Shown here: positions 1 through 64,000 of the stretch, piece after piece | How positions within the stretch are numbered: the first letter of the stretch is position 1 | Layout of the letters: each line of letters begins with the position of its first letter | Assembly: GCA_027493955.1 (NCBI GenBank) | Contig: JAOSJT010000001.1 | Location: forward strand, 1,661,131 to 1,725,130 | Reading direction: 5' to 3' | DNA length: 64,000 nt | Source of the DNA: Bacteroidia bacterium | Lineage (GTDB): Bacteria > Bacteroidota > Ignavibacteria > SZUA-365 | Program-made: the position numbers and the translations under genes | The notes under the pieces: model-generated | The model's input: the letters and a program-made list of their open reading frames with translations, nothing else | Database searches by the model: none | What the model was told of the DNA's origin: nothing

Positions 1-1742
1 CGCAATTCAAGACGAGCGGGCTGATCGGGGACGGGAACATCCGGGACAGAGATTATGCCGGAGGGTGAGGCCTGGACCCGGGTGCTGTACATGACTGATC
101 CGCCGGTTTTTACGTCGCAGATGTACCAGCCCCCCTGCCGGACGACGAAGCGCTGAAGTCTCCGAGGCGTGATGGTGGCGGTGAGCGATCCGGTGGGTAC
201 ATACAATGAATCCCGTAGTTCGATGACGGAACGACGAAGCCCCACAGACCAGAATTCCCGCGTGTCGATAACGGGTTCGAACCAATCCACAGAAACATTC
301 ATTGCGCCGCGCCGTGCGCTATCATCGGGGAGGCTGTTATCGGAGACTGCGCTGAACGCCGGCCAGCTTCGATTCGCGCGGTATCGGTATAATGCGGCCG
401 CATCCTGCTGTGGAGACCAGAGGTAATTTCCGTTCGAATCATGATCGCGTTCATCCCAGAATGCGGCCACCCCGCTCGATGCGGAATCGGCCGTGCGAAG
501 CACGGAAGCTAGCTGCTGCCAACCGACGACACTGTCTCTGCTGCCGCCGAAAAGACGGATATGCGGAAGCGCATCGGTGGTGAGCAGTCGAAGTTGCCGC
601 GATGCATCCAGAGCTTCGTACACACGGGTTCCGTCAAACATGACAGGCTGGCGTTCCGGCCGCCCCCACAGTGCGTCGAACGCGTTACGCGCCCATTTGC
701 CGCGCGGAGTTTCGGCGCTGTCGCGCACATCGAAACGCAGTCGTGGTATGGTCGCCATCGCCGCAGCGACGAGCCGTGGTTCCGCCAATGATGTAAAGAA
801 TGCGCCGCTGCCGCCCATCGAATTGCCGCTCAGATACACGCGTGTCGAGTCCAGAGGAAGCTCACGCAATGCCCAGCGAAGTGTCCACAATACTCGCCGC
901 CGGGTGAAATCCGTGGCAACGGCACCTTGCGGCGGAGTACCCATGCGCCCGAATATATCGATACCAAGGTTGTAGCCGAACCAGAACGTGCTGCCCGCAT
1001 GTCCCGGCAGGTGGTCGTCAAGAGAAAGAATGTACTCTTGCGGGTTCCCGCTGCCCGCGAGATGTGTCAGGAAGTGATCTCCACGTCCATGCATGCGCAC
1101 AAGGAGGGGATGCTGTGGCGCTTTGCCATTCTTTCGCAACGCAAAATGAAAAGGCAAACAGGGGACGTTCGCCATGGCGGGGTACTGCGTGGCATCCACA
1201 TTGGACACCCAGTGCACAAATATATCCACGGCCTTGCCGTCGCGGGTTATGCGATTCTGAAAGACCGGTCTGGGAGAGTCGGCGCGTTCACGCACACCGG
1301 AGGCCGTCGCATTGCGGCCGGGCCTGACTTGTCGCAACTCCCCTTTTCGATCCGTTGCCGTCACCGCGTAGTACCAGGTGCCGGATTGCGCGACCGTCAT
1401 GACGAAGCATTCATCGTTTGCAGATAAGGTGCCGGCCGGTCCCGGGAATCGAAAGTACACGGGCGCACTGAGAATGGCACTGAGGCGCCTGTCGCGCGAC
1501 TGTCCCGGCCGGATGGTGAACACCTGTTCCGCTCTGCTCAACGCGAGCGTCGTACGCAGGGGTTTGCGGGAGCGGTACACTGTGTAGTGCGCGGCGGAGG
1601 GTCCGACGGATTTCCACTTGAGAAAGGTCTGCCCCGCGGTATGATAGACGAACAGGCCGGTCACCTGCGCCGTCGCACTCATGCCGAAGGCGAGCAATGC
1701 AATGGCTGCGAGTATCAGTCGGAGAGGAGACAGGAGCCGCAT
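1..1742 (-). CDS. secreted alpha/beta-hydrolase-like protein (3' end outside window)
   Basis: An uninterrupted minus-strand frame of about 580 codons runs from an ATG at 1742 past the left edge, so the C-terminus is missing. The N-terminus is a clear Sec signal peptide (basic start, LILAAIALLAFG core, cleavage after SATAQ). Residues ~27-150 look like a beta-rich fibronectin-type segment (FVYHTAGQTFLKWKSVG). A hydrolase core follows, with LSGNSMGGSGAFF near residue 308, a serine-nucleophile elbow (G-x-S-x-G type) of the prolyl-oligopeptidase/esterase superfamily. The start overlaps the end of the DUF2851 gene by 28 bp, so translational coupling is likely and this is the last visible gene of the rpe operon. 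Substrate is not predictable; a secreted or periplasmic esterase or peptidase is the inference. Confidence 0.8.
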   Translation of the reverse strand, partial: MRLLSPLRLILAAIALLAFGMSATAQVTGLFVYHTAGQTFLKWKSVGPSAAHYTVYRSRKPLRTTLALSRAEQVFTIRPGQSRDRRLSAILSAPVYFRFPGPAGTLSANDECFVMTVAQSGTWYYAVTATDRKGELRQVRPGRNATASGVRERADSPRPVFQNRITRDGKAVDIFVHWVSNVDATQYPAMANVPCLPFHFALRKNGKAPQHPLLVRMHGRGDHFLTHLAGSGNPQEYILSLDDHLPGHAGSTFWFGYNLGIDIFGRMGTPPQGAVATDFTRRRVLWTLRWALRELPLDSTRVYLSGNSMGGSGAFFTSLAEPRLVAAAMATIPRLRFDVRDSAETPRGKWARNAFDALWGRPERQPVMFDGTRVYEALDASRQLRLLTTDALPHIRLFGGSRDSVVGWQQLASVLRTADSASSGVAAFWDERDHDSNGNYLWSPQQDAAALYRYRANRSWPAFSAVSDNSLPDDSARRGAMNVSVDWFEPVIDTREFWSVGLRRSVIELRDSLYVPTGSLTATITPRRLQRFVVRQGGWYICDVKTGGSVMYSTRVQASPSGIISVPDVPVPDQPARLEL

Positions 1743-2980
1743 TTGCGTGGAGAGCAGAATTCAGAATAGAGTTCGATCATGCCCTGCTGCGTCTTGGAAT
1801 CGAATGGCACGGTACGGCCGAGCACGGGTGCGGTAATGCGCGTGATACGGTTCGGGGCCGCAGCCCTCATGGTAAAATACACCGCACGCGCACGTCGTGC
1901 CAATGAAGCGTTGTCGCGCAGCTCACTCAAGAGGTTCAGTACGGGCGAGAGCACGTTCATGGCGAGTTCGGTAACGCGTTCGGGGCCCGGAGATGCGGCC
2001 TCGCCTTCAACGCGGAACAGGGGGGCGAACACCCCGGCATCGCCCGTGAATGCTTGTGCAGCGGTATCGAGGTCGTTCCACCACTGGCCGGCGGACAGGC
2101 GCTCCGCCCAGGACGCAAGCCAGCGCAGGCGCGGGACCGCTCTGTTGGATGGCGTGATGGCGCTGTTCAACCAACTATCCTGCATAGCACACTGGGAGAG
2201 ATCCTTTGTCTTCTTCTCCGCGGCGGCGGAAAGCATGCACGCGCGTCGTGACGGCGGTAAAGCGAGCGCCCCGGCCAGAGTGAGTACTCTCGCAGCGCGT
2301 TCCATCCTGTCCTGATTCCCTCCGTATCCCGCGCCGCGCGCAATGGCTTCCCAGACCGCCTGCCGCAACGCGCCCTCCTCCCCGAGTGCGGGTGACAGTT
2401 GATCGTAGCGGTACCGCATACGGGCGCATTTGCGCGTATACCTGCGCACGGCCGCGATCAGCAACATGACGTCGGCCAACGGATGCGCCACGGTGGCACC
2501 ACGACCTGCGGCACAGACCATGGGATGGGCTTGGTGGAATTCCGCGCTCCAGGCCTCACGCAGCGGCATGGAAAGCTGGCCGGGGAGCAGAACCGTCGGC
2601 GGCAGCACGTCCGTTCGTGTGGGAGGATACAATGCGACATGAAGAATGACCTCGTCGTACAGCGTGTTGCGGTCATGCCCGTGCCGCCACCAGTCATCGG
2701 CGTCGGTGTGCACCTCCACGGCCCCTCGGAAGAGACGACCGTCCAGAATGATTTCCGCACCGAGAAAATCAGGACCATCATGCTGATTCTGCGTGCCGGG
2801 GCAGAGCACGCGCAGTTCTCTCCCGTCCATAGTGCGCAGCACACACTCGGGAGTGGCGACCCGCAGCCACAGCGCGACAGTGTGTCGCTCGGGGATGCGC
2901 GGATTGCGCCGCGGCTCGGCAACAGCACGGAAAATTGACGTGGTGGAGAGCGCCGCGATGGTATTGGTGTTCGAAAGCAC
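1715..2980 (-). CDS. DUF2851 family protein
   Basis: A 421-residue protein matching my recollection of the DUF2851 family of Bacteroidota/Chlorobi, with the typical length and motifs (PGTQNQHDGPDFLGAEI, GAVEVHTDADDWWRHGH, YDEVILHVALY). The family has no established function; the H-x-D and D-rich N-terminal motifs resemble a nuclease-like active site, but that is a guess. I place the start at GTG 2980 with an AAGGGA ribosome site about 10 bases upstream. The frame stays open further upstream, but that stretch lies antisense-frame inside rpe and is not family sequence. The gene follows rpe by 59 bp and overlaps the downstream hydrolase, so it belongs to the same operon. Confidence 0.85.
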   Translation of the reverse strand: MLSNTNTIAALSTTSIFRAVAEPRRNPRIPERHTVALWLRVATPECVLRTMDGRELRVLCPGTQNQHDGPDFLGAEIILDGRLFRGAVEVHTDADDWWRHGHDRNTLYDEVILHVALYPPTRTDVLPPTVLLPGQLSMPLREAWSAEFHQAHPMVCAAGRGATVAHPLADVMLLIAAVRRYTRKCARMRYRYDQLSPALGEEGALRQAVWEAIARGAGYGGNQDRMERAARVLTLAGALALPPSRRACMLSAAAEKKTKDLSQCAMQDSWLNSAITPSNRAVPRLRWLASWAERLSAGQWWNDLDTAAQAFTGDAGVFAPLFRVEGEAASPGPERVTELAMNVLSPVLNLLSELRDNASLARRARAVYFTMRAAAPNRITRITAPVLGRTVPFDSKTQQGMIELYSEFCSPRKCGSCLLSD

Positions 2981-3039
2981 AGTCAGATGTTCCCTTGTGT
3001 GAAAAAAACAACCCCCACCCTGCCCGGGTTGGTTCCCGG

Positions 3040-3708
3040 CTAGCCGCGCAACGCGGAAATATACTGACGGTAATTTCCGGATTTGAAGATGGCGGAACCC
3101 GAAACAAGAATATCCGCGCCCGCGTGCAGCACATCGGGGGCCGTCGCTGTGGTTATTCCGCCGTCCACCTCGATGCGGAGGTGTTTCAGGCCGAGTTCGT
3201 CGGCCATACGCCGCAGTTCGGTGATTTTTGCCAGAGACCGCGGGATGAACGACTGCCCTCCAAAGCCAGGATTCACCGACATGACAAGCACCATCTCCAC
3301 ATCGTTGAGAATATCCGCAAGCAGAGAGACCGGAGTCGCGGGATTGATGCTCACACCTGCAGGCAGACCGAGATCGTGAATACGCTGTATGGTCCTGTGC
3401 AGATGGGGACAGGTTTCCCAATGGACAGTGAGTATATCGGCACCGGCACGTGCAAAATCCTGCAGATAGCGATCCGGCTCTTCAATCATCAGATGCACGT
3501 CCAGCGGTACGGTGGCGTGACGTTTGATCGCTTCGACGATGAGCGGACCAATGGTCAGGTTCGGCACGAAACGGCCATCCATGACATCGACATGCAACAG
3601 GTCGGCGCCGGCGGCTTCGACAGCCTTCACTTCATCGGCGAGCCGGGCGAAATCACAGGAGAGCAGCGATGGCGCAATCAGCGGGCTTTGTCGGGGAATT
3701 TCCTTCAC
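3040..3708 (-). CDS. rpe: ribulose-phosphate 3-epimerase
   Basis: A 222-residue TIM-barrel enzyme interconverting ribulose 5-phosphate and xylulose 5-phosphate in the pentose phosphate pathway (cytoplasm). Family landmarks are intact: APSLLSCDF at the N-terminus, HVDVMDGRFVPN (metal-binding His and catalytic Asp), DVHLMI, MSVNPGFGGQSF (phosphate loop) and EVDGGI with the second catalytic Asp. The start is GTG at 3708, overlapping the stop of the upstream lipoprotein gene as GTGA, with a strong AAGGAGGAGAA site just before it. It is the third gene of a five-gene minus-strand operon. Length is normal for the family and nothing is missing. Confidence 0.97.
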   Translation of the reverse strand: MKEIPRQSPLIAPSLLSCDFARLADEVKAVEAAGADLLHVDVMDGRFVPNLTIGPLIVEAIKRHATVPLDVHLMIEEPDRYLQDFARAGADILTVHWETCPHLHRTIQRIHDLGLPAGVSINPATPVSLLADILNDVEMVLVMSVNPGFGGQSFIPRSLAKITELRRMADELGLKHLRIEVDGGITTATAPDVLHAGADILVSGSAIFKSGNYRQYISALRG

Positions 3709-4103
3709 TTCTCCTCCTTCAAGCGTATGAAGGTCAATTTATCCATGGGTTTTCCGGATCGGAGCGCGAATTCCTCTATGGGGATCAATTGCTGCATTCC
3801 CGTTGCATGGAGACCGAAGACGACGATGCGCAGCGTATCGTCGCTCAGGACCATCCGGTAGGAATTGTAGAGCGAGTCTCCGCCCTCCGGCAGTGTGGTT
3901 ACGACAACAGTATCCGCAGTGACTGTGTAATTGCACTCACCTTCATCGGGATAGCCCTCCTGTCCCAGCCAGGCTTTGCCGGCGTTATCGAAGCGAATGA
4001 GATTACCGTCGCCGTTTTTCCACTTTCCCTCGACACCAGGTTCCTGGGAACACGCCGCGAGCAGAGAGGAAAAACAAAGGAGAAAGAAAATGATGCGTTT
4101 CAT
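3705..4103 (-). CDS. small lipoprotein, function unknown
   Basis: A 132-residue protein starting MKRIIFFLLCFSSLLAACSQ, a lipoprotein signal peptide with an LAAC lipobox, so it is predicted to be membrane-anchored. The mature part (GKWKNGDGNLIRFDNAGK...) is short and beta-rich, like lipocalin-type small lipoproteins, but I cannot assign a family. An upstream in-frame extension (about 30 codons) is rejected because it would bury the signal peptide. It starts inside the end of the glycosyltransferase gene (ATGA overlap) and ends inside rpe (GTGA overlap), so it is a true operon member. Confidence 0.8.
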   Translation of the reverse strand: MKRIIFFLLCFSSLLAACSQEPGVEGKWKNGDGNLIRFDNAGKAWLGQEGYPDEGECNYTVTADTVVVTTLPEGGDSLYNSYRMVLSDDTLRIVVFGLHATGMQQLIPIEEFALRSGKPMDKLTFIRLKEEK

Positions 4104-5263
4104 GGCAGTGATGATGAGGCGATTGTTGATACACCATCGGCGAAGCTTCGAACCGCCGCGGCAATAGCGTCGAGATCGATCATGGATATGCATTCAAGAT
4201 TGTAGGGACAAGTGCGTTTCCAGCAGGGAGCGCAGTCGAGCCCATGGGGGATAAATTTTTCACCACGATCATAGAGGTCAATTTCGCTCCAGCAGCTCAG
4301 TCCGAACCAGGCGAGAACGTGCTTTTTCAGTCCGATAGCGAGGTGCATACCAAAGCTGTCGCCCGTGATCACCACATCCGCAAGAGCTTCGTACACGATG
4401 CCCGCACGCAGTCCTTCGCGCGTGGGTGTCGGTACGAGGCGGCCGGAGTGCACGAGTGGCTGCAGCTGTGCCGCGATGTCATCATTCCGCTGCGTGTCCT
4501 CGGGACCGCCGAGCAAGAGGAATACCAGTCGGTCATCGGAAGCCAGGCGCTCGATCAGCTCGACATGCTGGGGTACGGTCATTTTTTTGTTGGGAAATAA
4601 TTCGGAACAGCCGGTGTTGAATCCGACGGCCAACTTCCCCACGGGTACCCATCGGGCGCGGAGCTCCCTGACTCTGTCCTGCTCCGACGCTGTCAGTTCC
4701 AGTATGTATTCATCGCGCCGATAATCGAGTTTCCAGGTCGCGGCGAGAATGTCCTGACCACTCCGCTGATTCACACGAAATTTCAGGTGATCGTCCAGTC
4801 CCAGGCGGAAATTGTACTCCGCCTCGGGATTCGCGGGCACGATCTGTCCACGTTTTGAGATGGTAAAACCCCGGAGTTCATCGGTCCAGAGCGATGAGGC
4901 GAAGGCGCAGGCATCCAGCGATTTGTCGGCATTCAGCACCACATCGAAAAATTGCTGCTGCAAAATGAGGCGGTCCACGTCGTTCCACACGAACACGCGA
5001 TCCACGAGCGGATTGGCGTGCAGCAACGCTGCTGCGTTGGAGCGCGTTATCCAGAACACCTGGCTGATGGGCCACGCTCGCTTGATTCCGGCGAGTTGCG
5101 CCGTGGTCATAACGACGTCGCCCATCGCGTCGAGATTAATGATCAGGATACGTGTACCGATGGGGTCGCATCGCATGCAGTGTTCACTGCAATCCACGCC
5201 CGGAAAACAGGGCTTGTATCCGTTGAAATGCTTGCAATCGACACCGTTGACATCAAAATTCAT
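4100..5263 (-). CDS. glycosyltransferase family 9 (heptosyltransferase-like)
   Basis: A 387-residue GT-B-fold glycosyltransferase of family 9, the family of LPS heptosyltransferases that transfer sugars to core lipopolysaccharide or related glycans. Visible features are the N-terminal ILIINLDAMGDVVMTT motif, the middle VGFNTGCSELFPNKKM segment and the C-terminal VITGDSFGMHLAIGLKKHVLAWFG nucleotide-sugar region (shown in part). Cysteine-rich tails are unusual: DCKHFNGYKPC...CSEHCMRC at the N-terminus and DCAPCWKRTCPYNLEC near the C-terminus, which could bind a metal or form disulfides. First gene of the operon; its stop overlaps the lipoprotein start (ATGA). Acceptor and donor sugar cannot be told from sequence. 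Confidence 0.88.
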   Translation of the reverse strand: MNFDVNGVDCKHFNGYKPCFPGVDCSEHCMRCDPIGTRILIINLDAMGDVVMTTAQLAGIKRAWPISQVFWITRSNAAALLHANPLVDRVFVWNDVDRLILQQQFFDVVLNADKSLDACAFASSLWTDELRGFTISKRGQIVPANPEAEYNFRLGLDDHLKFRVNQRSGQDILAATWKLDYRRDEYILELTASEQDRVRELRARWVPVGKLAVGFNTGCSELFPNKKMTVPQHVELIERLASDDRLVFLLLGGPEDTQRNDDIAAQLQPLVHSGRLVPTPTREGLRAGIVYEALADVVITGDSFGMHLAIGLKKHVLAWFGLSCWSEIDLYDRGEKFIPHGLDCAPCWKRTCPYNLECISMIDLDAIAAAVRSFADGVSTIASSSLP

Positions 5264-5499
5264 GGGGTTTCTTCACTGTTCCGCTATCCTAATGTACGGA
5301 ATCCGGAGGAGATTGCGAGAAAGAGTGCTGTCCCGATACGCCGGACTCAAGTGAGCATATTGTTCAGGGACGCAAAACCTGATTGTGCGGCAGATGCGGC
5401 AAGGCCGCTCAAGTGAAGGTCCGGCACCGCGGCATGATTCACTTTTCACTTTCCCATGGCGCGTCCACGTCCCCGCTCCGTGCGACGCGCCGGACGATT

Positions 5500-6480
5500 T
5501 CACACCACCGTCATCACGAGGTACACGGAATAGAGGAAGAACACGAGCAGCAGCAATGCGCCTTCGAGGCGATTCAACCGTTTGGCCTTATGGAAACCGA
5601 AGACAAGGACGAACAGGAAACCCGTGACGGCGGTCATGATCGGAAAGTCGCGTGTGAGCAAGTCGGCGGGGAGTTCCATAGGCGAGATACTTCCGGCTAA
5701 ACCGACAACCATGAGGGTATTGAAGAGATTTGATCCGATGATGTTGCCGAAAGCGATATCATGCTCGTTTTTCCGGACTGCCACGACCGACGAAGCCAAC
5801 TCCGGCAGCGATGTCCCCAGTGCGATGACCGTCAGGCCGATCACGAGATCGTCCACGCCGAGTACTGTTGCGATTTCGACTGCGCCCCATACGATGAAGC
5901 GCGAACTTCCGATCAATAACAGCAATCCCGCGATGGACCAGAACAGCGCCTTCCGGAGCGGCATGATGTCTCCTGCCAACTCGCTGAGAACCTCTGCCGC
6001 GAGATGATCTGATTTTTGCCTGGAATTCTGCCACGTCATCCATCCCATCAATACAGCGAAGACCACGATGAGAATGATGCTATCCAGCCTTGTAAGGTCT
6101 CCGTTATAGAGCAGCACACCTGTCAGCGCCGTGACGCCAAGCAGCAGCGGTAACTCAAGGCGGACAATGCTGGATGCAACCGTGATCGGGCGCAGCAGAG
6201 CCGTGACGCCAAGGATGAGGGCGATGTTCGTGATGTTGGAACCGTAGGCATTCCCGAGCGCTATGCCGGGATTTCCATCCAGAGCGGCAAAAAGCGACAC
6301 CACCATTTCCGGGGCCGAGGTGCCGAAACCGACGATCACCATTCCAATGAGCAACGGCGACATACCGAGATGTTTTGCGGAGGCTGCAGCGCCATCCACA
6401 AAACGGTCCGCGCTCCAAACGAGGACGATGAGTCCAAGTACGAGCGCGGCGACAGCGAAAACGAGTATATGTTCTTCCAT
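5500..6480 (-). CDS. calcium/sodium antiporter, CaCA family (YrbG-like)
   Basis: A 326-residue integral membrane protein with about ten hydrophobic segments. It carries the two inverted alpha-repeats diagnostic of Ca2+/cation antiporters: GFGTSAPEMVVSL with GNAYGSNITNIALILG in the first half, and ALGTSLPELASSVVAV with FGNIIGSNLFNTLMVVG in the second. The acidic and Asn/Ser ion-binding residues are all present. It should export Ca2+ in exchange for Na+ (or H+) at the inner membrane. I chose ATG 6480 (MEEHILVFAV); the longer frame adds 27 non-family residues. It is separated by 236 bp from the GT9 operon and divergent from the lipoprotein at 6808. Confidence 0.94.
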   Translation of the reverse strand: MEEHILVFAVAALVLGLIVLVWSADRFVDGAAASAKHLGMSPLLIGMVIVGFGTSAPEMVVSLFAALDGNPGIALGNAYGSNITNIALILGVTALLRPITVASSIVRLELPLLLGVTALTGVLLYNGDLTRLDSIILIVVFAVLMGWMTWQNSRQKSDHLAAEVLSELAGDIMPLRKALFWSIAGLLLLIGSSRFIVWGAVEIATVLGVDDLVIGLTVIALGTSLPELASSVVAVRKNEHDIAFGNIIGSNLFNTLMVVGLAGSISPMELPADLLTRDFPIMTAVTGFLFVLVFGFHKAKRLNRLEGALLLLVFFLYSVYLVMTVV

Positions 6481-6807
6481 GGTACGTAGTATTGAATCAT
6501 CCGTCCGGACTCCCGGTAGCACGGTTTGCCCGTGTCTGTTCGGATGCATCCCTACTAACATACAACGACGACAGGAAATTCCGCAGCGTGTCCGCTGCGA
6601 CCGCTGTGTCGGTCGTGCCGGATCACGCGTCGCGTGAATTGCCCGTTCCCCGATCGCGTCGGCCTACGCACCCATGCATCCGTCCGGAGCTGTGAGCACC
6701 ACGCCCGTAACTGCTTTCCGCTCCCCCGACGAATTGTTCACGCTGTAGTGTAACTTTACGTCGATTGTTTCGTATACGGGTGTCTTCTTTACCTGGAGTA
6801 CCCTGTT
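6481..6807. other. divergent intergenic region
   Basis: This 327-bp spacer between divergently transcribed genes must hold both promoters. I see a short GC-rich inverted element (GCAGCGTGTCCGCTGC) around 6582-6600 and no convincing ORF. Confidence 0.4.
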
Positions 6808-7548
6808 ATGAAGCACCTGTCGAAACTGTTTTGGCTGCCGGCGATGGTGTTCGCATTGTTCGCCTCATGCAGCGACCTCATTCCCGACTACCCGGTCACA
6901 CCGGACGCAGGGAGCTACACCCTTTCCACGCGGTATTCGCATATCCGGAGCTATCCCGGCGGTGGAGGGGTGTTTACCGTCTTCATTGAACCGCACTCCG
7001 ACTTTCGCGGCGACGTTGCGCTGACGCTGCAGGCGAATCCCCTTCTGCACGCCACGCTCAGCAGACGCTCGCTCGATGCGCGTCACCGTGTGACGGAGAT
7101 ACTCCTTGCCCCGGAACCCGGGATCTCTCTCGACAGCACGGTGATCATGCTGCAGGCCACGCACCGCGACAGCAGTGCCTGGCTACCGCTTCGCATCACT
7201 ATGTATCCGTGGTCGCACTCCGAAGCAGGTCCGGAAACTGATCTGCTCCGCGTCTTCCTCGACTGGCAGCAGAACAATCATCCGGAGCTCGTCACTCCGT
7301 CCGATCCTTCGGTGTTCCGGCGTTTTATCACCTATCCCGAGCATCTCGTCGTCGAGCACTGGAGTTTCGTCGGCGCCGGCTGGGACGTTCGTCTCTGCCG
7401 CCATGTGATGATACCGCCCCACGACTGGTCCATGGTGCTCTTCCGCCCGCTGCATACGCTCACACCCGTCCTTGCGGCGCGACGCGACACACAAGGCAAC
7501 ATCGTCGAGATCCCGGTATCAGAGTATCCGGTGCTTTACGGTTATTGA
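6808..7548 (+). CDS. lipoprotein, function unknown
   Basis: A 246-residue protein with a lipoprotein signal peptide: lysine near the start, hydrophobic LFWLPAMVFALFASC and cysteine 21 as the lipid-attachment residue. The mature N-terminus (SDLIPDYPVTPDAGSYTLS) and the remaining beta-rich, aromatic-rich sequence match no family I recognise. A GGAG site lies about 11 bases before the ATG. It stands alone, divergent from the antiporter and convergent with the 7804-9465 gene. Confidence 0.75.
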   Translation: MKHLSKLFWLPAMVFALFASCSDLIPDYPVTPDAGSYTLSTRYSHIRSYPGGGGVFTVFIEPHSDFRGDVALTLQANPLLHATLSRRSLDARHRVTEILLAPEPGISLDSTVIMLQATHRDSSAWLPLRITMYPWSHSEAGPETDLLRVFLDWQQNNHPELVTPSDPSVFRRFITYPEHLVVEHWSFVGAGWDVRLCRHVMIPPHDWSMVLFRPLHTLTPVLAARRDTQGNIVEIPVSEYPVLYGY

Positions 7549-7609
7549 CTGAAGTGAGCGGGGAGCGGAGAGAAGGGCCGATCGGGCCGAATACTGGCGC
7601 GGGAAGCGG

Positions 7610-7797
7610 AGAGCGAAGAACGAAGAGCAAAGAGCACGTCACTGTGTTACGGCTGTGGGTGCAACGAACGATACCCGCCGCCTGGCTCCGACCGTCCCGC
7701 AACGATAGGCGCTCGTGGTCATTCGCAAGCCGGGAGTATGTCTTGTACGGATCTCCTTGTCTTTTTCGGACATGCTCTCTGCGCTCTGCGTTCCTTC
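7610..7797. repeat. imperfect long-range inverted repeat between convergent genes
   Basis: A GA-rich block around 7610-7637 (GCGAAGAACGAAGAGCAAAG) is roughly the reverse complement of 7770-7797 (CTCTGCGCTCTGCGTTCC). It resembles the degenerate CTCTGCG/GCAGAG repeat family that recurs at 54.5 kb and 59 kb. It may simply be repeat debris between two converging genes. Confidence 0.4.
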
Positions 7798-7803
7798 GCT
7801 TGC

Positions 7804-9465
7804 TCACTTCGTGAAGCGGCCGAACATTTCCACGACTTCCCAGCTGTCCTGGCACAGATCGCGGAGTTCCTCCACCAGTTTCAGGATTTCGTTGTCGCAA
7901 CAGATGACGTTGACGTTGGGCGTCACTCCTTCCGGAAAATCGAGCGACAGACCGTCCTGCGTGAAACACTCCTCGATTTCATCTATGGCGAGCTGCAGAT
8001 TGAGATCGATGAACTCATGCACATGCGCCGGTGTGACCGCGGGATGGGGTTCGCGCAGCATATGATCGCGCATCGCCATACGCAGCGCGTCTACCGCCAT
8101 GCACACCTGGGTGAAGTCAAAGCCCTGCCGCTTGCGGTCGCGCGCAAGCAGGCGTGCGTAGTGCCGCACCGGCATACGATCGCGCGTACGGATCGCCGTC
8201 GCGAGAATTTCGAATGACAGCGCGACATACAGGCGCAACGTCTCATCTGTCATCCTGTCGTAGTCGTGACGCTGCGATCGCGCCTGCTGCGCGCGTATCG
8301 TTGAGACCACCTCATTGACGATGGCGTCCCTGCGGCGCCGCAGCCGGTTATACAGAATGAAATTCGGACGTCGGGCCGCATGGACGAAGGCCGCCTCATT
8401 GCGCTGCCGCCAGATTTCGGGGTGCGTTTTCATATTCTCGATCAGGATCAGCAGACGCCGTGTCAAATCGTAGCGTGGCGTCGGAGCCCAACCAAGATTC
8501 TGTTGCGTACGGGACGCGTCAACCCGAAGCTCGCAGTCCACATAGCGCATCATCCAGAGACGCTCGAAAGGCGGCGCACCCAACGCATCCATCACCCATT
8601 GCCGCAGCGCGATGAACGGAAATGCCAGCATCCGCGGGATGTGGATGGCGCGCCGCTCGGCACCGAAAAGAAAGCGTGTCGCCGCTTTGTACATGTCGAT
8701 ATGCGACGTGACATGTGAAGGGGAAGCGTTGTAAATCGCAAACGGTGGCAGGGTCTCCGCGCGCTCGATCACGCGGAAGATCAGGGTGATGAGATCTTTG
8801 ATATGCAGATACGGAACCGCGCTGCGTCCGCGCCCACCCAGCATGGAGGCATTCCAGGCCGAGGACAGCCAGGTACGCAGAAAGGCGTACACGGGAGGAT
8901 ATTCGCACCAATCGCTATAGAGAGCCGCGAAGCGCAGGACGCTGCGCGAGAAGTTTCCGGGATACTCACGAATCAGAGTTTCAGCCTCGCGTTTGCTGGC
9001 GGCGTACGGGAAGTCCGCGTCGGGCGCCGTGTCTTCGGTGATGGAGGCACCGTCCGCGGGAAAGCGGCAGGCCGCAAGCGAACTGCTGTAGATGAACTGC
9101 CTGACACCCAACTCTGCCGCGAGGTCCAGCACATTCTGCGTGCCGCGAACATTCGTCCGCTCATACTCGGGATTGGGCTTGTAGGTGAAATCGTAGAATC
9201 CCGCGAGATGCAGCATGGTCGTGGCACCGCCATGCTCGTTGATGCAGCGTGCCACGTCGAGCAGTGCGTCGCGATGCGCGATGTCCACCTGCGTCCAGCG
9301 CTGATGATCCATGCGCGGAATCCCGGCCTCGAACTGAGAACGGCGCGCGAGACAGAACAGACGGAACTTGCCGTTTGCCGCCTCCAGCACATGCCGCCCC
9401 ACGAAACCGGATGCTCCCGTTACGACGAGACCCGGGAGCGCCATATTGAAGTCTTCAGCCGCCAT
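7804..9465 (-). CDS. extended SDR (NAD-dependent epimerase-like) fused to a helical C-terminal domain
   Basis: A 553-residue protein. Residues ~12-330 form an extended short-chain dehydrogenase/epimerase: NAD-binding VTGASGFVGRH at 15-25, an LHLAGF segment, and the catalytic YAASK at 154-158 with SSS upstream. Residues ~360-553 are almost entirely helical (LYVALSFEILATAIRTRDRM, LLARDRKRQGFDFTQV) and resemble the N-terminal sensor domain of RsbR-type proteins, though I cannot confirm this. The start at ATG 9465 has an AAGGAG site about ten bases upstream and overlaps the preceding gene by 11 bp. It is the last gene of the DUF134/Mrp/NifX operon, so a link with redox or metallocluster sensing is possible but inferred. 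Confidence 0.8.
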   Translation of the reverse strand: MAAEDFNMALPGLVVTGASGFVGRHVLEAANGKFRLFCLARRSQFEAGIPRMDHQRWTQVDIAHRDALLDVARCINEHGGATTMLHLAGFYDFTYKPNPEYERTNVRGTQNVLDLAAELGVRQFIYSSSLAACRFPADGASITEDTAPDADFPYAASKREAETLIREYPGNFSRSVLRFAALYSDWCEYPPVYAFLRTWLSSAWNASMLGGRGRSAVPYLHIKDLITLIFRVIERAETLPPFAIYNASPSHVTSHIDMYKAATRFLFGAERRAIHIPRMLAFPFIALRQWVMDALGAPPFERLWMMRYVDCELRVDASRTQQNLGWAPTPRYDLTRRLLILIENMKTHPEIWRQRNEAAFVHAARRPNFILYNRLRRRRDAIVNEVVSTIRAQQARSQRHDYDRMTDETLRLYVALSFEILATAIRTRDRMPVRHYARLLARDRKRQGFDFTQVCMAVDALRMAMRDHMLREPHPAVTPAHVHEFIDLNLQLAIDEIEECFTQDGLSLDFPEGVTPNVNVICCDNEILKLVEELRDLCQDSWEVVEMFGRFTK

Positions 9466-9847
9466 GATGTTGTTTCTCCTTCATCCATAGCACGAACACC
9501 GCGACAGCCATCAGTGCATCCCCGACACCGGATGCCCCTACCAGCCAGATCGCTTCAACACCCGCATAATACACGATCAGAAACAACGCGGCGACGCTTT
9601 TCACAAGAATGGTGAGTCGAATGAGCGTCTCGCGTGCGGCACCCAGGCGTGAGGCCATGACGTACAGAACGGCCATGAGGATGTGAAACACTCCTCCCTG
9701 GGCAGGGAAAAAGGTTTGCTGTACTTCACCCCAGCCACCCCAGCGCAGCAGGAAATCGGGCTGCGCAAGCAGACCGATGCCTGTGAGGGAGGAATGCAGC
9801 GCCATCAGCAGCAGTGCGAGGCGCAACAGGTTTCGTTCAGGTTGCAC
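9455..9847 (-). CDS. small membrane protein, function unknown
   Basis: A 130-residue protein with about four hydrophobic segments (LLRLALLLMALHSSLTGIGL, FHILMAVLYVMA, LTILVKSVAALFLIVYYAGV, DALMAVAVFVLWM). I choose GTG 9847, which has a GGA element seven bases upstream and overlaps the DUF5320 stop by 11 bp. The longer frame to 10006 runs through DUF5320 and adds arginine-rich non-membrane sequence. Family not recognised. Position in the redox operon suggests an accessory inner-membrane role. Confidence 0.7.
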   Translation of the reverse strand: MQPERNLLRLALLLMALHSSLTGIGLLAQPDFLLRWGGWGEVQQTFFPAQGGVFHILMAVLYVMASRLGAARETLIRLTILVKSVAALFLIVYYAGVEAIWLVGASGVGDALMAVAVFVLWMKEKQHHGG

Positions 9848-10085
9848 GGTGTCGTCCAAAGACGTTACCCCAACCGCGACCACCGCCTCTGCGACGGCCA
9901 CTCGGGCGACTTCCCGGCAACCCTTGACCACGGCCCCGACCCCGGGGCCACGCCGTGAGAACAGCGGCCGTCTGCTCTCGATCGTCGTTCGCGGATACAT
10001 CCACATCCCGGGGATTGCAGCGACCTCGCCGTCCTCCGGTCATCGGACCACGTCCTGCGGGTCCTGTTCCATCAAATCCAGGCAT
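9837..10085 (-). CDS. DUF5320 family protein
   Basis: An 82-residue basic protein opening with MPGFDGTGPAGRGPMTGGRR, the hallmark N-terminus of DUF5320 proteins, which usually lie beside NifX/Mrp-type genes in anaerobes. The C-terminal half is Gly/Arg-rich (GRGRGQGLPGSRPSGRRRGG). The ATG at 10085 is preceded by GGAGG at ideal distance; the longer frame to 10226 is discarded. Biochemical function is unknown; conserved linkage implies a role with the metallocluster proteins next door. Confidence 0.85.
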   Translation of the reverse strand: MPGFDGTGPAGRGPMTGGRRGRCNPRDVDVSANDDREQTAAVLTAWPRGRGRGQGLPGSRPSGRRRGGGRGWGNVFGRHRAT

Positions 10086-10150
10086 GGTAACCTCCGTTAT
10101 CTGATCAGTTCGTTCGCGTATCCACCGGAAATCCGTTTCCCGGTGCCATG

Positions 10151-10483
10151 TCATAGTGTTGGATTCTCGTGTGTATATGCTTGCCAGGCCTCGGCGACGG
10201 TACGCTGAGCGGCGAGCGGGAAGCATAGAATTCCCGCTGCCGCGAGAGCGTCAGCGGCTTTTGGACCGACGCGGTTCGCGAGCAACGTATGTATTCCAAG
10301 ATTCACCAGCAGTTGCACGGCACCGATGCCCGCGCCGTGGTCCGCGTCTCCATGCGATGCGTTCTGTACGAAGCGCGTCGCGCCACTATCATTGTCGACG
10401 AGCAAAAAGCCTTTCGCGCGCCCAAAACGGTCGTCCACTTCAGCATCCCATCCTTCTCCTCGCGCGGGAATTGCAATAGTCAT
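10151..10483 (-). CDS. NifX/NifB-type (dinitrogenase FeMo-cofactor biosynthesis) family protein
   Basis: A 110-residue single-domain protein: MTIAIPARG start, VDDRFGRAKGF loop, and the AGIGAVQLLVNLGIHTLL segment followed by VGPKAADALAAAGI. These are the landmarks of the NifX/NafY/orange-protein fold that binds Fe-Mo or other metal-sulfur clusters. No nitrogenase genes are visible, so this is more likely a stand-alone metal-cluster binding protein, like the orange protein of sulfate reducers. The start overlaps the upstream ATPase stop as ATGA. Part of the DUF134 operon. Confidence 0.9.
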   Translation of the reverse strand: MTIAIPARGEGWDAEVDDRFGRAKGFLLVDNDSGATRFVQNASHGDADHGAGIGAVQLLVNLGIHTLLANRVGPKAADALAAAGILCFPLAAQRTVAEAWQAYTHENPTL

Positions 10484-11361
10484 GCTACGGCTCCGTTTTT
10501 CCGTAATACCGTCCACATTTCACGAAACACGTTCTCCATCCCTGTATCTCCGATTTCCGCCACGGTGCGTCCCTGACGCAGCGACTCGGGAAACACCGGG
10601 GACCAGGGGAACTCCGCAATCACGGGTATCCCCTCGCACGCACAGCGCGTGCGGATGTCCGCGCGGCTCACGTCGTCGAGATCGGCTTTGTTGATGACGC
10701 AAGCGGCGGGTATTCCAAACCGCCTGCGCAGGTCGAGCAGTCGCGCCAGATCGTGCGCCCCCGCCGCGCCCGCCTCGGCCACGAACAGCAGCATATCCGC
10801 TCCGGTCATCGCCGCGATCGCCGGGCAGCCCAGTCCGGGCGGACCATCGACCAGCACCGTGTCGATACCCGTGGCGAGAGCTGTTTCCGTTGCGAGCTGT
10901 CTGACGCGTGTGACCAGTTTGCCGCTGTTTTCCTGTCCGATACATAAGCGCGCGTGCACCATGGGCTGATGGAAGCGGCTGCGGCCTTCGTATGTATATC
11001 CCGTCATGCGCGGCGTCATAGTGATCAGGTGATCCTGACAAATGTTCGCACAAACACCGCAGCCCTCACACGACGCCATATCCACCTGATACTGGCCATG
11101 CCGCAGCGTGATGGCATGGTAGACGCAGGCGGAGACGCAGATACCACAGAGAGAGCAGCCCCTTGAGTCGAATGACGGCACAGCGCCAGCCATGAAGCGC
11201 TGCTCCCGGTCGTTTTCCGGCCGCAACAGCAGGTGCAAATTCGCGGCGTCCACGTCGCAGTCCGCCACCACCAGGGGCGTGTCGGCGCACGATGCGAGCG
11301 TCGCGGTTATTGTGGTTTTTCCGGTGCCGCCCTTTCCGCTCATGACCACGACGTTTCTCAT
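10480..11361 (-). CDS. MinD/Mrp-type P-loop ATPase with inserted 2x[4Fe-4S] ferredoxin domain (second copy)
   Basis: A 293-residue ATPase. MSGKGGTGKTT at residues 7-17 is the deviant Walker A loop of MinD/ParA/Mrp proteins; VLVDGPPGLGCP is the switch/Walker B region. Between them lies a bacterial ferredoxin insert with two four-cysteine clusters (CSLCGICVSAC and CEGCGVCANIC). Such proteins are encoded in pairs beside NifX-like genes and are thought to act in Fe-S or metal-cluster assembly or redox sensing. ATG 11361 overlaps the preceding ATPase stop (ATGA). The open frame upstream of 11361 belongs to the other ATPase in another frame and is not coding. Confidence 0.92.
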   Translation of the reverse strand: MRNVVVMSGKGGTGKTTITATLASCADTPLVVADCDVDAANLHLLLRPENDREQRFMAGAVPSFDSRGCSLCGICVSACVYHAITLRHGQYQVDMASCEGCGVCANICQDHLITMTPRMTGYTYEGRSRFHQPMVHARLCIGQENSGKLVTRVRQLATETALATGIDTVLVDGPPGLGCPAIAAMTGADMLLFVAEAGAAGAHDLARLLDLRRRFGIPAACVINKADLDDVSRADIRTRCACEGIPVIAEFPWSPVFPESLRQGRTVAEIGDTGMENVFREMWTVLRKNGAVA

Positions 11362-12257
11362 GCGTGTACCTCTCCGAAGGCGCCCGTACGTTCCAGAATG
11401 TCGAGAAACAAAGGCGCCGACCACGGCACGGCGCGTGGAAGCAGCCATCCGTGGGCGCAGGCCCGCGCGATGTCCTCGCTCTGCGGAATACTCGCCAGCA
11501 GCGGAATGTTTTCCGCCCGGCAATAGCGCTGCACCGAATCGTCGTGCGGCACCGCTTTGTTGAGCACCACGGCAACCTGCTGCCGGAATTCGCGAAGGGT
11601 ACGCACCGTGAGGTCCAGGTCGTGCAACCCGAAGGGGGTGGGTTCGGTCACCAGTATGGTACAATCCGCGCCGCGCACCGCTTCCACCGCGGCACAGCCG
11701 CACCCCGGAGGCGCGTCGATGACGGTGACATCCGCAGCCATTGCCGCAGCGGCCGAAGCGGCGGTATCGACAGGAGCGGAGAGCGTTCCCGCTCGCGACT
11801 TCACCTCGCGGATGAGCGCCGGCGCTTCCGTGGCTCCCACATCGAGCCGGCCGGTGAGCACGGTCAGCTGCCGGAGAGCGCGCTGTTCCACCACACCGAT
11901 GCGCTTTGCATCGTCCACCACGGCGCCCATCGGACAGAGCACGACACAACCGCGACAGCTTTTACACAATTCCGGGAATACGACGACCTGATCGGGAAGC
12001 ACCAGGAGCGCATGGAACGCACAGATCTTCTGACAGAGTCCGCAGTGATTGCAGAATTCTTCCTCGATCCGCGGCTGCATCACCGTCACTTCCCCGATTG
12101 TGGTACACGGTGCATCGAGGAAAAGATGGGCGTTGGGTTCCTCCACATCGAGATCGAGCAGCAGCGTCGGATGTTCACGCGCCAGCGTGACGGCGAGCGA
12201 AGTCGCCAACATCGTCTTCCCCACGCCGCCTTTTCCGCTCGCCACCGCTATGGTCAT
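11358..12257 (-). CDS. MinD/Mrp-type P-loop ATPase with inserted 2x[4Fe-4S] ferredoxin domain (first copy)
   Basis: A 299-residue paralogue of the next gene: ASGKGGVGKTM deviant Walker A at residues ~6-16, LLLDLDVEEPNAHLFL, a ferredoxin insert with CNHCGLCQKIC and CKSCRGCVVLCP clusters, and the VIDAPPGCGC loop. All eight cysteines are present, so two [4Fe-4S] clusters are expected. The two paralogues probably form a heterodimer, as the tandem arrangement is conserved in anaerobic bacteria and archaea. ATG 12257 overlaps the DUF134 stop (ATGA); the extra 36 codons upstream are DUF134 in another frame. Confidence 0.92.
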   Translation of the reverse strand: MTIAVASGKGGVGKTMLATSLAVTLAREHPTLLLDLDVEEPNAHLFLDAPCTTIGEVTVMQPRIEEEFCNHCGLCQKICAFHALLVLPDQVVVFPELCKSCRGCVVLCPMGAVVDDAKRIGVVEQRALRQLTVLTGRLDVGATEAPALIREVKSRAGTLSAPVDTAASAAAAMAADVTVIDAPPGCGCAAVEAVRGADCTILVTEPTPFGLHDLDLTVRTLREFRQQVAVVLNKAVPHDDSVQRYCRAENIPLLASIPQSEDIARACAHGWLLPRAVPWSAPLFLDILERTGAFGEVHA

Positions 12258-12751
12258 GCCCGCCTCCCTCTTCCCCGCCCCTGAGCGCCGATGGAAGTCG
12301 CGGCGCCGCGACGCCGACCATGCAGCACCACATGCGAGAGGTCCACCACGCGCCCGGAGCCGCACACCCGGCAGGAATTCTCCTGACTGTCCGTGCCCGC
12401 GCTTTCCTCGACTTCCTGCACGACTTCGTCGCCACAGTCCGTACAGCGTTGCAGCGATTGCACGAAATCGACGTCCCCCCCTTCGATGCGCAATTCGCGG
12501 CCTTCGATAATGCAGGCCGCCACTTTCGCGTGCGCCGCTTCGATCAACCGTGAGAACGTGGGACGCGAGATGCCCATGCGCGCGGCGGCGGCCAGATGGT
12601 CCATGCCTTCATGATCGGCGAGCCGTATGGCCTCGAACTCATCCACGGTAAGAATGACCTGTTGCAGCAGATGACGCGGCACGCCCATCGGCTTGAAGGT
12701 GAGGTAACGCGGCGGTAGCAGGATACGGCGAGGGATACGGGGACGTGGCAC
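12254..12751 (-). CDS. DUF134 family putative DNA-binding regulator
   Basis: A 165-residue protein whose N-terminus VPRPRIPRRILLPPRYLTFK and helix-turn-helix core (LTVDEFEAIRLADHEGMDHL, MGISRPTFSRLIEAAHAKVA) match DUF134, a sigma-like HTH family next to Mrp/NifX genes. The C-terminal part has two CxxC pairs (CTDCG, CRVCG), possibly a metal site, and an Arg/Gly tail. I choose GTG 12751: it begins exactly where the family begins and has a GGAG site six bases away, whereas the frame-extending GTG 12865 overlaps a repeated operator-like sequence. This first gene likely controls its own operon through the paired elements at 12859-12916. Confidence 0.85.
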   Translation of the reverse strand: MPRPRIPRRILLPPRYLTFKPMGVPRHLLQQVILTVDEFEAIRLADHEGMDHLAAAARMGISRPTFSRLIEAAHAKVAACIIEGRELRIEGGDVDFVQSLQRCTDCGDEVVQEVEESAGTDSQENSCRVCGSGRVVDLSHVVLHGRRRGAATSIGAQGRGRGRRA

Positions 12752-12858
12752 GAAATCTCCGGATTGTTTGCATTGTTGTCGCGCGGCTGCCGACTCGTCA
12801 TCCACCGGCGAGAGAGGCTGTAGCATTTTCAGTGCAACAGGTCGGGATGACGTGTCGT

Positions 12859-12916
12859 TATGCACGTATGTTCATAACGACAACGGCAATATAATGCACA
12901 TATGTTCATAATGCAA
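12859..12916 (-). promoter_or_regulatory. promoter of the DUF134 operon with two operator-like direct repeats
   Basis: Reading the minus strand, TTGCAT (12911-12916) and TATATT (12888-12893) are separated by exactly 17 bp. A sequence of the form ATGCACRTATGTTCATAAYG occurs twice in the same direction: 12859-12879 (in the leader) and 12893-12913 (filling the spacer). Each copy has a near-palindromic core TGCAC(A/G)TATGTTCA. The layout fits repression by occlusion; the natural candidate is the DUF134 protein. Confidence 0.7.
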
Positions 12917-13066
12917 GAGCGTGCTCCATGTATCCGCGCCCTTGTTCGCACGTGCCTGTTCCATCGGGCGGACCTCAGGCGAAGCGCCGGATTCCGCGAT
13001 GTCGCCCACGGCGTCAAGCACTTCGAGTGGAGCGCGAATGCGCGGCATATGGCGCGAGAAATCGCC

Positions 13067-13095
13067 TTGTCTCTCAACGATACGCACGCTATATT
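13067..13095 (+). promoter_or_regulatory. promoter of tRNA-Pro
   Basis: TTGTCT (13067-13072), a 17-bp spacer, and TATATT (13090-13095) lie immediately before the tRNA, whose 5' end is nine bases downstream of the -10 box. Confidence 0.7.
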
Positions 13096-13103
13096 GATAG
13101 ATT

Positions 13104-13177
13104 CGGGGTGTAGCGTAGCCCGGTATCGCGCCTGCTTTGGGAGCAGGAGGTCGTCGGTTCAAATCCGGCCACCCCGA
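13104..13177 (+). tRNA. tRNA-Pro (anticodon TGG)
   Basis: A 74-nt cloverleaf: acceptor arm CGGGGTG/CACCCCG, anticodon stem CCTGC/GCAGG enclosing the loop TTTGGGA (anticodon TGG), and T-arm with GTTCAAATC. Discriminator base A at 13177; CCA is not encoded (CGA follows). The last part is repeated at 15308-15328, marking it as an integration site. Confidence 0.95.
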
Positions 13178-13703
13178 CGAAGTACTTGATTTACAACACC
13201 TTAGTAAAAATCACGGTACGTTTACGCGACGTTTATTGCAGCCCGCACCCTCACCCTGTGCGGGCTGTTGCTTTACCTTGTCATGGGTTTGCAGGGATTG
13301 TGGGGGTATTTTTTGCAGTTCGTCGGGTGCAGGGCGGGATTGTCGCAGTACCCGGGACATATTTCGTGAGGGCGCAATCAGCGTCAGGATTCGTCATACG
13401 AAAATTGATACGCAATCGGTGAGTTAGAACTATGAATATGGAGCGCATACCAGACCGAGGTCGTCTCGTCCTTTTTTGTGTTGTCCCCAGAACAATAAGC
13501 TGGGAGACTCAAAGCGGAGCTTCGCTCCCGGTACATGGGATCGCGGTTCATATCCTGAGCGGATCTACCAAGCCCGCTCATTGATCAAATCCATCAATAT
13601 CCCGGTCATACCGGTATAGCCAAGGCGAAATAGTCTGATCATCCCATTGCGCATTGACGCATGCCCGGTTTTGTAAACGGTGCCCTACGCTACAATCCCT
13701 CGT
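13178..13703. other. islet left part, no recognisable gene
   Basis: 526 bp downstream of the tRNA. Apart from the terminator hairpin at 13239-13267 and a small GGAGCTTCGCTCC hairpin near 13516-13528, I see no ORF with family features; integrase remnants were looked for and not found. Confidence 0.45.
13239..13267 (+). terminator. hairpin downstream of tRNA-Pro
   Basis: Perfect 10-bp stem CAGCCCGCAC/GTGCGGGCTG with a 9-nt loop, followed by a weak T-rich tail (TTGCTTTACCTT). Plausible terminator for tRNA-Pro in its present context. Confidence 0.6.
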
Positions 13704-14892
13704 TCATTTGGGTTGGAAATGTGGCATGGCCCGTCGCATGAATTCATCAAATAGCGGCACAGTAAATGCCATATCGCCATGCTCGGGGCTGTATATCATT
13801 CCTTTCTTAATAAGATTGGCGCGCACCGGCCCCAAAGTTGTGATCTTCGCACCCAGCGTGCCGGCGATATCAGCCGTGCGATACGGCCCGGCTCCAAGCT
13901 CGGCCATAGCACGCAGATAATCTTTCTCGCGTGGTGTCAGGCGGTCAAAGCGGACACGGAAGAAATTCTGATCCAACCGTTCCCTTACCGTGCCGCTTGC
14001 TTCCTGCGCGACCTGCAGGGTGATCGGAGAAGTCGTCGCATGATTCCACACCTGATACCCCCACTCTTGAATGAAATATGGATAACCTCTGGTCATATTG
14101 AGTATTTCTTTCAACGCGTCGACTTCAAACTCCACACCTTCGGCTTTCACCGGATCCTGTAACGCTTTGATGGCATCGACGTCGGACAATGCCCCGATTT
14201 CGGGAAAACTAAAAAGTCGCTCGGCATACGATTTTGACTCACCAGCCAGTCCAGGTAGAATCGGCAAGCCGGCACCGATCAGGACCACTGGCAGGCGTTG
14301 TTGCTGCATTCTATGCATCGCCATAATCAAAGCGCTCAATTCCGCTTTGGTGAAGTACTGGATTTCGTCTATCAGGACAGCCACCGCAACACCGCGTTCC
14401 TCTGCAGCCTCACCAACAGCCACAAATAGATTGGGAAGATCAACTTCCAGATCCCCACTGTCTGCCACTCCCCTTTCCGGGTCGATATCAATGCTGAATT
14501 CAAAGTCGCCATACGAGACTTTGATTGCTCCGAGAAAGCTCTTCAGCACCCCGATTCCCCGCCGCACCTTGTCACCCACGGCTTTGATCCGGTCAAGTTC
14601 CAACAGCAGTCGGCGCAGGTAGGGCGCGAGGAGTATAGCCAGACGCTTGTCTTCGTGAGCCTCGATCAGTATCGTGTGGAACTCCCTGTCCTTCGCGAGA
14701 CGATCTATTTCAAGCAGTAAAACCGTCTTGCCTACCCCTCGCAATCCGGTCAACAGGATGCTCTTTTCCGGGCGCTTCAGTCTGATCCGACCTAGCAAGA
14801 CCACGGCCTGCTCCAACACAGAGTCACGACCTGCCAACTCAGGCGGGGGGTGATCCCGCTCCCGGCGAAAATGGATTCCTGATTTTGTCCAT
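13704..14892 (-). pseudogene. AAA ATPase with frameshifted N-terminus
   Basis: Residues from 14837 down encode a 377-residue AAA/Orc1-like ATPase: Walker A LLTGLRGVGKTVLL, Walker B VAVLIDEIQYF, a sensor region VLIGAGLP, then a winged-helix-like C-terminus. The in-frame start would be a TTG within the conserved ELAGRD segment. Upstream, ATG 14892 opens MDKIRNPFSPGAGSPP, exactly the usual family N-terminus, but in another frame; removing one C from the C6 run at 14845-14850 restores PFSPGAGSPPPELAGRD. Either this is a real one-base insertion (or programmed slippage) or a sequencing error. The family is widespread as solitary genes of unknown role, possibly stress or defence related. It occupies the tRNA-Pro islet. 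Confidence 0.75.
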
Positions 14893-14905
14893 GAGCGTTT
14901 TCTGG

Positions 14906-14948
14906 ATTATAACAATTTATTCGTGATTATACGGTCTGGGCCGTATAA
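14906..14948 (-). promoter_or_regulatory. possible promoter/operator of the AAA ATPase
   Basis: Minus-strand TATAAT (14906-14911) precedes ATG 14892, and a perfect 8-bp inverted repeat TTATACGG/CCGTATAA (14927-14948, 6-nt loop) covers the -35 area. The palindrome also lies within the candidate frameshifted ORF, so it could be chance. Confidence 0.4.
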
Positions 14949-15292
14949 ATTAATAAACTTCAAAAAACCATCCTCGTCCTTCCAGTGAGAATTATCAACA
15001 CCGGGGCTTGCTTGAGTACGCGGGTCGTGTCCCTCGGTTGCTACAAGCTGGCCGGTGTAGTGCAGGTCACCATCAGCATGTTGACCCTGGTGATATGTTC
15101 GGGGGGGGGATCAAGCTGTCTACCGAACTCAAAGTCGGGCAAGCTCTCGTTCTTGATGGAAGCAGGAGGAGAGAAAGGAACTGATTTGACTGCCGCTGTG
15201 ACGTACAGATTTGCCTCGCTCCACGTCGGCACAATGGTACTCAATTGCGGGAACGTGGTCACGTTGCCGTCGCTTATACAGATGCGTTTCAT
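14907..15292 (-). pseudogene. possible small gene with homopolymer frameshift, family unknown
   Basis: From ATG 15292 the minus strand reads MKRICISDGNVTTFPQLSTI... to DFEFGRQLDPPP. Removing one C from the run of eight at ~15100-15107 lets the frame continue through QGQHADGDLHYTGQLVATEG and HWKDEDGFLKFINLYGPDR to a stop at 14907, 15 bp before the ATPase start. Composition and continuity look coding, but I recognise no family and the opposite strand is also open here. Treat as a candidate two-gene islet operon; the shared one-base homopolymer defect with the ATPase is notable. Confidence 0.35.
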
Positions 15293-15334
15293 GTGCAAGA
15301 GTCGAAATTTAATTCCGGCCACCCCGACAGTGAA

Positions 15335-15357
15335 AGATCCAGTGATGGGCCTTTTTT
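15335..15357 (+). terminator. displaced terminator of tRNA-Pro
   Basis: Imperfect stem GATCC/GGGCC with a 6-nt loop followed by six Ts, directly downstream of the repeated tRNA 3' end. Best explained as the original tRNA terminator before insertion of the islet. Confidence 0.5.
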
Positions 15358-15495
15358 CATTGCGGTTCTTGCGATGCCGGCGCCGAGCCGGGCATCATTC
15401 GCACGTCGCCGGTGTTAAGCATCATTGTGGCATCTGCGCGGACCGTGCGAATGGTTCTCCTCGATGCGTTTTCCGTGAATCTCTCAGGTACATTC

Positions 15496-16584
15496 ATGCT
15501 GACCTTCGGAATTGTGATCACCATCATCGCGGGAGTTGTGACCTTCATGCATACAGTGGACGACTTTGGAGCCCCGCCTTCGCTGGAGGAGCTGAAGCGC
15601 TACGCGGGATCGGCGCAGTTGCGCAACGGCCGCTTCGCGAATCCGGGCGGCGCGGATGTGCAAATGGATCTCAACAAGGGTCTGCAGGCACTGCGGGAAA
15701 TGCTGACCGCCAAGGATACACGCCCCTCGCAACCCCTTCCTACGGGCTTCGACGTGGAAAGCGATATCGCGGTACCCGGCTCCGGCGAATTCGCCGTCAC
15801 CTGGTTCGGACACTCGGCGGTGTTGCTGGAGCTGGACGGCCGCCGCCTGCTCATCGATCCGATGCTCGGTCCCGCCGCCTCACCCGTTCCGATGTTTTTC
15901 GGCAAGCGCTTCGCTCTCGAGCAGCCGATCAACATCGACCGCATCCCGTCCGTAGACGCCGTGCTTATTTCCCACGATCATTATGACCATCTGGACAAAT
16001 ACAGCATACTCGCGCTGGCGTCGCGGGTGGGACATTTCTATGTACCTCTAGGCGTGGGCGCTCACCTGCTGCTGTGGGGTGTGCCGCAAGAGAAGATCAC
16101 GGAAATGGACTGGTGGGATGAAGCCGAGGTCAAAGGTCTGCGCATCGCGGCAACGCCGGCGCAGCATTTTTCGGGACGTGGAATGACGGACCGCAACCGC
16201 ACCTTATGGGTATCCTGGGTGATTCAGGGCGGCGCAAGCATCTACTTCAGCGGCGACAGCGGGTACGGAGAACATTTCGCCCGCATCGGCGAGCGCTATG
16301 GTCCCTTCGACTTCACGATGATGGAATGCGGGCAGTACAACGAAAAATGGCAACCCATACACTGCCTGCCCGAGGAGAGCGTACAGGCGCACCTGGATCT
16401 TCGCGGCGCGGTAATGATGCCCATTCATTGGGGCGCCTTTACGCTGGCGCCGCATCGCTGGACGGAGCCGCTTGAGCGCGTCCGTATCGCCGCGGCGACG
16501 CAGTCCGTGCGTCTGGCGGTGCCCATGATCGGCGAGCGATTCATTCCGTCGCGCGCCGTGCCGTTTTGGGATCCTGCGCGGTAA
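15496..16584 (+). CDS. MBL-fold metallo-hydrolase (UlaG/NAPE-PLD-like), membrane-anchored
   Basis: A 362-residue protein with one N-terminal transmembrane helix (MLTFGIVITIIAGVVTF) followed by the FGAPPSLEELKRYAGS leader typical of this lipase-like branch, then a metallo-beta-lactamase domain: TWFGHSAVLLELDGRRLLID, metal motif SHDHYDHLD, QHFSGRG, YFSGDSGYG and the late MMPIHWGAF histidine. All metal ligands are present. Probably a phosphodiesterase or lactonase facing the periplasm; substrate unknown. ATG 15496 chosen because it starts the membrane anchor; GTG 15412 would add 28 residues. The 3' part is duplicated at 17540-18095. Confidence 0.88.
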   Translation: MLTFGIVITIIAGVVTFMHTVDDFGAPPSLEELKRYAGSAQLRNGRFANPGGADVQMDLNKGLQALREMLTAKDTRPSQPLPTGFDVESDIAVPGSGEFAVTWFGHSAVLLELDGRRLLIDPMLGPAASPVPMFFGKRFALEQPINIDRIPSVDAVLISHDHYDHLDKYSILALASRVGHFYVPLGVGAHLLLWGVPQEKITEMDWWDEAEVKGLRIAATPAQHFSGRGMTDRNRTLWVSWVIQGGASIYFSGDSGYGEHFARIGERYGPFDFTMMECGQYNEKWQPIHCLPEESVQAHLDLRGAVMMPIHWGAFTLAPHRWTEPLERVRIAAATQSVRLAVPMIGERFIPSRAVPFWDPAR

Positions 16585-16846
16585 TGTTGGCGAGTACACG
16601 GTTACGGAGCAATTAGATTGCTGAACTGTCGCATCACTCGCGCGGGTGATGCAACGGCATTTCGACTACCCGCTATTTGAACGAGTCAATGTAGAAGGTA
16701 CGTCGACGTGTGTATCCCGTAGAAGAATACGGGTCCGCCCATATGGACAACAGACGAGGAGAGACGATTGTGTGTCAAGTAATGGAACACTAATGGGGCA
16801 TTTCAGTGTGCCTTGTGAACCGAGGCAAGGATTCGTACGTTTGTGA

Positions 16847-17140
16847 ATGGAAATGGAAATAGATGGAACCATTATTCGCTTCGAAGACGGCACTGAAATC
16901 AAGATCCATTCCCATGCCGCATCGAGAATGCGCGAACGGCGCATTTGTGCAGAAGAAGTCGCAGAGGTTTTCCTTTCTTTTCAGTCCAAATATCCAGATG
17001 CCGATCATCCGGACAGATTCAGCCTGATTGGTACGACAGTTGGCAATCGAGTCATCAGGCTTGTATTCAAGGAATCCAACCCGCTTCTTCTCATCACAGT
17101 AATCGACGTGAGAGGACAATACAATGAAACAACACACTAA
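16847..17140 (+). CDS. DUF4258 domain protein (putative toxin)
   Basis: A 97-residue protein with the DUF4258 pattern: IKIHSHAASRMRERRI, EVAEVFLS, then RLVFKESNPLLLITVIDVR. DUF4258 resembles RelE/BrnT-like small toxins and is typically encoded before a DUF2283 gene. It overlaps that partner by 17 bp, as TA-type pairs do. Base composition is more AT-rich than the flanking hydrolase copies, and the pair sits exactly between the intact MBL gene and its truncated copy, suggesting acquisition. Toxin activity is inference. Confidence 0.85.
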   Translation: MEMEIDGTIIRFEDGTEIKIHSHAASRMRERRICAEEVAEVFLSFQSKYPDADHPDRFSLIGTTVGNRVIRLVFKESNPLLLITVIDVRGQYNETTH

Positions 17141-17411
17141 CTTCCCGGAATTCACCATCGATACAGAACTGAGCATCGCGTATCTACGTCTTTCAGACCG
17201 GCGCGTGGTCCGACAGGAAGTTCTCGAAGCCGAAACGGTGATTGCGGACATTGATGACAACGGCGGTATTGTTGGTGTGGAAATATTGAGTCTTACGCGG
17301 TTCAGCCGTCTTATGCACAACGCTGGGTATCGATTCCCGAAGCAATACAACGCGCAAATCCTCTCCGCAACCTTGCTTCCATTGTTGTGGCGTTCGCGCA
17401 CAACAGCATGA
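17124..17411 (+). CDS. DUF2283 domain protein (putative antitoxin partner)
   Basis: A 95-residue protein with the DUF2283 signature: FTIDTELSIAYLRLSDRRV, then VIADIDDNGGIVGVEILSLT. DUF2283 proteins are small, acidic and routinely partnered with DUF4258, so an antitoxin role is likely. The C-terminal ~30 residues (SRLMHNAGYRFPKQYNAQIL...) exceed the usual domain. Overlaps the DUF4258 gene; translation is probably coupled. Confidence 0.85.
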   Translation: MKQHTNFPEFTIDTELSIAYLRLSDRRVVRQEVLEAETVIADIDDNGGIVGVEILSLTRFSRLMHNAGYRFPKQYNAQILSATLLPLLWRSRTTA

Positions 17412-17539
17412 AAAGGTCTGAACGAAGGAAGAGGTAGGTCGATCATCTAAGATGGGAGTATCATGGTGATTCAGTCACAAACCGCGTCATCCAACGCACC
17501 CATTAATCAAATAGCATATACACCTTTTCACATCTGCAT

Positions 17540-18095
17540 CCCGTATCCGTAGCCGCTCGGGGTGGCCTCGCACCTGCTGCTGTGGGGTGTGCCGCAAGAG
17601 AAGATCACGGAAATGGACTGGTGGGATGAAGCCGAGGTCAAAGGTCTGCGCATCGCGGCAACGCCGGCGCAGCATTTTTCGGGACGTGGAATGACGGACC
17701 GCAACCGCACGCTGTGGGCGTCCTCGGTGATTCAGGGCGGAGGCGCGAGCATATACTTCAGCGGCGACAGCGGGTATGGGGAGCATTTCGCCCGCATCGG
17801 CGAGCGCTATGGTCCCTTCGATTTCACCATGATGGAATGCGGTCAGTATAACGAAAAATGGCAACCCATACACTGCCTGTCCGAGGAGAGCGTTCAGGCG
17901 CATCGGGATCTTCGCGGCGCGGTAATGATGCCCATTCACTGGGGCGCCTTTACGCTGGCGCCGCATCGCTGGACGGAGCCCGTGGAGCGCGTGCGCACTG
18001 CCGCTGCGGCACAATCCGTGCGTCTGGCGGTGCCCATGATCGGACAACGTTTTATTCCCGCGCACTCGCTGCCTGCCTGGGACCCGGCCCGATAA
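17540..18095 (+). pseudogene. truncated second copy of the MBL-fold hydrolase (3' half only)
   Basis: From 17562 the sequence encodes 177 residues nearly identical to the C-terminal half of the 15496-16584 gene (LLLWGVPQEKITEMDWWDEA, YFSGDSGYGEHFARIGERYG), ending in the same WDPAR. Homology is detectable from ~17540, where a stop interrupts it. Substitutions such as WVSWVIQGGAS versus WASSVIQGGGAS and LPEESVQAHL versus LSEESVQAHR show it is a diverged paralogue, not an exact repeat. The catalytic HDHYDH half is absent, so it cannot be an active enzyme. Confidence 0.88.
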
Positions 18096-18286
18096 CAGAG
18101 TTGCACACAATCGAAGCAGCGAGGATGTCGGCGAAAACAACTGCCTCGCCTCTTCCCTCTTCTCTCACGCGGGCATTCCGCCAAGCAGTGCCTGATGTTC
18201 CGACAATAATCTTTTGTTATTCCGGCAGAACACGAATGGGACAGGGTACCTCAACGCCACCCGGCCCCTGTCGTGGCGCAGCATCG

Positions 18287-19210
18287 TTATGCAGCGTGCT
18301 TGCCGCTTCTCGGATGCAACCTTGCGCCGGTGAGTTGCTCGGAAAGCGTCCATAATCGCTGTGCGCTGTCGGTATCCTTGGTGCGGCGCACGGGCTGTAC
18401 GATCACCGGAGCGCCTTTGAGTTCGAACAGCTTTCCTGGGCCGTAATAGTCGCCCCCACGCACGTCCGGATCGGTCGCGGCACGGAGTGTGGGCAGCGTC
18501 GCCTCTTCCACGCTGTGCGCGATGGGCAGGCTGCTCGCGGCGAGAAGACGCGAATGACGCTGCAATTCCGTCATCGCCACGCCGGGGTGCGCTGCGACGG
18601 CGAGGGTGCTACTGCCCGTTTCCGCGAGGCGGCGTTGCAATTCGACGGTGAAGAGCAGGTTCGCGAATTTACTGTCCGCGTACGCCTGCAAGGCGCGGTA
18701 TTTGCGGCGCTCCCAGTTGAGATCGTCGAGATCCGGTCGTCCAATTTTGTGCGCACCGCTGCTGATCGTGACCACCCTGGCTCCGGGAGCGGTATCGAGC
18801 AGGTCCAGCAACTGCATGGTAAGTGCAAAATGACCCAGATGATTCACACCGATCTGCAACTCGAAACCATCCGCGGTCCGCGTCAGAGGCGGTATCATCA
18901 CACCCGCATTATTGATGAGCAGATCCAGTTTGTTCTGTGTCTGCCGAAGCTCATCGGCGGCGTCCCCGACGGAGCGGAGATCTGAGAGATCGAGATGCAG
19001 GAGCCGCGTCTCGGCGTCGGGCAGTTCCGCGCGAATACGGCGCTGCGCTTTCTCACCCTTAGCAAGATCGCGCACGCCCAGCAGTACGGTCGCGCCGCGG
19101 CGAGCGAGTTCACGTGCGGTGATAAAGCCGATACCTGCGCTGGCTCCGGTGACAACGGCAAGACGGCCCGAAAGGTGGGGGATATCCGAAAGGTTCCAGT
19201 CGTTACGCAT
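18287..19210 (-). CDS. short-chain dehydrogenase/reductase (SDR)
   Basis: A 307-residue classical/retinol-dehydrogenase-like SDR: cofactor loop VVTGASAGIGFIT, LDLLINNAGVM, VVTISSGAH and catalytic YADSKFANLL. The acidic-to-basic region after beta-2 (GVRDLAKGEKAQ) suggests NADP(H). ATG 19210 has GGAG seven bases upstream; an earlier in-frame start adds 16 residues without support. Monocistronic as far as visible; substrate unknown. Confidence 0.9.
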   Translation of the reverse strand: MRNDWNLSDIPHLSGRLAVVTGASAGIGFITARELARRGATVLLGVRDLAKGEKAQRRIRAELPDAETRLLHLDLSDLRSVGDAADELRQTQNKLDLLINNAGVMIPPLTRTADGFELQIGVNHLGHFALTMQLLDLLDTAPGARVVTISSGAHKIGRPDLDDLNWERRKYRALQAYADSKFANLLFTVELQRRLAETGSSTLAVAAHPGVAMTELQRHSRLLAASSLPIAHSVEEATLPTLRAATDPDVRGGDYYGPGKLFELKGAPVIVQPVRRTKDTDSAQRLWTLSEQLTGARLHPRSGKHAA

Positions 19211-19403
19211 GTGCAATCTCCTATTTACAGGTGCCTTGTGTACTATCATCTGTTCCATCGCGCTCTGCGATATGTCCGATTACAACACCATGCGCGCGGG
19301 GGTGAGTTCCTGGAAAGGCGACACGGAGGAGGATTGCAATTTTCCTCCCCTCGTTACGGCAAGGAGAGAACAATAACGATCAGCGCCGGAGAGTGCCGCG
19401 CCG

Positions 19404-21632
19404 TCACCGATCCGTCTTATCCAGTTCCTTCAGCTTTCGTTCGGCCCACTGAAGTATTTGCCGCTGCTCTTCCTCCGTGCCCGTGAGAAGACCATCCGGG
19501 AAAGCGAGCAGGGCGCGGAGGTGACGCCGGGCGTCCCCGACACGCGGCGGCTGGAGTTTGAGTTCCGTTTCGGCAAGATAGAATGCGAGCAATACGGTTT
19601 CGGGATTGCGGGTAAAGGAACGCTGCAAGACATCAATAGCCATTTCGTTCTCTCCGCCGACCACGAGCTGCGAAGCGAGACCGATGGCGATGGTGGGACT
19701 TTGATACAACGTCCGTGCTCCCGCTACGATCATTGAAAGCGGTATCTGCTCGGTTCCCTGCAGGACCAGATGCTCGAGCATGATGAACAGCGGATCACCC
19801 GCGACGCGCGGCCGCAGCCAGTCCAGATGATCGCGCGTCCAGGCGCTGGTGAAGCCGCTGCTTCCGACGCGGTGGTGTCCCTCCAGAATGATTTCGTAAT
19901 ACCGCTCCAGGAAATCCTGTTTATGACCCGCATATACGGTATCCACGCCACGGTCGTTCATGTCCTGCAAGGCTGCACGCAATCGTCCCGTCGCAAAATC
20001 AAATCCACGACGAACACGTGCAGGATCTGTGAGCTGCATGACGGTACTGAGATAGGCCGAGTAGTCCGAACGATATCCCACCATGTCGATCTTTTTCTCC
20101 ACAGCCCACAGCACGCCGTCGGTGTCCTCGATGGTGCGATAGTGCTTGCGCAAATGCTCATAGCCGTTCAGGGCGAAATCGCCGGTGACATGCCTGTCGT
20201 CCAGCGCCATGACGTCGCGAAAACGCGCCACGGCGCTGTCCGTCGTGAGGTTGACGGCCAGCCAGGGCAGTACGGCGGCGAAGGCCGCTCCAGACGCGAG
20301 ATAGAATCTGTATCGCAGCTCCGCAACCCGCGTATCGCGAAAGCCCGCCACCACGGTGAAGATCAACGTCAACGACCACAGCGCGTTCACATCCCAGTCG
20401 CGCGCCATGCCGAAACAGGTGTATCCCGCGAAGAGCAGCGCCGAAAACAAGGCAAGATTCACCGTGGCAATTAGCACTTCGGCATCCCGCAGCCGGTCGC
20501 GCCAGCAAATGGCGGGCAAGAGCAGCAACACCGGACCGCCGAGCAGCAGCACTTCATTGAGCACGTCGATCAGATGCCAGGACGACAACAGTGTGTAACG
20601 CTGCACAGCACCTTCCTGTCCGAAATCCGTCAGAGCCAGCAGTACGCGGCTGCCTTCGAAAGCCGCGCCGGACAGCAGGTATAACGCGATTCCCGCCGCA
20701 AAGAACACGCCCAGCAAGACCGCGATGTTGCGGGGAGTAAGCAAACGCCGTCCGCCTTCGCCGCCGTAGCGATGCACGATAAGCAGAAGCAGCGAGGGCA
20801 GCGCCAGCAGCGCCATCAGATGCAAGGCGCTCATCAGCACGAACAGTGCTACAGGCCAGAGGATGCCGATGCGTCCGCGCATGGCGAGCGCCAACGTGCT
20901 GAAATAGGCGAGGCCCGCCGTGAAGACCAGAGTGTAGTATTCCACATACCCGAAGAAAAAAAGCACCGCCGGCGTGAAGAGGAACAGAAACAGCAACGCG
21001 AAGCGCGCTTCCGCCGCGCGAAACAGAGCACGCGCCGCCGCGACGCTCACGCCGACATACAGCATGCCCGCCAGCACCCCGCTGATCCAGAATGCGGATT
21101 GTGAGTACACCGTGCTCTGACCGCTTTCGCTGACGAAGCGGTGTGCCACCGTCGCGAACAACGCCATGAGACGTCCCGTCAGCGGCGCCGAACCGTTCGA
21201 GTACAGCACGTCCTCCGCGAAAGTTGCGCCGTTCATGTAGCGGAAGATTTCCGCGAGATACACGGCGCCGTCGCCAAGGAAAAACGTCTCCATGCGCAAA
21301 AACCAGAACAGCGCTCCCCCGCCGACGACGGGCAGCAGCAGCCACAGCGCACGCGTGACCGGTGGCGCGTCGGCCCGCATGCTCTTCGCGGCGGCGAGAA
21401 ATGCGGAGTAGAACATCGGCGTCGCCGCGAATATCCCGAGCGCGGCGAAGAGGACGGTGGTCCAGAGCGGCAGATACGCCAACGCGTGCAGACCCCAGAC
21501 GCGTTCGTGCGGAATGAAAGCCGCTCCGATGCGCAGCAACGCGAGGAGGAGAAAAGGCCAGGCCAGCGTGAAGGAGGCCTCTCTCACCGGGGATGGCGCG
21601 GGAGGTACGTTCGATGGTTTCTGTTTGGACAT
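19404..21632 (-). CDS. multi-spanning membrane protein, GT-C-like, with helical C-terminal domain
   Basis: A 742-residue protein with about a dozen transmembrane helices in residues ~20-480 and a soluble, helical C-terminal ~250 residues that look TPR-like (ASQLVVGGENEMAIDVLQRS, LLAFYLAETELKL). An acidic motif after a helix (FFLGDGAVYLAEIFRYMNG) is typical of GT-C glycosyltransferases using polyprenyl-phosphate sugars, such as O-antigen or mannosyl transferases. No family name can be assigned with confidence. Not in an operon with neighbours: 194 bp from the SDR and divergent from 21900. Confidence 0.75.
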   Translation of the reverse strand: MSKQKPSNVPPAPSPVREASFTLAWPFLLLALLRIGAAFIPHERVWGLHALAYLPLWTTVLFAALGIFAATPMFYSAFLAAAKSMRADAPPVTRALWLLLPVVGGGALFWFLRMETFFLGDGAVYLAEIFRYMNGATFAEDVLYSNGSAPLTGRLMALFATVAHRFVSESGQSTVYSQSAFWISGVLAGMLYVGVSVAAARALFRAAEARFALLFLFLFTPAVLFFFGYVEYYTLVFTAGLAYFSTLALAMRGRIGILWPVALFVLMSALHLMALLALPSLLLLIVHRYGGEGGRRLLTPRNIAVLLGVFFAAGIALYLLSGAAFEGSRVLLALTDFGQEGAVQRYTLLSSWHLIDVLNEVLLLGGPVLLLLPAICWRDRLRDAEVLIATVNLALFSALLFAGYTCFGMARDWDVNALWSLTLIFTVVAGFRDTRVAELRYRFYLASGAAFAAVLPWLAVNLTTDSAVARFRDVMALDDRHVTGDFALNGYEHLRKHYRTIEDTDGVLWAVEKKIDMVGYRSDYSAYLSTVMQLTDPARVRRGFDFATGRLRAALQDMNDRGVDTVYAGHKQDFLERYYEIILEGHHRVGSSGFTSAWTRDHLDWLRPRVAGDPLFIMLEHLVLQGTEQIPLSMIVAGARTLYQSPTIAIGLASQLVVGGENEMAIDVLQRSFTRNPETVLLAFYLAETELKLQPPRVGDARRHLRALLAFPDGLLTGTEEEQRQILQWAERKLKELDKTDR

Positions 21633-21899
21633 GCGGAGCTACGATTGGTGACGATGGTGCCGGCACGAACGGTGCATTACGGATTTCAATGTAGGGAGAA
21701 TCCGCTTCATCACCACAACCGCAACAGTATCGGTATGCGCATGCGCAGCGCGGAGTAATATTTCCGGCGCAGGGATGGGGCAAGTTCCTTCAAATCACCG
21801 CATGCGAACATGACGGAAACCGCAACCGATATCGCTGTGCGTTCATCTCCGGAATGATGAGGAGGTGTGTATATTACGGCATCACAGTCAGGATACACC

Positions 21900-22421
21900 A
21901 TGCAATCCATCATTCAACGCAGCGACCGCACCCTGACCTGGACGCAGCCCAGAGCGCTGAAACAGGAGTATAATCTCCTGGACGAAGATACCCTTGTCGG
22001 GACTCTGCGCTTCCGCAGCAGCTTCGGCACGCTGGCCACAGGCGAAAGCGCCGACGGGAGCTGGACGTTCAAGCGCGTCGGTTTCTGGAAAACCCGCGTC
22101 AGCATTCGGGAGACGGGGAGCGATGCCGACATTGCTTCATTTGCCAACAACACCTGGAGCAACGGCGGCACGCTGGAATTCCCCGACGGACGCCGTTACA
22201 AGGCGGACTCGAATTTCTGGATGACGCGATACACATTCAGCACCGAACAGGATTTACCGCTCGTCGGCTTCGAGAAGATCGGCGGCATACTGCATCTCTC
22301 CTCGAATGTGACGGTACACGAAGCCGCCCGTCGCTTGACGGAACTCCCGGTCATGGTCATGCTGGGATGGTATCTCACCATCATGATGCATCAGGATTCG
22401 GCGGCGGCGGCGGCGGGATAA
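21900..22421 (+). CDS. conserved hypothetical protein, beta-rich
   Basis: A 173-residue protein starting MQSIIQRSDRTLTW. Alternating hydrophobic/polar segments (LVGTLRFRSSFGTLA, GSWTFKRVGFWKTRVSIRE, TLEFPDGRRYKADSNFW) suggest a beta-barrel like the tubby/LURP-one (scramblase-like) fold, but this is a structural guess. A hydrophobic stretch (LPVMVMLGWYLTIMM) near the C-terminus could be a tail anchor; the protein ends in a poly-alanine run encoded by GCG/GGC repeats. Earlier in-frame ATG 21867 rejected as non-conserved leader. Confidence 0.65.
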   Translation: MQSIIQRSDRTLTWTQPRALKQEYNLLDEDTLVGTLRFRSSFGTLATGESADGSWTFKRVGFWKTRVSIRETGSDADIASFANNTWSNGGTLEFPDGRRYKADSNFWMTRYTFSTEQDLPLVGFEKIGGILHLSSNVTVHEAARRLTELPVMVMLGWYLTIMMHQDSAAAAAG

Positions 22422-22603
22422 CGGATACGTCCATCAGGCGCGAAGGAGGCTATTCCGCGCACACCTCGGTTCACAGGCGTAGTATCAAAGAATTCGGGCA
22501 GCGCTTGCCCCATTTTCGCATACCTCGCGACTGCAGTGGCTCTATAATGCTATGGGTACGTTCGTCGGAAAACGATGGCAGGTCCACGTTGGCCACACTG
22601 TGC

Positions 22604-22858
22604 TCATCGCCTGTAGACTTCGCTGCGATGAGCGATGCGCAGAATGATTATTTCGTCCGCTTTCAGGGCGTAAATAATTCTGTAGTCACCAATCCGGTAT
22701 TTTCGCAGGCCGGCGAACTTTCCCTTCAGAACTGGATTCGAAGCCGCCTTATGAATCAGTTCCTGCTCAATCCTGTCGAGGATGCGCGAAATCTCCGGGA
22801 TTGCCAATTTCCCGAGATCATGCCGCACGGATTGTTTGTACACGATGCTATACGCCAA
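22604..22858 (-). CDS. RelE/ParE-superfamily toxin
   Basis: An 84-residue toxin with the RelE pattern: YSIVYKQSVRHDLGKL, IEQELIHKAASNPVLKGKFAGL, KYRIGDYRIIYAL and the C-terminal RIAHRSEVYRR with the basic residues used for mRNA cleavage in RelE. The gene starts 11 bp inside the end of the upstream antitoxin gene, the normal antitoxin-first order. Complete and apparently intact. Confidence 0.92.
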   Translation of the reverse strand: MAYSIVYKQSVRHDLGKLAIPEISRILDRIEQELIHKAASNPVLKGKFAGLRKYRIGDYRIIYALKADEIIILRIAHRSEVYRR

Positions 22859-23066
22859 GAGATGCTCTCAGCTCCTCGCCAGTGATAAGCGCGTCACCTG
22901 TATCGTGCAAACGGTCAAGTGCGATTTGCAGGTCGGCAAATTCCTCAATGTACGACTCCAGAGCCTTTTGTATAATGAAGGAGCGGGACCTCTCCGTTTC
23001 CCGGGCGATAGTCTCGAGTTGCTCGGCCAACGCCTGCGGTAGTCTTACAGAAATTGGTGTATTCAA
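22848..23066 (-). CDS. ribbon-helix-helix antitoxin
   Basis: A 72-residue protein beginning NTPISVRLPQALAEQLETIA, an RHH/MetJ-Arc DNA-binding domain, with a C-terminal toxin-binding tail (LHDTGDALITGEELRASLGV). The start is TTG 23066, backed by AGAGGTG four bases upstream; an in-frame stop lies just before it. Partner of the RelE-type toxin. Likely autoregulates via the inverted repeat at 23077-23096. Confidence 0.9.
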   Translation of the reverse strand: MNTPISVRLPQALAEQLETIARETERSRSFIIQKALESYIEEFADLQIALDRLHDTGDALITGEELRASLGV

Positions 23067-23076
23067 TTGTCACCTC

Positions 23077-23096
23077 TTGTCGCAGTTGTATGACAA
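23077..23096. promoter_or_regulatory. operator-like inverted repeat of the RelE-type TA pair
   Basis: TTGTC-N10-GACAA just upstream of the antitoxin start, with a further TTGT half-site at 23068-23071. RHH antitoxins typically bind such arms. Confidence 0.5.
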
Positions 23097-23231
23097 TGTA
23101 GTCACCATGCGTGTTCTATGCAACATCATTAGAACACGCGCCGCAGGAATGGCGTATCCATACTGCGAAGCGGCACTGTTGCTATCCGATAGCGCCGATG
23201 GTCGTCTGTTTCGTGATCACGCTCCCCGCAG

Positions 23232-24188
23232 TTACCCGATATGTATCGACACACCGAGCAGTGGCAGCACAAGCGGAATTTTTTTACCTGAAATCGTGAT
23301 GTCGCCGTTGGGGACGACGATAAGCCCGAGGTCGAAGGCCGCCCTGCCGGAAAAATAGCGGAAGCCCAAGGTGTGCAAGGTGCCCGCTGTAAGCACGCTG
23401 GAGAGATGCTCGGTCATGAGTTTCCAGTTCGGCGAGAGCTGTGTTTCGTAACCGAGTCCGAGACCGACAAGCAGCCCCTCGTCGAAGCCCAGTCCGTACC
23501 CCCCCGCCATATCCGCGAAACCCATGCCGATGGTGAAGGCGCTCTCCTCCCCTCCGATGGTGGTGACGGCAAAGACGCCCGGCACGGTGACGCGGTCCCA
23601 GTTGGTCCTGCCGCCCAGCCGGAATTCCTGTCCCCAGAACAACAGCGCCCCGCCGACGGCGATGCTGGTGTTTTTGTCTTCATACAGCGCATTCTTGAGA
23701 ATGAGGTAGGAATAGTAGGCCCGGTCACTTCCCGCGTCACTTTCGAAAATGTACACGCCTCCCGCGCTCAGCTGCAGTCCGGGAAGTACGCTGAGCGCCA
23801 CATAGGGAATGTACGGCGCGGCCAGTCCCAGCGTGCCGCTCACAGCGGGAAGAGTGTTTCCGGTGGGAATCAGGAACAACGACGAAGACGCGGGGTCGCG
23901 GGACTTTTCGCTATCGGCACCGCGTACTTCCGTTGGTAACGGAGACAGCCGCGGCACGGCGGAGTGCGTTCCGAATCCCTCCGAAGAGCTTCGGTAACGC
24001 TCCGCGTCGGGATTGATTGAGGCGGGCGCGCTCCCAACATGCGTTCGCGCATCGTACGTGCGCAAATGCGGAATGCGCGTCGCCTGACCGTGCTCCGTCG
24101 GTTGCGCCGTGGCCGCGGCCGTGGACAGACAAAAGCCGACAATGCAAAAGACAACCGCACTGTACGAGGCACACAATGAAGTACGCAT
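23232..24188 (-). CDS. outer-membrane beta-barrel-like protein
   Basis: A 318-residue exported protein: signal peptide MRTSLCASYSAVVFCIVGFC with cleavage near AAATAQ, a disordered Ser/Pro-rich stretch to ~residue 110, then alternating Gly/aromatic strands (LQLSAGGVYIFES, ALLFWGQEFRLGG, ADMAGGYGLGFDEGLLVGLG, HTLGFRYFSGRAAFDLGLIV) ending in a short hydrophobic C-terminus. The pattern is that of Bacteroidota outer-membrane barrels, but it matches no named porin I know. ATG 24188 has GGAG at good distance; the longer frame is rejected as it hides the signal peptide. Confidence 0.75.
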   Translation of the reverse strand: MRTSLCASYSAVVFCIVGFCLSTAAATAQPTEHGQATRIPHLRTYDARTHVGSAPASINPDAERYRSSSEGFGTHSAVPRLSPLPTEVRGADSEKSRDPASSSLFLIPTGNTLPAVSGTLGLAAPYIPYVALSVLPGLQLSAGGVYIFESDAGSDRAYYSYLILKNALYEDKNTSIAVGGALLFWGQEFRLGGRTNWDRVTVPGVFAVTTIGGEESAFTIGMGFADMAGGYGLGFDEGLLVGLGLGYETQLSPNWKLMTEHLSSVLTAGTLHTLGFRYFSGRAAFDLGLIVVPNGDITISGKKIPLVLPLLGVSIHIG

Positions 24189-24310
24189 AGAACGCTCTCC
24201 GGAGGGTGAAACCGCGCCACCCCTTTTTGTATACGTGTCGTATAGGGTGTGACAGGTGGAGCGCATTTCCGCAGCTCCACCCGTTTCTTTTATCCTTCCG
24301 GCGGCGTGAA

Positions 24311-25459
24311 TCACACCACCCAGAGACCGTCGCGCATAATGGTCTCGCTGCGGCCATCGGCGTAGGTCAGCACGGCCTCACGCACAACAATGTCCGGCTG
24401 CAGCGACGGTACGTACACGCGGTCGATGTGAATCACGTTTTTCGGATCGTTGAAGGATGCGGGCGACACGATGCCGCCGAAATGTTCGCTGCGTCCGAAG
24501 GCCACGTGCATGCCGAGTTTTTCGTCCATCAGCAGACTGCCGACGGCGGTGCAGCCGAATTCGCCGAGCACGCCGTGCCCGAGCTCCGCGATGTTGCCGT
24601 AGGCGGGTTCGGCGGCGAGCTTCGCGCGTTCGATGTCGCTCTGCTTGCCCTGCGTCAGCACTTCCACGGCGCGGTTTTCCGACACCTTGTACAACACGAT
24701 TTCATTGCCGAACTGCACCGGCAGCGTGCCGCTGGTGAGACTGGCTTCGCCTTCGCGTTCGCCTTCGTAGGGAACGATGTAGGTCTCGCCGGAGGGAAGA
24801 TTTCCGACAATCATATCCTGATGAAACATGCCGCTGCTCGGCGTCGCGGTGCGGTAGCGGAGGTCGCAGTCCAGTACGTATTCCGTTCCCTTCGCGTCGA
24901 ACACCAGTTTCTCCGCCACCGCTTCGTCCAACCGCACTTTCAGACTCATGATGCGCTCGTGCACTTTACCGTAGTCGAGACTGAGCGAGGGCAGCATGTC
25001 GAGCTGGAAGCCGGGCATGGTGGTGCCGCGGAAGTTGTACTGTTTCGCGAGCATTTTGCAGGGCGCGGTGGCGGAGAATTCCGTCGGGGCGATGATGAGA
25101 TCGGTGGCGGTCAACACGTCCGCGATCGGAACAGCGAGGCCTTCGGCGCGCAGCACGTCGGCGGTCAGTTCCGAAGGATTGCCGCCCCAGTGGTACAGCG
25201 TGTCGGGAAGATCGTTGTTGTTGCTCCCCACATTCGGGTAATAATAGATTTCCAGTCTGTCCAGCCCCATGTCATGCTTGAAGGCGATGGCGCGCATCCA
25301 CCAGTTGTAGCCCATAACCCTGCGCTCGCGCCAATGCGTATTGTCGGGAACCGCATCGTCCGGGACATCGACGATAATGGTGAGTACGTGATCCGTTTCG
25401 CGGGGCTGGAACAAGGTCATGAACAATTGTTTCAATTCTTCGGTGGTGAGTTCATGCAT
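24311..25459 (-). CDS. M29-like metallo-aminopeptidase family protein
   Basis: A 382-residue protein resembling thermophilic aminopeptidases T/M29: NLPSGETYIVPYEGEREGE, the LGEFGCTAVGSLLMDEKLG segment, HVAFGRSEHFGG and the C-terminal NVIHIDRVYV. These Glu/His/Asp positions correspond to the di-metal site of M29 enzymes. The N-terminal half (LTIIVDVPDDAVPDN, MRAIAFKHDMGLDRLEIYYY) is the usual alpha/beta part. Expected role: cytoplasmic peptide degradation. It lies 122 bp upstream of the barrel-protein gene on the same strand. Confidence 0.75.
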   Translation of the reverse strand: MHELTTEELKQLFMTLFQPRETDHVLTIIVDVPDDAVPDNTHWRERRVMGYNWWMRAIAFKHDMGLDRLEIYYYPNVGSNNNDLPDTLYHWGGNPSELTADVLRAEGLAVPIADVLTATDLIIAPTEFSATAPCKMLAKQYNFRGTTMPGFQLDMLPSLSLDYGKVHERIMSLKVRLDEAVAEKLVFDAKGTEYVLDCDLRYRTATPSSGMFHQDMIVGNLPSGETYIVPYEGEREGEASLTSGTLPVQFGNEIVLYKVSENRAVEVLTQGKQSDIERAKLAAEPAYGNIAELGHGVLGEFGCTAVGSLLMDEKLGMHVAFGRSEHFGGIVSPASFNDPKNVIHIDRVYVPSLQPDIVVREAVLTYADGRSETIMRDGLWVV

Positions 25460-25801
25460 AATGGCATCGGAGTCGTTGTGGAAAGTGCAGAGTGTTGAAA
25501 GATGCGAGAAATCGGCGGAAGGAGCAAGGGAGTGACGATTTACGATTTACGATTTACGAGTTGAGGATTGCGGATTGCGGAAATCGACCATTTCATCGAT
25601 TCCGTAGGGGCACGGCGGGCCGTGACCGGCATTTTCGATTGGGGATTGCGGAATTCGGATTGAACAAAAACATCTTCGGAGTTCTATCCAGACATGCATC
25701 GACGATGTGAACAGTTTCGTAATGGTTATGGAGATATCCCCTGACGAAAGAGCAGCTGCTTTGGAGCCGCGTTTCCAGAAATTATTTCAGGGAGCCGCGC
25801 G
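25460..25801. other. intergenic region with simple repeats
   Basis: No gene seen. The spacer holds the short tandem repeats and the GTAGGGGCACGG element listed separately. Confidence 0.5.
25537..25625. repeat. GATTTAC and GGATTGC tandem repeats plus GGGGCACGG hairpin element
   Basis: GATTTAC occurs three times in a row (25537-25557) and GGATTGC twice (25565-25578). A GTAGGGGCACGGCGGGCCGTG hairpin-forming segment follows at 25604-25624 (arms CACGG/CCGTG). These are short dispersed-repeat types familiar from intergenic DNA of environmental bacteria. Confidence 0.6.
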
Positions 25802-25830
25802 TTGAATTTGTAGCACGATTTGACTACATT
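25802..25830 (+). promoter_or_regulatory. promoter and operator of the RelB-MazF pair
   Basis: TTGAAT (25802-25807), 17-bp spacer, TACATT (25825-25830). The spacer contains the inverted repeat TGTAG-N10-CTACA (25809-25828), a likely autoregulatory site. Transcription should begin at or next to the antitoxin ATG (25836), implying an almost leaderless mRNA. Confidence 0.6.
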
Positions 25831-25835
25831 ACGAC

Positions 25836-26072
25836 ATGAATACAAAAGAGACATACGTCAGGGCACGGGTTGACAGGCAGCTGAAATCCGACACCGAGCA
25901 GATATTGCGGGAACTGGGTCTGACCACAGCAGAGGCGATCCGCTTGCTCATGCACCAGATCAGACTGCAGCGGGGTCTCCCCTTCGACCTCAGGCTGAAG
26001 GAGGATAATACCGATATTTTGCTCCCGAATGCAATGAGGCAATCCGCAATCGATGCCGTATATGAAGACTGA
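25836..26072 (+). CDS. RelB/DinJ-family antitoxin
   Basis: A 78-residue protein with the RelB/DinJ RHH domain: YVRARVDRQLKSDTEQILRE, LGLTTAEAIRLLMHQIRLQR and GLPFDLRLKEDN. The C-terminal tail (LPNAMRQSAIDAVYED) would wrap the toxin. No ribosome-binding site is visible, consistent with a leaderless start. It overlaps the following gene, which encodes a MazF-type rather than a RelE-type toxin, an antitoxin/toxin family swap known from other genomes. Confidence 0.9.
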   Translation: MNTKETYVRARVDRQLKSDTEQILRELGLTTAEAIRLLMHQIRLQRGLPFDLRLKEDNTDILLPNAMRQSAIDAVYED

Positions 26073-26415
26073 AGCCGGGGAAGTGTATCTCGTGGACCTG
26101 GGTATGTCCGCGAAGGTCAGGCCTATGGTGGTGATTTCGCGACGAGACGACGACGCGCCGAGGGCATTGAGTATTTGCGCACCAATAACAACCTCCTTTC
26201 GTGGAAGTCGATACGAGATCGCGATCGGAAAGCCCACATTTCTCAATGAAGCAAGCTACGTAAATGTGCAGGGTCTACAAGCAATTCAACATCATGAATT
26301 GGGACGCCGCATCGGTCATTTGCCCGCATCCGCTCTGTTGTTGATTCGGGAGTGTCTTGCCTGGCTGTTCGAAATTGACAGCAGCAACAGCAGCGACGAC
26401 CACGTGCTTCGTTGA
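26062..26415 (+). CDS. MazF/PemK-family endoribonuclease toxin
   Basis: A 117-residue MazF/PemK protein: GEVYLVDLG near the start, KVRPMVVISRRD (the R-P and S residues of the MazF catalytic pocket), SICAPITTSFRGSRYEI and the SYVNVQGLQAI strand. It would cleave mRNA at specific sequences unless bound by the upstream antitoxin. I prefer ATG 26062 (MKTEAGEVYLVD); ATG 26053 would add three residues. The last ~20 residues (EIDSSNSSDDHVLR) are non-conserved. Confidence 0.9.
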   Translation: MKTEAGEVYLVDLGMSAKVRPMVVISRRDDDAPRALSICAPITTSFRGSRYEIAIGKPTFLNEASYVNVQGLQAIQHHELGRRIGHLPASALLLIRECLAWLFEIDSSNSSDDHVLR

Positions 26416-26490
26416 GCCATCTCCAATCCATCGCCCTTCGAGCGTTCCGGTCTTAGCACCCGGACCGATCCGGACAGAGGCGGCCGATGA

Positions 26491-26862
26491 TCACACCTGC
26501 CGAATCTTCTCGCCGGGGATGTTGTAGCCGCGGTCGCCGTATGGTTCGAGCTTTTCCAGCCAGATCTGTTCGAGGAGGGTGAGCTCGTCCTTAAGATCGA
26601 AATTCGGATCATCCGTCTCCGCGATGACTTCGAGAATTTCGAACTCGAACGCCGCCTCGCCGAAAATCTTCCAGTCCGCCTGCAAGGCGCTGTTGCGGTG
26701 CGAGCCGGTGAACAAACGGAATTTCTGTCCGTTCAACACACCGTCCAGATTCAAACTGCCGCCGATGTACACCTTCCCGTTTGCGGTGTTCCTTACCTGA
26801 AATATTCCCGACGGTTTTTTCCGCTCCTTGTACTCGCGGATGATGTCCTTTCTTGAAGTCAT
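26491..26862 (-). CDS. GIY-YIG nuclease-domain protein
   Basis: A 123-residue protein with GIFQVRN (GIY equivalent) and KVYIGGSLNL (YIG) 13 residues apart, an Arg-containing FTGSHRNSALQADW helix and a C-terminal Glu (LLEQIWLEKLEP), matching the catalytic layout of GIY-YIG endonucleases. This short solitary subtype is frequent in Bacteroidota and has no proven role. ATG 26862 chosen (MTSRKDIIREYKERKK); the longer frame adds 20 unrelated residues. Confidence 0.85.
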   Translation of the reverse strand: MTSRKDIIREYKERKKPSGIFQVRNTANGKVYIGGSLNLDGVLNGQKFRLFTGSHRNSALQADWKIFGEAAFEFEILEVIAETDDPNFDLKDELTLLEQIWLEKLEPYGDRGYNIPGEKIRQV

Positions 26863-27221
26863 GTCTCGTGCCGCCTGTGTTATGACCGTGCAATAAATCA
26901 ATTGAAGTGATTCCGCAGCCAATGGGAACAGAGTATCGCAGCAGCAGATCGCAACGGCAATATACGCAATGGGACGGTATTTTCATCCGGATAATATTAT
27001 CATGAAAAAAAAATTCAGTCCTTGAGCAGACGGCGGCGACCGACAGCCGTGTTGTTCGGGAGAAGCTGCCCAGGCAATGAATCCTTCGGGGGACAGCAGT
27101 GCAGGAGTGCGGTACGCATGGATTCACGGCTCGTGGGAAGGAACGGTAAGCACCGTCCCCGCGGTTGTACCAGAACAATGTGTTCTCTCACTCCCGTCAC
27201 GGCCTCCATTCGAACAATGCC
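26863..27221. other. divergent intergenic region
   Basis: 359 bp between divergent genes. Contains an AT-rich patch with a run of nine As (26975-27015) that may carry promoters; no gene seen. Confidence 0.4.
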
Positions 27222-28685
27222 ATGAACAACTCCTCCCCTGCTGATGCACCAATCCTCGTGACCGGAGCGACCGGATATGTCGGCGGAAGGCTTGTCCCCC
27301 GCCTGCTCGAATCCGGCCGCCGCGTGCGCTGTATGGTTCGCGATCATGCCCGACTTCAGGGACGAGGGTGGCTTCAGGATGTGGAGGTGACGGAAGGCGA
27401 TGTGTTCCGGCCGGAGACGCTCGCTACAGCGATGCAGGGAGTACGCACGGCGTACTACCTTATTCACAGCATGGGCGGAGGCACGGATTTCCACGACAAG
27501 GATCTGACAGCCGCGCGAAATTTCTCCGCTGCAGCCAGGGACGCCGGCGTCGAACGCATCATCTATCTGGGGGGGCTTGCCGGCGATGCGGATCGGCTCT
27601 CCGAACATCTTCAGTCAAGACAACAGACGGGCGAGGCGCTCCGCGAAGCCGGAGTACCCGTCACGGAGTTCCGTGCCGCCGTGATTGTCGGATCAGGAAG
27701 TCTTTCCTTCGAGATTATCCGCTACCTGACCGAACGCGTGCCCATTATGATCAGTCCCCGTTGGGTCTACACACGCACGCAACCCATCGGCATACGCGAC
27801 GTGCTCGAGTATCTCGTCGCGGCGCTGGACGTTCCAGCAAGCGCCGGCCGCATCATCGAGATCGGCGGCGCGGACGTGATCACCTACGGCGAGATGATGA
27901 TGACCTATGCCCGCGTGCGCGGTCTCCGCCGGATGATGTTGCCGGTGCCCGTACTCACTCCGCGCCTGTCGTCGTGGTGGGTGGATCTCGTTACACCGAT
28001 TCCGGCGGTCATTGCGCGGCCTTTGATCGACGGACTGCGCAACGAGAATATCGTCCGGGATTTCAGCGCGCGGGAGCTGTTCCCGCACATCCTACCCGCA
28101 GACTACCGCACCTCGGTACAGCGCGCGCTCGCGCGTCTTCAGGCCAGCTCGATTGAAACCGCATGGAGCGATGCGCTGTGCAGCAGTGCCGGCGACAGAA
28201 TGCCGCTAGTGCTCACGACGCACGAGGGGATGATTATCGAGCAACGACAGCGCCTTGTACATGCGACATCGGAGAAGGTGTTTCGCGTATTCACCGGGCT
28301 GGGCGGGAAGCGGGGATGGCTGTATATGAACTGGGCGTGGGTCGCCCGCGGCTTTACGGATCGCCTTATCGGCGGCGTCGGTTTGCGCCGCGGCCGGCGT
28401 GACCCCGAAGCGCTGCGGGCAGGCGACGCGCTCGATTTCTGGCGCGTGGAAGCTGTGGAACAGGACCACCTTTTGCGTCTGCGCGCGGAGATGATTGTTC
28501 CCGGAAAAGCATGGCTGCAATTCCGCATCCTGACAGACGATGAAGGCAGCACGCAACTCACACAGACGGCCTTTTTCGCATCAAAGGGACTGGCGGGATG
28601 GCTGTACTGGTATGCGCTGTATCCCATCCATGCCCTCATTTTCAGCGGAATGATCAGAAGCATTGCTGCGGAAGCAGAGCGATGA
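27222..28685 (+). CDS. NAD(P)-binding SDR fused to DUF2867
   Basis: A 487-residue two-domain protein. The N-terminal ~290 residues form an atypical SDR with ILVTGATGYVGGRLVPRLL, VRTAYYLIHSMGGG and a VERIIYLGGL strand; the catalytic Tyr-x3-Lys is not obvious, as is usual for this NmrA/YlbE-like branch. The C-terminal ~160 residues match DUF2867 (GWLYMNWAWVARGFTDRLIG, GDALDFWRVEAVE, MIVPGKAWLQFRI). The combination is a known conserved architecture, possibly in cofactor or lipid metabolism. ATG 27222 begins the Rossmann domain. Confidence 0.9.
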   Translation: MNNSSPADAPILVTGATGYVGGRLVPRLLESGRRVRCMVRDHARLQGRGWLQDVEVTEGDVFRPETLATAMQGVRTAYYLIHSMGGGTDFHDKDLTAARNFSAAARDAGVERIIYLGGLAGDADRLSEHLQSRQQTGEALREAGVPVTEFRAAVIVGSGSLSFEIIRYLTERVPIMISPRWVYTRTQPIGIRDVLEYLVAALDVPASAGRIIEIGGADVITYGEMMMTYARVRGLRRMMLPVPVLTPRLSSWWVDLVTPIPAVIARPLIDGLRNENIVRDFSARELFPHILPADYRTSVQRALARLQASSIETAWSDALCSSAGDRMPLVLTTHEGMIIEQRQRLVHATSEKVFRVFTGLGGKRGWLYMNWAWVARGFTDRLIGGVGLRRGRRDPEALRAGDALDFWRVEAVEQDHLLRLRAEMIVPGKAWLQFRILTDDEGSTQLTQTAFFASKGLAGWLYWYALYPIHALIFSGMIRSIAAEAER

Positions 28686-29331
28686 TCCTTCGCCGCGGGT
28701 GATGTCGCAGATTCCTGCGGAGCAGCAGAGCGCAACGCCCGCTCAGAGCCGCGTCGCGACAATGCGTGACATATATTTTTTTATAAGGGATATTTTTCCA
28801 TGATACATCCCTAATATTTTTGTATCTTACAGGGTCATTCATGGCAACGCATCCCGATATGATGTGAGCACCCCGGCGAAAACCAGGCAGATGTCAGCAC
28901 GTGTTCGTTGATGCTTTGAGCAGCGTGCCTCCGGCCTAGCCCGCGCGGAAGCGCTGCATGCCCCATACAGCCGCACTGTTGAAAAGGAACACGCTGCTGC
29001 GCCATATCCCGTTCCGGGCACAAACGCATTGGAGTTGCGGGGTGCGGCCGACATACGCACTGTTCATGGTACGCCCGATACTCCGCAACCCCGCACGATT
29101 TCATTCCCGGCCATCATCCGACTCGGAACAGCACAGCTACCGACAGAACCCGGAATAGCGGAGCGGCCCGTCAAGTTTACGCCTGGAGCGCCCTGCGCAG
29201 CAAGGGCTGGAGGACGACCGGCTGAAACACCGATTTCCCGACCACCTTCTTGACAGAATCCCCGGAACCTCGCCGCTGTCATCACTCTGAACCAGCATTC
29301 CCGCCGTGCTAGGCGGTAAGGAGCACTTCTC
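28686..29331. other. long intergenic region / possible 5' leader of the GT4 gene
   Basis: 646 bp without a credible ORF. An AT-rich core at ~28765-28835 has an imperfect inverted repeat AGGGAT...ATCCCT and ATATTTTT twice, and is the best promoter candidate for the GT4-GH130 operon, which would then have a leader of roughly 500 nt. A GC-rich pair GTTGCGGGGTGCGG (29035-29048) and CCGCAACCCCGCAC (29084-29097) could form a hairpin. No known riboswitch recognised. Confidence 0.4.
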
Positions 29332-31620
29332 ATGAACAGTAGCGTGGGCACACCGACCCTCAACCGCATCGCCTTCGTCGGTAATTATCTGCCTCGTCTT
29401 TGCGGCATCGCCACGTTCACCACGCATATTTGCGAGGCCGTCGCGGGCACCTACCCCGACACAACATGCATTGCATTGCCGGTCAATGATACAGACGACG
29501 GCTACGCCTATCCGCCGCGTGTGCGATTTGAATTGAAAGAGAAAGACATCGATTCCTATCTGCGCGCCGCAGATTTTTTGAACATCAACAACGTCGATCT
29601 TGTCAGTCTGCAATTCGAATACGGGATATTCGGCGGGCGTACGGGCAGCCATGTGCTGTCGCTGTTGCGCGAATTACGCATGCCCATCGTGACAACCCTG
29701 CACACCATTCTGCGTGAACCGGACCATGATCAGCGGCGCGTGCTGTTGGAGGTCGCCGCCCTGTCGGATCGTCTGGTGGTCATGAGCGAGCGTGGCTCTG
29801 TGTTCCTGCAGGAGATTTACCAGGTCGCCTCGGAGAAAATCGACATTATCCCGCACGGCATCCCCGATGTGCCGTTCGTCGATCCGAGTTTCAACAAGGA
29901 CCTCTTTGGAGTGGAGGGCAAAATCGTCCTGCTCAGTTTCGGCTTGCTGTCTGCGAACAAGGGCATCGAAACCGTCATCTCCGCACTGCCTGCTATCGTT
30001 GAACGTTATCCGAATGTCGTGTACCTCATTCTCGGTGCGACACATCCACACGTGGTTCTGAACGAAGGCGAGTCATACCGTTTGTCGCTGCAGTGGTTGG
30101 CGCAGGAGAAGGGTGTCGAGAGTAATGTGATTTTCTATAATCGTTTTGTCAGCCAGGAAGAGTTGATACAATTCATCGGGGCTGCTGATATTTACATCAC
30201 ACCGTACAATAACGAACAACAAATCGTTTCCGGAACACTCGCCTACACTGTGGGTGCAGGGAAAGCGGTGATATCCACGCCGTACTGGTACGCTGAGGAA
30301 ATGCTCGCGGATGGACGGGGAGTGCTGACGCCGTTCCGCGACCCGGAAGCCATGGCCCGCGAGGTCATCGAGCTTCTGGATCACGAAGCGATACGGCATT
30401 CCATGCGCAAGCGTGCGTACATGTTTGGCCGCGCGATGATTTGGTCGGAAGTCGCCCATCGCTATATGGAAAGCTTTGACAGGGCGCGCTCGGAACGCCG
30501 ACTCTTCGTTCCGCCCGGTTTCACGGCACGATCACTCGATCAGCACCCGGGTGAATTGCCTCCGCTCAAGCTGGACCATTTGCACCACATGACCGACGCA
30601 ACCGGTATGCTGCAGCATGCGATATTCACGGTACCGAACTACAGCGAGGGATACACCACCGATGACAATGCGCGCGCCTTGATGGTCAGCGCTCTGCTCG
30701 AAGCGTTGGGGAACAGCGAGGCGCTGGAGATGGCATCACGCTATCTCGCATTTACCTGGTACGCCCTCAATACCGAGACAGGGCGCTTCCGCAATTTCAT
30801 GGATTTCCAGCGCAACTGGCTCGAGGATGGGGGGTCCGACGACAGCCACGGCCGCGCCCTTTGGGCACTCGGCACTGTGCTGGGCAGGTCCAACACCGCG
30901 GCGCTGAAGAGCATGGCCGGGCATGTTTTCGAACGGGCGCTGCCGGCCATACTCGAAACCACGAGTCCGCGAGCATGGGCATTCGCTCTGCTGGGGATAC
31001 ATGAGTATGTTCAGCGTTTCGCTGGTGACCGCCGGGCCGGACAGGTGCGCGAGGAACTGGCCACACGTCTTATGACGCTGTACCAGCTCAACCGCGCCGA
31101 TGACTGGATGTGGTTCGAGCCCGGCCTGACCTACTGCAACGCCGCGCTGCCGCACGCGCTCATTCTGTGCGGTCAATCGATTCCAAACGCCGAAATGACC
31201 AAGGCGGGACTCGAGTCGCTGACATGGCTGTCTGAAATACAGCACGCTGATACCGATACCCGGCATTTTGTGCCGATTGGCTCCAACGGTTTCCACACGC
31301 GCGGAGGCGAGCGTGCACGATTCGATCAGCAGCCGGTGGAGGCCCAGGCAATGGTGTCGGCCTGTCTGGAAGCATACCGGATCACCGGCAATACATACTG
31401 GCGCAAGGAAGCACGGCGGGCCTTCGAATGGTTCCTTGGCCGCAACGATCTGAATCTGCCAATATACGACCCGACCACCGGCGGCTGCCGCGATGGTCTG
31501 CATCCCGAGCGCGCCAATGAGAATCAGGGCGCCGAATCGACACTGGCATTTCTCCAGGCGTTGCTGGAGTTGCGCATAGCGGAAAATTCTCCGCAACCTC
31601 CTGAGGGCCAAACACTGTGA
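29332..31620 (+). CDS. glycosyltransferase family 4 with C-terminal alpha-helical (glycoside-hydrolase-like) domain
   Basis: A 762-residue protein. Residues ~1-390 are a GT-B family 4 glycosyltransferase: RIAFVGNYLPRLCGIATFT, LVSLQFEYGIFGG, IDIIPHGIPDVPF, LSFGLLSANKGIETVISALP and the donor-site region GTLAYTVGAGKAVISTPYWY. Residues ~410-760 are helical repeats resembling an (alpha/alpha)6 barrel (DDNARALMVSALLEALG, NTYWRKEARRAFEWFLGRND). It overlaps the next gene, a GH130 protein, by GTGA; this GT4-GH130 pair is conserved in many bacteria, so both probably act on one mannose-type glycan. GGAG lies nine bases before the ATG. Confidence 0.9.
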   Translation: MNSSVGTPTLNRIAFVGNYLPRLCGIATFTTHICEAVAGTYPDTTCIALPVNDTDDGYAYPPRVRFELKEKDIDSYLRAADFLNINNVDLVSLQFEYGIFGGRTGSHVLSLLRELRMPIVTTLHTILREPDHDQRRVLLEVAALSDRLVVMSERGSVFLQEIYQVASEKIDIIPHGIPDVPFVDPSFNKDLFGVEGKIVLLSFGLLSANKGIETVISALPAIVERYPNVVYLILGATHPHVVLNEGESYRLSLQWLAQEKGVESNVIFYNRFVSQEELIQFIGAADIYITPYNNEQQIVSGTLAYTVGAGKAVISTPYWYAEEMLADGRGVLTPFRDPEAMAREVIELLDHEAIRHSMRKRAYMFGRAMIWSEVAHRYMESFDRARSERRLFVPPGFTARSLDQHPGELPPLKLDHLHHMTDATGMLQHAIFTVPNYSEGYTTDDNARALMVSALLEALGNSEALEMASRYLAFTWYALNTETGRFRNFMDFQRNWLEDGGSDDSHGRALWALGTVLGRSNTAALKSMAGHVFERALPAILETTSPRAWAFALLGIHEYVQRFAGDRRAGQVREELATRLMTLYQLNRADDWMWFEPGLTYCNAALPHALILCGQSIPNAEMTKAGLESLTWLSEIQHADTDTRHFVPIGSNGFHTRGGERARFDQQPVEAQAMVSACLEAYRITGNTYWRKEARRAFEWFLGRNDLNLPIYDPTTGGCRDGLHPERANENQGAESTLAFLQALLELRIAENSPQPPEGQTL

Positions 31621-32621
31621 ACACCAAGCATTCCTCTCTCTTCCATCGCAACGGAAACAATCCGATACTGACCGCCGCCGATTGGCCGTACCCCATCAAC
31701 AGCGTATTCAATCCGGGCGCAACACTGCTGCAGGATGGCACAACATTGCTCTTGTGCCGCGTCGAGGACCGCCGCGGACTCTCGCACCTCTGCGCCGCTC
31801 GTTCCGCGAACGGTGTTGACGGCTGGATCATCGACGCGGAACCGACCATGCCCGCCGATCCCGAACGCTATCCCGAAGAACTGTGGGGCATAGAAGATCC
31901 GCGAATCACTTTCATTCCGGAACTGAGCAAATATGCTGTGGTCTACACGGCGTACGCCCGGGGCGGCCCGGGTGTTGCGCTGGCGTTTACCGAAGACTTC
32001 CACGTATTCGAGCGCTACGGCGTCATCATGTCGCCAGAGGATAAGGACGCGGCACTGCTGCCGCATCGCATCGGTGACAACTGGGCGCTTATCCACCGAC
32101 CAGTGAGCTCACCGGGTGCGCATATCTGGATTTCCTACTCGGCCGATCTGCGGCATTGGGGAAGTCACAAGCTCATGCTTGAAGCGCGTCATGGAGGCTG
32201 GTGGGATGCGAACAAAATCGGCCTCTCTCCCCCGCCCATCGAGACTCCGCACGGCTGGCTGATGATGTACCATGGTGTGAAGCAAAACTCCGCCGGCTGC
32301 CAATACCGTCTCGGACTCGCATTGTTCGATCTTCAAACCCCCGAGCGTTGCCTCAAACGCGGCAGCGAGTGGGTCTTCCGTCCCGAAGAACCGTACGAGC
32401 AATTCGGCGACGTCGGCTATGTTGTCTTCCCCTGCGGCTACACCATCGCGCCCGACGGAGACACGGTCAACATGTACTATGGTGCGGCAGACAGCACCAT
32501 CGCTCTGGCCACCGTCAGCATCCGCGAAATGCTCGATTGGCTGGATGCGCAGCCATGCGTGCCTGACAAACAACAGCATCTCGACTCGTCCTGGGATCGC
32601 AGTACCACAGGCATCGGTTAA
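31617..32621 (+). CDS. glycoside hydrolase/phosphorylase family 130
   Basis: A 334-residue five-bladed beta-propeller enzyme of GH130, whose members phosphorolyse beta-mannosides (mannosyl-glucose or manno-oligosaccharides). Seen: NSVFNPGATLL, WGIEDPRITF with the catalytic Asp region, SPEDKDAALLP, WDANKIGLSPPPIET and the GYVVFPCGYTIAPDGD strand. Start is GTG 31617, overlapping the GT4 stop, so the two are translationally coupled. Together they may build and recycle a mannose-containing glycan; the exact substrate is not predictable. Confidence 0.92.
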   Translation: MNTKHSSLFHRNGNNPILTAADWPYPINSVFNPGATLLQDGTTLLLCRVEDRRGLSHLCAARSANGVDGWIIDAEPTMPADPERYPEELWGIEDPRITFIPELSKYAVVYTAYARGGPGVALAFTEDFHVFERYGVIMSPEDKDAALLPHRIGDNWALIHRPVSSPGAHIWISYSADLRHWGSHKLMLEARHGGWWDANKIGLSPPPIETPHGWLMMYHGVKQNSAGCQYRLGLALFDLQTPERCLKRGSEWVFRPEEPYEQFGDVGYVVFPCGYTIAPDGDTVNMYYGAADSTIALATVSIREMLDWLDAQPCVPDKQQHLDSSWDRSTTGIG

Positions 32622-32721
32622 CAGGATCCGAATATTTACCGCGATACAGGAAGCACAACGACACACGGTCGGCGAAAGCCACTATACCATACGCTACTCC
32701 ATTTTTCTACAAGGTACTACC

Positions 32722-32850
32722 ATGAGCAAAGGCCAGAACACAAAAAAAAAGGGATCCAAAAAAGAACCCGCCAAGACCGCGAAAGAAAAGAAAGCCGCAA
32801 AACGCGACAAGAAAAACGAGAAGGACAATCCGCCTCTCGTCGTCAAGTAA
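32722..32850 (+). CDS. small lysine-rich protein
   Basis: A 42-residue, strongly basic protein (MSKGQNTKKKGSKKEPAKTA... ending NPPLVVK). Tiny proteins with the same MSKG...KK.PAKT.KEK.A.K layout are found across Proteobacteria and Bacteroidota, so I think it is real despite its size. It starts 100 bp after GH130; there is an AAGG site ten bases before the ATG. It may bind nucleic acid; no function is established. It carries a run of nine As in its own coding sequence. Confidence 0.65.
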   Translation: MSKGQNTKKKGSKKEPAKTAKEKKAAKRDKKNEKDNPPLVVK

Positions 32851-33126
32851 GTGTATATTCTATCTTGACTTGTATCCGCGATGCCATTGACTTGCTTCCA
32901 GCGATAACGGACAAAGGCATGCTATACGCAGCAACCCGCGGATAGGACATCTCCATCGGTGGGGGTCACGGTGAACGTCGCCACGTTGGTCGGGCATGCA
33001 TGCAATACACGACATTCCATTGGCAGGAACCTTGCTGTTCACTCCAACGGATGTCTGCATTGTATGTGTGTCCGGCCGTTATATGGTATCCTCATCATTG
33101 CAGCGCCGCGGGAACGATGAGGAGTC
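32851..33126. other. convergent intergenic region
   Basis: 276 bp between convergent genes; no ORF, repeat or clear terminator seen. Confidence 0.4.
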
Positions 33127-36100
33127 TCAGAGGGTCACTGTGTTCCCGGGCTGCGGAGCGACGGCCCGCCGGAGATCTCCATTGCCCGCATCGTCCGCGA
33201 ATCCCATGCGGAGGCAGAATTTCCGCAGATAGTACGGAGCACGCAGCTGCAGAGCTCCCATGTCGGACGCCCGGCGACCGAGTTCGTCGATAATTGCCGC
33301 ACCGAGTCCCTTGCCGCGCACTGCGGGATCGATGATGAGCAGCTCGACGGACAGCGATCCATCCGCCTCAAATGCATAGCCCGCTCCTCCTTCGATGCGG
33401 TGCCATTCGTCAACGAGCACGAGATATTGCATACCCTCGCCGATCACCACGGGAAACTGCTCGCGCAAAAACAGATCATAGAGCATGCCGATTTCCGCAG
33501 CGGTGACTGCGTCGCGGAGGATAAAGGTTTCGCCGGTGCGTCCGGGTATGCGACGCTGCAGCACCTGCACGCCCTCGACGGTCATGAGTGCATACCGGGA
33601 GGCGTCGGCGGAGGGTGAGACCATGCGCAGCAGCGCATGACGCTCGTCTTCGGCCTGCAAAGAATCCTGCAGCGCAGTCATTGCCGGCAAACGGGTCGGC
33701 GGTACGGCCGGGTAGCGATGCATATCATCGAGCAGTGAGTCGAAGGCGCGCAGCGTCTCGTCCCGCGCGTCGGCGAACGCCGTCCGCCTGTACAGCGTGT
33801 AGCGTCCGATCTCGCCGAGACGGCCAATGTCGAACAGGCGCGCGAGATCCCGCGTATAGCGTTCGCGCAGTGCGAACGGCGGTGTGGCATGCGACGAGTT
33901 CCACTCGCAGAAGCATGCCACGGCGGAGTCCAGGGAAAGCGGGGCTATCCATCCCGCGCGCATTGCATCGAGCCATCGGGACGCCGCGGAGCGCAAATCT
34001 TCATCAACTTCATTTCCTTCCGCCAGCATGGCCTCGATCATCGACATTCCTTCCGCGTCTCCCAGCGCCTCGCGCGCAGCTTCGCAAATCCAGACGGCAT
34101 CGAGACTGCCACGCAACTCCGGTATATGCGCCGACGTCATTGCGTAAAAATGATGCCGCAGAGACTGCAAGAGCGACGCGGGACCGTCGCAGGGCTTCCA
34201 TCCGTCGATGCTGTGAATCATCGCTCCGCCGCGTACGCATTCGTCCGGCACGGACACATTGGCGGGATGCGCCGCACCGGGAATAATCGAACCGCTGCTC
34301 TGTCGCCACGCCGTGATGAACGCCGCCATGCCGCGGACGAACAGCGATCGCAGTTTTCTCGTCGCTTCCGCAGGATGGTCGCGGCGCGAAGCGAGCCTGA
34401 GAATGTCGTCCCATACCGTCGTTCCGCGGACGTACTGCATCGACACCGCTCCCGCATCCGGCATGAAGCTTCCGAAACGCGGCAACACACGCGCGCCCGA
34501 AGCCGCTCCCGCAAGCGCAATAAACGCGTGCATGCTCCCGAGAACGTCCGGATCGGAGAATTCCGGATGCAGCAATATCTGCATCTGGTAATGCCGCCCG
34601 TCGCGCGTACTGATGCTTGCCAAGAAACGCGGAGCACCCCCGAAACCCGGAAGCATGGAAATCCACACTCCGTCCGCCGCCACGCGCTCACAGGAAAACG
34701 AAGGGATTTCATACAACATCAAGAGGCTGAGCGGCAGGAATGGCGTGGACGTGAACAGCGCTTCGAGACGCAGCCTGGAATCGTCGGGTATGCTCTGATC
34801 GTAGCGCAGCGCCGAGCGCAGACAGTCGCCGCTGCTCCCGCCCTGCAGCCAGGCGGCGTAGCGGGATACGTACTGCGCCTTGAGCCGCTGAAACAGAGTA
34901 TCCGATCCGTATTGCCGTAACCCGCGTTCGAACTCATGCCGCATCCAGTGACAGAGTTCGGCACGGACTTCATAGACATACACCGGATCGGTTTCCGCAA
35001 GATGCGTGAGCAATTCGAGCACGGCTCTCACCACGACGGTCCCCTCCGGGCCGTCGAACACCTTCTCATCGCGATACCGCTGCAGCCTGGCTCGCAGCGC
35101 CGCGAGGCGTCCGTGACGGAGATCGCGTCCGGCGATGCCGCGAATGGATTCGCTGCTCAGAAACGGCAATCCCGATCGCACGAATTCGGCATACGCCGCG
35201 CTTTCCTCCGGCATGGGATCGTACAGCAGCAAAGCCGCGTAGGCGGAGCAGCGCACCCCGGCATCCGGATGCCACGCGAGCGACGCAAGTCTTGCCCGTA
35301 TCACCCCGCCGAGATGCCTCCCGCCGTGGTCGAGCTCCACAGCAACGTCGTCGATCAGCGTCATGGCTGTGGCCGCATCGCCCAGCAGCACCGCCGAGAG
35401 CAGCGCATGTATGCGGTGCAGGCGGATGGATACACCTGACGGCGCCGCACCGCCGGATGCAGCGAGCGTCCGCGACGCACCGTTGGCGGAGGCGCGGACG
35501 GACATCCCTGCGGGAAGCGAAGCGTCCCATCCCTCGCGGCACGGAAACATCGCGACGAGGGCGGGGTTTGCAATCCATCCGAGCGGCTGCCGGCACAGCA
35601 CACCGAGGTCCAGTACTCCTCCGGGGATGCAATATTCAAGATCGCCGACTATCCACGACTGTGCATCGCGTCCGCGGGCAACATTGAGCAACGTACCCTC
35701 CGCCCTGTTGCCGAGTCCGTCGCCGCCCGAAGTGATGTCGTGTTCCGTCACACCCAATTCCCGCAGCAGCCAGTGCGGGAGCCGCAGCGTCAGTCCATCG
35801 TGAACGAAGTCGAGGCTGCGCGACTTGTACAGCGAGGCAATGACGCCGGCGAAGGACCGAGCGACGGCGCCGCGGTTGAACGACCCCTTGGGAGTGAGTT
35901 CCCCCAGTTCCGCGTCGAAATCGCGGTCGAGCAATGCGTAGCGCACGATGCGCTCGAACGGAGCGAGCTGCGCGTTGACCGTGCGGATGATTTCGCGGAT
36001 ATACGCATCTCTTTCTTCCTCCGTATGCCCTGCGGAAAACAGGTGATGTGCGGTATCCGGAACGACAAGCAACACGTTGTACTCGCGGCCATCGCCGACG

Positions 36101-37668
36101 ACGAACACCCGGCGGAAACCCGGAATGCCCCGAAGCCGCGTTTCAATGCCGAGCGGAGAAACCGTCTGCCCCCTGCTGTTCTTGTAAATGTCCTTCAGTC
36201 GGTCCACGATTTCGTAGTTTCCCGACGCATGCCGTACGAATACATCGCCGGTGGCAAACCACGGATGATCTCCGGGATGAGCCATCGGCAGATCGCCCCC
36301 CTCCCCAAGAATGCGCGCAACGTAGGGACCGCGGATAAGCAGCTCCCCTTCATCCGATATGCGGGCGTCCACGCAGGGCAGCGGCACACCGACCGTTCCC
36401 GCTTCATACGCGCCCGGGGGACTCATGAGTATGCCGCCCGTGGCCTCGGTCATGCCGAAGCCGCTGCACAGCTCCACGCCGAGGTCCTGGAAAAAGCGGA
36501 ACACGTTCGCATCGAGGTGGCCGGCTGCCGACAAACCCCAGCGCAGAGATTGGCCGCATACCTCGCGAAAAGCATCCCGCGCTTCGCTGCCGCCGAGTCC
36601 GTTCATATTCGCGACCGCGGCATCGCGCAACTGCGACCAGCGCAGCGGAATTCCGATCAATCCCGTGGGCTGCACGGCGCGCAGACCCGAGAGCAGGGCC
36701 TCGCGGGAGCCGTCCTGCGCAAACACGTAGCGTCCGCGCCAGAACAGCATTCCCTGCAGTTCGAGGAAGCGGCCGAAGGTATGGAACAGCGGAAGATAGG
36801 CCAGCAGCGTTTCCCTTCGTCCGACCGAAGGCAGCGCAGCCGCGCGCGCGAAGCGCTTCGCGACCATGGCATGCTGCGAAAAACACACCGCCTTGGGCCT
36901 GCCCGTGGAACCCGACGTGAACATCACCGTCGCGGTGCTGAACGGATCGACGGGATGCTCCGGCAGCGGACGATGGCCGAACTCCGCGATGATATCGTCC
37001 AGCAGCAGAATGTCGCGATGTTTGTCCTCGATATCCTTTTGCGTGACGATGATGCTCGGAGGTCGCTTCATTGTGGCGGCGGCGGAGGCGAGCATGGTGA
37101 GGCGCTCCGGCGCATCGGTGACGGCGATGTTGATGCCGAGGCGTGCCATCATCCACGCCAGTTCCTGGACGTCGGTGTGCACACTCACCGGGGCCACGAG
37201 CATGCCGCGGCAGAGGCAGGCGAGATCGCACAGCGCCGTCTCGATACTGTTGGCGGCAAAAATGAGCACGCGCGGTGTGCTGTGCACAGCGTGAAGCGCC
37301 GAGGCGATGCGCCGTATCCGCTGGCGGGCTTCATCAAAGGTGAGCTTGCGGCCCTCAGCCAGCGACTCGAGATACACGGCGTCACCGCATTCTTCGGCCC
37401 TGTCCGCAAGCAAATCGCCCAGCGAATATCGCAGATGCGCAAGAAGAGCCACCGCATCGACCGCCCACTGATACCTGGTCGCAACATCGAGCGACTCGAG
37501 CACCTCCGGGCGCGCGCTCCAGCGGAGATAGTGCCTCCACACTGTGTCCGGGACAGCGGCTGCTCCCTGGGTTGCCAGAGTTTCATGCACCGCCGCTACC
37601 GCCCGGCGGTTGTGTTCGGGATCGTTGCTCTGCGATGCAAAAATCTCACTGTGTATCTTCACGGCCAT
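33127..37668 (-). CDS. giant fusion: AMP-forming acyl-CoA synthetase-like + helical region + kinase-like + GNAT
   Basis: A 1513-residue protein. Residues 1-95 are a conserved helical leader. Residues ~85-620 form an ANL adenylating enzyme of long-chain acyl-CoA synthetase type: FTSGSTGRPKAV at 250-261 (ATP loop), YLPLFHTFGRFLE, GFGMTEATGG at 403-412, ATGDVFVRHASGNYEIVDRLKD at ~472-493 (partly shown) and LTPKGSFNRG near 591 with the late Lys. Residues ~740-980 are alpha-helical, perhaps HEAT-like. Residues ~1000-1240 look like a degenerate aminoglycoside-kinase/ABC1-type fold (PGAAHPANVSV ~1130, IHSIDGW ~1151). Residues ~1365-1500 are a GNAT acetyltransferase with IDPAVRGKGLGAAII at ~1446. Monocistronic; the 5' end is duplicated at 40163-40449. 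Product unknown. Confidence 0.88.
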   Translation of the reverse strand: MAVKIHSEIFASQSNDPEHNRRAVAAVHETLATQGAAAVPDTVWRHYLRWSARPEVLESLDVATRYQWAVDAVALLAHLRYSLGDLLADRAEECGDAVYLESLAEGRKLTFDEARQRIRRIASALHAVHSTPRVLIFAANSIETALCDLACLCRGMLVAPVSVHTDVQELAWMMARLGINIAVTDAPERLTMLASAAATMKRPPSIIVTQKDIEDKHRDILLLDDIIAEFGHRPLPEHPVDPFSTATVMFTSGSTGRPKAVCFSQHAMVAKRFARAAALPSVGRRETLLAYLPLFHTFGRFLELQGMLFWRGRYVFAQDGSREALLSGLRAVQPTGLIGIPLRWSQLRDAAVANMNGLGGSEARDAFREVCGQSLRWGLSAAGHLDANVFRFFQDLGVELCSGFGMTEATGGILMSPPGAYEAGTVGVPLPCVDARISDEGELLIRGPYVARILGEGGDLPMAHPGDHPWFATGDVFVRHASGNYEIVDRLKDIYKNSRGQTVSPLGIETRLRGIPGFRRVFVVGDGREYNVLLVVPDTAHHLFSAGHTEEERDAYIREIIRTVNAQLAPFERIVRYALLDRDFDAELGELTPKGSFNRGAVARSFAGVIASLYKSRSLDFVHDGLTLRLPHWLLRELGVTEHDITSGGDGLGNRAEGTLLNVARGRDAQSWIVGDLEYCIPGGVLDLGVLCRQPLGWIANPALVAMFPCREGWDASLPAGMSVRASANGASRTLAASGGAAPSGVSIRLHRIHALLSAVLLGDAATAMTLIDDVAVELDHGGRHLGGVIRARLASLAWHPDAGVRCSAYAALLLYDPMPEESAAYAEFVRSGLPFLSSESIRGIAGRDLRHGRLAALRARLQRYRDEKVFDGPEGTVVVRAVLELLTHLAETDPVYVYEVRAELCHWMRHEFERGLRQYGSDTLFQRLKAQYVSRYAAWLQGGSSGDCLRSALRYDQSIPDDSRLRLEALFTSTPFLPLSLLMLYEIPSFSCERVAADGVWISMLPGFGGAPRFLASISTRDGRHYQMQILLHPEFSDPDVLGSMHAFIALAGAASGARVLPRFGSFMPDAGAVSMQYVRGTTVWDDILRLASRRDHPAEATRKLRSLFVRGMAAFITAWRQSSGSIIPGAAHPANVSVPDECVRGGAMIHSIDGWKPCDGPASLLQSLRHHFYAMTSAHIPELRGSLDAVWICEAAREALGDAEGMSMIEAMLAEGNEVDEDLRSAASRWLDAMRAGWIAPLSLDSAVACFCEWNSSHATPPFALRERYTRDLARLFDIGRLGEIGRYTLYRRTAFADARDETLRAFDSLLDDMHRYPAVPPTRLPAMTALQDSLQAEDERHALLRMVSPSADASRYALMTVEGVQVLQRRIPGRTGETFILRDAVTAAEIGMLYDLFLREQFPVVIGEGMQYLVLVDEWHRIEGGAGYAFEADGSLSVELLIIDPAVRGKGLGAAIIDELGRRASDMGALQLRAPYYLRKFCLRMGFADDAGNGDLRRAVAPQPGNTVTL

Positions 37669-38063
37669 GGTGGAGTGTGCTTTGGTATGGTCGATTGCTT
37701 AAAATCGTCTCACGAGGCAAAACCGCATCGCCCTGCGCTTCCTTCAGGTGCTGTAATCTACGAAATCCGGGAGCGGGTGCTAATGCTCCGGATACACCCT
37801 TCACGGGTGGGCACTGAAGCGAGGGATGTGCGCGAGGTCCGGTATGTAGGCAGCGTCCTCGCTTTTATTCATAGTATGCCCACCTCTTCGGGCTCGGGTA
37901 CAAGCCATGAACGTACATCCTGCCCCGGAAGAGCGAGAGTTCAGCCACGTCCCTCACCACCAGACGCCTGCGCTAAAGGTACCGTCTTTTTACCCTGCGG
38001 TAATCTTGCATTTCATTTTTTTTTCTTTTCGATGCGGTACATTTATGCAATCAGGAGGAAGCT
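37669..38063. other. intergenic region upstream of the giant fusion gene
   Basis: 395 bp; contains a T-rich stretch (38009-38033) that may be a promoter element or terminator tail. No gene seen before 38064. Confidence 0.4.
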
Positions 38064-38336
38064 ATGATCTCAACCTTGCCGGCGCACCCGTGCGAACCCG
38101 CGATGATCACGAGTTGGATTGATTATCAACGGATGTGTCCATCGGATCCCCGCGAATTGATCGCCCATGCTACAATTGACTCCGTGGTCGGGCAGTACGA
38201 CAACAGCGCGGACTTCATCGAACCCGGTACGTGGAGCGCCTCACCGCTCGCGATATCGAGCAAACCGGTTGTGTCAGTTCTCGAGTCGGACAACTATCTA
38301 CGGCCGAGCCGTCAACCAGAGCGAAGATCCGTATGA
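38064..38336 (+). CDS. small ORF with strong ribosome-binding site, unknown
   Basis: A 90-codon ORF (MISTLPAHPCEPAMITSWID...) preceded by AGGAGG six bases before the ATG, an unusually strong site for this window. The protein matches no family I know and its second half could be read just as well in another frame, so it may be a gene remnant. It belongs to the AT-richer cargo between the intact and truncated copies of the adenylate fusion gene. Confidence 0.3.
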   Translation: MISTLPAHPCEPAMITSWIDYQRMCPSDPRELIAHATIDSVVGQYDNSADFIEPGTWSASPLAISSKPVVSVLESDNYLRPSRQPERRSV

Positions 38337-38446
38337 CAACGAAACGTCAGCCATGGCAAGTTCTAAGGTCGTCTATCTATTACGCTAAACACCACGCCCG
38401 CACAACCCTGACTTATGCAAATATCCTGCCTAGAGGTTGAAGAATG

Positions 38447-39121
38447 ATGCGATCTTATCTGATCGAACTGGATCTAATTCAGCATCTGCGCCTGATCAGA
38501 TTGGCATTTTTGGGAGCTCTGCTCGTTTGTCCCGCATGCGGCGAAGGTCCTAACACCAGGCCGAATATTCCAACATTCTATCGTACACTCGATCATGTTC
38601 TCGCGGACTCTTCAACGCTCCGCCAACTCTACATGACTGAAATTGGAGACAGTCTGGATCCAAGAATCGGAGCTTTCAGTCAACTTGAGTATCTTGAAAT
38701 AAGAAATAGTGATTTACAATACCTGCCCGATGAATTTGCGAAGCTCAAGAGGCTATGGACACTGAAGTTGATTCATAACAATTTCAAGAGCATTCCTCCA
38801 CAGATTTTCGAACTATCCAGGTTGTCAGGATTGCTAATAGACGGAAACAAGATTGATTCCATTTCATTCGGACTTCAACGATTAACCAATCTCGATTTTC
38901 TCTCCCTGGATGATAACAGGTTACGGCATATCGCAATAGCAAACATCAATCCCCGTATGATGGTTTCAATGCATTTTTCAAGCAATCGACTTGATGACTT
39001 CCCCGCGGACAGTAGCGATTTTCCAAAGCTTCAATTTTTGGTGTTGGCTGGCAATCCTATTCCGGATTCAACTAGGAAAGCAATTCGACGCAGGCTCCCG
39101 AACGTTGAGGTATCATTTTAG
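38447..39121 (+). CDS. exported leucine-rich-repeat protein (copy 1)
   Basis: A 224-residue protein with a hydrophobic export signal (LIRLAFLGALLVCPACG, possibly a lipoprotein) and six to seven 23-residue leucine-rich repeats (LEYLEIRNSDLQYLPDEFAK, LWTLKLIHNNFKSIPPQIFE, LDFLSLDDNRLRHI, LQFLVLAGNPIPD). It ends IRRRLPNVEVSF like its neighbour at 39338, so they are paralogues. Base composition is clearly more AT-rich than the flanking genes. Likely a surface or periplasmic interaction protein; partner unknown. ATG 38447 or 38444 may start it. Confidence 0.75.
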   Translation: MRSYLIELDLIQHLRLIRLAFLGALLVCPACGEGPNTRPNIPTFYRTLDHVLADSSTLRQLYMTEIGDSLDPRIGAFSQLEYLEIRNSDLQYLPDEFAKLKRLWTLKLIHNNFKSIPPQIFELSRLSGLLIDGNKIDSISFGLQRLTNLDFLSLDDNRLRHIAIANINPRMMVSMHFSSNRLDDFPADSSDFPKLQFLVLAGNPIPDSTRKAIRRRLPNVEVSF

Positions 39122-39337
39122 CGGCTCAACCCTTTCATGATCTCGTACTGATTTGCTATGGCAAGCTGCCACCGGCTCAGGTTCTCTCGAGTAAGGCAGA
39201 GTCGCGCCCGACAGACAGCGACCGGTACCGGGAAGAGTTGAAGATGGCGAGAAATGTACAATGACGGTGTACATACGCCCTCCATGCAGCGGCGCTATAC
39301 GGTTCAGTACTTTCTCAGGTGATAGAGGTAGAGAGGC

Positions 39338-39976
39338 ATGAAGTTGACAAATAGAATTCTTCTGATCATCGTGCTCCTCTGCGGGATAGCGTGTGAAGAG
39401 GATGTCATAGACACCACGAATCCATACAGACCTTACTACAGTCTTGAAGAAGCGCTGAGGGATTCGTTGGCCGCAACCGACCTCATTCTCGAAAACATTG
39501 GGGATACCCTATCTCCTGAGGTTGGCAGGCTGAGAAACCTGCGTGGATTATTTATCAGACGCTCAAATATTCGATATTTACCCGAGGAGATAAAGTATCT
39601 ACAATCTCTCACCATTCTCGTCCTCTCGAATAATCGGTTCGCGAGTGCTCCATATCAAATCAGGCAACTTGATAGGTTAGTGTCGTTGTGGATAGATCAC
39701 AATGAGTTCACGAAATTTCCGTCCGAGGTTGCGCAGTCAAGCAGGCTCTCTGAAATCAATGTAAAATCTAATCATATTACAATTTTTCCGGAAAACCATC
39801 TGAACTTGCGGCAAGTGGAATTTCTGAATCTCGATTCCAACAGGATTTCGGTGATCAACGTGGACTCCCTCGAAGCACCTCATCTCAGGATACTATCACT
39901 GCGAGGGAACCCCATCCCTGCGAACATGAAGGAGCAACTCCGGCAGCGCTTGCCCGGAGTAGAACTACGGTTCTGA
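39338..39976 (+). CDS. leucine-rich-repeat lipoprotein (copy 2)
   Basis: A 212-residue lipoprotein: MKLTNRILLIIVLLCGIAC ends in a good lipobox (GIAC). The mature part has leucine-rich repeats (LRGLFIRRSNIRYLPEEIKY, LTILVLSNNRFASAPYQIRQ, LVSLWIDHNEFTKFPSEVAQ, LRILSLRGNPIPANM) and the same C-terminal RQRLPGVELRF motif as copy 1. AT-rich relative to neighbours, suggesting transfer. Anchored in a membrane facing the periplasm or outside. Confidence 0.82.
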   Translation: MKLTNRILLIIVLLCGIACEEDVIDTTNPYRPYYSLEEALRDSLAATDLILENIGDTLSPEVGRLRNLRGLFIRRSNIRYLPEEIKYLQSLTILVLSNNRFASAPYQIRQLDRLVSLWIDHNEFTKFPSEVAQSSRLSEINVKSNHITIFPENHLNLRQVEFLNLDSNRISVINVDSLEAPHLRILSLRGNPIPANMKEQLRQRLPGVELRF

Positions 39977-40162
39977 GCTGAGATTTTCTATCTCCCCACA
40001 ACGTACGCACTATGAGTAATCCGGCGTCCGTTGTACTTCGCTTTCCTTTCCTTCATACTCAAATACGTAAGCCCGCTACCGCATCGACATACGGGAGGTA
40101 CGCGCTCATCGCTTCACCTGACGTGTACTTGCATTCTCGACAACGAAGCATGATGTCCGGCA

Positions 40163-40449
40163 TAGCCGCATTCTTAAACCCTGTCCGCAAGCAAATCGCC
40201 CAGCGAATATCGCAGATGCGCAAGAAGAGCCACCGCATCGGCCGCCCACTGATACCTGGTCGCTACATCGAGTGACCCGAGCACTTCCGGGTGCGTGCTC
40301 CAGCGGAGGTAGTGCCTCCACAGCTCGTCCGGTATCGCGATGGCTCCATCCGTTGCCAGAACTTCATGCGCCGCCGCTACCGCCCGGCGGTTGTGTTCGG
40401 GATCGTTGGCTACCTCCGTGAAAATTTCTGTATTTATCTTCAACGTCAT
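40163..40449 (-). pseudogene. truncated copy of the giant adenylate-fusion gene (first ~90 codons)
   Basis: ATG 40449 opens MTLKINTEIFTEVANDPEHN, then RAVAAAHEVLATDG... to LRYSLGDLLADRV, aligned residue by residue with the first 91 residues of the 33127-37668 protein. Nucleotide match is strongest toward the 3' end (a run of over 60 identical bases around 40180-40240). A GAA-to-TAA change gives a stop at 40174 and homology ends near 40163. Same orientation as the full gene, 2.5 kb away. Not functional as an enzyme. Confidence 0.88.
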
Positions 40450-40658
40450 ATCTGCGCCTGTGAAGGATTGGTCGACGGGATGTTTCCGACGGTCGCGGTC
40501 GGGCTCATTGTCCATGCCAAACCGCGAGCACTTCAATCGATGCAATCCGGCGGCCATGTTTCTCCTCGGCCGGCTCTTGACATTCCGTCCGATTTTCGAC
40601 ATTTTCGGCAATTCATCGCAATTCATTTTCATTACATTATATCTGCGGAGGTACCGTC

Positions 40659-41228
40659 ATGAAACGCATTCTGCTTGCAACGCTCGCGGGAGGAGTCATC
40701 ATTTTCGTCTGGGGAGCCGTTTCGCACATGCTGCTCGGCGCGGGTATGCTCGGCGTGTCCGTCATGAGCAACGAAGATCCCGTGCTGGAAGCATTGAGCA
40801 CGAATCTCCCCGAAGCGGGATTGTACATGTTTCCGGGCTGGGATCTGGAGGCTTCCGCTTTCGACGAACCGGACGAGGCCTGGATGAACAAGTATCGCGA
40901 CGGTCCCGCCGGCATGCTCATCTACCGGCCCAAAGGTGGTGAAGTCATGCCTCCGTCCACGATGGTATCGGAATTCGTCAGCAATCTGCTCGCTGCGCTT
41001 CTCTTCACGTTGCTGGCTTCCGCGCTCGCGGGTTCGTATGGAAAACGCGTCGCCTTGCTGTCGCTGCTCGGGCTGTTCTCCTGGCTGTCGATCAGCGTGA
41101 GTTACTGGATCTGGTATCACTTCCCGCTGGCTTACATCGCCGGCGAGGGCATCGATGTCGTGTTCGCCTGCGTGCTCGCCGCGATCGCCATAGCGAAAAT
41201 CGTGCCGGCGCCCGCTGCTAAAAACTAG
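40659..41228 (+). CDS. membrane protein, function unknown
   Basis: A 189-residue protein with an N-terminal hydrophobic helix (ILLATLAGGVIIFVWGAVSHMLL), a soluble loop with a PEAGLYMFPGW motif, and two to three C-terminal helices (FVSNLLAALLFTLLASALAG, VALLSLLGLFSWLSISVSYW, VVFACVLAAIAIAKIV). Similar uncharacterised proteins are common in Gram-negatives. A GGAGGT site lies seven bases before the ATG. Monocistronic. Confidence 0.75.
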   Translation: MKRILLATLAGGVIIFVWGAVSHMLLGAGMLGVSVMSNEDPVLEALSTNLPEAGLYMFPGWDLEASAFDEPDEAWMNKYRDGPAGMLIYRPKGGEVMPPSTMVSEFVSNLLAALLFTLLASALAGSYGKRVALLSLLGLFSWLSISVSYWIWYHFPLAYIAGEGIDVVFACVLAAIAIAKIVPAPAAKN

Positions 41229-41673
41229 CCTCGTCTACATCGGAGGTCAGACTCAGCGTTCTTGCATGGCAGAGAACTTCCACCCCTGCATCGCTGAAGT
41301 GTGCCCACCAGTCCGCCTCAGGCGGATACACCGGTCCATTTCGTAAGTGACATCATCGCACCAGTGCGTGCCAGCAAACCTTGTCATGCTGAGGGCTGCG
41401 ACGGCACGGATATTGCTTAAAAATCCGATATCAGCAGAGCAGCGTCTCGAAGCATGATTCTTTCCGTAACGTAATCAGAGCCCCACTTCCATGAGATGTC
41501 ATTAACAGGATTTTTTATCGGCGCGTACACTCAGGGTGACGATCCGTGCTGAACTCAGGATGAACACGGATACTTGCGCTCCCCAGTCTGGAGCGACGGT
41601 TACATCACCATGACATCTGCAATCGAATTTCTTCCTACATTAGCAGTACTTCAATATTGTGGAGAGCACTGTA
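41229..41673. other. intergenic region with degenerate repeat fragments
   Basis: 445 bp without a gene. Contains the palindrome TCCGCCTCAGGCGGA (~41315) and degenerate pieces of a GTCATGCTGAGG/CTCAGGATGA-type dispersed repeat (41384-41396, 41554-41563). Confidence 0.4.
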
Positions 41674-43119
41674 ATGAAGAAATGCGCATCTTTTCTGCTT
41701 TTTCTCATGACCACCACGTACTGCGCCAAAGCCCAGACAGCCTGGCCTCCGGCACCGTTTCTCCTCTCCACGCCTGCCGTACAAAATCCCACCCTCTTCC
41801 GCATGGATCACGTTGCCGGCTGCCCCGGCAACGGCCTGGAGCAGGACAAACTGCATCTGCAATGGCAGCGCTCGGTCTGGCTCCCGCCCTTCGAAGACAG
41901 AAACGACAGCACGGATACGGTGCGCTATGAAATCAATTTCATCGTCGAAAGTCACAGCGGCCCGGGTACGATCACCGTTCCCTTCCCCTCGGCCAACGGG
42001 GCTGTGGATTGGGACGACGTTCTGAGCGGCGATGAGCTGTACGAGCGATTGTTTCGTCCCCCTGTCCCGCATCCGGTGGAGCCGGATACCATAGTGATTC
42101 GCGTGCCGTGGTTTGTCCGGGCATGGAACAGCGTGGGTTCTACATACTCCGACACTGCCGGCATCACAATACGAAACAACCCCTTGCCAACACCCGCGCT
42201 GGTGATGTCGTACAACCGGCCGCCTTCCCCCTACCCACCAACAATGGTACAACCCCGGAACGGCGAAGTAGTCACCGGCATCAGTGCCGCCTCACCGCCT
42301 CTGCCCTTCCTCTGGTCTCCGTCTTATGATCGCAACATTGCGAAAGGTGAGACGAACGCTGTATTCAGGCCTTATAATCCCGTCACCCGGCAATGGGAGA
42401 TCGATTATGATCAAACGGTCGATACGCTCAGCTATCAGTGGGTCGGCACCGTCGTCCACACCGCACCGCCGGGAAAAGGAGCACCGATCGGGACGGTGCT
42501 GGCACGACATACCCGAACGAGCACAGGTTTTCAGATGATGACGGCGGATTTTGATTTGCTCTTCGGGGGACTCACACCACCACCTACGGCGATGACCGCC
42601 GATACGGTGGTTCTTGATTATAACATCTTCGTCAAGGACTTCAATTACACTGATTTCACTTCACTTCTGGCACCGCGGGCTGAAGTCACGTTCCGCTACA
42701 GAGAAGACGGAACTCTGTACCCCGACACCTCGAAGTGGGTCCGCTCCGGCTGCAGGCCGCATGAACAGGTCAGCTCGGTGTACAGAATCACCCTGGTCAG
42801 GGACGGCATTGTCGGTGTGGAAGCAAACACCCCGTTGCCATCAGCGCCAACGTTGCGTGCGCTGTATCCGAATCCCGCGATCACCGGCTTCACCGTGGAG
42901 TATGCCTTGCCGGGAAGCTCAGCCGCAGCGCTTGAAGTGCTGGATATACTCGGACGCAGTGTCAAAACGCTGTCGCAAGCCGCACCCGGCGCGGGGACGC
43001 ATCGGGCCGTGTGGGATGGCAACGACATGAGCGGACGACGCGCCGGGCCGGGCACCTACATACTGCGCCTCACATATGGCACCGAAGTGCTGACGCGCGC
43101 CGTTATCGTGCTGCGCTAG
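41674..43119 (+). CDS. secreted T9SS cargo protein with type A sorting domain
   Basis: A 481-residue protein: signal peptide MKKCASFLLFLMTTTYCAKAQ, a large beta-rich body without a family I recognise (fibronectin-like strands, many Pro/Thr), and a C-terminal ~85 residues of T9SS/FlgD-like sorting domain (LRALYPNPAITGFTVEYALP, LEVLDILGRSVKTL, AGPGTYILRLTYG). It should cross the outer membrane by type IX secretion and be anchored or released after removal of the tail. ATG 41674 has GGAG nine bases upstream; the in-frame GTG 41659 is unnecessary. Confidence 0.85.
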   Translation: MKKCASFLLFLMTTTYCAKAQTAWPPAPFLLSTPAVQNPTLFRMDHVAGCPGNGLEQDKLHLQWQRSVWLPPFEDRNDSTDTVRYEINFIVESHSGPGTITVPFPSANGAVDWDDVLSGDELYERLFRPPVPHPVEPDTIVIRVPWFVRAWNSVGSTYSDTAGITIRNNPLPTPALVMSYNRPPSPYPPTMVQPRNGEVVTGISAASPPLPFLWSPSYDRNIAKGETNAVFRPYNPVTRQWEIDYDQTVDTLSYQWVGTVVHTAPPGKGAPIGTVLARHTRTSTGFQMMTADFDLLFGGLTPPPTAMTADTVVLDYNIFVKDFNYTDFTSLLAPRAEVTFRYREDGTLYPDTSKWVRSGCRPHEQVSSVYRITLVRDGIVGVEANTPLPSAPTLRALYPNPAITGFTVEYALPGSSAAALEVLDILGRSVKTLSQAAPGAGTHRAVWDGNDMSGRRAGPGTYILRLTYGTEVLTRAVIVLR

Positions 43120-43123
43120 CAAG

Positions 43124-43207
43124 GATGACGCGGATCTGCACGGATGAAAACGCGGAAAGGGGACGCGGATTAAGGCGGATGGAGAGGACGCGGATGTACG
43201 CGGAAGA
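43124..43207. repeat. GACGCGGAT-type degenerate repeat
   Basis: The motif (G)ACGCGGAT or CGCGGAA recurs about every 15-25 bases (GACGCGGATCTGCACGGATG ... GGACGCGGATGTACGCGG). It is one of several dispersed non-coding repeat types in this window. Confidence 0.6.
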
Positions 43208-43237
43208 ATCACTCGCAGGAGTATCGCAATTGCGTCG

Positions 43238-43618
43238 CTACCCCTTCATCCCGATATACATCCCGCCGAAATACGGGATCAACCAGACGAGCCACACGAA
43301 CAGGCTGTAACGATGGAAGTTGCCGCGTGTCGTCTCGCTGCCGCGCAGGACTACAGCAGTGGCCCAGGATGCATGCAGCAGCATGAGCCAGAGGGCGATC
43401 TGTCCCGTCAGCGTGTGGGGCTCGAGGATATCGAACGGCCCTTGTGCGAGGGCGTGCATCGCAAGCGTTCCCGACACGTCGAACACAAAGCCCAGCCAGA
43501 ATGCGGCGACATGCCAGGGCTTGAGATAGCGTGCGATGCGCTCTGCCCAGACGCCGAGCGAATAGAACAGCAGTGCGAGAGTAATGAGTGTGGCAGAGAG
43601 AGCGACGGTGACGTGCAT
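43238..43618 (-). CDS. TIGR03987 family membrane protein
   Basis: A 126-residue protein with four transmembrane helices (VALSATLITLALLFYSLGVW, HVAAFWLGFVFDVSGTLAMH, GQIALWLMLLHASWATAVVL, YSLFVWLVWLIPYFGGMYIG), matching the small TIGR03987 family of unknown function. ATG 43618 begins the family sequence; the upstream open frame is not conserved. Stands alone, convergent with the T9SS gene. Confidence 0.85.
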   Translation of the reverse strand: MHVTVALSATLITLALLFYSLGVWAERIARYLKPWHVAAFWLGFVFDVSGTLAMHALAQGPFDILEPHTLTGQIALWLMLLHASWATAVVLRGSETTRGNFHRYSLFVWLVWLIPYFGGMYIGMKG

Positions 43619-43952
43619 GGCAACCTGCTGTGCTTCATTGGAAACGGTACGAGCACGCGGCCATCCGCGGCGGACTCGTGGAAACAACGAGCTTCGGCGC
43701 ACCTGACTGATCAGACCGAAAAAGCACGCAATGTCCGAATAGCAATATACCACTCCGTCGGCGCCCGACCCATTCCCGCATCCCCGAATACGGATGAAGA
43801 CGGAGCAACGAAAATACTCCATCGGTACACGAACATCATTGATATTCTCCGTCAGGGCGCGACAGATCCCTCAAAATTGCGTATCATTGTTGACCCGGTC
43901 CCACTACCGGACCACCTCATCAGAAACCAACGGCGTTGAGCCAGGAGTTCGT
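43619..43952. other. divergent intergenic region
   Basis: 334 bp between divergent genes; open frames here have no family features. No repeats seen. Confidence 0.35.
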
Positions 43953-44315
43953 ATGTATCGGTTTTATCGTTTGGACAAAGACGAACATGACAATGATGTC
44001 CTCACCCCCGTGGACACCTGCGCCATTCAGGGCGACCGTATTCCGGATATTCCGGTGAAATTCCAGAATGTCCTCTTTCATCTGGGTATTGGCCCGGACG
44101 ATCGCATGTACGTTCGTCGCGAATATCTCTCCGGAGTACCGGATTCCATTATCACCGCGGTGGAGGAGTTTGTCAACAACGCTCCCGAGAAGCTCGCGTT
44201 ACCGACCTACTTCTACTCACACATCCTTCTCAATGACGTCGAGCGCATACCGCATCTGCATCTCGTGTACTACGCAAAGAATGAAGAAACCGTCCGGGCT
44301 TTCCTGAACGGCTGA
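43953..44315 (+). CDS. hypothetical cytoplasmic protein
   Basis: A 120-residue soluble protein (MYRFYRLDKDEHDNDVLTPV...) with mixed alpha/beta character and no signal peptide. I do not recognise a family. Support for being real: AGGAG seven bases before the ATG, coding-like composition, and a good terminator hairpin directly after the stop. Confidence 0.6.
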   Translation: MYRFYRLDKDEHDNDVLTPVDTCAIQGDRIPDIPVKFQNVLFHLGIGPDDRMYVRREYLSGVPDSIITAVEEFVNNAPEKLALPTYFYSHILLNDVERIPHLHLVYYAKNEETVRAFLNG

Positions 44316-44335
44316 TTCGACGCGGCTACCCCATG

Positions 44336-44374
44336 AAAGCAATTTCGTGCGCGCACGGGATTGCTTTTTCTTTT
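44336..44374 (+). terminator. rho-independent terminator
   Basis: A 16-bp imperfect stem, AAAGCAATTTCGTGCG paired with CGCACGGGATTGCTTT (two mismatches), followed by TTTCTTTT, 20 bp after the stop codon at 44315. Confidence 0.75.
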
Positions 44375-44726
44375 CAGGGACCGTCTGCTCCCCACTCCGC
44401 CCCTTCCGCAGTGCGGGCACGCCAACGCGCAGTACGGTCCATCTCGTCTGCTTCACTGATCCGACTTCTGGTATGCAGCCACGGTCGCCGGTACGGGGTC
44501 CGTGCTGGAGATGAATGTCCATCAGCATCTCCCTTGATACCCTCCTGACAGTATCCTTTTTCGGAATCCTTTTCAGAAATCCCGGTGATCTTGCGTGTAC
44601 CATCATTTTTCGACACATTTGTCGTAGAATATCTTTTACCATCGCGGCCTGTACTATCGGACAGGCGCCGCAACGGTGCGCCAATGTGATGTCGTATACG
44701 GAAGCACTCATCCAGAAGGTATGAAC
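44375..44726. other. intergenic region before the propeller array
   Basis: 352 bp with no gene recognised; presumably holds the promoter of the first YCF48-repeat gene. Confidence 0.4.
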
Positions 44727-46832
44727 ATGAGCACAAACCGGTTATTTTTCGGCCTAACCGTTACTTTTCTTTTTATCGCTTCTTCCAGTGCCAACGCCCA
44801 GCACGGCTGGACCTGGCAAAATCCACGCCCTCAGGGGAATGCCCTGTACGACGTCACGCATCTCACGGGCAGCGAATGGCTGGCGTGCGGCGAGCATGGA
44901 AGCCTCATCCGCAGCAGCGACAACGGCGCAACATGGACGCCTCAATCCTTCGGCAGGCGAACCCGCATCCTCCGCATGCACTTTCCATACCCCGACCAGG
45001 GCTACCTGACCGTCGAAGGCAGTGTGTTCCACAGCAGCGATGGCGGCCGGACGTGGCTTGAGCAGATCAACACCGAATACACACTATGGGACATAGATTT
45101 CGCCGACGCGCAGCACGGAATAGCCGTCGGCAGCTTCGGCATCATACTGCACACGAGCGATGCCGGAGTGACGTGGAATTATCTTGACGCGGAAATACAA
45201 GACGATCTGCACGCCGTCGTGTACACCGACGCGGCCAACGCTGTGATCACCGGCGCCAATGGAATCCTCCTGCGGACGAGTACGGGCGGTCTCTCCTGGC
45301 AAAAAAGCACCATCGGCACCAATCGCAGAATCATGGATATCACCGCCATCCCCGGCGGTGGCGGCTCGCTGATCGCGGTGGGCGACAACGGGACGCTGCT
45401 GCGGTCCACCGACGGCGGAGAGAGCTGGACGAACGCCATACACAGCTCCACCAGCAACCTGACACGCGTACATTTCACCGATGGAAACAACGGCATCATA
45501 ACCGGCGGTGGCGGAACACTTCTCCGTTCCGCGGACGGCGGAAAAAACTGGAGCAACGTCCTCCCGGGCGGAGGCGCCGATCTCCGCGGCATCGCCACGC
45601 ATGGTATGACAGCGCTCATCGTCGCGGCGAACGGCACCGTGCTTCGCAGCAGCAATGGCGGCATGAACTGGGGCGGCGAGGGTCCGGTCACCATAAACCA
45701 TCTGAAATGTCTGTCCTTTTCCGACGCTTCGACGGGCATCACGGCGGGGTTGGGCGTATCGCCTCTCTGGACGACAAACGGAGGGCAGGTCTGGAACAGG
45801 CAAGCCATTTCGAGCGGAAGCGATATTCTCGACATCTGCCTGATCGGCGGCACTGTCCATGCAGTCAGCAAAGGCGGCTACATCCTCCGTTCGCGGCTTG
45901 ACGGAAGCGCGAACACCCGGCACACCGTCAACACTGCGATACAATTGCGGGGTGTGTCCTTTATCGACGCGAACAACGGTATCGTCGTCGGCACGAACGG
46001 CACCATCCTCCACACCGACGACGGCGGGGATACCTGGGTCAAGCGCACAAACGAACAGTATCTGCATCTCAATGATGTGCTGCTCATCGACACAGAGACC
46101 GCTTTGGCTGTCGGGGAGCGCGGCACCTGCATTCGCACATCCGACGGCGGCATCACCTGGTCGTACATGCTTGTCGGTGTGCAGGAAGAGTTGAAGTCCA
46201 TCAGCTCCCTGACCGATGGCTATATCTCGATCGCCGGGACCCAGGGTCTCATCCTGCGCAGTGGTACACTGGGGATGAACTGGGATATTCAAAGGATTGA
46301 GACGCGACCCATGCTTAATGGCATCAGCTTCGGAAACGCCTCTGTCTGTGTAGCGGTCGGTGAGTTGGGCGCCCTGTTCGTCACCACCGACGGCGGGAGC
46401 ACCTGGACGTCGCAGCCCGAAGTGACGCGTTACGGTCTGAACGCGGTTCAGATGCACGATGCGCGCAGCGGCACCATCGTCGGTAACAGCGGCATCATAC
46501 TTCGCACCACCTCCGGTGGAGTCTCCTGGCTCGCGGACACGCGGAGAGCGCCCGCACAGGCCATGCTCGGCCGGCATTACCCGAATCCCGTGAGCGACCA
46601 CGCCGTCATTCCGTTCACCCTGCACGAGGCGGGTCATACGACAGTCAGCGTACACGACATGCTGGGGCGGCGCGTCGCGCTCCTTCTCGATACATTTCTC
46701 GATTCGGGAGCACACAGCGCCCATTTCGATGCCGCGGCGCTGCCGGCCGGTATGTACATCTGTGTGTTACGCACGGCGCACGGAGCGGTGTCTTCCATGC
46801 TTCCGGTATTTGGCCCCGGCGCTGTCCGGTGA
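44727..46832 (+). CDS. T9SS-secreted YCF48/BNR-repeat beta-propeller protein (paralogue 1)
   Basis: A 701-residue protein: signal peptide ending ASSSANAQ, the family opening HGWTWQNPRPQGN, then about a dozen ~43-residue blades of the form GxxGxxLRSTDGGESW...V.F.D.., and a C-terminal T9SS type A tail (YPNPVSDHAVIPFTL, VSVHDMLGRRVALL). YCF48 repeats relate to photosystem assembly factor HCF136 and to sialidase/BNR propellers; in T9SS bacteria such proteins are surface-exposed with unknown ligands. I choose ATG 44727, seven bases after AAGG; ATG 44721 is also possible. First of four tandem paralogues. Confidence 0.9.
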   Translation: MSTNRLFFGLTVTFLFIASSSANAQHGWTWQNPRPQGNALYDVTHLTGSEWLACGEHGSLIRSSDNGATWTPQSFGRRTRILRMHFPYPDQGYLTVEGSVFHSSDGGRTWLEQINTEYTLWDIDFADAQHGIAVGSFGIILHTSDAGVTWNYLDAEIQDDLHAVVYTDAANAVITGANGILLRTSTGGLSWQKSTIGTNRRIMDITAIPGGGGSLIAVGDNGTLLRSTDGGESWTNAIHSSTSNLTRVHFTDGNNGIITGGGGTLLRSADGGKNWSNVLPGGGADLRGIATHGMTALIVAANGTVLRSSNGGMNWGGEGPVTINHLKCLSFSDASTGITAGLGVSPLWTTNGGQVWNRQAISSGSDILDICLIGGTVHAVSKGGYILRSRLDGSANTRHTVNTAIQLRGVSFIDANNGIVVGTNGTILHTDDGGDTWVKRTNEQYLHLNDVLLIDTETALAVGERGTCIRTSDGGITWSYMLVGVQEELKSISSLTDGYISIAGTQGLILRSGTLGMNWDIQRIETRPMLNGISFGNASVCVAVGELGALFVTTDGGSTWTSQPEVTRYGLNAVQMHDARSGTIVGNSGIILRTTSGGVSWLADTRRAPAQAMLGRHYPNPVSDHAVIPFTLHEAGHTTVSVHDMLGRRVALLLDTFLDSGAHSAHFDAAALPAGMYICVLRTAHGAVSSMLPVFGPGAVR

Positions 46833-47001
46833 AGCCAATCGTCGCCTCACGACAGGTTCTTGTCCGCAACGAGGCGGCGAATAAGGAGCGGAATTTCTTC
46901 ATTGACTTCTACGGGACATTCCCGTATTTTCCTGACTGAAGTTGCCTTTTTGCATCGCGCATGATCGCCTCCCGGACAGTCAGCGTATCGACTTGTCAGG
47001 C

Positions 47002-49155
47002 ATGCGCGCCACAACCCGAGTGAGCGGAGTTTTCGTGCAATATCGCGTGGCGTGTGTTCTCCTGCTTTCTGTGTTTGTCATCGTCCTGCATGGCCGCTGC
47101 CATGCGCAAATCGGCTGGTACTGGCAGAATCCCTTCCCGCAGGGCAATCACCTTCAATCCGTTGCCTTTACCGATGCGCGTACCGGAACCGCCGTGGGCT
47201 GGTGGGGTACCATACTGCGCACCACCGACGGAGGACAGACCTGGGTCCCGCAGGCAGGCGATATCTATTCGCTCTATGGCGTGTGCTTTACCGACGCCAC
47301 TACGGGTAGCGCCGTCGGTCAGCGCGGGACGATACTGCGCACCACGGACGGCGGCAATCAGTGGACGCTGCAACAAAGCGGCACCAGGGAATTACTGACG
47401 CGGGTGACCTTCCTCGATGCCAACATCGGAATTGCCGTGGGACGCGCGGGCGTCATTCTGCGCACAAGCAATGGCGGGAGTACCTGGACGCCACAGATCA
47501 GCGGCTACATTGTCGACCTCTGGGGTGTGGCGCTTGCTGACGCTGATAATGCGCTCGCGGTGGGGCTGGAGGGGATGATACTCCGGACCAGCGACGGCGG
47601 CGAGAGCTGGTGGCGCATCATGAGCGGTGTGTCTACCTCCCTCTATGGCATTGATCAAATAGATGCGAACACCTTCGTGGTCGTGGGAAACGACGGCGTC
47701 ATACTCCGCAGCAGCGACGCGGGTCAGAACTGGATACGGCAGGGCGTCGGTGTCACGAACGAGCACCTCATCGCTGTCTCCTTCGCCGATGCGAACCACG
47801 GACTTGTCGTCGGACAGAACGGCACCATACTGCGCACCACCGATGCCGGTGCGCATTGGGTACAGCAAACGGTATGGCACCGGAAGCCGTTGTACGGCGT
47901 CACGCTCATCGATGCGCTCACCGGTGTGGCCGTCGGAGAGTCCGGCATCATCATGTACACCACCGACGGCGGAGTGTCGTGGACGGATCGCGCACCGGGC
48001 GAACGAGCGTCTTTCCACGGCATCGCCTTCTCGGATGCGGAACACGGCATAGCCGTCGGCGAGGCCGGAACGATTCTGCGCACCGCCGATGAAGGCGACA
48101 CCTGGCGGCGCACCGTCGGTGTTTCGGAACAAACACTCTACGATATAACCTTCGTCGATGGCACTCAGGGAAGCACAGCGGTGGCGGTGGGCGCCGGCGG
48201 AAGTATATTGCGCAGCACCGACGGCGGCGAGCGTTGGGCGGCCATTGAAAGCGGCACTGCGAATGATCTCACCTCGGTCGCTTTCGTTCCGAACGGAGCG
48301 GGTATCGCTGTCGGGATGCGCGGCAGCATTCTGGCAACGAGCGATCAGGGCGAGACCTGGTTCGCGCGAAACAGCGGTACGACAACGGATCTCTACGGCG
48401 TGGATTTCGCGGATGAGGACCACTGCGTTGCGGTGGGCGTCAACGGAAGCATATTGCGCAGCACGGATGGCGGGCAAGCCTGGTCGCTGCAGAATTCCGG
48501 CACCATTGCCACACTATACGGCGTGGATTTCGTCGATGCGCAGCACGGCACCGCCGTCGCCTGGGATGGCGGGATACACCGAAGCAACGACGGCGGAGTC
48601 ACCTGGCGCAGGCAATTCAGCGGACTGACATCCATTCTCGAAGATGTGGCTTTTATCGATGCGAACAACGGCTACGTGGTCGGCAGCGGAGGGACCATAC
48701 TCCGCACGACGGACGGCGGCGCCTCGTGGTCGAAGCAGGACGTCGGGACCGCCAACTGGCTCAACGCAATCAGCGTCACAAGTTCACAGAAGGCCACCGT
48801 TGCCGGCTGGGGCGGGACCATACTCCACACCCGTAACGGAGGACTGACCAGCATCGCCGCGTCGGCAATCGCCACGAACGCCGCGCTCCTCGGCAATAAT
48901 TACCCCAATCCCGTCAGCGCCTCCACCACCATCCCATTCTCTCTCACGTCACCGGAGCACGTGCGGCTCAGCATCTATGACATGCTCGGACGCGAAGTAG
49001 CGGTGTTGGTGAACGGACGGCTGGATGCGGGATTGCACAGTGCGTGTTTTAATGCTGCGGGTCTGCGGGCGGGGATGTATTTCTCTGTTCTGAGAAGCGG
49101 ATCGGTGGTAGAGACCAGGAAGCTGCTGTTGACGAATACGAGCGCGGACTACTGA
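47002..49155 (+). CDS. T9SS-secreted YCF48/BNR-repeat beta-propeller protein (paralogue 2)
   Basis: A 717-residue paralogue: signal peptide (VACVLLLSVFVIVLHGRCHAQ), IGWYWQNPFPQGN, about fourteen regular blades (for example GWWGTILRTTDGGQTW, GQNGTILRTTDAGAHW, GSGGTILRTTDGGASW) and the sorting tail YPNPVSASTTIPFSL...LSIYDMLGREVAVL. It is the most regular member; fourteen blades could make two seven-bladed propellers. ATG 47002 gives the best signal peptide; earlier in-frame TTG 46942 is unlikely. The tail shares about 43 identical bases with paralogue 4. Confidence 0.9.
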   Translation: MRATTRVSGVFVQYRVACVLLLSVFVIVLHGRCHAQIGWYWQNPFPQGNHLQSVAFTDARTGTAVGWWGTILRTTDGGQTWVPQAGDIYSLYGVCFTDATTGSAVGQRGTILRTTDGGNQWTLQQSGTRELLTRVTFLDANIGIAVGRAGVILRTSNGGSTWTPQISGYIVDLWGVALADADNALAVGLEGMILRTSDGGESWWRIMSGVSTSLYGIDQIDANTFVVVGNDGVILRSSDAGQNWIRQGVGVTNEHLIAVSFADANHGLVVGQNGTILRTTDAGAHWVQQTVWHRKPLYGVTLIDALTGVAVGESGIIMYTTDGGVSWTDRAPGERASFHGIAFSDAEHGIAVGEAGTILRTADEGDTWRRTVGVSEQTLYDITFVDGTQGSTAVAVGAGGSILRSTDGGERWAAIESGTANDLTSVAFVPNGAGIAVGMRGSILATSDQGETWFARNSGTTTDLYGVDFADEDHCVAVGVNGSILRSTDGGQAWSLQNSGTIATLYGVDFVDAQHGTAVAWDGGIHRSNDGGVTWRRQFSGLTSILEDVAFIDANNGYVVGSGGTILRTTDGGASWSKQDVGTANWLNAISVTSSQKATVAGWGGTILHTRNGGLTSIAASAIATNAALLGNNYPNPVSASTTIPFSLTSPEHVRLSIYDMLGREVAVLVNGRLDAGLHSACFNAAGLRAGMYFSVLRSGSVVETRKLLLTNTSADY

Positions 49156-49246
49156 AGTTTTATTTTCCTGACGGGGAATGAATCACCCCGCTGAATTGTC
49201 TATCCTTGGTAACTGTGAACCTTGGTATTTGATGAGAGTTTGAACC

Positions 49247-51361
49247 ATGATTAAACGAGCCGGACTGTCTTGCCTTTATGTCGCTATCCTTCTCCTCAAC
49301 AGCAGCCTCCTCGAAGCGCAGTCCGGCTGGTTCTGGCAGAATCCGTTGCCGCAGGGGAATACTCTTTACGGAGTACATTTTGCTGATGAGCACATTGGAT
49401 ACGCTGTGGGGAACTACGGGAGTTTCTTACGTTCAACTGATGGTGGGGAGACATGGACACAGTTGAATACACCCACCAAACGGGATTTGCGCGATGTATT
49501 CTTTACCGATTCCATGAAGGGGACGATAGTCGGCGAGTTTGGAAGGATATTCAAAACAACTGATGGCGGTAACAATTGGGAAGATCGATCAATATCTACA
49601 ACAAACGTTTTGTTGAACGTTGATTTTACAGATGAAAAGCACGGATGGATACTTGTAAGTAACAGCACCTTGCTCCGCACAGAGGATGGTGGGAATAACT
49701 GGGCTGGTTCCAGCTTGAGCAATTTTGGAAGCGTACTTGGAATGCACTTCACAGATCATGAGGTTGGGACTCTCGTTGGAGCAGGTGGATTGATAATCCA
49801 TACGACCGACGGAGGAACCACCTGGCAAAATCAGGAAAGCGGGACGAAGCAGAGGCTCTATGATGTTTGCTTCCGAAATAGTGATTATGGGATCGCTGTA
49901 GGAGACGGTGGGACTATACTACGAACGACAAACGGCGGCGCAGTATGGACTAAACAAAGCACCACAACATATAATCGTCTTGAGTCTTTACAGTACTCTG
50001 ATAGCCTCAATATCACAACTGTTGGTGACCACGGGTGCGTACTTCATTCCACAAATGGAGGAATCGAGTGGATGGAGGTATCAAGTGGCTTAGTCCAATG
50101 GCTATACGATCTTTGTTATGCTGACAATCAAATCGGCATTGCAGTCGGCGCGAATGGCTGTATAGTAAAAACTACGAACGGAGGGACAGATTGGGAAAAG
50201 CGATGGTCAGGACAATACGGGTTGATGACTGAAGTGGTCTTTACCGATCACAACCATGGGTACGTGACCTGCGGTGGGGGATGGACAATTCGAACCGAAG
50301 ATGGCGGAGCAACGTGGATCGGGTATTTTCTTGGATCAATCTGGGATCAACAGCATGGGCTCTCTTTCTATGATCACAATCACGGCATTTCTGTAGGTCC
50401 TACAGGAAGAATTTTTACGACTACAAATGGAGGGGACTCTTGGAACAGACAATTAAGCTGGGTAACGGAACATCTCAACGGGATTTCTTACTCTGACTCA
50501 ATGCACGCAACAGCAGTTGGTGAGCTGGGGAGAATTATTACAACATCAGATCGAGGGATCACGTGGTTACCGCAAAACAGCGGGTGTTCAGATTACCTTT
50601 CGGAGGTGTCGTTCTGTGATAGCGATCACGGCCATATCGTAGGATTTGAAGGTACCATCCTCTACACGTCAAACCGAGGATTGGATTGGATACGTCAAAA
50701 TAGTGGCGTAACGAACGACCTCTGGGATATTACATGCAGAGACTCACTCTGTTGTACAGCTGTTGGGGCAAAAGGAATCATACTTAAGACCACCAACAGT
50801 GGGATGAGTTGGGAGGAGCAAGATAATCCAACCCGGTTCAATCTTTATGGCGTTGATTACGCAGATTCGTTATTTGGAGTCGCTGTAGGGGAATTTGGTG
50901 TCATCTTATGGACATTGGATGGAGGGAAGTGTTGGTTTATACAAGAAAGTCCCACTGATAAAATCCTTGTGGATGTAGATATGATTGACAGACAAACTGG
51001 AACCATAATCGGAGAGGGCGGCACCATCCTCCGCACCACCACCGGCGGCGTGACCTGGGTCGAAGATGAAAAGCCCTCCCCCTCCCTCCTCCACCTCGGC
51101 CAGAACTATCCCAATCCGGTCACCGCATCAACCACCATACCCTTCTCGCTCACCAATTCGGAGCATGTAAAACTGCGCGTTTACGACATGCTGGGACGTG
51201 AGGTGGCTGTGTTGATCGATGAGCGGCGCGAAGCTGGTGCGCACACTGTGCGTTTCGATGGCGCGGGATTGCGGGCGGGTGTGTATTTTTCTGTTCTGAA
51301 AATTGGATCGGTGATCGAGACACGGAAACTGATTCTGATGACCGCAAGCACGGCCTATTGA
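49247..51361 (+). CDS. T9SS-secreted YCF48/BNR-repeat beta-propeller protein (paralogue 3, mosaic composition)
   Basis: A 704-residue paralogue with signal peptide to EAQ, SGWFWQNPLPQGN and about thirteen blades, then the tail LGQNYPNPVTASTTIPFSL. Its central ~1.6 kb is distinctly AT-rich with divergent blades, while the last ~350 bp switch abruptly near 51015 to GC-rich sequence almost the same as paralogue 4 (GGCACCATCCTCCGCACCAC). This indicates an AT-rich, perhaps acquired gene whose ends were exchanged with resident paralogues. The ATG is preceded by GAGAG about nine bases upstream. Confidence 0.9.
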   Translation: MIKRAGLSCLYVAILLLNSSLLEAQSGWFWQNPLPQGNTLYGVHFADEHIGYAVGNYGSFLRSTDGGETWTQLNTPTKRDLRDVFFTDSMKGTIVGEFGRIFKTTDGGNNWEDRSISTTNVLLNVDFTDEKHGWILVSNSTLLRTEDGGNNWAGSSLSNFGSVLGMHFTDHEVGTLVGAGGLIIHTTDGGTTWQNQESGTKQRLYDVCFRNSDYGIAVGDGGTILRTTNGGAVWTKQSTTTYNRLESLQYSDSLNITTVGDHGCVLHSTNGGIEWMEVSSGLVQWLYDLCYADNQIGIAVGANGCIVKTTNGGTDWEKRWSGQYGLMTEVVFTDHNHGYVTCGGGWTIRTEDGGATWIGYFLGSIWDQQHGLSFYDHNHGISVGPTGRIFTTTNGGDSWNRQLSWVTEHLNGISYSDSMHATAVGELGRIITTSDRGITWLPQNSGCSDYLSEVSFCDSDHGHIVGFEGTILYTSNRGLDWIRQNSGVTNDLWDITCRDSLCCTAVGAKGIILKTTNSGMSWEEQDNPTRFNLYGVDYADSLFGVAVGEFGVILWTLDGGKCWFIQESPTDKILVDVDMIDRQTGTIIGEGGTILRTTTGGVTWVEDEKPSPSLLHLGQNYPNPVTASTTIPFSLTNSEHVKLRVYDMLGREVAVLIDERREAGAHTVRFDGAGLRAGVYFSVLKIGSVIETRKLILMTASTAY

Positions 51362-51448
51362 ATACATTTTCGGGCGGAGAAAGTGATCCTCTCACCCGAC
51401 AGCGGCAATGACCATACACATTTTCCAAACCAGTTGTGAGGATGAACC

Positions 51449-53563
51449 ATGACCCGGTATGCTGCACCTTCTTGCCTGTTTCTCTTCGCGTTTCTTCTGA
51501 TCAGCAGACCTTGTCAGGCCCAGTCCGGCTGGTTCTGGCAAAATCCGTTGCCGACGGGAAATGACCTTCTCGATGTGGCATTTTTCAGCGCGGAGACCGG
51601 CATCGCGGTGGGCGGACGAGGCACAATACTTCGTACCACCGATGCCGGCGCACAGTGGCTGTCGCAGTGGGTCGGCAACTCGCGGGATTTACGGGGTGTG
51701 GCATGCGCGACTCCGCTGATCGCCGTCGCTGTTGGCATAGATGGCATCATTCTCAGAACCACGGACGCCGGCGCGAGGTGGTCGGAGCAAAACACCAATA
51801 CCGCCTACGCGCTCAACGCCGTCGCTTTCGCCGATGCGGCCACCGGTGTGGCCGTCGGCACATCCGGAACGATACTCCGCACGACGGACGGAGGACTCAC
51901 CTGGACTCCGCGACAGGGAGGAGCAAACTCCTTCCTGCACGACGTCGTCTTCATTGACGGGGCGACGGGTTTCGCCGTGGGGCGTGATGGTATCGTTCTT
52001 CACACCACCGACGGCGGCGACACCTGGACTGCGCAGACACTGGCAAGCGGAAAGCACTTCCGCTCGGTGTCCTTTGCCGGCAGCACGCATGGGTGTATCG
52101 TCGGCGAGATGGGCGTCCTGTACCGCACGAGCGATGGTGGACAACAATGGAGCGCGGGCAGCACCGGCAGCACACAGTGGCTTCATGAAATTCTCCTGAC
52201 CAGCGCGGATGCGGGTATCACCGTGGGAATGAACGGGACCCTTATCGCAACCACGGACGGCGGAGCGAACTGGGCCCGCTCCGATGTGATTCAGTGGTCA
52301 TCGGGCACACATTCGATGGGTTTGCAATACAACGGCATCTGTCATGCCGGCAGCAACGATCTCTGCATCGTGGGCAATGCGGGCACCATTTTACGGAGCA
52401 GCAATGGCGGCGTCAACTGGATCGAGCAATCCATGGGCGTGCACAACCATTTCACCGGAATCGATTTCCACGGCAGAGACACCGGCCTTGGTCGTGGGGA
52501 CATCATTCTCCGCACCACCGACGCGGGCGACCATTGGGTACGGCAGCAAACGGATACCAGCTTTCATGCGAACGCGGTGACACTGCTGAACAGCAGCATC
52601 GCGGTCGTCGTGGGAGACGACGGCCTGATCATCCGCAGTACGGACGCGGGCGTGACGTGGACGGAGCATCGCCGCGAAGCGGATATCGATCTCCACGGCG
52701 TCAGCTTCTGCGATGATGTGCACGGCATGGCAGTCGGGCGCAGCTCTACCGTTCTTCGCAGCAGCGACGGCGGTGTGCACTGGACAAGACTCTCCATGCC
52801 CGGACCAGCGGAGGATTATTTCAGCGTATCCTGCGCAAGTCCGCTCACCGCGTTCATCCACGGAGGTAGCACGGTGTTGCGCACGACGGATGGAGGCGCA
52901 AACTGGACGGACATTTCGCCTACGAAGCTGGCCCCGCTGTACTGTATGACCTTCGTCGACAGTCTCCATGGCTTCATCGCAGGGTACACGGTTCTTTACC
53001 GAAGCACCGACGGAGGAAACAGTTGGGAATCCGTCTCGCCGGTGGCGTTCATCGCTCCCGACGCCCTGTCGTTCACGGACAACCTGAACGGGCTGGCGGT
53101 CGGCTCCGTTGGTGAAATATCGCGCACCACCGACGGCGGCCGGACCTGGAAAAAGGAGGACAGCCGCACCACCTCCGGACTTACCTGTGTGTGTATGATA
53201 GATACGGAGACGGCGAGCACAGCCGGATGGTTCGGCACCATCCTCCGCACCACCACCGGCGGCGTGACCTGGGTCGAGGATGCAAAGCCTTCCCCAACCC
53301 TCCTCCACCTCGGCCAGAATTATCCTAATCCCGTCACGACCGTGACCACCATCCCTTTCTCTCTCACATCGCCGGAGCACGTGCGGCTCAGCATCTATGA
53401 CATGCTCGGACGCGAGGTGGCTGTGTTGATCGATGAGCGGCGGGAGGCGGGGTCGCACAGTGTGCGTTTCGATGCTGCGGGACTGCGGGCGGGTGTGTAT
53501 TTCTCTGTGTTGAGAAACAACAGAGGTACGGTGACGACAAAGATGGCCGTGGTGCCTCGCTGA
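51449..53563 (+). CDS. T9SS-secreted YCF48/BNR-repeat beta-propeller protein (paralogue 4)
   Basis: A 704-residue paralogue: signal peptide ending ISRPCQAQ, SGWFWQNPLPTGN, about thirteen blades (GGRGTILRTTDAGAQW, GTSGTILRTTDGGLTW, GRDGIVLHTTDGGDTW), WVEDAKPSPTLLHLGQNYPN linker and the sorting tail ending VTTKMAVVPR. Composition is uniformly GC-rich, unlike paralogue 3. The last gene of the array; 168 bp separate it from the HicA gene. Confidence 0.9.
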   Translation: MTRYAAPSCLFLFAFLLISRPCQAQSGWFWQNPLPTGNDLLDVAFFSAETGIAVGGRGTILRTTDAGAQWLSQWVGNSRDLRGVACATPLIAVAVGIDGIILRTTDAGARWSEQNTNTAYALNAVAFADAATGVAVGTSGTILRTTDGGLTWTPRQGGANSFLHDVVFIDGATGFAVGRDGIVLHTTDGGDTWTAQTLASGKHFRSVSFAGSTHGCIVGEMGVLYRTSDGGQQWSAGSTGSTQWLHEILLTSADAGITVGMNGTLIATTDGGANWARSDVIQWSSGTHSMGLQYNGICHAGSNDLCIVGNAGTILRSSNGGVNWIEQSMGVHNHFTGIDFHGRDTGLGRGDIILRTTDAGDHWVRQQTDTSFHANAVTLLNSSIAVVVGDDGLIIRSTDAGVTWTEHRREADIDLHGVSFCDDVHGMAVGRSSTVLRSSDGGVHWTRLSMPGPAEDYFSVSCASPLTAFIHGGSTVLRTTDGGANWTDISPTKLAPLYCMTFVDSLHGFIAGYTVLYRSTDGGNSWESVSPVAFIAPDALSFTDNLNGLAVGSVGEISRTTDGGRTWKKEDSRTTSGLTCVCMIDTETASTAGWFGTILRTTTGGVTWVEDAKPSPTLLHLGQNYPNPVTTVTTIPFSLTSPEHVRLSIYDMLGREVAVLIDERREAGSHSVRFDAAGLRAGVYFSVLRNNRGTVTTKMAVVPR

Positions 53564-53730
53564 CAGCACACGGCGTAAGAGCAGCGGGCCGGACTGCCCA
53601 AATCAGTGTCCGGGGCACGTCATCAAGTCCCGGCATACCGGCTCGATTCACCCTTTGATAGCTGTCGTATCCCGATTCTGAGCACGTCTGAATATCTTGA
53701 CTCATGATATCATTATTGGTATCTTTATAC

Positions 53731-53991
53731 ATGGGATCGTTGGAACATATTCTTGCCGCGATGCGGCGAAATCCGTGCGGTGTGCGCTTCCCGGAATTGA
53801 AGCACGTGTGCGACCATTACTTCGGAGCGCCCCGCGCTGCGGATGGCAGTCACAGAGTGTATCGGACTCCGTGGAAAGGAGACCCGAGAATCAACATCCA
53901 GAATGATAAAGGTTTTGCCAAGGCATATCAGGTGCGGCAAGTTCTGAAGGCAATAACGCGACTGGAGAAAGGTGACAGCGATGAAAAATGA
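53731..53991 (+). CDS. HicA-like toxin
   Basis: An 86-residue protein: MGSLEHILAAMRRNPCGVRF, then FGAPRAADGSHRVYRTPW (the G-S-H catalytic His motif of HicA mRNA interferases), and VRQVLKAITRLE. The order toxin-then-HicB is the usual hicAB order and it overlaps the HicB gene by 11 bp. ATG 53731 gives the normal length; 53704 would add nine residues. Confidence 0.82.
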   Translation: MGSLEHILAAMRRNPCGVRFPELKHVCDHYFGAPRAADGSHRVYRTPWKGDPRINIQNDKGFAKAYQVRQVLKAITRLEKGDSDEK

Positions 53992-54328
53992 AAAATACAC
54001 GTACCGGGTGACCTGGTCCGAAGAAGACGGCGAGTACGTCGGACAGTGTCTCGAATTTCCGGCCTTGAGCTGGCTCGCCCGTACTCAGGAAGCTGCATTG
54101 AGAGGCATACGCGCTGTTGTGGCGGAGTCGGTGGACGACATGCTCGCCCAGGGCGAAGCTATTCCGGAACCGATTGCGACGCGAAGCTACAGCGGGCGCT
54201 TTCTCGTGCGCGTCCCTCCCGAAATCCATCGCATGCTTGTCATGGAAGCTGCGGAATCCGGAGTAAGCCTCAATCGCCTGGTAAGCGCACGACTGGGGAG
54301 ATACAACCAGGGTACGGCCGATCGCTGA
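53981..54328 (+). CDS. HicB-family antitoxin
   Basis: A 115-residue antitoxin: partial RNase H-like fold (YTYRVTWSEEDGEYVGQCLE, ALRGIRAVVAESVDDMLAQG) followed by a ribbon-helix-helix DNA-binding segment (FLVRVPPEIHRMLVMEAAES, GVSLNRLVSARLG). Start at ATG 53981 with AAAGGTG six bases upstream. Neutralises the adjacent HicA-like toxin and probably represses the operon. Confidence 0.9.
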   Translation: MKNEKYTYRVTWSEEDGEYVGQCLEFPALSWLARTQEAALRGIRAVVAESVDDMLAQGEAIPEPIATRSYSGRFLVRVPPEIHRMLVMEAAESGVSLNRLVSARLGRYNQGTADR

Positions 54329-55017
54329 GCCGTCTCAATAACGGACACAAGACAGAGCTGCGTGCACATAAACAGCACGCTGTACATCGCTACTCCCTTG
54401 TCTGAAACGAAGCAGTGGCATATCGATCAATACGCAGCGCGATGTGCGCCGTCGGAATTCCGTGACGGCGCACCATCGGCCTGAAAATACGAGAGTGAAT
54501 ACGCGAACGGGTTGCTGATTATTATCATCCCATCCAATGCTGCTTACCGCGCCTTTGCGCCTTGGCGATACATTACCCATGCTCCGCGCCCCGGCTTTGA
54601 GAAGTCTTGCCGAATTCAGCGACATCAGACCCTGTGAAAATCCCGCCGCGTCTTTCCGCAATGGAAGGAGGAGAATACGTCGACAAGGCGCGAACAGGAC
54701 TTTCTCCAGGTCCCCGGTGAATCCGCCGGCTTCGCCGTCTCTCCCCATCATAGAAAAACGGACTTCCCCATACCAAACCGGGAAATAGACCTTTGCGTCA
54801 CTGCGAGGCTGCGTCTCTGCGTCAAGATTCGAGCGAAGAAACACGGGGGGAGGGGAATGAACGCAAAGACGCCCCTTCGACGGTGGCTGAGCGACGCCAA
54901 AACCACTTTCAAAGAGGCGACTCTGCGTTTATTTCCCCTCCCCTCTGCGCCTTTGATGCATAGGTTGAAGAGTATTCGGGAAAAGCCTACGTTGCGCTTA
55001 CGAAAGTTCGCGAGATT
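54329..55017. other. intergenic region with repeat debris
   Basis: 689 bp between the two HicAB modules. Open frames occur but translate to repeat-derived sequence. Only the repeats listed next are recognised. Confidence 0.45.
54530..54960. repeat. degenerate CTCTGCG/GCGCAGAGG-type dispersed repeat cluster
   Basis: Several blocks (GCGCCTTTGCGCCTTGGCG at ~54549, GGCTGCGTCTCTGCGTC at ~54808, CTCCCCTCTGCGCCTTTG at ~54936) belong to the family found in tandem at 59 kb. A reversed piece of the CGAAGGGGCG element lies at 54869-54885 (CGCCCCTTCGACGGTGG). These end about 60 bp before the second HicA gene. Confidence 0.55.
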
Positions 55018-55188
55018 GTGAAAATGATAGAGAAGGACGATTGGTACCGGGTGAGGACGAGAGGAAGTCATCACCAATACAAACACTCTGGCACAGCGGG
55101 CCTGGTCACGATTCCTGGAAATCCCGGTGAAGAAATGGCGATCGGCACCTACCTGAATGTCCTCAAACAAGCAGGAATGAAGCCATGA
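55018..55188 (+). CDS. HicA-family toxin, short N-terminus
   Basis: A 56-residue HicA mRNA-interferase: VKMIEKDDWYRVRTRGSHHQ with the catalytic His, then GLVTIPGNPGEEMAIGTYLN and VLKQAGMKP. It is too short to be caught by typical ORF cut-offs. Family members normally start MKVREI.K.IE; here the matching codons are ACG AAA GTT CGC at 55000-55011, so the usual ATG position reads ACG. I use GTG 55018, but translation from ACG 55000 or loss of function through a mutated start is possible. It overlaps hicB by ATGA. Confidence 0.75.
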   Translation: MKMIEKDDWYRVRTRGSHHQYKHSGTAGLVTIPGNPGEEMAIGTYLNVLKQAGMKP

Positions 55189-55400
55189 AAAAATATCTCA
55201 TTGTCGTTGAAAAGACGGAATCAGGATACTCGGCGTTTGCTCCCGATATTCCAGGATGTGCTTCCACCGGCAAAACCAAAACGGAGGTTGAGAAAAACAT
55301 ACAGGCGGCAATAGCGTTTCATCTTGAAGGCTTGCGAGAAGAAGGTTTCGCTATTCCTGAGCCATCGAGCTATTCCTCCTACATCCAATTCGCCGCCTGA
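55185..55400 (+). CDS. HicB-family antitoxin
   Basis: A 71-residue HicB-type protein: MKKYLIVVEKTESGYSAFAP, DIPGCASTGKTKTEVEKNIQ, AAIAFHLEGLREEGFAIPEP. This is the compact HicB form without a separate DNA-binding domain. ATGA overlap with hicA shows translational coupling. Second hicAB module in 1.5 kb, from a different subfamily than the first. Confidence 0.93.
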   Translation: MKKYLIVVEKTESGYSAFAPDIPGCASTGKTKTEVEKNIQAAIAFHLEGLREEGFAIPEPSSYSSYIQFAA

Positions 55401-55599
55401 CGCACATGTGCAAACGGGATTTCCGTTTATTCGTCTCCCTCCGGACCGATTGCCGCTCGGAGCACCCGATCGAAGCTCATGCTCACTCGGTGTCTTGATG
55501 ATCGCAATCGCTGCCGCGTCCATGACAATCGTCCGCTTATCGCGCGGAAACTATGCGATGTTGGAAATATACCCCGCGTCGACAGTCCACGAGTACATC

Positions 55600-55655
55600 C
55601 TGTTGCGTCTCTGCGGACCACAGAACACACAGACTACACAGAAGCCGCTGAGAGG
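55600..55655. repeat. inverted copy of the TCTGTGGTCCGCAGAGACGC repeat
   Basis: GCGTCTCTGCGGACCACAGA at ~55609 and the following ACACACAGACTACACAGAAG are the reverse complement of the segment found twice in the 243-bp tandem repeat at ~59215 and ~59458. Confidence 0.65.
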
Positions 55656-55747
55656 ATGAATAGAGACCAAGAGGTCGCCTCCTACATTCCATCAGCGTTC
55701 ATTTCTCCTCCCCATTCCCAGCTCCGCTGCATCTCGGCGTCTCCTGA

Positions 55748-55808
55748 GCGAGGTTTCGGCTTCGCGATCCCTGAGCGAAGTCGAAGGGCAACCACCGTCG
55801 AAGGGGCG
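55748..55808. repeat. 61-bp CTGAGCGAAGTCGAAGG dispersed repeat, copy 1
   Basis: Begins GCGAGGTTTCGGCTTCGCG, contains CCCTGAGCGAAGTCGAAGGG and ends CCACCGTCGAAGGGGCG. Matches 62456-62516 at 58 of 61 positions. The CTGAGCG(A/T)AGTCGAAGG core also appears reversed at 59242 and 59483. Non-coding. Confidence 0.85.
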
Positions 55809-55832
55809 TTCCCGCGATTTCTTCTTCGAGCG

Positions 55833-56471
55833 CTATGCAATATCCTTCGCGCTTTCCCCACGAAATGCTTTCTCCCCGATGATGTCGAGCAGCGAGGCGA
55901 TCGCGTTTTCCAGACGCTTCCATCCCCGCTTGCCGGTGAGCGGAATGCCGTTGTACTCATCCACGGTCTGCGCGCGCAACGCGAGATAGTTGATGCCCGC
56001 CGAAAGCAGCGTGACCATGGCCCGCACATCCACGGAAGCATCGTCCACAGCGCGCTCGAACACCTTCGTAATGGCGGAGCCCTGCGCTTCCCGTCGCCGC
56101 GCAATCTCGTCCGTGACCGCATTACGTGTGCCAAGTTCCCAGCGAAACACCTCCAGCAGTTCCCGATTGCCCACCACCGACCGGAGTTGACCGATGAGCA
56201 CGCGTTGCGCTATCCCGAGCACGGCGTCCCTGCTCCTGGCGTCGGAGCCCTCCCCTATCAGTTCCTGTAATCGGGAGAAATAATCCTGTCGCGCCACCCA
56301 CGCCGCGAGCAGGCCGTTGATGTCGCCGAAGTAGCGGTAGATCAGCACTTTGTCCACACCGGCCTCGCGCGCCACGGAATTGATACCGACCGCGTCGATG
56401 CCGGCCTCCCGAACGATGGCGCCGACCGCGTCGATCAACAGCTGTTCCGTCTGTTCCCTGTCACGTTTCAT
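55833..56471 (-). CDS. TetR/AcrR-family transcriptional regulator
   Basis: A 212-residue regulator with an N-terminal TetR helix-turn-helix (LLIDAVGAIVREAGIDAVGI, NSVAREAGVDKVLIYRYFGD) and a helical ligand-binding C-terminal domain. It lies 30 bp downstream of the nitroreductase-like gene on the same strand, so the two form an operon. It is the best candidate to bind the two TGTCAC-N6-GTGAC(A/T) sites before the operon, giving autoregulation; the inducer would be a hydrophobic or redox-active compound. Confidence 0.93.
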   Translation of the reverse strand: MKRDREQTEQLLIDAVGAIVREAGIDAVGINSVAREAGVDKVLIYRYFGDINGLLAAWVARQDYFSRLQELIGEGSDARSRDAVLGIAQRVLIGQLRSVVGNRELLEVFRWELGTRNAVTDEIARRREAQGSAITKVFERAVDDASVDVRAMVTLLSAGINYLALRAQTVDEYNGIPLTGKRGWKRLENAIASLLDIIGEKAFRGESAKDIA

Positions 56472-56501
56472 GCAGCAGTTCTCCTTGTCGAGTTGATTGT
56501 C

Positions 56502-57617
56502 TCATGCCGGAATGGCGAAGTCCCGTACCGGCCGTCGGAGACTTACGGGTTCGGGGTACTTTTCAACATAGCCCACGCGCAGGAGAAAATGCAGTGCGTT
56601 TCCGCCCAAGGCCGTCGTAAGTTCGGACGACCAGGGTTCTTCCTCCAGCGGCTGACTCATCGGATGCACGGCGATACCGAGACGGCAGGCGCGCAGGGCG
56701 AGGCGCTCGAAGCGTCTGCCCGCATCGAGTGTGTCCGCGAGAGAATCGGGAGCGATTGCCGCGACGAGCAGCCAGCCGCCGCCCTGCCCGACCTGTTCCC
56801 GCACCATCGCATTACCCTTGCGGGCAAAAGACGGAGAAGTGACGGACTCTTTGGAAAAGAACGTCCGTACCACCAGACCACCGACACCCGTAATGTCCAT
56901 ACTCGCGGGCGTCAGGCCATCGCGACGGGCAGCGGCCTCGCGGTTGGACCAATGTATCCATTCCGAGAGCTCGCGCATGGCATCGCGCCTGGCATTCTGC
57001 TGCTCCGTGCTCGCCGCCACCGCCTCAGCGATACGCGCGGCATCGGGACTGCCCGCCGCGACGAAGCGCGCGCCATCGATACCGTCGAGCAGTGCGTGCA
57101 CGTGCGCGGTGGTAAGCGCGGTATTCAGCAGTCCTTTGCGCACAGTACGCCGCGCGCGCAGCACAGCGTCGGGCATGCCGGGCTGCACGCTGTCTTTCGC
57201 GAGGTCGAGCAGCACCTTGCCGTCTGCGAGCGAGCCCCCGCACCGTGTGTGCAGACGCAGGCCGCGGTTGCGTGCCGCATTGTCGAGGTTTTCCAGAAAT
57301 GCACCCAGGGATAGCCACATTTCCCTGCCATCCGGATCAACTACGGGCAGTCGCCGCCGGGCATCGGTTTCGAGTGACCAGTGACGCGCATCAGGATAGC
57401 GGATCAACCAGGGCTGCACGTTGTGACTGCTCGGCGCCAGGGACGCGAGCTCCAGCATCGCCAGAGCGACCGCGTCGAGGCCCGGGGGCGTATCGTTCTG
57501 AGAGGTCGTGGTGAAATCACCGCGCACGACGGACGCGCAGGCGGGAAAGAGAGATGCCGCGCCGGCCAAAGCGAGGAGACCGGTGCTGTGAACGAGAAAG
57601 GTGCGGCGGGTAGTCAT
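56502..57617 (-). CDS. Tat-exported nitroreductase-like flavoprotein
   Basis: A 371-residue protein starting MTTRRTFLVHSTGLLALAGA, a twin-arginine signal (R-R-T-F-L). The mature part is a nitroreductase/Acg-like FMN fold: MLELASLAPSSHNVQPWLIR (flavin-contacting N-terminal motif), VDPDGREMWLSLGAFLENLD and a C-terminal LRACRLGIAVHPMSQPLEEE. Acg-type proteins may sequester flavin or reduce xenobiotics. Tat export implies folding with cofactor before export. First gene of the operon controlled from 57642-57688; TetR follows. Confidence 0.88.
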   Translation of the reverse strand: MTTRRTFLVHSTGLLALAGAASLFPACASVVRGDFTTTSQNDTPPGLDAVALAMLELASLAPSSHNVQPWLIRYPDARHWSLETDARRRLPVVDPDGREMWLSLGAFLENLDNAARNRGLRLHTRCGGSLADGKVLLDLAKDSVQPGMPDAVLRARRTVRKGLLNTALTTAHVHALLDGIDGARFVAAGSPDAARIAEAVAASTEQQNARRDAMRELSEWIHWSNREAAARRDGLTPASMDITGVGGLVVRTFFSKESVTSPSFARKGNAMVREQVGQGGGWLLVAAIAPDSLADTLDAGRRFERLALRACRLGIAVHPMSQPLEEEPWSSELTTALGGNALHFLLRVGYVEKYPEPVSLRRPVRDFAIPA

Positions 57618-57641
57618 GAGTTGCTCCTGAAGAAACTATTA

Positions 57642-57688
57642 TGTCACCATACAGTGACAAATATATGTCACCGCTCGGTGACTGTCAA
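57642..57688 (-). promoter_or_regulatory. promoter with two TetR-type operators
   Basis: On the minus strand TTGACA (57683-57688), 17-bp spacer, TATATT (57660-57665): a near-consensus sigma70 promoter. TGTCAC-N6-GTGACT (57666-57683) fills the spacer and TGTCAC-N6-GTGACA (57642-57659) covers the start region. Both are 18-bp palindromes 24 bp apart centre to centre. Confidence 0.85.
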
Positions 57689-57746
57689 GAGGCATGACCT
57701 CGTTTTTTTTCCCAGACGTCCCGATCACGAAACCCAAATGCACAAG

Positions 57747-57764
57747 GCCGCCGCCGTGGGCGGC
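57747..57764 (-). terminator. weak hairpin after the Fic gene
   Basis: GCCGCC/GGCGGC 6-bp stem with a 6-nt loop, 16 bp past the Fic-gene stop; no real T-run follows on the minus strand. Confidence 0.35.
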
Positions 57765-57779
57765 ATGCGTGTCGGCAGC

Positions 57780-58376
57780 TCAGCTGCGGGCGAAACGCAG
57801 CAGTGGTTGAATGTCGCCGTTATCGGCGGCCCGCAGCGCGGCGATGTAGGCGGAGCGCGCGGCGCCGGTTTCGCGCAGTGTGCTGCTTCCCCAGGTAAAC
57901 ACACGTTCTCCGAGCACACGCGCGGCCAGAATATCCGCCATGAGACGCGCATGCCTGCCGTTACCATTGTGGAAGCAGTGAATAAAGACCAGGCGATGCT
58001 TGAAGCGCACGGCGATCTCGTCGGGCGGGTAGGTCCCGGCATTGACCCAGAACAGACAGTCGTCCAGCAGCAGCCGCAGTTCGACTCCGATCTGGTGCTT
58101 GTCTATGCCGATGTTCTTGTTCGTGCGCCGGAAGCTGCCCGCCCAACGCCACACATTGCCGAACATGCGCTGATGCAGATTCCGGACAAAGGACTCCGTG
58201 AGCACATCCTCCGCGCGGAAGCTTCGCGTGAACGTCCACTGCACGGCGGCTTCGATATTCTGCTGTTCGAATTCGTCGAGTTCGCCGCGTGTCGCGATGG
58301 TAGGGATGAGCAGCCCCTCCTTCTGATCTTCTTCCAGCGGAAGCATCGCGCTGAAGTGTCTTATCGCTGATCCCAT
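57780..58376 (-). CDS. Fic-domain protein, 'mobile mystery protein B' type
   Basis: A 198-residue Fic protein: FHRL... region followed by FIHCFHNGNGRHARLMADIL, containing the HxFxxGNGR catalytic motif with His and the phosphate-binding GNGR. N-terminal ELDEFEQQNIEAAVQW is typical of the TIGR02613 branch. It should transfer AMP to a target protein. The start lies 16 bp inside the end of the HTH partner gene, and this A/B pair recurs on mobile and accessory DNA, so a toxin-like role is inferred. Confidence 0.9.
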   Translation of the reverse strand: MGSAIRHFSAMLPLEEDQKEGLLIPTIATRGELDEFEQQNIEAAVQWTFTRSFRAEDVLTESFVRNLHQRMFGNVWRWAGSFRRTNKNIGIDKHQIGVELRLLLDDCLFWVNAGTYPPDEIAVRFKHRLVFIHCFHNGNGRHARLMADILAARVLGERVFTWGSSTLRETGAARSAYIAALRAADNGDIQPLLRFARS

Positions 58377-58831
58377 AGGTACCTCGGCATTTCACGAATG
58401 AGTTCTTCCGTTTTCGCGCGCACGGCCGAGGCGATGCGTTCCTCCGACACTCCCTGCTCTTCGAGTTCCATACTGGTGGCGGTGCGTAGCACGATGCTGC
58501 GCGCCAGTGATTCCGCCTGCTTCGAAATCATGCGACCCAGCGACTGTTCTTTCGGGATGACGAAATACACCAGGTACAGATCCATGGCTTCCGCCGCTTC
58601 CCGCAGCCGTTTCAACGTGATGCTGCCCTCCGCTTCGCGGTCCTCCATTTCTTTCACGCTTTGCGGTGAGATGTCCATACGCACCGCGAGTTGCCGCAGC
58701 GACATGCCGAGCGCTCGTCGTATCGCGTGTATCCACCCCCTATCGGGCATGGGCGTCTGCAGGAGCGGACGCAGTCCCCCGAGTTTGCGGTCCAGTTGTT
58801 CCGCCGCCAGTTTTCGGTATTCTTTTTTCAT
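58361..58831 (-). CDS. HTH protein, 'mobile mystery protein A' type
   Basis: A 156-residue XRE-type helix-turn-helix protein: KLAAEQLDRKLGGLRPLLQT, then IHAIRRALGMSLRQLAVRMD, ISPQSVKEMEDREAEGSITL and a helical C-terminus. It matches TIGR02612, always found beside the Fic partner. Likely antitoxin and autorepressor. ATG 58831 (MKKEYRKLAAEQ) chosen; the longer frame to 58918 is not conserved. Confidence 0.9.
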   Translation of the reverse strand: MKKEYRKLAAEQLDRKLGGLRPLLQTPMPDRGWIHAIRRALGMSLRQLAVRMDISPQSVKEMEDREAEGSITLKRLREAAEAMDLYLVYFVIPKEQSLGRMISKQAESLARSIVLRTATSMELEEQGVSEERIASAVRAKTEELIREMPRYLWDQR

Positions 58832-58974
58832 CTTCCAAGCTCCTACCGCCGCCGAGGGCGTCGCTGCGTGACACACGGCAGTATTTTTCAGGTCATAGAA
58901 TGAAACTCTGCACAGCATTATACGGTTTTACTTTGATTTATACAAGTATTTCATCAAGCTATGGGCTAAAATAT

Positions 58975-59520
58975 CATCGCAGAGACGCGGGGGGAATAAA
59001 ACGCAAAGGCGCACAGCTGCAGAGGCGCAGAGGAATTTATGTCGGGGTCTGTTGTCGCCGGATTTATTGGAAATTTCCTTTGGCTTGAGCGTGAAGGCCT
59101 TGAGGCGCAGGGGGAAGCACACGCAAAGGCGTAAAGCTGCAAAGGCGCAGAGGGAATATGAAAGGTGACCTCATGGTATCTATCCTTCATTTCTGCGATT
59201 TCTGTTTATTCTGCGTGTTCTGTGGTCCGCAGAGGCGCCTCTTCGACTACGCTCAGGAGCTGCAGAGGCGCAGAGGAATTTATGTCGGGGTCTGTTGTCG
59301 CCGGATTTATTGGAAATTTCCTTTGGCTTGAGCGTGAAGGCGTTGAGGCGCAGGGGGAAGCACACGCAAAGGCGCAAAGCTGCGGAGGCGCAGAGGGAAT
59401 ATGAAAGGTGACCTCATGGTCCCTCTCCTTCATTTCTGCGATTTCTGTTTATTCTGCGTGTTCTGTGGTCCGCAGAGACGCACCTTCGACTACGCTCAGG
59501 AACTGCGGAGGCGCAGAGGA
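58975..59520. repeat. 243-bp tandem repeat built of GCGCAGAGG elements
   Basis: A 243-bp unit occurs at 59015-59257 and 59258-59500, with a partial third start at 59501-59520 and a partial leader from 58975. Each unit runs from CTGCAGAGGCGCAGAGGAAT through GCCGGATTTATTGGAAATTT and GTGACCTCATGGT to CTTCGACTACGCTCAGGA. ORFs in it are by-products. Few differences separate the copies, so the duplication is recent. Confidence 0.92.
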
Positions 59521-59542
59521 CCGAGCCGCGCCCCGGATCTGT

Positions 59543-60703
59543 TTATGTGAGCGGTTCGATATCTTGCAGAAGGCGGTTCGAGGCTACTGCGCGGATGTTT
59601 TCCGAGAGGGGAAAAGTGCCGTCACCGGAATGGATGACGTCGAGATGCTGCAACTTCAGATCCTTGAGGGCGATATGCATGGATCTTGTGGTTCCGGGCG
59701 CACTGCTTCTTTTAATTTCGAAACCTCTTCGCTGCCGTCCGCGGACCAACAGCAAATCCAGTTCGGCTCCTGCATGCGTTGCCCAGAAAAAACACTCGTC
59801 CGCTTCAGCGCCTGTATGCCGGATTATCTGATCGATGATGAAGCCTTCCCAGGACGTGCCGAGCACCGGGTGTACTTCGACATCCTCCCTGTTCCGGATT
59901 CCGAGCAGCGTGTGCAGCATCCCGCTGTCGGAGAGAAACACCTTTGGAGATTTGACTTGCCGCTTGGACAGGTTCTCATGCCATGGGCGGAGTTGGCTGA
60001 CAACGAGAGCCGCGGTGAGCGTATCGAGATAGCCTCGTACCGTGGTATCCGCAACACCGAACGATCTGGCGAAGTCCGAAGAATTCCAGAGTTGTCCGTG
60101 CCGATGCGCAAGCATGGTCCAGAACCTGCGCAGCGTCTCGGCGGAGATGGTTACACCGAGCTGCGGAAGATCCCGTTCAAGAAACGTACGAATGAAGGCG
60201 CGCCGCCAGGCCACACTGTCTTCTTCCGATGCGGCGAGAAATGAACGTGGAAAGCCGCCGCGGAGCCACAACTGGTCCTGCATAGCAATGCCTGTGTCGG
60301 AAAGAGAGAAGCCCCTGAGCTCATGAAAGAAAACGCGGCCGGCAAGACTTTCCGAACCCTGGCGCAGCAGTTCGGGCGAGGCACTGCCCAGAACGAGGAA
60401 GCGCGTGGAGTTACCTGACCTGTCGGCAAGGACACGAAGCACCGAAAACAAATCCGGCATTCGCTGCACTTCATCAAGAATCACCAAACCGCTCAGGCCT
60501 TTCAGCGCCGGCATTGCTTCCCGCAGCCGTGCCAGATCTTCAGGATTTTCGAGGTCAAAATGTGTAACAGACTCATGCCCAAGCTCACCAACGCTCTGCG
60601 CCAGCGTCGTTTTTCCAACCTGCCTCGCGCCAACAATACCGACAACAGGAAATAACCTGAGTGCCCGCTTGACCGCTTCGATGTCTGTTGTTCTTTCTAA
60701 CAT
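59543..60703 (-). CDS. AAA ATPase with DUF4143 (AAA_14 type)
   Basis: A 386-residue protein: MLERTTDIEAVKRALRLFPV, Walker A VGARQVGKTTLAQS, Walker B LSGLVILDEVQRMPDLF, then the DUF4143 nuclease-like domain (KVFLSDSGMLHTLLGI, SWEGFIIDQIIRH, CFFWATHAGAELDLLLV with the E-x-D-x-x-x catalytic-like pattern, RRGFEIKRSS). Such solitary ATPases are widespread; their role is unproven and they often sit in variable regions. ATG 60703 fits the family; the 15 extra upstream codons come from the hairpin repeat. Confidence 0.92.
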   Translation of the reverse strand: MLERTTDIEAVKRALRLFPVVGIVGARQVGKTTLAQSVGELGHESVTHFDLENPEDLARLREAMPALKGLSGLVILDEVQRMPDLFSVLRVLADRSGNSTRFLVLGSASPELLRQGSESLAGRVFFHELRGFSLSDTGIAMQDQLWLRGGFPRSFLAASEEDSVAWRRAFIRTFLERDLPQLGVTISAETLRRFWTMLAHRHGQLWNSSDFARSFGVADTTVRGYLDTLTAALVVSQLRPWHENLSKRQVKSPKVFLSDSGMLHTLLGIRNREDVEVHPVLGTSWEGFIIDQIIRHTGAEADECFFWATHAGAELDLLLVRGRQRRGFEIKRSSAPGTTRSMHIALKDLKLQHLDVIHSGDGTFPLSENIRAVASNRLLQDIEPLT

Positions 60704-60706
60704 ATC

Positions 60707-60896
60707 ACATTTTCCTTGAAATCTCGGTGCATGATGCTGATTTTTCAAGGAAAATATCTATTCGAACATTCAGTCGCAAATCAACAACGGACTACATGCA
60801 GACATTTTCCTTGAAATTCCTGCGTACTACACCGATTTTTCAAGGTAGGTGTCCAATCGAACCAGCAGGCGCAAGTCAGCTACGGACTTCGTCCAC
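60707..60896. repeat. two ~95-bp units, each with a TTTTCCTTGAAA hairpin, before the AAA-DUF4143 gene
   Basis: Unit 1 (60707-60801) has perfect 13-bp inverted arms ATTTTCCTTGAAA (60709-60721) and TTTCAAGGAAAAT (60743-60755). Unit 2 (60802-60896) repeats the first arm exactly and part of the second (TTTCAAGG, 60838-60845). Distal parts also align (ATTCGAAC..CAG.CGCAA.TCA / AATCGAAC). It starts 3 bp upstream of the ATPase ATG, so it should affect its transcription or translation. Confidence 0.8.
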
Positions 60897-61337
60897 ACCT
60901 TCCCGTTCAGCTTCGCTGGGGAATGAAACGCAAAGACGCCGAGGTGCGGAGGTGCAGGGGAATTGTTTTTGGCTTTGCTGCAAATGGATTTGAGGCGACG
61001 TTCTCGGCCAAGGGATGCCATCGTTATTTCCATTTCAGCCTCTACACGAATCATATACCGTGCAAGGCTCAGTACTTCGCGTATTCCGTTGCACCGTCGG
61101 TGAACTGCTTCCCCGTGTCGAAAGCTGGTTATTGGACAGTGATCGGGCGGGGCATGGACCGGAGTTGGAGAGTACAGTATCCGCAACACTTGCATTACTC
61201 ACCGATGTCCCCTATACTTGTGGCATTCCCTCTGTACGGTGTACACACACGCAGCAGGTCATATCATGTTCAGGCGTATGCATCTCAGCGGCCTGTTGCC
61301 GCGCGTCAGCGGGGGGACTCTATTTCAAGGAGGACTC
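60897..61337. other. intergenic region with one GCGCAGAGG-type repeat piece
   Basis: 441 bp. GGGGAATGAAACGCAAAGACGC and GCGGAGGTGCAGGGG at ~60918-60960 belong to the dispersed repeat family. The rest shows no gene. Confidence 0.4.
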
Positions 61338-61949
61338 ATGCCATTTACGAAACACATCGTCGTACTCGCCGGACTCGTTCTCGTCACTGCGTTTCTGGCA
61401 TGCGAGAAACAGGGAAAATCCGAACTCGAGAAGGAGATGGATCTGGTGGTCAAAGCCGGAAAGGGGGAACTGAGTTCGGATGACAAGGAAATGTTACGGA
61501 AGGACGGTCACCCGCTTCTGATGCAGTTGAGCGACACGAACACCGCTACACTCATTGCGTTGTTTGCGAAGCTGCCGACGGAAGCTCACCGGACCCTGCT
61601 GGATAGCGGGTATCTCAAATGGAAATTCGCGCAGTTGGATCTCCAGCGACAGCAGGTGTGGAGGGATATCGTTCAGCTCAATATCGACATGGCGTCAAGG
61701 CAGGGAGCGACACCCAGTCCCCTTTTCTCGCAAGCAGCCCTGCAACACAGCGAAGTTGGCTTTGCCGTTATCGATATACCTGAGGCGCAAGCAAAGGTTA
61801 TAAGCTGGTACATCCTCTGGACGGAAGGGCAACCAACCTGGGTTACCGTCGTTGGCGCGAAAGCTGCCGGAACACAACCGTACTTCTCTGCGCATCTGCG
61901 TCAGCTCCCGTTGCTCACAGAAAAACCGGAGAGCCGGTTGCCATCCTGA
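61338..61949 (+). CDS. lipoprotein, function unknown
   Basis: A 203-residue lipoprotein (MPFTKHIVVLAGLVLVTAFL followed by AC): lipobox FLAC, then a lysine/glutamate-rich helical segment (SELEKEMDLVVKAGKGELSS) and a mixed C-terminal part. An AAGGAGG site sits five bases before the ATG, the strongest in the region. No family recognised. Confidence 0.78.
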   Translation: MPFTKHIVVLAGLVLVTAFLACEKQGKSELEKEMDLVVKAGKGELSSDDKEMLRKDGHPLLMQLSDTNTATLIALFAKLPTEAHRTLLDSGYLKWKFAQLDLQRQQVWRDIVQLNIDMASRQGATPSPLFSQAALQHSEVGFAVIDIPEAQAKVISWYILWTEGQPTWVTVVGAKAAGTQPYFSAHLRQLPLLTEKPESRLPS

Positions 61950-62022
61950 GTGCGCCCGCGATACCGCCAGGGCGTATGCTGATGTGTATCGAATGTGACA
62001 TTGGAGAAAACGGAAATCGAAA

Positions 62023-62331
62023 ATGGCTACGCGTACCCCAGGCCGCAAACGCGTCTCTTCGGGCGAGGCCCTCGGCAAGAAGCTGCTCCCATCCGTGCGC
62101 GAAATGAAGGCCTCGCAGGCCGCACGTGTCACGAACATCGAGTCCAATGGCGTTGTGCAGGCACGCCATAATACCGGCTTGTCTTAAGCGCAATTTGCGA
62201 TGGCACTGAGCATTTCCATGCGTACGCTCCGGGAGTGGGAACAAGGTCGCCGCACCCCTTCCGGCCCCGCCCGGGCGCCTATCCGTATCCCAAATCGGCA
62301 TCCCGAAGTCGTGCGTGCGGTACCGGTTTGA
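62023..62331 (+). pseudogene. XRE-family (HigA-like) antitoxin with premature stop
   Basis: From ATG 62023 the frame reads LGKKLLPSVREMKASQAARV...ARHNTGLS, then TAA at 62185-62187, then AQFAMALSISMRTLREWEQG and IPNRHPEVV to TGA 62331. Family proteins read TGLSQAQFA here, so a Q codon (CAA) became TAA, cutting the protein before its helix-turn-helix. No HigB-type toxin is left upstream. A dead solitary antitoxin. Confidence 0.85.
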
Positions 62332-63106
62332 CACAGTGCGACGCTGCCGGTCCACACCGGTGCGGGAAGGCCGCGCTTGCAGCGGGATACTGTGGAGCGA
62401 TACTTCCGGAGACGGGCAGCGTATTAACCTACCTCTACTTCTCCACGGTTCCTGTGCGAGGTTTCGGCTTCGCGGCCCCTGAGCGTAGTCGAAGGGCAAC
62501 CACCGTCGAAGGGGCGCCTTTGCGTTGACTCCCCCTCCCCTGTGTCTTTCCGATGAAAATATATTTTGTTCACCTCTTGACTATTAGCGATCATTCTCCG
62601 ATTTTTGTGGAATACTAGGAAGCGCGGCGCAAGCCGGACCACAAAACAGTGGGAGGAAACCGAGAGAATCGCTACGATCCGTATTCCATCATTCTCATGA
62701 CATCCCCCGCACGCCTCGCGATCATGCAAGCGTCTATGATCGCCGTGCGATGCGCCACCGCGACCTGAGCAGTGTTACCCTATGATCTCAACTCCACATC
62801 CGCACCGGCCATCACATGGGACCGAATTGGCGGAGCTTGGGCGGGGGGGCGGAAGTCGCACTCCTTGATACTTGGAAACACGGGGGGCCTCGTCGATTTC
62901 AAGTGTTAGCGAGAGTAAACCGTCTTGCTCCATATAACACGAAAGATCGAGCGCTGCTGAGATTGCTTGAGTCTGGAGAATAATCACGAGATGAAGCATT
63001 GTGAAAGCCATTTTCAGTGCAGGATAACCGGCGGTCAGATAGTAATCGATACTCCGGATTATCGGGACAACCATTCAATGACGGTCGACAAAAAAGGAGC
63101 ATAGGC
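62332..63106. other. gene-poor region
   Basis: 775 bp with the 61-bp repeat at 62456-62516 and otherwise no convincing gene; the open frames have no family features. Confidence 0.45.
62456..62516. repeat. 61-bp CTGAGCGTAGTCGAAGG dispersed repeat, copy 2
   Basis: Same orientation and 58/61 identical to 55748-55808, ending CCACCGTCGAAGGGGCG and followed by GCCTTTGCGTTGACTCCCC, a CTCTGCG-family tail. Confidence 0.85.
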
Positions 63107-63391
63107 ATGCGTATTTGTGACGCTATCAAGAACATGCAGACGCTGAGTTTCACTTACAATGGGTATAGACGTGTCGTTGAGCCGCATACGTATGGCACAG
63201 ACACAAAAGGCCACGAAGCATTGCGCGCGTATCAGACAAGCGGTAGCAGCGAGTCTGGAGAACTTGGCTGGAAGCTCTTCCATGTCGGAGATATCCGCGG
63301 CTTATCCGTGCTGGAAGCCACCTTCCCGAAGCCTCGTCCCGGATACAAACGCGGAGATAAAGGCTTCTCCTCTATCCGCTGCCAGCTCTAA
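63107..63391 (+). CDS. small WYL-domain-like protein
   Basis: A 94-residue protein: MRICDAIKNMQTLSFTYNGY, RRVVEPHTYGTDTKGHEALR, then ELGWKLFHVGDIRGLSVLEA. This is the core of a WYL domain (ligand-sensing fold of defence-linked and DNA-damage regulators) without a DNA-binding part. AGGAGC lies six bases before the ATG. Short WYL-only proteins of this kind are common but uncharacterised. It lies 270 bp upstream of a caspase-like gene on the same strand. Confidence 0.75.
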   Translation: MRICDAIKNMQTLSFTYNGYRRVVEPHTYGTDTKGHEALRAYQTSGSSESGELGWKLFHVGDIRGLSVLEATFPKPRPGYKRGDKGFSSIRCQL

Positions 63392-63472
63392 CCGAACAGC
63401 ATCCGCATAGTTTCGCTGGCGTTCAAGCTGATAGTTCAAAGCATTGGTAGACACTCTAGATTATTAAATTTT

Positions 63473-63661
63473 GTGAGCGGTTTGCAAATATTGAAGAATC
63501 AGCTTGACCAAATGAGCACGAAAAGTGAAACCATGGATATCGAAGCCGACGAAAAAGAAGCAATGGATTGCGGTAACTCAGGGAGCACGGGGTGTGGGGT
63601 GCTACTCGGACAGTATCCACCTGGGCTTTGTATGATAAGGAAACTAATAATTCATGTGTAA
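63473..63661 (+). CDS. small ORF, uncertain
   Basis: A 62-codon frame from GTG 63473 (SGLQILKNQLDQMSTKSETM...) ending 3 bp before the caspase-like gene. The acidic helical first half looks coding-like, but there is no family match and no strong ribosome site. May be a leader gene or noise. Confidence 0.25.
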   Translation: MSGLQILKNQLDQMSTKSETMDIEADEKEAMDCGNSGSTGCGVLLGQYPPGLCMIRKLIIHV

Positions 63662-63664
63662 TCT

Positions 63665-64000
63665 ATGAAAAACGGAACCCCACACACAAAGCCAGAAGTT
63701 TTCATTCTGGAGTCATTAACACTCGATGACGAAGGCAAAGACCAGAAAGATGGGTTGATGCTATCACAGGCACTGCACCTTTATAACAAAAAGCCGAAGT
63801 ATTTTTACTTTCGGACTGAGCGCGAGCTGATCAATCTGATCGCCTTATTCAAGGAATCCAACTATCGATACCTCCATCTTTCCTGCCACGGCTCTGCAGC
63901 ATCGCTCAGCACTACTTTCGACGAACTTGACTATGGTAGCGTCGGACGAATACTAGGCGGCACACTCAACAACAAGAGATTATTCGTATCCGCCTGCGAG
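63665..64000 (+). CDS. caspase/CHAT-like cysteine protease family protein (5' part only)
   Basis: 112 codons are visible before the window ends, all in frame. The sequence EVFILESLTLDDEG, QALHLYNKKPKYFYFRTERE, YRYLHLSCHGSA (His75) and NNKRLFVSACE (Cys111) has the His...Cys spacing and flanking strands of the caspase/CHAT superfamily: hydrophobic strand-H-G, then hydrophobic strand-S-A-C. The catalytic dyad would be His75-Cys111. Such proteins act as effectors in some defence and cell-death systems, but short solitary forms are uncharacterised. The C-terminus and any partner domain lie outside the window. Confidence 0.7.
   Translation, partial: MKNGTPHTKPEVFILESLTLDDEGKDQKDGLMLSQALHLYNKKPKYFYFRTERELINLIALFKESNYRYLHLSCHGSAASLSTTFDELDYGSVGRILGGTLNNKRLFVSACE

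Follow-up and report, generated by a model that had tools for sequence, protein, structure and literature searches.

A single-chain bacterial protein with synthetase-like, pseudokinase and GNAT parts: a possible regulator of central metabolism

What might a bacterium do with one chain of 1513 residues that opens as an acyl-adenylating (ANL) synthetase, closes as a GNAT acetyltransferase and, between residues 617 and 1410, returns nothing in a Pfam scan? Such a protein is encoded in the window, the 64,000-nucleotide stretch of DNA analysed here. The initial annotation had read the product as an ANL enzyme, a helical region, a degenerate kinase-like domain and a GNAT in a single chain, and Pfam, AlphaFold models and fold searches all agree with that layout. 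It had also held that no described enzyme has this order. The searched papers and curated libraries indeed contain no description of the four-part architecture, and two reviews of bacterial acetyltransferase types (PMC8556138, PMC6456759) include no ANL-pseudokinase-GNAT protein. All four parts are members of known superfamilies; their combination, with the pseudokinase it contains, has no counterpart in the libraries and papers searched.

The gene and its parts

The position first given for the open reading frame, 33127-37668, is exact, and the strand that had been left out is the minus strand, with the ATG at 37668. The features of the gene and of a nearby partial copy are listed below.

33127..37668, minus strand: whole open reading frame, 1513 aa, with full-length homologs
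37429..37668, minus strand: N-terminal extension, residues 1-80, the least conserved part of the protein
36313..37404, minus strand: large N-terminal ANL domain, residues 89-452 (PF00501, AMP-binding, E 2.2e-55)
36889..36921, minus strand: A3 or P-loop motif FTSGSTGRPKA, residues 250-260 (T251, S252, G253, G256 and K259 invariant, n=88)
36433..36465, minus strand: A5 motif SGFGMTEATGG, residues 402-412 (nearly invariant, n=88)
35821..36177, minus strand: small C-terminal ANL domain, residues 498-616 (PF23562, AMP-binding_C_3, E 3.2e-12)
35869..35904, minus strand: A10 region GELTPKGSFNRG, residues 589-600
35479..35781, minus strand: small beta-rich domain, about residues 630-730 (AF2 model; no sequence match found)
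34804..35436, minus strand: alpha-helical region, about residues 745-955 (AF2 model)
33991..34794, minus strand: protein-kinase-like domain, a pseudokinase, about residues 959-1226 (AF2 model; VIA-align to Bud32)
34198..34281, minus strand: degenerate catalytic and DFG loop PGAAHPANVSVPDECVRGGAMIHSIDGW, residues 1130-1157 (residue counts in 86 members)
33604..33978, minus strand: helical linker 3′ of the kinase-like domain, about residues 1231-1355 (AF2 models)
33154..33594, minus strand: GNAT acetyltransferase domain, about residues 1359-1505 (Pfam; GCN5 profile match; VIA)
33301..33318, minus strand: acetyl-CoA-binding motif R/Q-x-x-G-x-G/A/S, residues 1451-1456, here RGKGLG (alignment of 88)
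40158..40408, minus strand: decayed partial duplicate of the gene's 5′ end (about codons 1-92), 251 bp, 88% DNA identity, closed by a stop

The gene is real, because full-length homologs occur both in the same bacterial family (41-43% identity) and in other families of the class (26-35%), and because dN/dS (Nei-Gojobori, four close homolog pairs) is 0.02-0.33 across all domains. Every domain is under purifying selection, with values of 0.03-0.14 for the ANL part, 0.04-0.12 for the kinase-like part and 0.02-0.17 for the GNAT; since the ratio stays below 0.35 in all parts, the pseudokinase too is retained by selection. A 775-aa plus-strand frame that overlaps the gene (35740-38067) was taken as an antisense shadow. 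The source genome, a single contig of 5.24 Mb, carries one full-length copy of the protein, and its remaining ANL proteins are ordinary ones. The decayed copy of the 5′ end sits 2.5 kb upstream of the gene.

Active-site motifs and the degenerate kinase-like domain

The N-terminal part clearly belongs to the ANL superfamily. PF00501 scores 188 bits against a cutoff of 29.9, an alignment of 53 diverse homologs has 75 invariant columns in the ANL region, and the residues of motifs A3, A5, A7 and A8 are essentially invariant among 88 members. The closest ANL relatives, among the matches listed, are long-chain acyl-CoA synthetases, and the FadD-type enzymes (PF00501 plus PF23562) share the whole domain with all four motifs. 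Two things set the 1513-aa protein apart from them, namely the 890 extra residues fused at its C-terminal side and an atypical A10 segment. The usual position of the A10 lysine, 596, is Ser or Thr in 88/88 members, and an invariant lysine, K594, lies two residues upstream. Where ordinary long-chain synthetases of the same and related genomes have LTPTLKVKRK or LTPSMKIRRK, this family has LTPKGS/TxxRK, and the lysine three residues after the proline that marks a canonical long-chain synthetase (LTPTxKxKR) is missing. With that lysine absent, acyl activation by the ANL domain, and with it any formation of acyl-CoA or the internal use of the activated group that the initial annotation proposed, is only putative. 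As the motif reads, the invariant lysine immediately after the proline (K594) may stand in for it.

At the other end of the chain, PF13673 (Acetyltransf_10, residues 1411-1493, E 2e-5) scores above its cutoff and identifies a GNAT domain; no NCBIfam model reaches its own cutoff among the best 25 listed for the protein. A profile of the domain searched against the PDB found Tetrahymena GCN5 best (2e-10; next family 7e-6), and structural comparison by VIA matched NatD, GCN5, PCAF and YhbS at Z of about 16. The fold matches also include the solved complex of a Pat GNAT with the C-terminal domain of an acetyl-CoA synthetase (4u5y, Z 13.5). In keeping with GCN5-related N-acetyltransferases, the domain has the R/Q-x-x-G-x-G/A motif, with R or Q at 1451 in 65/88 members, G1454 in 85/88 and G or A at 1456 in 58/88 (Ser in 27). 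It differs from them in being embedded in a 1500-residue chain and in the catalytic Glu of GCN5, whose aligned position, 1440, is variable across the 88 members. An acidic residue at 1442 had been considered for this Glu and was dropped, as the alignment places it at 1440. Since the Glu is unconserved, catalysis by the GNAT is only putative, as is the protein lysine acetyltransferase activity suggested by its resemblance to GCN5 and NatD.

The initial annotation had named a fold search of the middle region as the test of its reading. AlphaFold models and fold searches rule out that the middle is an extension of the ANL fold, and confirm the C-terminus as a GNAT. A model of residues 620-1505 built with 30 homologs (pLDDT 83.5) begins with a beta-rich piece, continues through a helical region into a kinase-like domain and ends with further helices and the GNAT, while the kinase-like part modelled alone (residues 955-1360, 86 homologs) reaches pLDDT 90.3 and pTM 0.88. 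In a Foldseek search of the PDB, the hits of this part were kinases together with one phosphotransferase acting on an antibiotic (best E 1.1e-5). In VIA-align, Bud32 ranks first (Z 14.4, rmsd 3.8, 218 residues aligned) and all 50 among the matches listed are kinase-fold proteins. Searched by sequence in the PDB, neither the helical nor the kinase part gave a credible match. PI3-kinases came top when the 886-residue model was searched with Foldseek, through the helical and kinase parts together (E 3.8e-5), and are absent from the best fold matches of the kinase domain alone; with TM-scores of only about 0.2, this likeness is a lead and nothing firmer.

Like Bud32, RIO and APH-type kinases, the domain has the kinase-like fold over about 218 residues and keeps the catalytic-loop Asn (N1137, 84/86). 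It departs from them in every other catalytic element considered. The catalytic Asp position, 1132, holds Asp in 10/86 members, mostly of group B (see below), and Ala in the window protein; the DFG Asp position, 1153, is Ser in 75 and Thr in 11; and the beta3 strand has no Lys among the 86 members. Because of these three losses the domain is, judged by its residues, a conserved pseudokinase. The initial annotation had allowed for a pseudokinase or a phosphotransferase, and only the former survives, the metal-binding Asp of DFG being Ser or Thr in 86/86. Active kinase or phosphotransferase function is ruled out by the residues at 1132, 1153 and beta3.

Distribution and gene neighbourhood

When 84,980 species genomes were scanned with the conserved core of the ANL part, 452 related stretches emerged, and the analysis went on with the best 80. 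At 59 of these 80 loci there is an intact frame of about 1490-1680 aa (two are longer, stop to stop); at a further 17 the frame runs off the contig, and at the other 4 it is interrupted by stops or frameshifts. The recurrence of the same intact frame rules out a local gene fusion or an assembly artefact. The best 80 of 452 come from Bacteroidota (including Ignavibacteria and Kapaibacteria), Acidobacteriota, Gemmatimonadota, Calditrichota, Krumholzibacteriota, Zixibacteria, Latescibacterota, Myxococcota, other Deltaproteobacteria, Fibrobacterota, Riflebacteria and Lysobacterales. The same four-part protein thus occurs in ten or more bacterial phyla, and its phylogenetic distribution, which the initial annotation had wanted checked, is that of a family and not of a one-off; as all source genomes are metagenome bins, individual cases could reflect mis-binning. 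Two otherwise full-length homologs, at L088 (10856-10858) and L125 (2577-2579), contain single in-frame stops (TAA, TAG) that reflect sequencing error or recent decay.

Within the class, 54/391 sampled genomes carry the ANL-GNAT protein. No free-standing pseudokinase was found, a phylum-wide profile sample having matched only frames of 1515-1638 aa. In the tree, two Ignavibacteria-type families, f11 and f22, together called group B, are split from all others by a long branch. The window's family falls among rows from Calditrichota, Acidobacteriota and Gemmatimonadota, a placement that is unsure in a tree made by a quick method.

The gene in the window is solitary, flanked by a GH130 gene and by genes for leucine-rich-repeat proteins. 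The latter are two small adjacent genes (38444-39121 and 39338-39976, plus strand) just upstream of the gene and on the opposite strand to it. Beyond them, a tandem array at 44676-53563 (plus strand) encodes four secreted paralogs, each about 700 aa long and 33-41% identical to one another, which carry YCF48/BNR repeats and C-termini of the Por-secretion type; a 486-aa protein at 41659-43119 has only a segment of about 100 aa in common with them.

Elsewhere, the recurrent neighbours are genes of the TCA cycle. Citrate synthase, found in the class genomes by PF00285, lies near the gene in 26/38 group-B genomes. At most Bacteroidales loci, the gene has citrate synthase and aconitase upstream of it, on the opposite strand, and isocitrate dehydrogenase just downstream, these three being assigned by eye from sequence. 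The two arrangements involve different citrate synthase types and sit on opposite sides of the tree; the linkage arose separately in two lineages. The window's own family has no adjacent citrate synthase, and neither do f21 and f26. No partner other than the TCA genes recurs across the sampled loci. A gene resembling lipoate-protein ligase (by eye) was considered as a recurrent partner and set aside, as it occurs in three related loci only, just upstream of the homolog and on the same strand (L076 7202-8224, L078 6996-7997, L108 6107-7111). Family f11 has, ahead of citrate synthase and the homolog, two genes resembling squalene synthase and one resembling a desaturase, again by eye (L035, L036, L037, L038, L040, L066, L067, L069, L070 and L071).

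Candidate functions of the fused protein

Reviews sort bacterial GNAT acetyltransferases into five types (PMC6456759). Type I, Pat, joins an acyl-CoA-synthetase-like domain to a C-terminal GNAT, the synthetase part serving as a regulatory acyl-CoA sensor (PMC8556138; PMC6456759). The reading tentatively preferred here, at somewhat less than an even chance, is that the present protein is a single-chain, Pat-like protein acyltransferase built from different parts. The AMP-forming synthetase-like domain would bind ATP together with a carboxylic acid or its acyl-CoA, and would either produce acyl-CoA or sense it. The GCN5-like GNAT would then acylate an amine, with lysines in metabolic enzymes as the most probable acceptors. 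Together, the helical region and the pseudokinase could be the scaffold by which the target is positioned or recognised, perhaps with a nucleotide bound but not turned over, and the targets might lie near the citrate-synthase end of central metabolism.

Several indirect lines of evidence argue for such a Pat-like acyltransferase. It has the layout of type I Pat (PatZ, YfiQ), its ANL motifs A3, A5, A7 and A8 are essentially invariant, and its GNAT profile best matches GCN5, with the folds of GCN5, PCAF and NatD, all protein acetyltransferases. Citrate synthase is linked in two lineages, and classical Pat does not co-occur. In the class sample, 22 genomes have NDP-forming synthetase frames of Pat length, with a GNAT domain in 7/8 of those scanned. 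Such frames occur in 0/54 genomes with the ANL-GNAT protein and in 22/337 without it (Fisher p=0.034), a weak mutual exclusion that relies on listed frame lengths and is uncorrected for phylogeny. The protein is also clearly distinct from Pat itself, whose synthetase domain is NDP-forming (ATP-grasp) and about 700 aa long; here it is an AMP-forming ANL domain, the helical and pseudokinase section is extra, and Pfam finds no match to PF13607, PF13549 or PF13380. Against the Pat-like reading stand the solitary gene of the window, the missing citrate synthase linkage in its own family, the weakness of the Pat exclusivity, the generic nature of GNAT folds and the unconserved GCN5 Glu. The kinship of the ANL domain to long-chain acyl-CoA synthetases would suit a role in lipid metabolism equally well.

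That kinship leads to the main rival, a biosynthetic N-acyltransferase, which is rather unlikely. In such an enzyme, the ANL domain would activate a fatty acid to acyl-AMP or acyl-CoA, the GNAT would attach it to a small amine (an amino acid, amino lipid or peptide), and the middle would be a tether and substrate platform. The conserved ATP-binding motifs of the ANL domain and its nearness to long-chain fatty-acid CoA ligases are as such an enzyme would have them, and the squalene- or hopanoid-type genes upstream of citrate synthase in f11, recognised by eye, also point towards lipids. Across phyla, however, no gene of a lipid or peptide pathway recurs beside the gene, where TCA-cycle genes do; the chain has no carrier-protein domain, and the usual A10 lysine is missing.

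Another way to account for the fusion is self-control, in which the GNAT would acylate a lysine of its own ANL domain, such as the invariant K594, and so switch it off while the pseudokinase gates the process. The A10 lysine of AMP-forming synthetases is a classic site of modification by GNATs (PMC4053389; PMC8556138), the A10 segment does contain an invariant lysine, and the 4u5y complex among the fold matches pairs just such partners. Pat and AcuA circuits likewise bring a GNAT and an ANL enzyme together, but as separate proteins and with the A10 lysine as target, whereas here there is one chain and the targeted position is Ser or Thr in 88/88. A middle of 700 residues far exceeds what self-control would need, and this explanation is improbable. 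About as improbable is a third, in which the ANL domain is a pseudoenzyme sensing acyl-CoA or AMP, the kinase-like part a nucleotide sensor and the GNAT the only enzyme: it fits the absent A10 lysine, the degenerate kinase residues and the catalytically dead sensor domains of type I/II Pat (PMC8556138), but the extreme conservation of A3, A5, A7, A8, K594 and R599 resembles a working active site, perhaps with K594 in the A10 role.

The Pat-like reading can be carried further, to a bolder and unlikely proposal. Across ten or more phyla, the protein could represent an unrecognised type of bacterial protein acyltransferase, in which the ANL domain makes or senses the donor, the fused GNAT transfers it and the pseudokinase docks the target; in lineages that lack classical Pat, it would control how carbon enters the TCA cycle. 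If this were true, many environmental phyla would control their metabolism through a protein acyltransferase class outside the current five-type scheme, and the family would show a pseudokinase incorporated, in bacteria, into an acyltransferase of metabolism. Whatever it does, a conserved chain of four parts and some 1,550 residues, present in ten or more phyla and unnamed in the curated libraries searched, is a clear target for biochemistry, and it may turn out to be a regulator of a new kind, one that acts on central metabolism by acylating proteins.

Follow-up and report, generated by a model that had tools for sequence, protein, structure and literature searches.

Sorting tails of the type IX secretion system (T9SS) appear to have moved between adjacent cargo genes by local homologous recombination, and the AT-rich propeller of one of these genes, P3, was most likely imported or replaced. 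We give this reading a probability of about 0.8. Among the surface and secreted proteins of Bacteroidota and their relatives, T9SS cargo forms a major class, recognised by its sorting tails. The genes lie in a stretch of 64,000 nucleotides (the window) of a genome that consists of a single contig of 5.24 Mb. Short homologous exchanges between neighbouring tails, either gene conversion or double crossovers, would have copied stretches of tail DNA among P2, P3 and P4 and so have left a patchwork. Meanwhile, the propellers would have diverged or been replaced, the AT-rich propeller of P3 being an import or replacement with a host-like end on either side. The tails have an excess of silent identity arranged in blocks, P3 has a break in composition, and tail sharing depends on closeness and a common strand in two genomes.

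Four paralogues, P1 to P4, are arranged head-to-tail and encode products of 704 to 737 residues (Table 1). All four proteins matched PF14870 (165.9–206.2 bits; cut-off 27) and carried a T9SS type A sorting domain (Por_Secre_tail) at the C-terminus, where they exceeded the curated cut-offs of both TIGR04183 (23 bits) and PF18962 (27 bits). By this score they are predicted T9SS type A cargo and, compared by score alone, ordinary members of that family. They do not qualify as the photosystem II assembly factor Ycf48 proper (NF010237), against which they scored 159.8–211.2 bits versus an equivalog score of 326. Read by eye, the translations have hydrophobic N-termini that end near AQ. The P1 open reading frame begins at GTG as listed, and an in-frame ATG is present at 44724.

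The predicted layout of P3 is two propellers followed by a six-strand tail. An AlphaFold2 model, made for P3 only from a 13-row alignment (mean pLDDT 83.3, pTM 0.60), started with a helix at residues 2–20, where confidence was low. Repeats of four strands follow in regular order as far as residue 597; after a linker at 602–615, again of low confidence, come six strands at 628–697. In Foldseek, the whole length of the model matched the tandem-propeller GH74 xyloglucanases (2cn3, E 6.3e-19, TM 0.58) and one propeller matched YCF48 (5ojr, E 7.1e-15, TM 0.77 by target), so that the modelled protein has a predicted beta-propeller fold. The same genome encodes SprA above the cut-off of TIGR04189 (1050.5 bits with neighbours) and three matches to peptidase C25, the family of PorU; a T9SS is therefore likely to be present. 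Relatives found by protein similarity in other genomes were mostly labelled as Ignavibacteria/Ignavibacteriae or as Bacteroidota/Bacteroidetes metagenome-assembled genomes (MAGs).

Table 1. Features of the P1–P4 array (window positions) and tail-sharing gene pairs of the same genome
Feature	Position or genes	Strand	Description
P1 (paralogue 1)	44676–46832	+	BNR/YCF48-type repeats and C-terminal sorting tail; tail outside the exchange
P2 (paralogue 2)	46942–49155	+	BNR/YCF48-type repeats and sorting tail
P3 (paralogue 3)	49247–51361	+	AT-rich BNR/YCF48-type repeats and host-like sorting tail
P4 (paralogue 4)	51449–53563	+	BNR/YCF48-type repeats and sorting tail; shares tail DNA with P3 and P2
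P3 5′ block shared with P4	49290–49361	+	About 82% over 72 alignment columns
AT-rich P3 core	49367–51013	+	GC3 0.44; silent codons shared with P1, P2 and P4 fewer than expected by chance
Tail block A	51014–51091	+	P3 like P4, 69/78 nt; last propeller strands (codon 590) into WVED-KPSP linker
Tail block B	51092–51199	+	P3 apart; P2 = P4, 94/108 nt; contains most of the 44-nt match
Tail block C	51200–51297	+	P3 = P4 again, 87/99 nt
Tail block D	51298–51361	+	P3 end like P2 (41/60 nt), unlike P4 (18/48)
Longest exact match, P3/P4	51019–51063 = 53233–53277	+	45 nt
Longest exact match, P2/P4	48952–48995 = 53372–53415	+	44 nt
Tail-sharing near pair	4043267/4045651		Silent codons 70/77
Tail-sharing near pair	3006981/3011382		Silent codons 54/66; bodies unrelated
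Tail-sharing near pair	145968/148509		Silent codons 58/76
Tail-sharing near pair	2427002/2428028		Silent codons 44/64
Tail-sharing near pair	P3/P4		Silent codons 43/70 with the genome-wide tail boundary
Tail-sharing near pair	2427002/2430796		Silent codons 38/62
Tail-sharing non-near pair	983875/3484693		2.5 Mb apart, opposite strands
Tail-sharing non-near pair	2212105/2258883		43 kb apart, one cluster

From 51014 onward, P3 and P4 were 83% identical over 284 nt. The 20-nt string with which an earlier, sequence-only reading had marked the start of this segment has exactly two occurrences in the window, at 51020 and at 53234 on the + strand. That reading had also counted about 43 identical bases common to the tails of P2 and P4, in agreement with the exact match that we found (Table 1). 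With the tails excluded, the longest exact match in any of the six pairs among P1–P4 was 20 nt.

We then counted silent codons, that is, codons identical at shared residues, and compared them with the expectation from codon usage. In the tails, 54 of 81 were identical between P3 and P4 (31.7 expected), 45 of 64 between P2 and P4 (24.2 expected) and 34 of 68 between P2 and P3 (25.9 expected); with gene-specific codon usage, the z values were 7.3, 5.8 and 3.9, respectively. The tail of P1 was at chance against P3 (18/45), P4 (20/50) and P2 (18/48). In the cores, P2/P4 was slightly above chance (89/186; 70.6 expected), and the P3 pairs were below it (P3/P4 41/147, 55.4 expected; P2/P3 49/168, 65.3 expected), as the composition of P3 predicts. 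Tails of P2, P3 and P4 compared with those of four other genomes of the family gave z values of 0.2 to 4.7 (maximum P4/G006), which indicates that part of the excess is background and that the chance expectation is somewhat too low. The silent identities of P3/P4 (0.67) and P2/P4 (0.70) exceeded all twelve of these cross-genus comparisons (0.35–0.56; 18/52 to 27/48); that of P2/P3 (0.50) lay within their range, and its z value in the genome-wide count described below (3.4) was under the threshold of 3.5. Evidence for a P2/P3 exchange is weak and comes mainly from the last tail block. If protein conservation alone had made the tails alike, their identity at synonymous sites would be no higher than it predicts, and P3/P4 and P2/P4 were far above that level. 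Silent identity within the tract was higher than in the rest of the gene, as gene conversion would leave it, for P3/P4 and P2/P4, and weakly so for P2/P3.

The closest partner along the tail switches in blocks. Fifty third positions have the same base in two of P2, P3 and P4 and another in the remaining gene; at these we counted 21 runs versus 32.5 expected (p 0.0003). Such clustered switching is what gene conversion would produce, and it was weaker in the strictest silent subsets. Restricted to codons with an identical residue in all three genes (26 sites), the same test gave p 0.035, and long shared runs of silent codons alone, within the tail, were not significant for the three pairs (p 0.06, 0.18 and 0.20). 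When all tail sites were used, 0 to 2 of 10,000 shuffles were as strong as the observed runs. Over whole genes, the silent long-run test gave p 0.007 for P3/P4 and was not significant for the two other pairs.

For description, we divided the tail into blocks A to D (Table 1), the limits of which were set after viewing the pattern and therefore constitute no test. Third-position agreements of the types P3 = P4, P2 = P4 and P2 = P3 numbered 10, 0 and 1 in block A, 2, 13 and 2 in B, 9, 4 and 1 in C, and 0, 3 and 5 in D. The identity between P3 and P4 was 0.41 in the core and 0.88, 0.73, 0.88 and 0.38 in the successive blocks. The last 20 codons of P3 resemble P2 and differ from P4. The earlier description of this segment of P3 as almost the same as in P4 is upheld, with the correction that the tails form a patchwork. 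A second proposal, that gene conversion keeps the sorting domain uniform, survives as far as exchange between paralogues in the tail is concerned; uniformity itself does not, since the tails are mosaic, the P1 tail is at chance and the P2/P3 signal is weak. From these patterns we infer that recombination made the tracts, and likewise the probable direction of each exchange.

The composition of P3 changes abruptly, as had been noticed near 51015. In a one-break model of third-position GC (GC3), the break fell at 51014, which is codon 590 and lies within the last propeller strands, with 0.46 before and 0.68 after it, and none of 500 codon shuffles reached its strength. Nothing similar was seen in P2 and P4, whose best breaks were equalled in 360 and 246 of 500 shuffles; P1 had a break near the start of the gene (reached by 2 of 500). 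By segment, the GC3 of P3 was 0.65 at the 5′ end, 0.44 in the core and 0.88, 0.67, 0.58 and 0.60 in the tail blocks, whereas the cores of P1, P2 and P4 were at 0.73–0.76. The 3′ end of P3 had been called GC-rich: its composition is indeed host-like from 51014 on, but it is strikingly GC-rich in block A alone. Among 154 sampled T9SS genes of the genome, the body of P3 ranked second from the bottom both in GC3 and in codon-usage agreement. Breaks at tail starts are not a rule in this genome. Of the 147 genes analysed, 40 had a significant break (no more than 1 of 300 shuffles as strong), and two of these breaks, in P3 and in gene 1859387, lay at the tail start versus 4.8 expected.

Tail conversion alone does not explain the AT-rich propeller of P3; a separate import or replacement is needed. 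A foreign origin of the core is plausible. We searched 40 relative genomes, all of other genera. No donor close enough to account for the AT-rich core was present among the 40 related loci, which included AT-rich contigs (best 45% protein identity); these loci had been chosen by short exact P3 peptides and so are no unbiased sample. Among the bodies compared, those nearest P3 had 42% protein identity (L119, a Bacteroidetes MAG, and L092) and were closer than the bodies of P2 (33%) and P4 (30%). The body of P2, too, was closer to such MAGs (48%) than to the neighbouring genes. In a tree of the cores, 16 of 24 inner branches were drawn open and many were long, so that P3 is neither dated nor placed by it. 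The way in which the loci were chosen and the position of P3 in this tree leave import plausible rather than proven. A drift of codon choice in place, with no import at all, is the rather unlikely alternative for the low GC of P3. It would account for the lack of a donor among the loci searched, for an identity of only 42% to the nearest of the bodies compared and for the unsettled place of P3 in the core tree; it is at odds with the sharp break at the start of the P4-like block and with the GC3 of 0.73–0.76 in the other three cores. In a first tree of the tails, P1–P4 had grouped with G003, G006, G005 and G002 (96/99), but rows of the source genome (L006, L007, L012, L015) had been entered in a wrong-strand reading and L014 had been left out. 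The rebuilt tree had nearly the same nearest rows and no supported clade, and we take neither tree of the tails as evidence.

To see tail sharing elsewhere in the same genome, we extracted 159 tails from the window, from stretches around tails and from some tandem clusters (94 stretches, 555,356 bases). These tails are a sample of those in the genome, as 150 of 352 candidates were scored. The silent identity of same-strand tails was 0.66 and 0.68 within 5 kb, 0.63 at 5–20 kb and 0.56 at 20–60 kb, and fell beyond 60 kb to 0.42 and 0.41 (0.37–0.38 expected). Tails on opposite strands were at 0.38–0.46 at all distances.

This trend includes recent whole-gene duplicates, and tails must therefore be compared with their own upstream DNA. 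From 345 pairs with a tail identity of at least 0.5, we took those in which the upstream 350 residues were unrelated or at chance in silent codons; pairs with a tail identity below 0.5, fewer than 20 shared codons or fewer than 60 residues upstream were left out of the counts. Pairs on the same strand within 10 kb were called near, and z > 3.5 was the threshold for tail sharing. Six of 21 near pairs passed, versus 2 of 185 others (Fisher p 1.3e-5); the remaining 15 near pairs fell short. With gene positions shuffled, the mean was 0.08 near pairs and the maximum 3 in 20,000, versus the 6 observed. The six pairs represent five places in the genome (Table 1); genes 2427002 and 983875 are incomplete, being cut at the ends of fetched stretches. 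Where the upstream DNA was homologous, silent identity was higher in the tail than upstream for 45 of 61 near pairs and for 72 of 130 far pairs. Once the 15-gene cluster A was removed, this held for 15 of 22 near pairs versus 7 of 34 far pairs.

These counts bear on two explanations that dispense with exchange. Under the first, which we consider very improbable, purifying selection alone makes the tails alike through functional constraint. The same type of tail protein does recur in other genomes of the family, and cross-genus tails have a mild silent excess; yet tails more than 300 kb apart were near chance in silent codons (0.41 and 0.40 versus 0.37), the P1 tail was at chance, and sharing depends on proximity and strand. 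This distance dependence largely refutes it. For selection towards uniform tails as such we found no support in these comparisons: closeness on the same strand predicts tail sharing. The second explanation, ordinary tandem duplication with fast-evolving propellers, so that the tails are young and the bodies only seem old, is in keeping with the tandem order and common layout of the genes. We regard it as improbable, because the bodies are at chance at silent sites as well, which speed at the protein level does not explain, and because some tail-sharing neighbours have unrelated bodies (3006981/3011382, and six pairs in the second genome described below).

P3 and P4 also have a block in common at their 5′ ends (Table 1), which the sequence-only reading did not mention. 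It spans the end of the putative signal peptide and the peptide QSGWFWQNPLP and has the same offset in both genes. Over the 5′ 120 nt, 13 of 20 shared-residue codons were identical (7.5 expected), and a run test was not significant (p 0.15). Among near pairs with unrelated or chance-level upstream DNA, such a block was present in four of the seven with a tail z > 3 and in one of the other 14, a count that is blind to 5′ ends outside the fetched stretches (e.g. 2427002). This excess would fit a replacement of the body between conserved ends: P3 would be a tandem duplicate of the P4 lineage whose propeller was replaced by foreign AT-rich DNA through crossovers in those ends, the tails being undisturbed remains. 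The blocks at both ends of P3/P4 and the deviant GC3 and codon usage of the P3 body favour such a course of events, and we hold it to be possible, though short of an even chance. As the whole explanation it leaves the partner switching along the tail, from P2 = P4 in block B to P2 = P3 in the last block, unaccounted for, and the 5′ likeness is in part conserved protein, as the peptide QSGWFWQN found relatives in other genomes. Body replacement could have happened alongside the exchange of tails.

Tail sharing appears to be more general than the window, occurring at other places in the genome and in related bacteria. In G029, a genome of another family of the same class, we compared 71 tails from 20 stretches chosen for tail clustering, with near defined as starts within 12 kb in one stretch (in the source genome, gaps under 10 kb). 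The same z threshold was passed by 8 of 60 near pairs versus 3 of 1035 far pairs (Fisher p 7e-9, which is too small, since the eight pairs lie in three stretches and are not independent). The bodies were unrelated in six of the eight. In seven of them, with bodies unrelated or at chance, DNA homology was confined to the last 242–302 nt before the stop codon and at most 14 nt beyond it (119 nt in one pair); the eighth pair, L235, had homology through 876 nt. Four further genomes (G001, G003, G008 and G012; three of the family, one of the order) yielded 19 tails. Among near pairs whose upstream DNA was unrelated or at chance, 2 of 5 qualified, both in G003, versus none of 28 far pairs, some of which join tails of different genomes.

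A broader proposal, which we put forward tentatively and with less than even confidence, is that the sorting tail is a local recombination module in T9SS bacteria with hundreds of cargo genes. Neighbours, even those with unrelated passengers, would keep swapping tails; crossovers in the tails, with 5′ ends as a second anchor, would make new combinations and fit foreign passengers with a host tail, P3 being an imported propeller between host-type ends. That tails are shared between unrelated passengers means that the tail behaves as a module. If tails do move between neighbours, the tail of a cargo protein does not report the history of its passenger, and unrelated or foreign proteins would have a route to secretion.

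The recombination process itself is known. As in concerted evolution of tandem families by gene conversion and unequal crossing-over, we see a segmental silent excess, a patchwork, dependence on proximity and strand, and one product of unequal crossing-over (below); unlike in the usual case, exchange is centred on a secretion tail and also joins neighbours with unrelated passengers. It is this concentration on the secretion tail of neighbouring genes that looks new. Among the matches listed in the open-access literature (titles and abstract openings), there was no report of sorting-tail exchange between neighbouring T9SS cargo genes, and no open-access paper combining YCF48 with T9SS was found. 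In the excerpts concerned, the gingipain/HagA surface proteins of Porphyromonas gingivalis undergo domain rearrangement, with gene conversion named as a possible route to variation (PMC5266723); this, too, is T9SS cargo made diverse by recombination between genes that have modules in common, but there catalytic and adhesin modules vary between strains, rather than tails passed between neighbours. The recombining DUF1703 family of Cardinium cCpun (PMC6387759), a nuclease family, resembles our case as a set of Bacteroidota paralogues of low identity with evidence of intragenic recombination; the excerpt differs in reporting "no apparent homogenization", in singling out no tail module and in mentioning T9SS as machinery. 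The matched parts of PMC5808330 and PMC5714932 have "gene conversion" beside "type IX secretion" only in reference lists, and that of PMC6767994 has "gene conversion" in a remark on G+C bias.

The consecutive minus-strand genes 3011382, 3006981 and 3002583 carry the signature expected of an unequal crossover within the tail. Taken as a whole, the bodies of 3006981 and 3002583 had a protein identity of 0.77 and 810 of 968 silent codons identical; in the 200 codons before the tail and in its first part, the two genes are nearly identical. At about tail codon 55, 3006981 switches to near-identity with 3011382 for the last 45 or so tail codons, although the body of 3011382 is unrelated to its own. 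The stop codon of 3006981 and the 160 nt downstream matched 3011382 at 157 of 163 positions, versus only 87 of 145 for 3002583. If two unrelated neighbours had crossed over unequally within their tails, such a chimera followed by 3011382-like DNA would be expected, and the trio shows how arrays of cargo genes can grow. For P3/P4, an unequal crossover was not supported: the downstream DNA is unrelated (43/82 nt; random 90-mers average 0.55), so conversion or old double exchanges describe the P3 tracts better. The DNA downstream of P2 and P3 agreed at 51 of 77 positions (0.66), above the 95th percentile (0.64) and below the maximum (0.71) of 200 random pairs, and we did not count this as evidence.

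Genes 983875 and 3484693 of the source genome, which lie on opposite strands with 2.5 Mb between them, have a common T9SS sorting tail. Silent identity (identical codons where two genes share a residue, compared with the expectation from codon usage) was 47/68 in this tail vs 24.5 expected, and the upstream sequence was at chance level. In a second genome, from another family of the same class, two loci (L233 and L237) contained DNA modules that were confined to the tail, starting 242 to 302 nt ahead of the stop, and that were common to genes whose bodies are unrelated. Tail and body were also compared within a tandem run of 15 T9SS genes in the source genome, 13 of which encode 1,065 to 1,168 residues; silent identity was higher in the tail than in the body in 93 of 105 gene pairs.

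A further AT-rich T9SS body (GC3 0.465) was found in gene 1859387 (locus L008), joined to a host-like tail (GC3 0.66), with the composition break 13 codons inside the tail. Among 159 tails sampled from the source genome, none combined an identity of at least 0.5 to this tail with excess silent identity; the best comparison gave a z of 3.9 at 38/94 identical residues.

For the structure predicted for gene 3 of the window (49247-51361), the top solved-structure matches were GH74 xyloglucanases, two-propeller enzymes, with 13–15% identity. A near-identical BNR/YCF48 protein is present in a MAG labelled Deltaproteobacteria (L094) and a Calditrichaceae MAG (L095), which could reflect contamination, mislabelling or recent transfer.

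Within the window, two pairs of adjacent repeats and two stretches of low GC were observed. The remaining 1-kb steps, gene 3 excepted, had a GC of 0.52–0.66.

Coordinates of the cluster, repeats and low-GC stretches
Feature	Sequence	Positions	Property
Tandem T9SS genes (L142–L145)	G000:C1 (source contig)	2208632-2261153	
Adjacent 243-nt copies	window	59015-59500	96% identity
Adjacent 95-nt copies	window	60707-60896	72% identity
Low GC (1-kb steps)	window	38001-40000; 63001-64000	GC down to 0.47-0.48

Follow-up and report, generated by a model that had tools for sequence, protein, structure and literature searches.

The double palindromic unit upstream of an AAA_14-DUF4143 gene

The window, by which we mean the whole 64-kb stretch of DNA analysed, carries on its minus strand a gene for an AAA_14-DUF4143 protein of 386 residues (59543..60703, ATG at 60703), in which both domains were matched. 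As the earlier note had claimed, two 95-nt copies stand in tandem before this gene, unit 1 (60707..60801) adjoining it and unit 2 (60802..60896) being 72% identical to unit 1; neither unit is assigned a strand. The perfect 13-bp arms reported for unit 1 are located at 60709-60721 and 60743-60755, with 21 nt in between. The arm of unit 2 described as partly lost lacks only its outer A/T-rich part, but the core CCTTGAAA...TTTCAAGG is intact, and the CCTTGAAA-N21-TTTCAAGG dyad core is complete in both units. Each unit contains a putative operator on the minus strand. Operator 1 (60713..60751) is 39 bp long and consists of two inverted 17-nt half-sites with a 5-bp gap, and operator 2 (60808..60846) is positioned 95 bp farther upstream.

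The sequence TTTTCCTTGAAA occurs four times in the whole 5.24-Mb genome, three of them at the double unit. An operator model whose training loci include the window locus gave strong matches across the 64 kb at the two units only (scores of 38.6 and 38.5, the next being 19.9), and no match above 13 was obtained in five Markov-1 simulated windows. The double palindrome is a real feature, and a chance occurrence is excluded. A DNA search found no further copy of the double unit in the same genome. The exact arm pattern is present at 12 sites in 11 of 395 genomes, with five sites at AAA_14/DUF4143 genes and seven elsewhere, two of which look like genuine solo dyads.

Other loci near the gene were also observed. 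Adjacent genes at 57780-58918 match the NCBIfam 'mobile mystery protein' A (HTH, E 4.1e-45) and B (Fic-type, E 3.1e-76), forming another mobile pair beside the DUF4143 gene. The region 58930-59440 contains near-identical repeated segments, with peptides such as VGVCCRRIYWKFPLA present twice, and more copies around G000:C1:1259380-1260788 show that it belongs to a dispersed repeat family. On the other side, a small HTH (antitoxin-like) gene at 62023-62330 is apparently interrupted, an in-frame stop dividing its two parts as judged by eye.

Conservation of the palindrome among homologues

Homologous loci were gathered from the same genome (3), from the phylum (29 + 60) and from named genomes of many phyla (80), giving 172 loci. 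The phylum loci came from 395 genomes after omission of 13 low-scoring or contig-edge matches, and five further matches in the same genome, distant or partial, were omitted from the set. Removal of three loci with no usable start (L025, L034 and L098) and one with missing upstream DNA (L047) left 168 loci for analysis. Using a half-site model that looks for two inverted half-sites between -90 and +14 relative to the start, an operator was found near the start codon in 159 of the 168 genes (score >12), compared with 10 in shuffled sequences, 0 within genes and 2 at 400 bp upstream, the last control having slightly fewer loci (163 in the comparable palindrome count). At a score >20, the operator is found in 146/168 genes and in none of the shuffled, in-gene or upstream controls. 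A model-free palindrome score of at least 10 was reached by 120/168 genes, against 7/168 shuffles, 0/168 in-gene and 1/163 upstream sequences. Because the half-site model was trained on the same 168 loci, the held-out result counts more: 48 new loci were reduced to 36 distinct genes by removing training copies and duplicates, and 32 of these 36 have the operator. The earlier note had proposed looking for the hairpin upstream of related AAA_14/DUF4143 genes, and the 159 of 168 genes above carry it; the opposite pattern, a hairpin at unrelated genes and absent from homologues, was not what was found.

Six of the nine genes without a match near the start have one at -78 to -210, and the model detected no operator at the remaining loci L026, L072 and L164. 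More distant DUF4143 genes have dyads of other sequences, with a score of at least 10 in 24 of the 40 listed, the available comparison being the 7/168 shuffles of the close set. A plasmid search listed relatives on 255 records. Upstream of L293, a distant DUF4143 paralogue in the same genome (G000:C1:2160680), an element resembling CCTTTCATTTGG occurs in several direct copies and the dyad is absent, raising the question of whether this element is another operator type.

Position of the dyad relative to the promoter

Of the 159 operators, 136 have a gap of 5 bp between their two 17-nt half-sites. In 60 of the 80 named-genome loci, the dyad centre is located 27-36 bp before the start codon. In the consensus of these 60 loci, bases resembling TTGACA occupy -3..+2 of the dyad centre and bases resembling TANAAT occupy +19..+24, with the start codon near +31. 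These box positions place the expected transcription start at or beside the start codon. The mRNA is thus probably leaderless. In another 42 loci, which form a second class, the dyad is centred 17-21 bp upstream of the start and its right arm reaches the ATG. A promoter scan recognised no sigma-70-like promoter in the window itself, so the overlap of promoter and dyad is read from the relatives.

Long complementary arms close to a start codon could also form an RNA hairpin, and the earlier note had included an attenuator among its suggestions. Mismatches at paired positions are slightly more often G-T than A-C (123 vs 98). However, the excess is not significant (p 0.11), giving no clear RNA-type wobble, and the dyad has no Rfam match. 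In the 60 relatives, where the dyad centre coincides with the -35 box and the -10 box follows the dyad, the RNA would begin beyond the dyad and the hairpin would not be part of the leader. The spacing is rigid, the promoter boxes, where they are readable, fall within the dyad or border it, and the operator bases covary with residues of the protein, as described below. An attenuator or structured leader is hardly credible on these grounds.

Covariation between protein residues and operator bases

Mutual information was calculated between all columns of the protein alignment and the 17 half-site positions for the 154 loci with a score >14 and an aligned protein. The four top pairs are residue 311 with position 3 (ranked first, 19 SD), 219 with 12, 310 with 6 and 220 with 14. 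Position 3 is A in 21/21 loci with N311 and 12/12 with Q311, C in 8/8 with D311 and G in 7/7 with H311, and T in 32/36 with A311 and 15/18 with S311; it is mixed in the training loci in which residue 311 is G or T. Position 12 is C in 46/48 loci with D219 and G with H219 (30/30) or R219 (5/5). Similarly, position 14 is G in 26/31 loci with K220 and A in 31/37 with P220, and position 6 is A in 82/87 loci with H310.

Shared ancestry was taken into account in two ways. Among 74 independent sister pairs, column 311 gave the best match to changes at position 3 (p 6.7e-7), and column 220 to those at positions 12-14 (p 1.3e-6). In a 185-gene tree, the columns that co-changed best were 311 for position 3 (p 2.3e-8), 219 for position 12 (p 2.2e-8), and 218 (p 3.0e-9) and 220 (p 1.3e-8) for position 14. 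The pairing of residue 310 with position 6 was unsupported on this tree, where the best column was 283. Recognition rules were set before the held-out genes were scored, and a match was required in both halves. The rules held in 24/30 genes for residue 311, 7/11 for 219, 27/29 for 310 and 16/19 for 220 (permutation P of 2.5e-4, 1.0e-3, 5e-5 and 5e-5, respectively); among the held-out genes, those for T311 (3 T→T) and G311 (1 G→A) failed. In the window, all four half-sites of operators 1 and 2 carry T3, A6, C12 and G14. The first three are the usual bases with the A311, H310 and D219 of the window protein, and G14 is one of the two bases seen with its T220. Two copies in one Geobacter assembly (L106 and L114) show the same A-to-T operator difference in both arms.

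This covariation indicates that the encoded protein determines the specificity of the site. Operators that overlap promoters are often bound by unlinked regulators, and the palindrome might belong to another host regulator instead of the encoded protein, although no result of the analysis indicates one. However, the specificity shifts with residues of the encoded protein in the tree-aware tests and in the held-out genes, and gene and site occur together in unrelated contexts and phyla, making such a regulator very improbable.

Structure of the encoded protein

The window protein combines an AAA/STAND-type ATPase, a winged helix and a PD-(D/E)XK-like C-terminal domain, and matches the PADLOC PDC-S01 models (E 7.6e-80). 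In the AlphaFold model (pLDDT 96.3), residue 219 begins a helix (219-231) that is preceded by another short helix. Residues 218-220, where this presumed recognition helix begins (codons at 60044..60052, minus strand), covary with positions 12 and 14. Residues 310-313 form a loop immediately before Asp316, between the strands 304-309 and 314-321; its codons for residues 310 and 311 are at 59771..59776 (minus strand).

The top structural neighbours are 2qen (Z 16.7, rmsd 3.0, 245 aligned) and 2fna (Z 16.3, rmsd 3.3, 248 aligned), followed by neighbours that include the NLR, dynein and CED-4 ATPases. A PDB sequence search with the protein alone returned nothing useful, and a search with the profile gave mostly P-loop matches, 2fna and 2qen included. 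The archaeal STAND-like ATPases 2qen (PABY2304) and 2fna (SSO1545) have the best structural likeness to the window protein. However, their identity to it is 16-20%, and the alignment reaches only to about residue 268, leaving out the nuclease-like domain.

The C-terminal domain, modelled separately, resembles Can2 (Z 8.8, rmsd 4.3, 125 aligned), McrC (Z 8.4, rmsd 3.4, 121 aligned) and Hjc (Z 6.5, rmsd 3.3, 89 aligned). PD-(D/E)XK chains dominate its top structural matches, with modest scores, and the Foldseek E values are weak (6.8e-3 at best). The residues of the PD-(D/E)XK signature, encoded within 59711..59758 (minus strand), are conserved: Asp316 in 202/204 proteins, Glu or Asp at 329 in 202/204 and Lys331 in 201/204. 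By its modelled fold and these D...(D/E)-x-K residues, the domain can be placed in the PD-(D/E)XK superfamily, and the conservation suggests that catalysis is under selection, making the protein a candidate nuclease. The window protein shares the fold, Asp316 and Glu329-x-Lys331 with the nucleases Can2, McrC and Hjc, but differs in that the loop on its active-site side appears to read the operator.

PDC-S01, described as an ATPase fused to a PD-(D/E)XK domain, is a very common single-gene phage-defence candidate, fourth among all prokaryotic defences, and validation of most such candidates is pending (passages of PMC12988326). The window protein has the same build, whereas an operator, DNA specificity and regulation are absent from those passages. 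In the literature searched, DUF4143 appears in one paper, as a table row (PMC4406477).

Probable autogenous regulation

Given that the site is conserved at nearly all homologues and that its bases covary with residues of the protein, each palindrome is very probably an autogenous operator bound by the AAA_14-DUF4143 protein and read by two of its domains, most likely in repression. The operator reading of the earlier note is strongly supported by the conserved sites, the promoter boxes aligned to the dyad, the residue-base covariation and the held-out genes. The protein would bind the palindrome with one subunit per half-site. The winged helix would read the inner part of the operator, at about positions 11-15, and the loop adjoining the PD-(D/E)XK-like active site would read the outer part, at position 3 and perhaps 6. 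Since the relatives indicate that promoter and dyad overlap and that a probably leaderless mRNA starts there, protein binding should block RNA polymerase, and expression would stay low until the protein releases the operator, presumably through its ATP state or a trigger. Physical binding, repression and release are all predictions from sequence, and repression is preferred over activation from the operator position.

Repressors that regulate their own gene through a dyad operator over its promoter form a general class, with which the system shares inverted half-sites that lie over the promoter in the 60 relatives, a predicted HTH readout and tandem operators. It differs from this class in that the regulator is an AAA/STAND-type ATPase in which a nuclease-fold domain would supply part of the base readout, in its probably leaderless start and in a site that appears to travel with the gene. 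No description of an AAA_14-DUF4143 operator was found in the literature searched, whose scope left most subscription papers and all bioRxiv preprints outside. The autogenous operator is of a known kind, here with an ATPase-nuclease as its predicted reader.

Tandem operators

At least two matches above 13, some of them weak or overlapping, are present in 21 of the 164 loci for which 300 bp or more of upstream DNA was available, compared with 1/101 and 1/170 controls with any match. Neighbouring operators are 53-54.5 bp apart in ten loci, with a row of operators at L161; the spacing is 106 bp at L167, 95 bp in the window and 82 bp at L227, the nearest relative found of the window gene (73% identity). 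Upstream of L161, L152 and L019, the operators recur in arrays almost exactly every 53 bp, or about five turns of the DNA helix. The doubling of the operator in the window, as in L227, suggests cooperative binding.

Unit 2 could instead be a decaying tandem duplicate without function, leaving unit 1 alone as the operator, and its 72% identity and the loss of the outer part of one arm fit such decay. However, the same determinant bases are kept in all four half-sites, L227 likewise has two operators, and tandem operators recur elsewhere, often at 53 bp. A functionless unit 2 is rather unlikely, and two working operators are the preferred reading.

Possible mobility of the gene and its operator

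Among 17 close pairs (4-fold-site divergence of 5-25%), nine show no flank similarity on either side, and their similarity breaks off 0-16 bp beyond the operator and, at the other end, 0-9 bp past the stop codon; one of these pairs lies within one Geobacter assembly. The remaining eight share part of a flank or extend farther. The similarity limits of the nine pairs suggest that the operator travels with the gene. The gene does not have the structure of a transposon with a matching repeat at each end: by score, an operator-like site is located downstream in 7/164 loci, few of them convincing. The palindrome may or may not be an attachment sequence, as the earlier note had suggested: near-identical copies in unrelated contexts share only the stretch between roughly the edge of the operator and the stop codon, but few genes have an operator at their far end. 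At L058 (4 bp past the stop codon) and L152, cognate operators also follow the gene, which has operators on both sides there. Strong dyads of this type also occur alone, with no DUF4143 gene within 1.5 kb, at L188:1501-1537 and L189:1501-1537. A search near both gave no convincing DUF4143 remnant (best E 0.005), and they are possibly remnants, targets or sites of another regulator. An empty site was sought in 61 relatives using the window's own flanks, and no syntenic locus was found.

The palindrome might also be a recognition or cleavage site for gene movement, with operator and ORF forming a minimal selfish unit whose nuclease domain targets the operator, either at the gene or as a solo copy. 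The homology limits in 9/17 pairs, the solo dyads and the operators on both sides at L058 and L152 are consistent with this, as are the conserved catalytic residues and the location of specificity residue 311 five residues before Asp316. However, the ends differ by tens of bp in other pairs, there is no recombinase, right-end operators are rare, the relatives yielded no empty site, and regulation alone accounts for the promoter-linked placement. A role in movement is quite unlikely. In its broadest form, the common candidate 'defence' gene would be a self-addressing selfish unit in which operator and ORF move together, the nuclease domain reads the operator by its active site, and the palindrome acts as the switch of the promoter, as the boundary of the unit and as the site of cutting or insertion, the 53-bp arrays and solo operators being traces of past insertions and losses. 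We regard this picture as speculative and unlikely.

Implications for the family

The residue-to-base code gives the AAA_14-DUF4143 (PDC-S01) family a predicted activity, sequence-specific DNA binding. It ties each protein to the palindrome before its gene, providing a predicted target for each family member, and raises the question of why a conserved nuclease-type active site adjoins a predicted base-reading loop. The AAA_14-DUF4143 genes and their operators form a naturally occurring collection of proteins paired with the DNA sites that they are predicted to recognise.
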